From assembly GCA_024280065.1 (NCBI GenBank), contig JAJRQX010000059.1, positions 1 through 12,859 of the forward strand: a DNA stretch of 12,859 nt, read 5' to 3'. Shown here in pieces: positions 1-12,859 of the stretch. The notes beneath the pieces are model-generated. The model worked only from the letters and a program-made list of their open reading frames with translations. It had not been told where the DNA came from and did no database searches. Each line of letters opens with the position of its first letter. The stretch's first letter is position 1. This stretch comes from Aquificota bacterium (GTDB lineage: Bacteria > Aquificota > Aquificia > Aquificales > Aquificaceae). The position numbers and the translations under genes were made by a program.

Positions 1-1
1 G

Positions 2-562
2 CTCCTCGGAAAGGGAGTCTCCTACTGTGCTGTCTGCGACGGTGCGTTCTTCAAAGGAGCTGATGTTGTGGTAGTCGGTGGCGGAGACTCAGCTATGGAG
101 GAAGCCCTGCACCTGACACAGCACGCGAAGAAAGTAACCGTCGTTCACAGGAGGGACAAATTGAGGGCCTCCAGGATAATGCAAGAGAGGGCCTTTGCAA
201 ACCCAAAAATAGAGTTCGTATGGGACAGCGTTGTGGAGGAGATACTTGATACCTCAAAGGACAGGGTCACTGGTGTCAGGATAAGGAACGTAAAGACAGG
301 AGAGGAAAAGGAGATAGCCTGTGAGGGTGTGTTCATAGCCATAGGCCATGAACCCAACACGGAGATCTTCAGGGGTCAACTTGAGCTTGATGAAAGGGGC
401 TATGTGAAGGTCCATGATTTCGTGAAGACCTCCGTTGAGGGGGTCTTCGCAGCGGGAGACGTTCACGACAGCAGATTCAGGCAGGCGGTAACCGCCTCCG
501 CATTCGGATGCATGGCCGCCCTTGAGTGCGAGAGGTACCTCTCCGAGAAGGGGATAATCTAG
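2..562 (+). CDS. trxB: Thioredoxin reductase, C-terminal part (5' end outside window)
   Basis: Flavoprotein that passes electrons from NADPH to thioredoxin in the cytoplasm. The reading frame is already open at base 2 and ends with TAG at 560-562, so about the last 186 residues are present against a family length near 310-320. Near the left edge is the redox-active Cys pair C-A-V-C-D-G (bases 26-43), followed by the NADPH-binding loop GGGDSAMEEA and the basic HRRDKLRAS segment that contacts the NADPH phosphate. The C-terminal FAD-binding motif GVFAAGDVHDSRFRQAV is intact. The order Cys pair, NADPH loop and terminal FAD motif is that of the low-molecular-weight TrxB type. The stop codon shares four bases with the stop of the convergent ABC ATPase gene, so there is no intergenic space for a terminator. 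An NADH- or ferredoxin-dependent relative cannot be excluded from the fragment. Confidence 0.93.
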   Translation, partial: LLGKGVSYCAVCDGAFFKGADVVVVGGGDSAMEEALHLTQHAKKVTVVHRRDKLRASRIMQERAFANPKIEFVWDSVVEEILDTSKDRVTGVRIRNVKTGEEKEIACEGVFIAIGHEPNTEIFRGQLELDERGYVKVHDFVKTSVEGVFAAGDVHDSRFRQAVTASAFGCMAALECERYLSEKGII

Positions 563-1224
563 TCAACACTGACCACCTCACCGTCCCTCAGGTTTATCAC
601 TCTGTGGAAAAAGCGTCTGAGCTCGGGGTTGTGGGTGGCCACGATGAAGGTTATCCCCTTTGACTCGTTCAGGTTTTTAAAGAGGTTGAAGATCCTCAGA
701 CCCTCCTCCATGTCCAGATTTCCCGTTGGTTCGTCTGCAAGGATGAGGAGGGGATCCGAGATCAAAGCCCTCCCTATCGCCACCCTCTGCTGCTCACCCC
801 CGGATAGCTGGTGGGGTTTGTGGTTCAGCCTGTGGGATAGCCTGAGGAACTCGAGGATGCTCCTCGCCTTCTTTTCCGCGTCCCTTACACCGAGCATCTC
901 ACCCACTATGGTCAGGTTCTCAAGGACGGTGAAGTCCTCAAGAAGGTAGTAGAACTGGAATATGTAAGCCACCCTTCCCTTTCTGAAGTCCGCAAGCTCG
1001 TCCTCGTCCATAACGGAGATCCTCTTTCCGAAGAGGTAGACATCACCCCTCGTCGGTCTGTCAAGACCGCCTATGAGGTGGAGGAGCGTGCTTTTTCCCG
1101 AGCCTGAAGGCCCCATCACACCTATGAACTCTCCCCTCCTGACGGTTATCTCCGTCCCTTTGAGTGCCCTGGTCCCATCAGGGTATATCTTCCAGAGGTT
1201 CAAGGTCCTTACAACGTCATTCAT
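559..1224 (-). CDS. lolD: LolD-type ABC transporter ATP-binding protein
   Basis: 221 aa, full length for a LolD/MacB-type ATPase. It would power release of lipoproteins from the inner membrane to the periplasmic carrier LolA. All ABC motifs are present: Walker A GPSGSGKST (residues 38-46), Q-loop Gln90, signature LSGGEQQRVAIGRAL (140-154), Walker B LLILADEP (159-166) and the switch His198 in ATHNP. The Q-loop neighbourhood FQFYYLLEDFTVLENL resembles the LolD consensus (HHLLPDFTALEN) more than general MacB ATPases. It is the last gene of a minus-strand operon: its ATG overlaps the 3' end of the permease gene by 8 bases, implying translational coupling. LolD rests on the permease partner and this loop; a related FtsX/MacB-class exporter is the alternative. 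Confidence 0.88.
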   Translation of the reverse strand: MNDVVRTLNLWKIYPDGTRALKGTEITVRRGEFIGVMGPSGSGKSTLLHLIGGLDRPTRGDVYLFGKRISVMDEDELADFRKGRVAYIFQFYYLLEDFTVLENLTIVGEMLGVRDAEKKARSILEFLRLSHRLNHKPHQLSGGEQQRVAIGRALISDPLLILADEPTGNLDMEEGLRIFNLFKNLNESKGITFIVATHNPELRRFFHRVINLRDGEVVSVD

Positions 1225-2404
1225 TCCTGAGAACCCTCACCACATTCTCCTTTGATGCCCTCATCGCAGGAAGCAGGGATGAGAGAAAAGAGAGAAACAG
1301 AGTCCCGGTAAAGACAGCCGTGAGGTCGGTTACCTTTATGTGAACGGGTATGTAACTCATGAGGTAGACCTCCTCAGGGACCCTTATCAGCTTATACTCG
1401 TTGACCAGGTAGGCTATCCCGAAGGAGGCAAGGATCCCCGAAACCGCACCCACAACACCTATGGTCATGCCGACAAACAGGAATATCCTGAGGATGTCGG
1501 AGCTCTTCATACCGAAGGTCTTAAGTACCGCTATGTCCCTCACCTTCTCCCTCCCCTTAACGAACAGGAGGCTAGTTATGTTGAAGGAGGCAACCAGAAC
1601 CATGAGCAGTAATATCAGGAAGAGGGCCAGCTTCTCAAGCTGCAGGGCGTTGAAGAGGGGTCTGTTGAGGTCTATCCAGGACCTCACTATGAGCCCCTTA
1701 ACACCCACAGTTTGGAGTATCAGCTCTTTAACTTCTTGGGCCCTGTATGGGTCCTTTATATAGACCTCAAGACCGTCAAACTTAAAGCCCCTTTTAAAGA
1801 ACCTCTTCGCCTCAGCGTGCCTCATGTAAACTATGACAAAGTCCCTGTCGTATGAGCCCGTGTGGAATATACCCCCGACCCTGACCTCTTTCGTCTTGGG
1901 GACAAACCCGGTGGGCGTCCTTATGCCCATCGGCGAGACAAGTATAACTCTGTCACCTACGAAGGCACCGAGAACTTCCGCGATACCTTTTCCTATAACC
2001 AGGTCCTTCAAGGTTCCGCTAACTATCTGGGGTCCCACCACCTCTCTGAAGGCCTTGTCCCTGTAGTTTACAGCCTTGACAGTTACGGGCTGGACCCTGT
2101 CCTCTTTGACCAGTATGGCGTTGTAAAGAGTAAAAGGAAGGACGTCAACCACCTCCGGTATGTTCTCTATCCTCCTTATGAAGTTCCTGAGGTCCTCATA
2201 ACCTGTAGAGCTGACAATTATGTGGGGAGCACTTGAGAGTATCTTCTCCTTGAGGGAGTCCTGAAAACCTGTGAACACACCGAGGGTAAGTAGGATGGCA
2301 CAAACGCTCAGAAAAACACCGAAGAAGGATATAAGGGTTATGAGGAGGGTGCTTCCCCTGACCGAGATCAGGTATCTTAAGGCTATCTTCAGCGTTAGAC
2401 CCAT
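1217..2404 (-). CDS. LolC/LolE-family lipoprotein-releasing permease
   Basis: 395 aa inner-membrane permease, the usual family length. The N-terminus (ALRYLISVRG followed by a hydrophobic stretch at about 20-45 ending in GVFTGFQ) matches the LolC/E/F start, with the first transmembrane helix followed by a large periplasmic domain (about 50-260). Three hydrophobic helices follow at about 265-290, 310-340 and 365-385, giving the 1+3 topology of FtsX/MacB permeases. The cytoplasmic segment KGREKVRDIAVLKTFGMKS is the coupling region that docks on the ATPase. Only one permease gene is present, so a homodimer (as in LolF-type systems) or a partner elsewhere is likely. Its ATG overlaps the stop of the PilZ gene (TGATG), and its own 3' end overlaps the ATPase gene. 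LolC and LolE cannot be told apart here, so no symbol is given. Confidence 0.87.
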   Translation of the reverse strand: MGLTLKIALRYLISVRGSTLLITLISFFGVFLSVCAILLTLGVFTGFQDSLKEKILSSAPHIIVSSTGYEDLRNFIRRIENIPEVVDVLPFTLYNAILVKEDRVQPVTVKAVNYRDKAFREVVGPQIVSGTLKDLVIGKGIAEVLGAFVGDRVILVSPMGIRTPTGFVPKTKEVRVGGIFHTGSYDRDFVIVYMRHAEAKRFFKRGFKFDGLEVYIKDPYRAQEVKELILQTVGVKGLIVRSWIDLNRPLFNALQLEKLALFLILLLMVLVASFNITSLLFVKGREKVRDIAVLKTFGMKSSDILRIFLFVGMTIGVVGAVSGILASFGIAYLVNEYKLIRVPEEVYLMSYIPVHIKVTDLTAVFTGTLFLSFLSSLLPAMRASKENVVRVLRNE

Positions 2405-3102
2405 CAGACCATCCTCAGGGACTGGATTATCTCCTTTTGCCTGCTGAGGACGTATCTCCTTATCTTGGTGATCTCGCTCTTCGGAAAGCTGACCTCAAAG
2501 CCCATCCTGACGTAAACGTCCTTCCCGAAGCCTACAACGTTTCTGAGCCTGCCGATACCCTTCACCTCCTCACCGCCCGGGAGGGTAAGACGGACCTTAA
2601 ACTCATCCTCCACCTCACCCTTCCTCAGTTTTTCGGAGATGTTCCTTAGGAGATTTATGAACTCCCTGTGGTTCTCGGGGTTAAGCACCACACCAACCCC
2701 GGTCTCGCTCACGTCCTTCGCGTGTGTATCAACTCTAACACCTTCCCCCTCTATTACCACCCTGACTGGTTTGTTTTCATCCGGCTCTACCCTGACGGAT
2801 CTCCTCTTTATGAACTCCGGAGGTTCAACAAAGCTTTCAAGCATAAGGACAAGTTCCTTACCGAGGTTGCTGAAGACCTGGGTCTGGGCGAACTCATCTG
2901 GACTCAGCTCAACGTAAACGGGGTCAAGGGTTGAGAAGGCACCCTTAAGGTGGGTCCTCCCCCAGTCAAAGCCGAGAAGCCTTCCCTCTTCATCAATCCA
3001 GTTCAGTCTGAGGTTAACCCTGACGGGTATCTCCTTGTATTTGGTGATCACGCTGTAGCGCTCGCCCGCTGTAAACACATCCCTCAGCTTCAGCCTTTCC
3101 AT
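2404..3102 (-). CDS. YcgR-like PilZ domain protein (c-di-GMP receptor)
   Basis: 232 aa with no signal peptide or membrane helix, so cytoplasmic. Residues 1-95 form a beta-rich N-terminal region in the position of the YcgR-N/flagellar-brake domain. Residues about 97-225 are a PilZ domain with both c-di-GMP signatures: R100-x3-R104 in KRRSVRV and D130-x-S132-x-x-G135 in DVSETG. The late GRLRNVV...YVRMGFEV stretch fits the closing PilZ strands. I chose the ATG at 3102; a TTG nine bases upstream is possible, but neither has a clear Shine-Dalgarno. It heads the operon with the Lol permease and ATPase, stop and start overlapping as TGATG. Coupling of a PilZ protein to lipoprotein release is unusual. 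PilZ is well supported; the output (motility brake, envelope control or other) is unknown. Confidence 0.82.
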   Translation of the reverse strand: MERLKLRDVFTAGERYSVITKYKEIPVRVNLRLNWIDEEGRLLGFDWGRTHLKGAFSTLDPVYVELSPDEFAQTQVFSNLGKELVLMLESFVEPPEFIKRRSVRVEPDENKPVRVVIEGEGVRVDTHAKDVSETGVGVVLNPENHREFINLLRNISEKLRKGEVEDEFKVRLTLPGGEEVKGIGRLRNVVGFGKDVYVRMGFEVSFPKSEITKIRRYVLSRQKEIIQSLRMV

Positions 3103-3113
3103 AGGTCTCAAAT

Positions 3114-3119
3114 AGTATA
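3114..3119 (-). promoter_or_regulatory. Possible -10 element of the PilZ-lolC-lolD operon
   Basis: On the minus strand TATACT ends 11 bases before the ATG at 3102. A start site 6-7 bases downstream would give a leader of only about 5 bases, consistent with the absence of a Shine-Dalgarno. No good -35 is seen at 16-18 bp spacing, so this is weak. Confidence 0.3.
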
Positions 3120-3134
3120 ATCAAGTTTGAAACC

Positions 3135-3163
3135 TTGACATGAGCCACTTCAATGCTTATAAT
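3135..3163 (+). promoter_or_regulatory. Sigma-70 promoter of tRNA-Glu
   Basis: TTGACA (3135-3140), a 17-base spacer and TATAAT (3158-3163): a full consensus match in both hexamers with ideal spacing. The expected start is near 3170, about ten bases before the tRNA 5' end. Strong promoters of this kind are typical of stable-RNA genes. Confidence 0.85.
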
Positions 3164-3180
3164 ACTTCACTGGCTCGGCA

Positions 3181-3258
3181 GCCCCCGTCGTCTAGCCTGG
3201 CCTAGGACGCCGGCCTTTCACGCCGGAAACGCGGGTTCAAATCCCGCCGGGGGTGCCA
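3181..3258 (+). tRNA. tRNA-Glu (anticodon TTC)
   Basis: Complete cloverleaf with encoded CCA (3256-3258). Acceptor arms are 3181-3187 and 3248-3254. The D-arm runs about 3190-3208. The anticodon stem CCGGC/GCCGG (3210-3214, 3222-3226) encloses CTTTCAC with anticodon TTC at 3217-3219. The T-arm is GCGGG-TTCAAAT-CCCGC (3231-3247). The discriminator is G73, as in bacterial tRNA-Glu. The terminal acceptor pair is G1-U72, a wobble instead of the usual G-C. It reads GAA/GAG. Confidence 0.95.
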
Positions 3259-3261
3259 CTC

Positions 3262-3280
3262 CTGTTATAAAGATTTACAG
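3262..3280 (+). promoter_or_regulatory. Candidate enhancer (UAS) site 1 for a sigma-54 activator
   Basis: CTGTTATAAAGATTTACAG is an imperfect 19-bp inverted repeat (CTGT-N11-ACAG) centred about 120 bp upstream of the start site predicted from the sigma-54 promoter at 3364. It lies exactly 20 bp, about two helical turns, from a second copy at 3282. A related site lies before the second sigma-54 promoter. Role as an activator-binding site is inferred from position, symmetry and recurrence. Confidence 0.6.
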
Positions 3281-3281
3281 C

Positions 3282-3300
3282 CTGTCAATCCCATTAACAG
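3282..3300 (+). promoter_or_regulatory. Candidate enhancer (UAS) site 2 for a sigma-54 activator
   Basis: CTGTCAATCCCATTAACAG is a 19-bp inverted repeat with seven of eight arm positions complementary, centred about 100 bp upstream of the predicted start. As RNA it could form a short hairpin, but no U-tract follows directly, so a DNA-binding site is favoured over a terminator for tRNA-Glu. Confidence 0.65.
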
Positions 3301-3309
3301 AACCCTGAT

Positions 3310-3338
3310 ACCCTTTACCGGGTCCGAAGTTTTTTTTT
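3310..3338 (+). terminator. Possible weak terminator or bent T-tract
   Basis: A short hairpin (ACCC 3310-3313, loop TTTACC, GGGT 3320-3323) is followed after six bases by nine T residues (3330-3338). The stem is only four pairs and is separated from the T-run, so termination downstream of tRNA-Glu would be weak. The T9 tract may instead curve the DNA between the two UAS sites and the sigma-54 promoter. Confidence 0.3.
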
Positions 3339-3363
3339 GCAAAGACTCCGTGGTCCCCATCTT

Positions 3364-3380
3364 TTGGCACGATCCTTGCT
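3364..3380 (+). promoter_or_regulatory. Sigma-54 (-24/-12) promoter of the amyloid-like operon
   Basis: TTGGCACGATCCTTGCT matches the sigma-54 consensus TGGCACG-N4-TTGCW at every specified position, with the -24 GG at 3366-3367 and the -12 GC at 3378-3379. The expected start is about 3390-3392. No competing sigma-70 hexamers are seen here. Such promoters need an AAA+ enhancer-binding protein; two are encoded further right, and two palindromic sites lie 90-130 bp upstream. Confidence 0.9.
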
Positions 3381-3394
3381 CAATTAAAAATGGG

Positions 3395-3646
3395 ATGGTA
3401 AGGAAACTGATTTTGGTTCTCTTGGGAACTGCGGTTCTGACCTTCTCCCAGGAGATCGCCGCGGTGATCGTATCGGAGGAAGAGCTTGATGAGGTGGTCT
3501 CCGGCTTCGCTCCGCAGGTGAAGGTCTCCGAAGACAACGGTCCTGAAATAATACTCTGGGACGAGGCCAAGCTGAACGGTTCCTTAGAGGTTCAGGATTC
3601 GGGCGGTATCAAGCAGTTGAAGATAGAGGTGATAGGTGATCAGTAG
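3395..3646 (+). CDS. Small exported protein with C39-leader-like motif, first gene of amyloid-like operon
   Basis: 83 aa, not a recognised family. MVRK plus a hydrophobic stretch to about residue 18 is a Sec signal peptide (likely cut near FSQ/E). Next comes SEEELDEVVSGF (27-38), the motif shared with the 346-aa and 141-aa proteins of this operon; here it ends in Ser-Gly, the closest of the three to a double-glycine site. The mature part (about 45 aa) is acidic and beta-prone, without the Asn/Gln repeat. I chose the ATG at 3395 because it gives a proper basic n-region. It lies only about 4 bases from the predicted sigma-54 start, so the mRNA would be nearly leaderless. An upstream GTG at 3350 lies before the promoter and is unlikely. 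It is about 27 bases ahead of the major repeat protein gene. It could be an accessory or processed peptide; function unknown. Confidence 0.75.
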   Translation: MVRKLILVLLGTAVLTFSQEIAAVIVSEEELDEVVSGFAPQVKVSEDNGPEIILWDEAKLNGSLEVQDSGGIKQLKIEVIGDQ

Positions 3647-3672
3647 TGAAATCTCATAAAGGAGGTGTAGCC

Positions 3673-4713
3673 ATGAGGAAGCATCTTTTACTCACAGCCA
3701 TCTTCGGAGCAGGGGTGATCGGATCACCCGCCCTAGCCCTTGAGGAGCTGTCCGAGGAGGAGCTCCAGTCCGTAACCGCTCAGGGTATCCAAATAATCAT
3801 CAACAACGATGACCCTGAAAACGTCCAGAACAACAACAACGACTCCGTCCAGCTCAACGACCAAGCCCAGAAGAACATCATAGCTTTCTCCATCATGAAC
3901 ATCTCCAACACCGCTGCCAACCAGTCCGCGAACCTGGCTCTGGCACAGGACACTGCGGATGATGTGGATATCCACCAGGACACCTACCAGCTGGCCGACA
4001 ACTTCGTATTCGCATCCCTTCAGGAGGTTTACAACGAAGACGACCCCGACGCCATCCAGAACAACAACAACGCCTCCGTCCAGATCAGAGGTGACGCCCA
4101 GCAGAACGCCATATCCTTCCATAACCTGAACGCGGCTAACTCGGCGGTTAACCAGGCGGCACAGGCCGTCGGTGTCTTCAACACGGGTGATGATGTGGAT
4201 GTAGACCAGGACGTCGTACAGATCGCCGTCAACGACACGGCTGCGGGTCAGGTGGTTGTGAACGACGGGCCCTCCTTTGACTTCGGGGACGCTCCTCAGA
4301 ACAACAACAACTCCTCCGTTCAGATCAACGACGAGGGCCAGCAGAACGTGATCGCCTTCACCCTCGCCAACCTGGCGGGATCGGCTGTCAATCAGGCTTC
4401 AAACCTCGCCCTGATAGACACCACGGGTGATGATGTGGATGTGGACCAGACCGCCATACAGTTCGCTCTCAACTTCATCATAACGGGTCAGCTCACCGTG
4501 GACAACGAGGACATAGACGGCATCCAGAACAACAACAACGGCTCGGTCCAGCTCAACGCAAACGCCCAGCAGAACGCAACCGTGTTCCAGGGCATGAACG
4601 CTACAAGCTCAGCTGCAAACCAGGCCACGAACATGGTGGGTGTGTTCAACACGGGCGAAGATGTGGACATCTATCAGCTCTCGGACCAGACGGCGGTCAA
4701 TACAAGCTTCTGA
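3673..4713 (+). CDS. Exported Asn/Gln-rich four-repeat protein, probable major amyloid/fibre subunit (FapC-like)
   Basis: 346 aa. Signal peptide 1-22 (MRKHLLLTAI...; cut after ALA-22), then LSEEELQSVTAQG (26-38), the motif shared with two neighbours. From residue 52 there are four units starting at Q52, Q129, Q209 and Q285 (spacing 77, 80 and 76 aa; the last is about 62 aa). Each unit reads QNNNN-x-SVQ(L/I), (A/G)Q(Q/K)N, then (S/T)A(A/V)NQ(A/S), then an acidic DDVD(V/I)xQ block. There are no Cys and little Lys/Arg after the leader. Regularly spaced Gln/Asn with small residues is typical of curli and Fap amyloid repeats. The start is set by a strong AGGAGGT before ATG 3673; an upstream GTG at 3646 is disfavoured. 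A strong hairpin follows the stop. FapC-like is inferred from repeats plus operon context; an adhesin or S-layer-like protein is the alternative. Confidence 0.8.
   Translation: MRKHLLLTAIFGAGVIGSPALALEELSEEELQSVTAQGIQIIINNDDPENVQNNNNDSVQLNDQAQKNIIAFSIMNISNTAANQSANLALAQDTADDVDIHQDTYQLADNFVFASLQEVYNEDDPDAIQNNNNASVQIRGDAQQNAISFHNLNAANSAVNQAAQAVGVFNTGDDVDVDQDVVQIAVNDTAAGQVVVNDGPSFDFGDAPQNNNNSSVQINDEGQQNVIAFTLANLAGSAVNQASNLALIDTTGDDVDVDQTAIQFALNFIITGQLTVDNEDIDGIQNNNNGSVQLNANAQQNATVFQGMNATSSAANQATNMVGVFNTGEDVDIYQLSDQTAVNTSF
3826..4710 (+). repeat. Four tandem in-frame repeats (about 77 codons) in the fibre-subunit gene
   Basis: Repeat units begin at 3826, 4057, 4297 and 4525 with CAGAACAACAACAAC. 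Each also carries a CAGCAGAAC-like core and an ACGGGTGATGATGTGGAT-like acidic block (diverged in unit 1 and altered in unit 4). The periods of 231, 240 and 228 bp keep frame. Divergence between units is moderate, so they are old duplications under protein-level selection, not recent slippage. Confidence 0.85.
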
Positions 4714-4730
4714 TGATGGTTAAAGGGTTA

Positions 4731-4760
4731 GGAGGGGGGTCCTTCTTCCCCCCTCCTTTT
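4731..4760 (+). terminator. Intra-operon intrinsic terminator/attenuator
   Basis: A perfect 9-bp stem GGAGGGGGG (4731-4739) / CCCCCCTCC (4748-4756), extendable by one A-T pair, has an 8-base loop and a following TTTT. It sits 17 bases after the stop of the repeat-protein gene and 14 bases before the next start codon. The short U-tract suggests partial termination, which would make the structural subunit far more abundant than the downstream secretion genes, or it may protect the 3' end of the processed upstream mRNA. Confidence 0.75.
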
Positions 4761-4774
4761 AATGAGGTGTAGCG

Positions 4775-5095
4775 ATGAGGAAGCTTACTCTAACCCTCAC
4801 AATGGCCACGCTTACAGCTACAGCTTCCGACGATATTAAGATATCCTTCGGGGACGGAGGGTTCAAGTCCTACGAGGTGGTGGACAACACCTGTTTTTCC
4901 TTTGTCCTAAAACCCAAAGAGGTGACAAAAGCACCGGAGGCGGTATCAAGGGCTATGAAGAAGGCACTTATTGACATAAGGAAGATCTACAAGGGTAAGG
5001 CGGACGCCTTCATCAACATAAGGATAGCCCTTACCCACCTTGAGGGACTTGTCCTCTACCAGGTTTGCGGCGACCTTGTTAAGGAGGTCAGGTGA
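4775..5095 (+). CDS. Small exported protein, possibly YbjQ/RcsF-like fold
   Basis: 106 aa with a signal peptide (MRKLTLTLTMATLTATAS, cut near 17-18), so periplasmic or secreted. The mature C-terminal half (about 55-102) has a helix rich in Ala/Lys (AVSRAMKKALIDIRKIYKGK), then ADAFINIRIAL and a last strand ending LVLYQVCGDLV. This pattern (helix, GA-x-A-V/I-x-x-V/I-R, then a strand with a Gly-containing end) resembles the YbjQ/DUF74 and RcsF folds; two Cys (40 and 98) could form a disulphide. It lacks the C39-leader-like motif and the Asn/Gln repeat of its neighbours, so it is more likely a helper than a fibre subunit. GAGGTG precedes the ATG and the leader resembles that of the 346-aa gene. 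It overlaps the next gene by one base (TGATG). The fold assignment is tentative. Confidence 0.7.
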   Translation: MRKLTLTLTMATLTATASDDIKISFGDGGFKSYEVVDNTCFSFVLKPKEVTKAPEAVSRAMKKALIDIRKIYKGKADAFINIRIALTHLEGLVLYQVCGDLVKEVR

Positions 5096-5520
5096 TGTTC
5101 AGGATCTTGGCGGGGTTGTTCTTTATAGTGGGATCTGTGATGGCTCTCCCGGTAGAGGTTGACGATACAGAGCTTGACGCTGTTTACGCCCAGGGGTTCT
5201 TCTTCATGGACCATGAGGTGGTCAGCGACATAGTGAACGAACTCAGAGACCAGGTCCTCCAGATAGCTCTCCCTGAACAGGTAGGGGACGGGTCCATAAT
5301 AATAGCACCGGCTCAGACGGGGAGCTCGGAAGGTAGCCCAAACGACATAAACATCATATCCTTGGGAGATTACGCCCAGCAGAACTCCGTAAACACGGTT
5401 AATGCTGTGGAGTCCGCGGTTAACCAGGTTCTCAACATAATCATAATTATCAACTCCTCCATAGGAGAGGCAAACCTGAACATAAACAACAGCCTTGACG
5501 CTGTGAACATGATCTTCTGA
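5095..5520 (+). CDS. Exported single-repeat protein, probable minor subunit/nucleator (FapB-like)
   Basis: 141 aa. Signal peptide 1-17 (cut after SVMA), then DDTELDAVYAQG (23-34), the motif also found in the 83- and 346-aa proteins. Residues about 88-114 (ISLGDYAQQN...NAVESAVNQVLN) match the core of the 346-aa repeat unit: SVQLN-x-x-AQQN, then N-x3-SAVNQA. The rest is Ile/Asn-rich and strongly beta-prone (IIIIINSS, LNINNSL). One repeat core against four in the larger protein suggests a minor subunit or nucleator, by analogy with FapB/FapC and CsgB/CsgA. ATG 5095 is preferred over GTG 5092 because AAGGAGGT lies six bases before it. The start overlaps the preceding stop, and the C39 gene begins two bases after its stop. 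Amyloid formation is inference. Confidence 0.75.
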   Translation: MFRILAGLFFIVGSVMALPVEVDDTELDAVYAQGFFFMDHEVVSDIVNELRDQVLQIALPEQVGDGSIIIAPAQTGSSEGSPNDINIISLGDYAQQNSVNTVNAVESAVNQVLNIIIIINSSIGEANLNINNSLDAVNMIF

Positions 5521-5522
5521 AG

Positions 5523-6200
5523 ATGCTCTCCCTCCTGCTCGCGTTCTTTGTTCTGTTCCTGCCCGCCCCTCTGTTTGCAGGTGGGGAAGTTTACATATAC
5601 ACACCTTTCGGTCCGGTCAGGGTTCCTGTTAAACCTGTATCCGAGATAAAACACGCGGGTATCGTAAAACAGCAGTACGACTATTCCTGCGGTGCTGCGG
5701 TCTTAGCCACACTCTTCAGATACTACTTCGGTGAGGATGTGGACGAGGGCTCGGTTATAAAGGACCTCTTCAAGGTGGGTGATGTTGAGAAGATAAGGAA
5801 AAGGCAAGGCTTCTCCATGCTTGATCTCAAGCGATACGCCCTCATGAAGGGTTATAAGGCTACAGGCTACAAAGCAACTGTTGAGGATCTGGTAAAATTG
5901 GGTGTGCCTGCTATAGTGGCTATAGACGTGGGAAACTACAGACACTTCGTCATATTCAAAGGTGTTTACAAGGGGAGGGTTATACTGGCAGACCCCGCCT
6001 TCGGGAACACGGTCATATCGGTAGGTGAGTTCAGAAAGATGTGGGTTAGGAACATAGCTCTGGTGATAAGACCCAAGGAAGGTGATTTTAAGAGGAAGGG
6101 CATCTCCGAGGAGGACCTCGTTATAGTGAGGGATGACCTCCTGAGGCTGATATTCGTCCCTCAGAGCCTGCCCGTTTACAGGAGCACAGCTGACTTCTGA
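5523..6200 (+). CDS. Secreted C39-family cysteine peptidase (FapD-like)
   Basis: 225 aa. A hydrophobic signal peptide (1-19, ...PAPLFA/GGE) places the enzyme in the periplasm. The C39 fold (residues about 43-180) shows the oxyanion Gln50, catalytic Cys56 in QQYDYSCGAAVLATLF, His141 in NYRHFVIFKGV and Asp157 in ILADPAFG, so the triad is complete. Known C39 peptidases cut after double-glycine leaders and are usually fused to ABC exporters; stand-alone secreted ones occur in the Fap operon (FapD). There is no ABC transporter domain here. It lies between the FapB-like gene (2 bases away) and the barrel gene (13 bases), and three upstream gene products carry a leader-like E-L-x-x-V motif, its probable substrates. 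The start is set by ATG 5523, though the ribosome site is weak and translation may be coupled. Confidence 0.85.
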   Translation: MLSLLLAFFVLFLPAPLFAGGEVYIYTPFGPVRVPVKPVSEIKHAGIVKQQYDYSCGAAVLATLFRYYFGEDVDEGSVIKDLFKVGDVEKIRKRQGFSMLDLKRYALMKGYKATGYKATVEDLVKLGVPAIVAIDVGNYRHFVIFKGVYKGRVILADPAFGNTVISVGEFRKMWVRNIALVIRPKEGDFKRKGISEEDLVIVRDDLLRLIFVPQSLPVYRSTADF

Positions 6201-6213
6201 AGGAGGGTCAGAA

Positions 6214-7194
6214 GTGAGAAAGGTGGCAGCTGTCCTGACGCTATTTTTTGCCTCCTTATCCACAGCTCAGGAGGAAGCCCGTGTCCTCACCCAGTTTGAG
6301 AGGGATTACATACTCCTCAAAAGGGGTCAGTACGAAATAGAGGAGAACTTCTCCTACGTTTACATGAGCGTGAACCAGGTTTTCCTCCAGGGTTTTGCCA
6401 TACTTGACCCCATATTCCTGACCCTCGGGCAGTTCGGTATAGAGAGGGTGAGGAGGCACATATTCATGAACATCTTCAGCCTCAGATACGGCGTCAGGGA
6501 CCACCTCCAGGTGGAGATGGCGGTTCCAGTGATATACAGATACGAGGAGGGTTCGGTCCCGGAAACAGGGGTGGATAAGTCCGCAAGCAGGTTCGGCCTC
6601 GGGGATATGGCCTTCGGTCTCAGCTACCAGCCCCTCAGGGAATCCCACAGTAGACCTGCGGTTATACTTTCCCTAGCCTTTAAGACGAGGACAGGAAAAG
6701 GTCCCTTTGACATAGACCCTAATGAGGATGTCCCTACCGGGAGCGGTTTCTATTCGGTCAAAGGCGGTGTCAGTATCCTTAAGGGTCTTGACCCTGTCGT
6801 CATCTTCGGAGGTGTAGCCTACTCCTACAACATAACCCAGAGGGTAAACAGGTTGATACTCCCACAGGTCGTATCAGGGTCTCCCACTTTTGTGGAGAAG
6901 TTTGACCCAGGAGACACCATATCCCTGAACGCGGGCTTTGCCTACGCACTCTCCTACAAGTTCTCACTCAGCTTTCAGTACGTCCAGAATTACACCCTTC
7001 ACACATACATATGGATAAGGAACGAGGGTAGGAAGAGGGTCCTTAACTCCCAGATAAACGTCGCTATGCTCAAGGTGGGGACTTCTTGGAACGTGTCCAA
7101 GTCAACATCCATCAACGTCGGAGTGTCCATCGGACTTACGGGAGACTCCCCCGATTACATACTGGAGGTCAGAATACCTTACAGATTCTTTTAG
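6214..7194 (+). CDS. Outer-membrane beta-barrel, probable fibre export pore (FapF-like)
   Basis: 326 aa starting at GTG 6214, with GGAGGG six bases upstream. Signal peptide 1-18 (ASLSTA/QEE). The mature protein is a series of alternating amphipathic strands rich in Tyr/Gly (for example FGGVAYSYNI, LSFQYVQNYTLHTYIW) and ends ILEVRIPYRFF, whose terminal Phe is the usual outer-membrane assembly signal. The beginning (ERDYILLKRGQYEIEENFSYVY) resembles the Phenol_MetA_deg-like transporter/FapF group. It is the last gene of the operon, directly after the C39 peptidase, as expected for a pore that exports the repeat proteins. Unlike Pseudomonas FapF there is no long N-terminal coiled-coil region. 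Barrel: confident. Substrate: inferred from context; a generic solute channel is the alternative. Confidence 0.78.
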   Translation: MRKVAAVLTLFFASLSTAQEEARVLTQFERDYILLKRGQYEIEENFSYVYMSVNQVFLQGFAILDPIFLTLGQFGIERVRRHIFMNIFSLRYGVRDHLQVEMAVPVIYRYEEGSVPETGVDKSASRFGLGDMAFGLSYQPLRESHSRPAVILSLAFKTRTGKGPFDIDPNEDVPTGSGFYSVKGGVSILKGLDPVVIFGGVAYSYNITQRVNRLILPQVVSGSPTFVEKFDPGDTISLNAGFAYALSYKFSLSFQYVQNYTLHTYIWIRNEGRKRVLNSQINVAMLKVGTSWNVSKSTSINVGVSIGLTGDSPDYILEVRIPYRFF

Positions 7195-7212
7195 TGTAAA
7201 GGGTCTTCCAAC

Positions 7213-7231
7213 CTGTTAAGCATTTTTACAT
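7213..7231 (+). promoter_or_regulatory. Candidate enhancer (UAS) site 3, upstream of the cellulose-synthase-like gene
   Basis: CTGTTAAGCATTTTTACAT aligns without gaps to the two sites at 3262 and 3282; the three share CTGTYAW-N4-WTTWACAK. Its centre is about 85 bp upstream of the start predicted from the sigma-54 promoter at 7281. A further CTGT at 7237-7240 has no matching right arm. Confidence 0.55.
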
Positions 7232-7280
7232 AAGACCTGTCCTCAGTACTCCCGAGCCGTTGGTAGATGCGGTATTTAAA

Positions 7281-7296
7281 AGGCACGGAAATTGCT
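7281..7296 (+). promoter_or_regulatory. Sigma-54 (-24/-12) promoter of the BcsA-like operon
   Basis: AGGCACGGAAATTGCT has GG at 7282-7283 and GC at 7294-7295 with the required spacing, and differs from TGGCACG-N4-TTGCW only at the first base. The expected start near 7307 would give a leader of about 15 bases that begins right at the Shine-Dalgarno GGAGGT (7308-7313) of the ATG at 7322. Confidence 0.85.
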
Positions 7297-7321
7297 ACCC
7301 GCAGGGCGGAGGTCCTGAGAG

Positions 7322-9436
7322 ATGGGTAAGGAGCTTGACGTCTGGAGGAGGTCCCTGGTCGTACTTTCGGTTCTCGTATCCTCCTTGTACCTGGTGTGGA
7401 GAGCTGGGACGCTCAATCCTGAGCACATGTGGTTCTCCCTGCTTATCTACGGGGCTGAGGTTTACGGCTTTATAACAAGCCTCCTGTTCTACTTTATGGT
7501 TTGGAGCTTCCCCGAAAGAAAACCTAAACCTCCGAGACCCGGGCTCAAGGTTGACGTCTTCATCCCCACGCTGAACGAACCCCTGGACGTCCTCAGGAAG
7601 ACTATCTTAGGGTGTCTTAACATGAGGTATCCTCACAGAACCTATGTTCTGGACGACGGTAACAGACCCGAGGTTAAGAAGCTCTGTGAGGAGCTCGGCT
7701 GTGGCTACATAACGAGGGAAAGTAACAGGTTCGCCAAGGCTGGAAACCTGAACAACGCCCTCAAATACACGGACGGTGACTTCATAGCCATCTTTGACGC
7801 GGACCACGTCCCCCAGCCCGACTTCCTTGAGAAGACCCTCGGCTACTTTGAAGACGAAAAGGTTGCCTTCGTTCAGACACCGCAGGAGTTTTACAACGTG
7901 GACTCCTTCCAGCACAGGAGGGTGAAGGGGAGGGTATGGCACGAGCAGGCCCTCTTCTTCAGGGTGATAATGAGAGGAAAGGACAGGTTGAACTCCGCCT
8001 TCTTCTGCGGTAGCTGTGCGGTCATAAGGAGAAAGGCACTTGAGGACATAGGTGGCTTCGCGGTCGGAACCGTTACAGAGGACCTCCACACCTCCATAAA
8101 ACTTCACTCAAGAGGCTGGAAGTCGGTCTACCACCCCGAACCCCTCGCCTACGGAATAGCACCATCAACGCTGAGACCTTACAAGACCCAGAGGGAAAGG
8201 TGGGGAAGGGGTGCAATGCAGGTGTTCCTGAAGGACAACCCTATCACGGTAAAGGGTCTCAACCTGTCCCAGAGACTGAGCTACGTAGCCTCCATGATCA
8301 CATACTTTGACGGGTTCCAGAAGCTCATATACTACGTGGCTCCCGTTGTGGTCCTGCTCACCGGTATATACCCGATAAGGGCTGAACTGGGTGAGTTTCT
8401 CCTCTTTTTTGTACCCCACATAGTCCTCTCACTGTGGTCCTTTGAGGAGATGGCAAGGGGCTACGGTAGATTTCTGATCCTTGAACAGTATAACATGATG
8501 AGGTTCTTCACCTTCATGAAGTCCGTCCTCGGGTTCTTAGACATAGGAAAGGTGAGGTTCAAGGTAACGGACAAGAAGATAAACGCGGGGTCCGGGATGG
8601 GGGAGGTTCTTCCACAGCTGGTCGTGGTGGCTGGGAGTCTCGTCGGGATAGTTTACGGGGCTCTCAGCCTCTCGCAGGTTTCTAACAGAGAGCTTTACAT
8701 AGCCAACATGTTCTGGGCCTCTTTAAACCTCAGCATAGGTGCCCTGTGCCTTCTCTGGACCTTCGGGAGAAAGGTCAGGAGGACCAGGTTCAGGTTCCCG
8801 GCAAACATACCCGTTGTGGTCAGAACAAGCATGAGGGATATCCCCGTTACTGTGGGTGATCTCCACGAGGAAGGGGCCTCTCTGATAACCAGTAGGTTTA
8901 TAAAGGTGGGTGAGGAGATAGAGCTGGAGATCGGTGGTTCCCACCTTAAGGGGAAGGTCTTATACATGGTTGTGAAAGATGGCCTCAGGAAATACGGTAT
9001 CAGGTTCACGGACGTGGACGAGAGGAGCAAAGACAGGGTAAGACTTATGGCACTCGGACTACTGATAACGAAGCTGATGAGGGACAGAGGAACACCCCCA
9101 CCCACACCTCTGGAGAGGTTCTTCAGCATGTGGAGGTTCAGGTTCTCAAGGAGGAGGAAAAGGATACCCTGCCAGCTTCCCGGAGTCGCCGTGACCAGCG
9201 GTAGCCTTACCCCCTTCTCTGCGGAGGATGTGAGCCCGGACGGTCTCAGGGTCCTCACTATGAGGCGGATAAGGGACAGACACCTCATCTTGGAGATTGA
9301 CGGAAGGGTGTTCCGATACGGTAAAGTGGTCTGGGAGAAAGAGATCTCCGTGAACGGTTTCAGGGCTTACAGATACGGCATAATGTTCTTAGGGGAAGCA
9401 CATGACAGAACGCGCCACCAATACTCCGCAGCTTAA
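7322..9436 (+). CDS. bcsA: BcsA-like cellulose/glucan synthase with two tandem PilZ domains
   Basis: 704 aa inner-membrane processive GT2 glycosyltransferase that would polymerise UDP-glucose and extrude the chain. Two N-terminal helices (about 10-28, 38-61) precede the catalytic domain with the full motif set: DDG 111-113, DAD 159-161, TED 252-254 and Q290-R-E-R-W294. More helices follow at about 328-350, 356-373, 430-450 and 460-480. FKVTDKK (413-419) is the gating-loop motif of BcsA (FxVTxKG, last Gly replaced). A first PilZ domain (about 486-580) has RxxxR, but its DxSxxG is degraded to DLHEEG (513-518). A second (about 608-692) has RRRKR and an intact DVSPDG (636-641). Family members normally carry one PilZ. 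No bcsB, bcsZ or bcsC is next to it. The 3' end overlaps the next gene by 35 bases. A non-cellulose glucan cannot be excluded. Confidence 0.87.
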   Translation: MGKELDVWRRSLVVLSVLVSSLYLVWRAGTLNPEHMWFSLLIYGAEVYGFITSLLFYFMVWSFPERKPKPPRPGLKVDVFIPTLNEPLDVLRKTILGCLNMRYPHRTYVLDDGNRPEVKKLCEELGCGYITRESNRFAKAGNLNNALKYTDGDFIAIFDADHVPQPDFLEKTLGYFEDEKVAFVQTPQEFYNVDSFQHRRVKGRVWHEQALFFRVIMRGKDRLNSAFFCGSCAVIRRKALEDIGGFAVGTVTEDLHTSIKLHSRGWKSVYHPEPLAYGIAPSTLRPYKTQRERWGRGAMQVFLKDNPITVKGLNLSQRLSYVASMITYFDGFQKLIYYVAPVVVLLTGIYPIRAELGEFLLFFVPHIVLSLWSFEEMARGYGRFLILEQYNMMRFFTFMKSVLGFLDIGKVRFKVTDKKINAGSGMGEVLPQLVVVAGSLVGIVYGALSLSQVSNRELYIANMFWASLNLSIGALCLLWTFGRKVRRTRFRFPANIPVVVRTSMRDIPVTVGDLHEEGASLITSRFIKVGEEIELEIGGSHLKGKVLYMVVKDGLRKYGIRFTDVDERSKDRVRLMALGLLITKLMRDRGTPPPTPLERFFSMWRFRFSRRRKRIPCQLPGVAVTSGSLTPFSAEDVSPDGLRVLTMRRIRDRHLILEIDGRVFRYGKVVWEKEISVNGFRAYRYGIMFLGEAHDRTRHQYSAA

Positions 9437-10094
9437 GTTCTTCGGAGCTTTCATAACCTCCCTCCTGGTCTCAGGGGTCTGCGTGGCTGGTCCAGACCTC
9501 TCGCTCCTCTCGGGTTACGAGGCGGACTCGGGAGATCAGTCCTACGGTTATGCGGGGACACTGATATCCTGGCGGTTCCTCGTGACCAGACTATGGCTGG
9601 ATGAAGTCAGATACAGCTTCAGGGTGGGTTCCGATAAGATAAGGGCCAGGGCTCCGGGTGTCAGCGGTGCCGTCGGAGTCGGTCTCAGACGGAAATCTTT
9701 CTTCCTGAATATCCTCGGCGGATGGGAGTTCAGGGACGTGAGGGTATCACCTCTTAGGGAGGGGATCAGGGTAAAGGGCAGTCTTGAGGGACCCCTCGTT
9801 CTTGTGGATGCGGGCCTGTGGACAGGGCTTAACAGGGTCTTTTTTGGAGCCTCCTACAGCTTCGCCACCACTTACCTCTGGGCCAGACTCAGAGGCCTGA
9901 GGAACCTGACGGACGGTTTCAGGGTAGGGGGAGAGGTGGTTGCTCACGGTAATGAAGACTACAGGGCTTTCCAGATGGGGGTTGTGGGTGAGGTTGATTT
10001 GGGACCCGTGTCCCTCTCCCTCAAGGGTGGTTACAAGAGGGACTCAACAGGAAACAAGGCTTATGGTGGGCTTGAAACCTACCTGGAGTTCTGA
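9402..10094 (+). CDS. Outer-membrane beta-barrel protein, BcsS-like
   Basis: 230 aa. A hydrophobic signal segment (about 12-29, ending CVA/GPD) is followed by strands alternating hydrophobic and polar residues, Gly/Tyr/Arg-rich, ending GGLETYLEF with the terminal Phe of outer-membrane barrels. The start of the mature part (LLSGYEADSGDQSYGYAG) and repeated paired strands resemble BcsS, the small barrel encoded next to bcsA in some cellulose operons. The ATG lies inside the end of bcsA (35-base overlap) with AGGGGA upstream, so co-translation with bcsA is expected. It might replace BcsC as the outer-membrane exit or anchor for the glucan. Its 3' end overlaps the convergent activator gene by 16 bases. 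Barrel: fairly sure; BcsS family: tentative. Confidence 0.7.
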   Translation: MTERATNTPQLKFFGAFITSLLVSGVCVAGPDLSLLSGYEADSGDQSYGYAGTLISWRFLVTRLWLDEVRYSFRVGSDKIRARAPGVSGAVGVGLRRKSFFLNILGGWEFRDVRVSPLREGIRVKGSLEGPLVLVDAGLWTGLNRVFFGASYSFATTYLWARLRGLRNLTDGFRVGGEVVAHGNEDYRAFQMGVVGEVDLGPVSLSLKGGYKRDSTGNKAYGGLETYLEF

Positions 10095-11506
10095 GATATC
10101 CGGTGCTTCTCCATCAGTTTGTATATGGTTGGTCTGGAGACACCCAGCATGGCTGCCATCCTGCTTATGTTACCCCCGGTTATCCTGTAGGCCTTCTCCA
10201 GCAGGTCTCTCTCTATCCTGTCTATATGCTCCCTCAGGTTAAAGATCCCTCCCTTGCTCACAACGGATGAGGACACCTTGGATGCGTCTATGTCAAGGTC
10301 TTCAACGTCCACATACTTCCTGTCCGTGAGGACGACAGCTTTCCTTATGACGTTTATAAGCTCCCTCACGTTGCCCGGCCAGGAGTAGTTCTTTATGAGC
10401 TCAAGAGCTTCGTTCGTGAAGCCTATTATGTCCTTATCCTGCTCCTTGGCAAACTTCTTAAGGAAGTATTTGGCCATTATGACCACATCATCACCTCTCT
10501 CCCTTAGAGGAGGCAGGTGTATGGTCAGGACCTTGAGCCTGTAATAAAGGTCCTCTCTGAACTCGCCCTTCTCCACAAGCTCCTCAAGGTCCCTGTTGGT
10601 GGCCGCGATTATCCTGACATCACACCTTATGGTCTGGGTCCCTCCGAGCCTCTCTATGGTGAAGTCCTCAAGGAACCTGAGGAGCTTGGCCTGAGCTTCC
10701 TGGGGTAGCTCGCCTATCTCGTCAAGGAAAAGTGTACCACCGTCCGCCAGCTCTACCTTTCCCTTCTTCCTCCTGTCCGCTCCTGTAAAGGCCCCCTTTT
10801 CAAAACCAAACAGCTCCGCCTCTATCAGCTCCTTCGGTATGGCCGCACAGTTTATCGCTATAAAAGGTTTGTCCCTCCTGCTGCTCCTCTCGTGTATCGC
10901 CCTTGCGGTCAGCTCCTTACCTGTTCCCGTCTCTCCGAGGATAAGGACGGGGTAGTCGGTGGACGCATACTTCCTTATGAGATCAAAGACCTTCTTCATC
11001 TGAGGACACGTGCCTATGAACTCCTTCCTCTCCTCCGTACGATCCTCCTCTGGTGTCTCCTTTGTCCTCCTCAGCAGTAGGTCGCCTATCCTTATCTGCT
11101 TCAGGGTGCTAACCAGGTCTCTCTTGGAGAAGTCAAGGGGCATACCACAGTGGCCGCAACGGTCCGCTCCGTCCCTTATGGTCTTCCTGCAGTATGGACA
11201 CCTCTTTATCTTTCTAAGGCTGTCGGTGAGGAGCCTTCCCACTATGTCCGCGAGTATGCTCTCATGCTCCTCAAATAGGATCACGGCCTTGTCGCTCTCT
11301 TTCCTGTAAAAACGACCGTTCAGGACGGCAGGTTTGCTCTTCAGGGGTAGCTTCAGCTTAACGCTCTTCTTGTCATCACACTCATCGTCAGCCACCTGAA
11401 TTTTCACACCGAAAAGGGACAGATCCACTCCCTTCGCCTTTATCCAACCACCGTTGCACTTTATATATACAGTCTCACTGAAAGGTATCCGCGGTGCCAA
11501 TCTCAT
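10079..11506 (-). CDS. Sigma-54 activator with PilZ-zinc ribbon-AAA+-Fis HTH architecture
   Basis: 475 aa cytoplasmic enhancer-binding protein. Residues 1-90 look like a PilZ domain: R2-x3-R6 (RLAPR) and D28-x-S30-x-x-G33 (DLSLFG), the c-di-GMP contacts. Residues 103-120 are a zinc ribbon, C-x2-C ... C-x2-C (CPYC, CGHC). After a linker, the AAA+ domain (about 163-395) has Walker A GETGTGKE (191-198), the sigma-54-contacting GAFTGA (238-243), Walker B GGTLFLDEIGE (256-266) and the WPGNVRE motif near 376-382. A Fis-type HTH ends the protein (GNISRMAAMLGVSRPTIYK, 445-463). No response-regulator or GAF input domain is present, so c-di-GMP would be the signal. ATG 11506 is preceded by GGGAGG. It is convergent with the glucan operon and likely activates the two sigma-54 promoters in this window (inference). 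Confidence 0.9.
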   Translation of the reverse strand: MRLAPRIPFSETVYIKCNGGWIKAKGVDLSLFGVKIQVADDECDDKKSVKLKLPLKSKPAVLNGRFYRKESDKAVILFEEHESILADIVGRLLTDSLRKIKRCPYCRKTIRDGADRCGHCGMPLDFSKRDLVSTLKQIRIGDLLLRRTKETPEEDRTEERKEFIGTCPQMKKVFDLIRKYASTDYPVLILGETGTGKELTARAIHERSSRRDKPFIAINCAAIPKELIEAELFGFEKGAFTGADRRKKGKVELADGGTLFLDEIGELPQEAQAKLLRFLEDFTIERLGGTQTIRCDVRIIAATNRDLEELVEKGEFREDLYYRLKVLTIHLPPLRERGDDVVIMAKYFLKKFAKEQDKDIIGFTNEALELIKNYSWPGNVRELINVIRKAVVLTDRKYVDVEDLDIDASKVSSSVVSKGGIFNLREHIDRIERDLLEKAYRITGGNISRMAAMLGVSRPTIYKLMEKHRISQNSR

Positions 11507-11544
11507 CTATATCCTCCCTTTCTGTTCTGATGATATTGTTCAGT

Positions 11545-11573
11545 TTTCCAATTCCAATTATACCAGATATAAT
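11545..11573 (+). promoter_or_regulatory. Sigma-70 promoter of tRNA-Val
   Basis: TTTCCA (11545-11550, four of six consensus bases), a 17-base spacer and perfect TATAAT (11568-11573), with the start expected about 5 bases before the tRNA. Confidence 0.7.
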
Positions 11574-11585
11574 GATCCTTAAGAA
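11557..11585 (-). promoter_or_regulatory. Possible sigma-70 promoter of the PilZ-AAA+ activator gene
   Basis: On the minus strand TTCTTA (11585-11580), a 17-base spacer and TATAAT (11562-11557) precede the activator gene by about 50 bases. The -35 matches only three of six bases. It overlaps the divergent tRNA-Val promoter, so the two could compete for polymerase. Confidence 0.4.
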
Positions 11586-11657
11586 GGCGGGTAGCTCAGT
11601 CGGGAGAGCGCAGCCCTTACAAGGCTGAGGTCACGGGTTCGAGTCCCGTCCCGCCTA
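11585..11657 (+). tRNA. tRNA-Val (anticodon TAC)
   Basis: Cloverleaf: acceptor AGGCGGG/CCCGCCT (11585-11591, 11650-11656), D-arm GCTC-AGTCGGGA-GAGC, anticodon stem CAGCC/GGCTG around CTTACAA with TAC at 11618-11620, variable loop AGGTC, T-arm ACGGG-TTCGAGT-CCCGT, discriminator A. The first pair is A1-U72. CCA is not encoded, unlike the other two tRNAs here, so it must be added after transcription. Confidence 0.93.
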
Positions 11658-11756
11658 TTTTCTAAAAAAATCCCCTTACGGATCGCAAACCTCAGGGAGA
11701 GTTCTCATCTCTGCTTGAAAGACCACGGAAGTTTAAAGGGTGAAGAGTGTAGTTTT
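11658..11756. other. Short intergenic stretch between convergent tRNAs, nothing recognised
   Basis: About 100 bases between tRNA-Val (+) and tRNA-Ala (-). I see no convincing hairpin with T-tract, no open frame and no repeat. Confidence 0.5.
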
Positions 11757-11833
11757 TGGTGGAGACGAGGGGATTTGAACCCCCGACCTCCGCCGTGCGA
11801 AGGCGGCGCTCTCCCAGTCTGAGCTACGTCCCC
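11757..11833 (-). tRNA. tRNA-Ala (anticodon CGC)
   Basis: Read on the minus strand: acceptor GGGGACG/CGTCTCC with the G3-U70 wobble that defines alanine identity, D-arm GCTC-AGACTGGGA-GAGC, anticodon stem CCGCC/GGCGG around TTCGCAC (anticodon CGC, reads GCG), T-arm GGGGG-TTCAAAT-CCCCT, discriminator A and encoded CCA (plus-strand TGG at 11757-11759). Confidence 0.95.
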
Positions 11834-11847
11834 TTACAGGAATATAA

Positions 11848-11877
11848 ATTATACTATCTGAGGGAAGATGACCGCAA
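11848..11877 (-). promoter_or_regulatory. Probable sigma-70 promoter of tRNA-Ala
   Basis: On the minus strand TTGCGG (11877-11872), an 18-base spacer and TATAAT (11853-11848), with a start expected about 8 bases before the tRNA 5' end at 11833. The -35 lies inside the first codons of the divergent NifA-like gene. Confidence 0.5.
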
Positions 11878-12859
11878 CGGGGGGAAAAAGCGGTATAGAG
11901 ATAAAAGAGCTAACGATCGTAAACGAGGTGGCCAAGGTTCTGAGCAGGGGCCTCGGGTTTGAAGAGGTTGCGGGAGAGATCCTTAAGGTCCTCTACTCCT
12001 TCTGGGGCGTTGAGGCAAGCTTTATAGCTATTTACGACAGAAACATAAAAGCCCTCAGGATAGTCAAGGCCTTCGGCCTTTCAAACTCCGAGATCAAGAG
12101 GGGGATATTTAAAAAGGGGGAAGGTATAACAGGCAAAGCCTTCAAGACGGGCATACCCATAGTGATCACCGACGTGATGTCAAACCCTGCCTTCCTGAAC
12201 AAGACAAAGGTAAAGGAGAGGTTGAGGGGGGATGAGGTCTTTATAGCTATTCCCATAAAGGTGGGCGGCGACCCGGTGGGTGTGATGGCTGTGTTCAAGA
12301 CCTTTTCCTCAAAGGAGAGTATAGAGAAGGGCATAGAATCCCTGATGGTTCTCGGGACGATGATAGGTATGTTCTACAGGCTGAGCGAGAGGATGGAGAG
12401 GGAGAGGAAGGAGTGGGAAGAGGAGAGGAAGATACTTCAGGAGGAACTTCAGAAGACCTACAGCATACACGGGATAATAGGAGTGAGTGAGAGCGTCAGG
12501 AACCTGATAGATGTGATCAGGAAGGTGGCGGCGACAGACTCAACCGTGCTGATAACGGGTGAGAGCGGGACGGGGAAGAGCCTGATAGCGAAGGCGATTC
12601 ACTTCTTAAGCCGCAGGAAGGACAAACCCTTCGTTACCATAAACTGTGCCGCGATCCCGGACACACTCCTTGAAGCTGAGCTTTTTGGTTACGAGAGGGG
12701 GGCGTTCACCGGTGCCCGCACATCAAAGAAGGGTAAGTTTGAGCTCGCCGACGGGGGGACCGTATTCCTTGATGAGATAGGGGACATGCCCCTTTACCTG
12801 CAGGCCAAGATCCTCAGGGTGATCCAGGACAAGGAGATAGAACACTTAGGAGGCGAGAA
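11868..12859 (+). CDS. NifA-like sigma-54 activator, GAF-AAA+ (3' end outside window)
   Basis: The frame is open from ATG 11868 (GGGAAG just upstream) to the window end: 330 complete codons. Residues about 15-165 are a GAF sensor domain close to that of NifA, with [19 protein letters not shown] and NPAFLNKT. A charged coiled-coil linker (about 175-200, [17 protein letters not shown]) leads to the AAA+ domain: Walker A GESGTGKS, the sigma-54 loop GAFTGA and Walker [12 protein letters not shown]. The end of the AAA+ domain and the expected Fis HTH lie beyond the window. GAF ligands in this group vary (2-oxoglutarate, redox or other small molecules), so the signal is unknown. It could, like the PilZ activator, act on the sigma-54 promoters here; NifA boxes (TGT-N10-ACA) are close to but not identical with the palindromes found (TGT-N11-ACA before the outer base). 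Confidence 0.88.

Follow-up and report, generated by a model that had tools for sequence, protein, structure and literature searches.

A putative c-di-GMP-gated sigma-54 activator with a PilZ input domain beside a fap-like amyloid operon in Aquificota

What signal is read by a sigma-54 activator that begins with a PilZ domain, and which genes does it turn on? The question is raised by a contig of an Aquificota bacterium (JAJRQX010000059.1 of assembly GCA_024280065.1), of which the whole analysed stretch, 12,859 nucleotides in length, is here called the window. A sequence-only reading had described one of its products as a PilZ-ribbon-AAA+-HTH protein with RxxxR and DxSxxG motifs, and proposed that it is a c-di-GMP-gated sigma-54 activator. 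The reading favoured here, to which we give a probability of roughly three in four, is that a PilZ-gated enhancer-binding protein turns on extracellular-matrix genes, namely a fap-like amyloid operon and bcsA. The gene and its parts are:

10079..11506, minus strand: PilZ-zinc ribbon-AAA+ sigma-54 activator-Fis HTH protein of 475 amino acids (open reading frame, Pfam and orthologue alignment)
11237..11506, minus strand: PilZ domain, residues 1-90, with R2xxxR6 and D28xS30xxG33 (PF07238, 25.9 bits, and modelled fold)
11144..11200, minus strand: four-cysteine ribbon, residues 103-121, with C103, C106, C117 and C120 (invariant in 28/28 orthologues)
10517..11017, minus strand: AAA+ sigma-54 interaction domain with intact GAFTGA (PF00158 and sequence)

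The open reading frame starts with the ATG at 11506, which is preceded by an in-frame TAG and a GGGAGG ribosome site. Domain search on the N-terminus bears out the proposed architecture: PF07238 (PilZ) covers residues 2-72 above its gathering score of 22.5, the motifs read R2LAPR6 and D28LSLFG33, and Zn_Ribbon_1 reaches 22.5 bits, below the cut-off of 25. The remaining Pfam matches are Sigma54_activat (247 bits), AAA_lid_14 and HTH_8, so that the protein has both the AAA+ sigma-54 domain with GAFTGA and the Fis-type HTH of a sigma-54 enhancer-binding protein. Its genome encodes RpoN and contains -24/-12 promoters with upstream sites, and both ATPase activity and activation of transcription are predicted from sequence. 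Residues 1-90 had been expected to form a PilZ barrel and, in agreement with that, the modelled N-terminus matches solved PilZ domains in a fold search. Many of the 34 leading structural matches of this predicted model are c-di-GMP-bound PilZ domains, and most align from residue 1. A sequence profile of residues 1-130 gave no match to PDB sequences, the structural similarity to PilZ coming via the fold search.

Non-ligand-binding PilZ domains have been described (PMC10333796), and the PilZ domain might likewise have ceased to sense c-di-GMP and serve as a protein-docking or dimer module of an activator that still controls fap and bcsA. This we consider improbable, as R2, R6 and S30 are invariant, together with the four cysteines, and residue 28 is Asp or Asn in 28 aligned orthologues (window protein included), with which the window activator shares 51-85% identity (27 comparisons); the c-di-GMP-bound structural matches also speak against it. 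The exception in its favour is genus g10 (L028-L031), where G33 is replaced by alanine. Left out of the alignment were near copies (L024, L030, L031, L034), one sequence cut by a contig end (L027) and one with internal stops (L046). Pfam matched PilZ in 27 of the 28 orthologues at E<=0.1. Counted by genome, R2/R6 and D/N28-x-S30 are present in 28/28 orthologues with the N-terminus in sequence (29 orthologues in total). All 16 PilZ-type sequences have the spaced PilZ motif, which is absent from the 20 Pseudomonadota fap-linked activators, the seven BrfA sequences and the other activators compared. Paralogues (L047, L206, L208, L209, L211, L212) match only from about residue 110-123 and start like REC response regulators. 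A protein search with the N-terminus gave nine matches for the window protein (itself included) and four for L036, mostly unnamed or else named only after Aquificota, Persephonella or a function; it sees close relatives only and therefore says nothing on presence elsewhere.

The c-di-GMP-gated reading is supported by these findings, and ligand binding and activation belong to its predicted part. In the proposed mechanism c-di-GMP would bind the N-terminal PilZ domain via R2/R6 and D28/S30, and the change would be relayed through the ribbon to the AAA+ ring. The ring, placed on TGTAAA-N5-TTTACA dyads approximately 60-180 bp upstream of the -24 box, would then open sigma-54 polymerase at -24/-12, activation thus occurring at high c-di-GMP. 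The targets would be the fap-like amyloid operon and bcsA, joined in relatives by further genes for secreted products, polysaccharides or signalling.

Several known regulators come close to this design. In MrkH the PilZ domain is paired with another kind of DNA-binding domain, and no sigma-54 AAA+ engine is known in it. As proposed for the window protein, MrkH is a transcription regulator that receives c-di-GMP through its PilZ domain (PMC12564702). BerB of Burkholderia cenocepacia is a c-di-GMP-dependent sigma-54 activator but, unlike the PilZ activator, it has no N-terminal input domain according to its authors (PMC5552954). FleQ, FlrA and VpsR are likewise c-di-GMP-binding activators of the NtrC kind, differing in that c-di-GMP is bound at AAA+/REC elements, in FleQ through LFRS, RN and ExxxR (PMC10333796, PMC9303241). 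With FleQ as precedent, c-di-GMP could act on the AAA+ domain of the window protein and PilZ be accessory. We hold this to be very improbable: of the two elements compared, LFRS aligns with ERKE and RN with RA, and their absence rules against FleQ-like binding in this AAA+ domain. The sequence-only reading had supposed that PilZ is undescribed as an input domain of sigma-54 activators, and no example was found in the literature searched, which included parts of two reviews and covered subscription papers only to a small extent. If the PilZ-gated reading is true, the protein would be, as far as the searches reach, the first sigma-54 activator to use PilZ as a dedicated switch. PilZ is the best understood c-di-GMP receptor, and the route from messenger to AAA+ could therefore be studied with a sensor of known chemistry.

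The surroundings of the activator gene are as follows:

2404..3111, minus strand: separate PilZ protein (RRSVR, DVSETG), divergent from the fap operon (Pfam and sequence)
3181-3258: tRNA-Glu
3395..3646, plus strand: first gene of the fap-like operon, small protein with signal-peptide-like start (start moved from GTG 3350 to ATG 3395 by promoter position)
3646..4713, plus strand: amyloid-subunit-like protein with four NNNNxSVQ repeats (sequence; homologues in orthologous loci)
4775..5095, plus strand: conserved fap-operon protein, function unassigned (conserved in orthologous loci)
5092..5520, plus strand: conserved fap-operon protein, function unassigned (conserved in orthologous loci)
5523..6200, plus strand: FapD-like C39 peptidase (PF03412, 71.9 bits; NF058616, 123 bits, below the cut-off of 330)
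6214..7194, plus strand: FapF-like outer-membrane pore (PDB FapF 5o65/5o67, E 5.5e-33; NF058560, 162 bits, below the cut-off of 700)
7322..9436, plus strand: BcsA-like glycan synthase with two PilZ matches (family matches and sequence)
9402..10094, plus strand: BcsS-like protein, convergent with the activator (PF17036, 65 bits)
11585-11657: tRNA-Val
11757-11833: tRNA-Ala
11868-12857: second sigma-54 activator, GAF type, NifA-like, cut by the contig end (family matches)

The fap-like operon is thus followed by bcsA, the BcsS-like gene and the convergent activator, with bcsA/bcsS lying between fapF and the activator. As in the Fap functional amyloid system, a FapD-like peptidase and a FapF-like pore share one operon. 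The window differs from that system in its FapD and FapF scores, which are far below the NCBI equivalog cut-offs, and in the bcsA/bcsS genes added in genus g1. Our literature search on Fap amyloid in Aquificae found no paper. The first PilZ match of the BcsA-like protein reads DLHEEG (His for Ser) and the second is canonical DVSPDG; BcsB was not noticed in the window.

The gene had been said to face a glucan operon, and it is indeed convergent with bcsA/bcsS. The activator is, however, convergent to the fap-like operon with or without bcsA/bcsS, so that the glucan operon is only part of the target. In a survey of 136 Aquificota genomes, the best matches to the activator fall in two classes separated by a gap from E 5e-114 to 2e-95. 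An orthologue, i.e., an upper-class protein matching from residue 1, is present in 29 of the genomes; in G017 it is cut by a contig end and in G093 (L046) it has several in-frame stops. The fap operon and its promoter persist beside this stop-laden gene, which is either a pseudogene or an assembly error. Matches to fapF at E<=1e-3 were found in 37 genomes, 23 of them strong (E<1e-30) and 14 weak or partial (19.7-30 bits, mostly N-terminal, all in genomes without the activator). Strong fapF occurs in 23/29 genomes with the activator vs 0/107 without; the six with an activator and no strong fapF are G070-G074 and G076. Strong FapD is found in the same 23 genomes, and weaker FapD-like matches (42-89 bits) include one of 75 bits in G067, which has no activator. 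Activator and fapF occur together in the same 10/17 genomes of genus g1 and the same 7/14 of genus g18. In g1 the activator adjoins bcsS/bcsA/fap where the contig allows, and in g10 and others it is located elsewhere.

From co-occurrence and location it follows that the activator goes with fap, the survey covering fapF/FapD, with bcsA outside the phylum count. A dedicated bcsA regulator to which fap is incidental would agree with the convergence of activator and bcsS in genus g1 and with the dyads borne by bcsA promoters. This is nevertheless extremely unlikely, since in the seven g18 genomes the activator adjoins fapF without a bcsA match in the stretch, and since strong fapF accompanies it in 23 of the 29 genomes, a count in which bcsA was not included.

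Control of both fap and bcsA by the PilZ activator is further suggested by their promoters, described with the patterns TGGCACN5TTGCW for the promoter and TGTAAA-N5-TTTACA for the dyad:

3263..3279, plus strand: upstream dyad 1 of the fap promoter, TGTTATAAAGATTTACA, 2 mismatches (dyad scan)
3283..3299, plus strand: upstream dyad 2 of the fap promoter, TGTCAATCCCATTAACA, 2 mismatches (dyad scan)
3365..3380, plus strand: -24/-12 sigma-54 promoter of the fap-like operon, perfect match (pattern scan)
7214..7230, plus strand: upstream dyad of the bcsA promoter, TGTTAAGCATTTTTACA, 1 mismatch (dyad scan)
7281..7296, plus strand: -24/-12 sigma-54 promoter of bcsA, one mismatch (pattern scan)

At <=1 mismatch the promoter pattern occurs twice in the window, at 3365 just before fap and at 7281 approximately 25 bp before bcsA. 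At <=2 mismatches there are four sites against 3.98 expected, and therefore only the strict sites are informative. A tRNA-Glu gene lies directly upstream of the fap enhancer dyads. Between the fap box and the likely ATG at 3395 there are 14 bases, a spacing repeated in L048 and L052, and this gap implies a nearly leaderless message; in g18 loci, L063 for example, the leader is longer and includes a ribosome site.

Boxes of the -24/-12 type also precede fap and bcsA in relatives. For each locus the best box opening a fap or bcsA unit was kept, and other boxes at <=1 mismatch were excluded (e.g., L050 16281, L052 18014, L053 12164 and L082 3777). In the fap loci without a visible promoter (L049, L050, L051, L069, L078, L079, L081) a contig end lies near the operon start. 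GAFTGA reads GAFTDA in L037, L041, L042 and L044 (genus g18), though boxes precede their fap operons.

The common dyad layout is two dyads spaced by approximately 20 bp at around -125 to -180, with a third near -60 to -95. Among 27 promoters picked blind to dyads (17 fap, 10 bcsA), none lacks a dyad at <=2 mismatches, and 24 have one at <=1. Together with eight promoters found via exact dyads, the resulting 35 contain 100 dyads, vs a shuffle mean of 2.3 and maximum of 8. Since the dyad had been recognised by visual inspection in promoters that then entered the counts, fairer tests were made phylum-wide. Exact dyads number 183 in the 29 genomes with the activator (6.3 each) vs 72 in the 107 without (0.67), and the reversed-dyad control gave 16 (0.55 each) and 42 (0.39), respectively. 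The window's genome and G023 have no exact copies, their dyads being degenerate. A composite of dyad and promoter is found in 22/29 genomes with the activator vs 0/107 without, and its reversed control nowhere; as the composite pattern was shaped on these promoters, the phylum-wide counts and the g10 bcsA matches described below are the fairer tests. It is missing in seven activator genomes (G008, G018, G071, G072, G076, G079, G089). The window's genome matches the composite once, at the fap promoter of the window; the window's bcsA box lies outside the pattern, its first base being different.

Co-occurrence alone does not name the dyad binder, and a neighbouring gene (11868 onward) encodes another sigma-54 activator, which has a GAF domain. 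It could thus be that another regulator travelling with the activator gene binds the dyads and that the PilZ activator serves other promoters. We regard this as quite unlikely: the boxes in the composite are of the sigma-54 type and depend on an activator of this kind, and none of the 107 genomes without the PilZ activator has the composite. Activators with a GAF-like N-terminus (by eye) are also found in genomes without the PilZ activator (e.g., L215 of G005, L221 of G057).

Exact dyads also point to further candidate members of the regulon. Among 20 exact-dyad places fetched, eight have a dyad-linked box at <=1 mismatch and 12 do not. In four g10 genomes they led to bcsA on a different contig, with a perfect box at the usual spacing, and the product is 50% identical to the window's BcsA. 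Other dyad-linked boxes precede a second Fap-subunit-like gene (G060), genes for right-handed beta-helix proteins (G009, G016) and, in G009, the gene of a DUF7948/SBBP beta-propeller protein. In G020 one more beta-helix gene is accompanied by exact dyads and lacks a box at <=1 mismatch. The composite sites number 33, and downstream genes were inspected for 11, two of which have no gene before the stretch end. In genomes without strong fapF the candidate targets include a HYDIN-like Ig protein (G073) and a family 4 glycosyltransferase (G074). In G070 a GGDEF protein (L294) is encoded 259 bp downstream of a composite, possibly forming a positive c-di-GMP feedback loop; the window's genome has 16 GGDEF matches. 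Three of ten scanned composite-site proteins (L297, L309, L311) have no family match. Most of these candidate targets serve the matrix or signalling, which fits a c-di-GMP activator. They provide a predicted c-di-GMP regulon, with promoters, enhancer dyads and targets, for part of a heat-loving phylum, and suggest that amyloid and cellulose are under one command.

The closest known protein to the PilZ activator is BrfA of Pseudomonas, with which the AAA+-HTH core of the window protein is 46-49% identical. In P. fluorescens PF07 brfA follows fapA-F in the reverse direction, fapA-E is under an RpoN promoter, and fap is lowered when brfA is lost (PMC9207406); BrfA has been reported as a direct c-di-GMP sensor (PMC13101488). 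Since BrfA is reported to sense c-di-GMP and drives fap via sigma-54, that control is already known and the PilZ input is the new part. BrfA and the window activator have in common the Fis-type sigma-54 activator, the convergent slot beside fap and the sigma-54 fap promoter, whereas the N-terminus is VpsR/REC-like in BrfA and PilZ plus ribbon in the Aquificota protein.

The same arrangement recurs in Pseudomonas: of the best 80 of 313 loci, 77 have an activator that follows fapF on the opposite strand, at no more than 0.7 kb in 76 and at 2.5 kb in one, and the remaining three stretches end within approximately 250 bp of fapF. The 14 of these activators inspected have a VpsR/REC-like N-terminus, and of the 22 activators of one P. 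fluorescens genome it is the fapF-adjacent one that matches the window protein best. FapF matches were found in 42/398 Pseudomonadota genomes. From 28 fapF loci fetched, 17 have activators (20 proteins) somewhere in the stretch, and 11 have none above 150 bits in the fetched stretch. PF20161 (VpsR) is present in 18/20 of these proteins, and PilZ is absent among the families listed for them (25 of 36). Conversely, PF20161 is absent among the families listed for the window protein (25 of 31), the N-terminus of which matches PilZ instead.

One fap-activator family may have swapped its c-di-GMP input, VpsR-type in Pseudomonadota and PilZ plus ribbon in Aquificota, while retaining the sigma-54 engine, a gene position convergent with fap and a multi-dyad promoter. 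The PilZ form would moreover govern a regulon extending to cellulose synthase, to secreted proteins of the beta-helix and beta-propeller types, to a polysaccharide glycosyltransferase and, in a single genome, to a diguanylate cyclase. We consider the chances of this exchange evenly balanced. In unrooted core trees, from which some divergent Pseudomonas activators and near copies were left out, a branch parts the PilZ and fap-linked activators from the rest (90/93 with LG+G4; 99/97 and 100/98 with mixture models). For them to be a clade, the root must be placed within the remaining activators, as one tree was drawn; in another tree the midpoint root falls on the VpsR-type branch, and then PilZ and VpsR-type activators are not sisters. 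A tree with BrfA held among other P. fluorescens activators was not rejected by the AU test (p 0.095). The two groups may offer a natural experiment in sensor exchange, with engine and target the same and the receptor different. The Pseudomonas fap promoter boxes were missed at <=1 mismatch and found at 2 mismatches. In eight of the Pseudomonas fap promoters with a box there is a dyad of approximately TGTYTC-N6-GAAACA at -81, different from TGTAAA-N5-TTTACA of Aquificota, and similar repeats are seen by eye further up.
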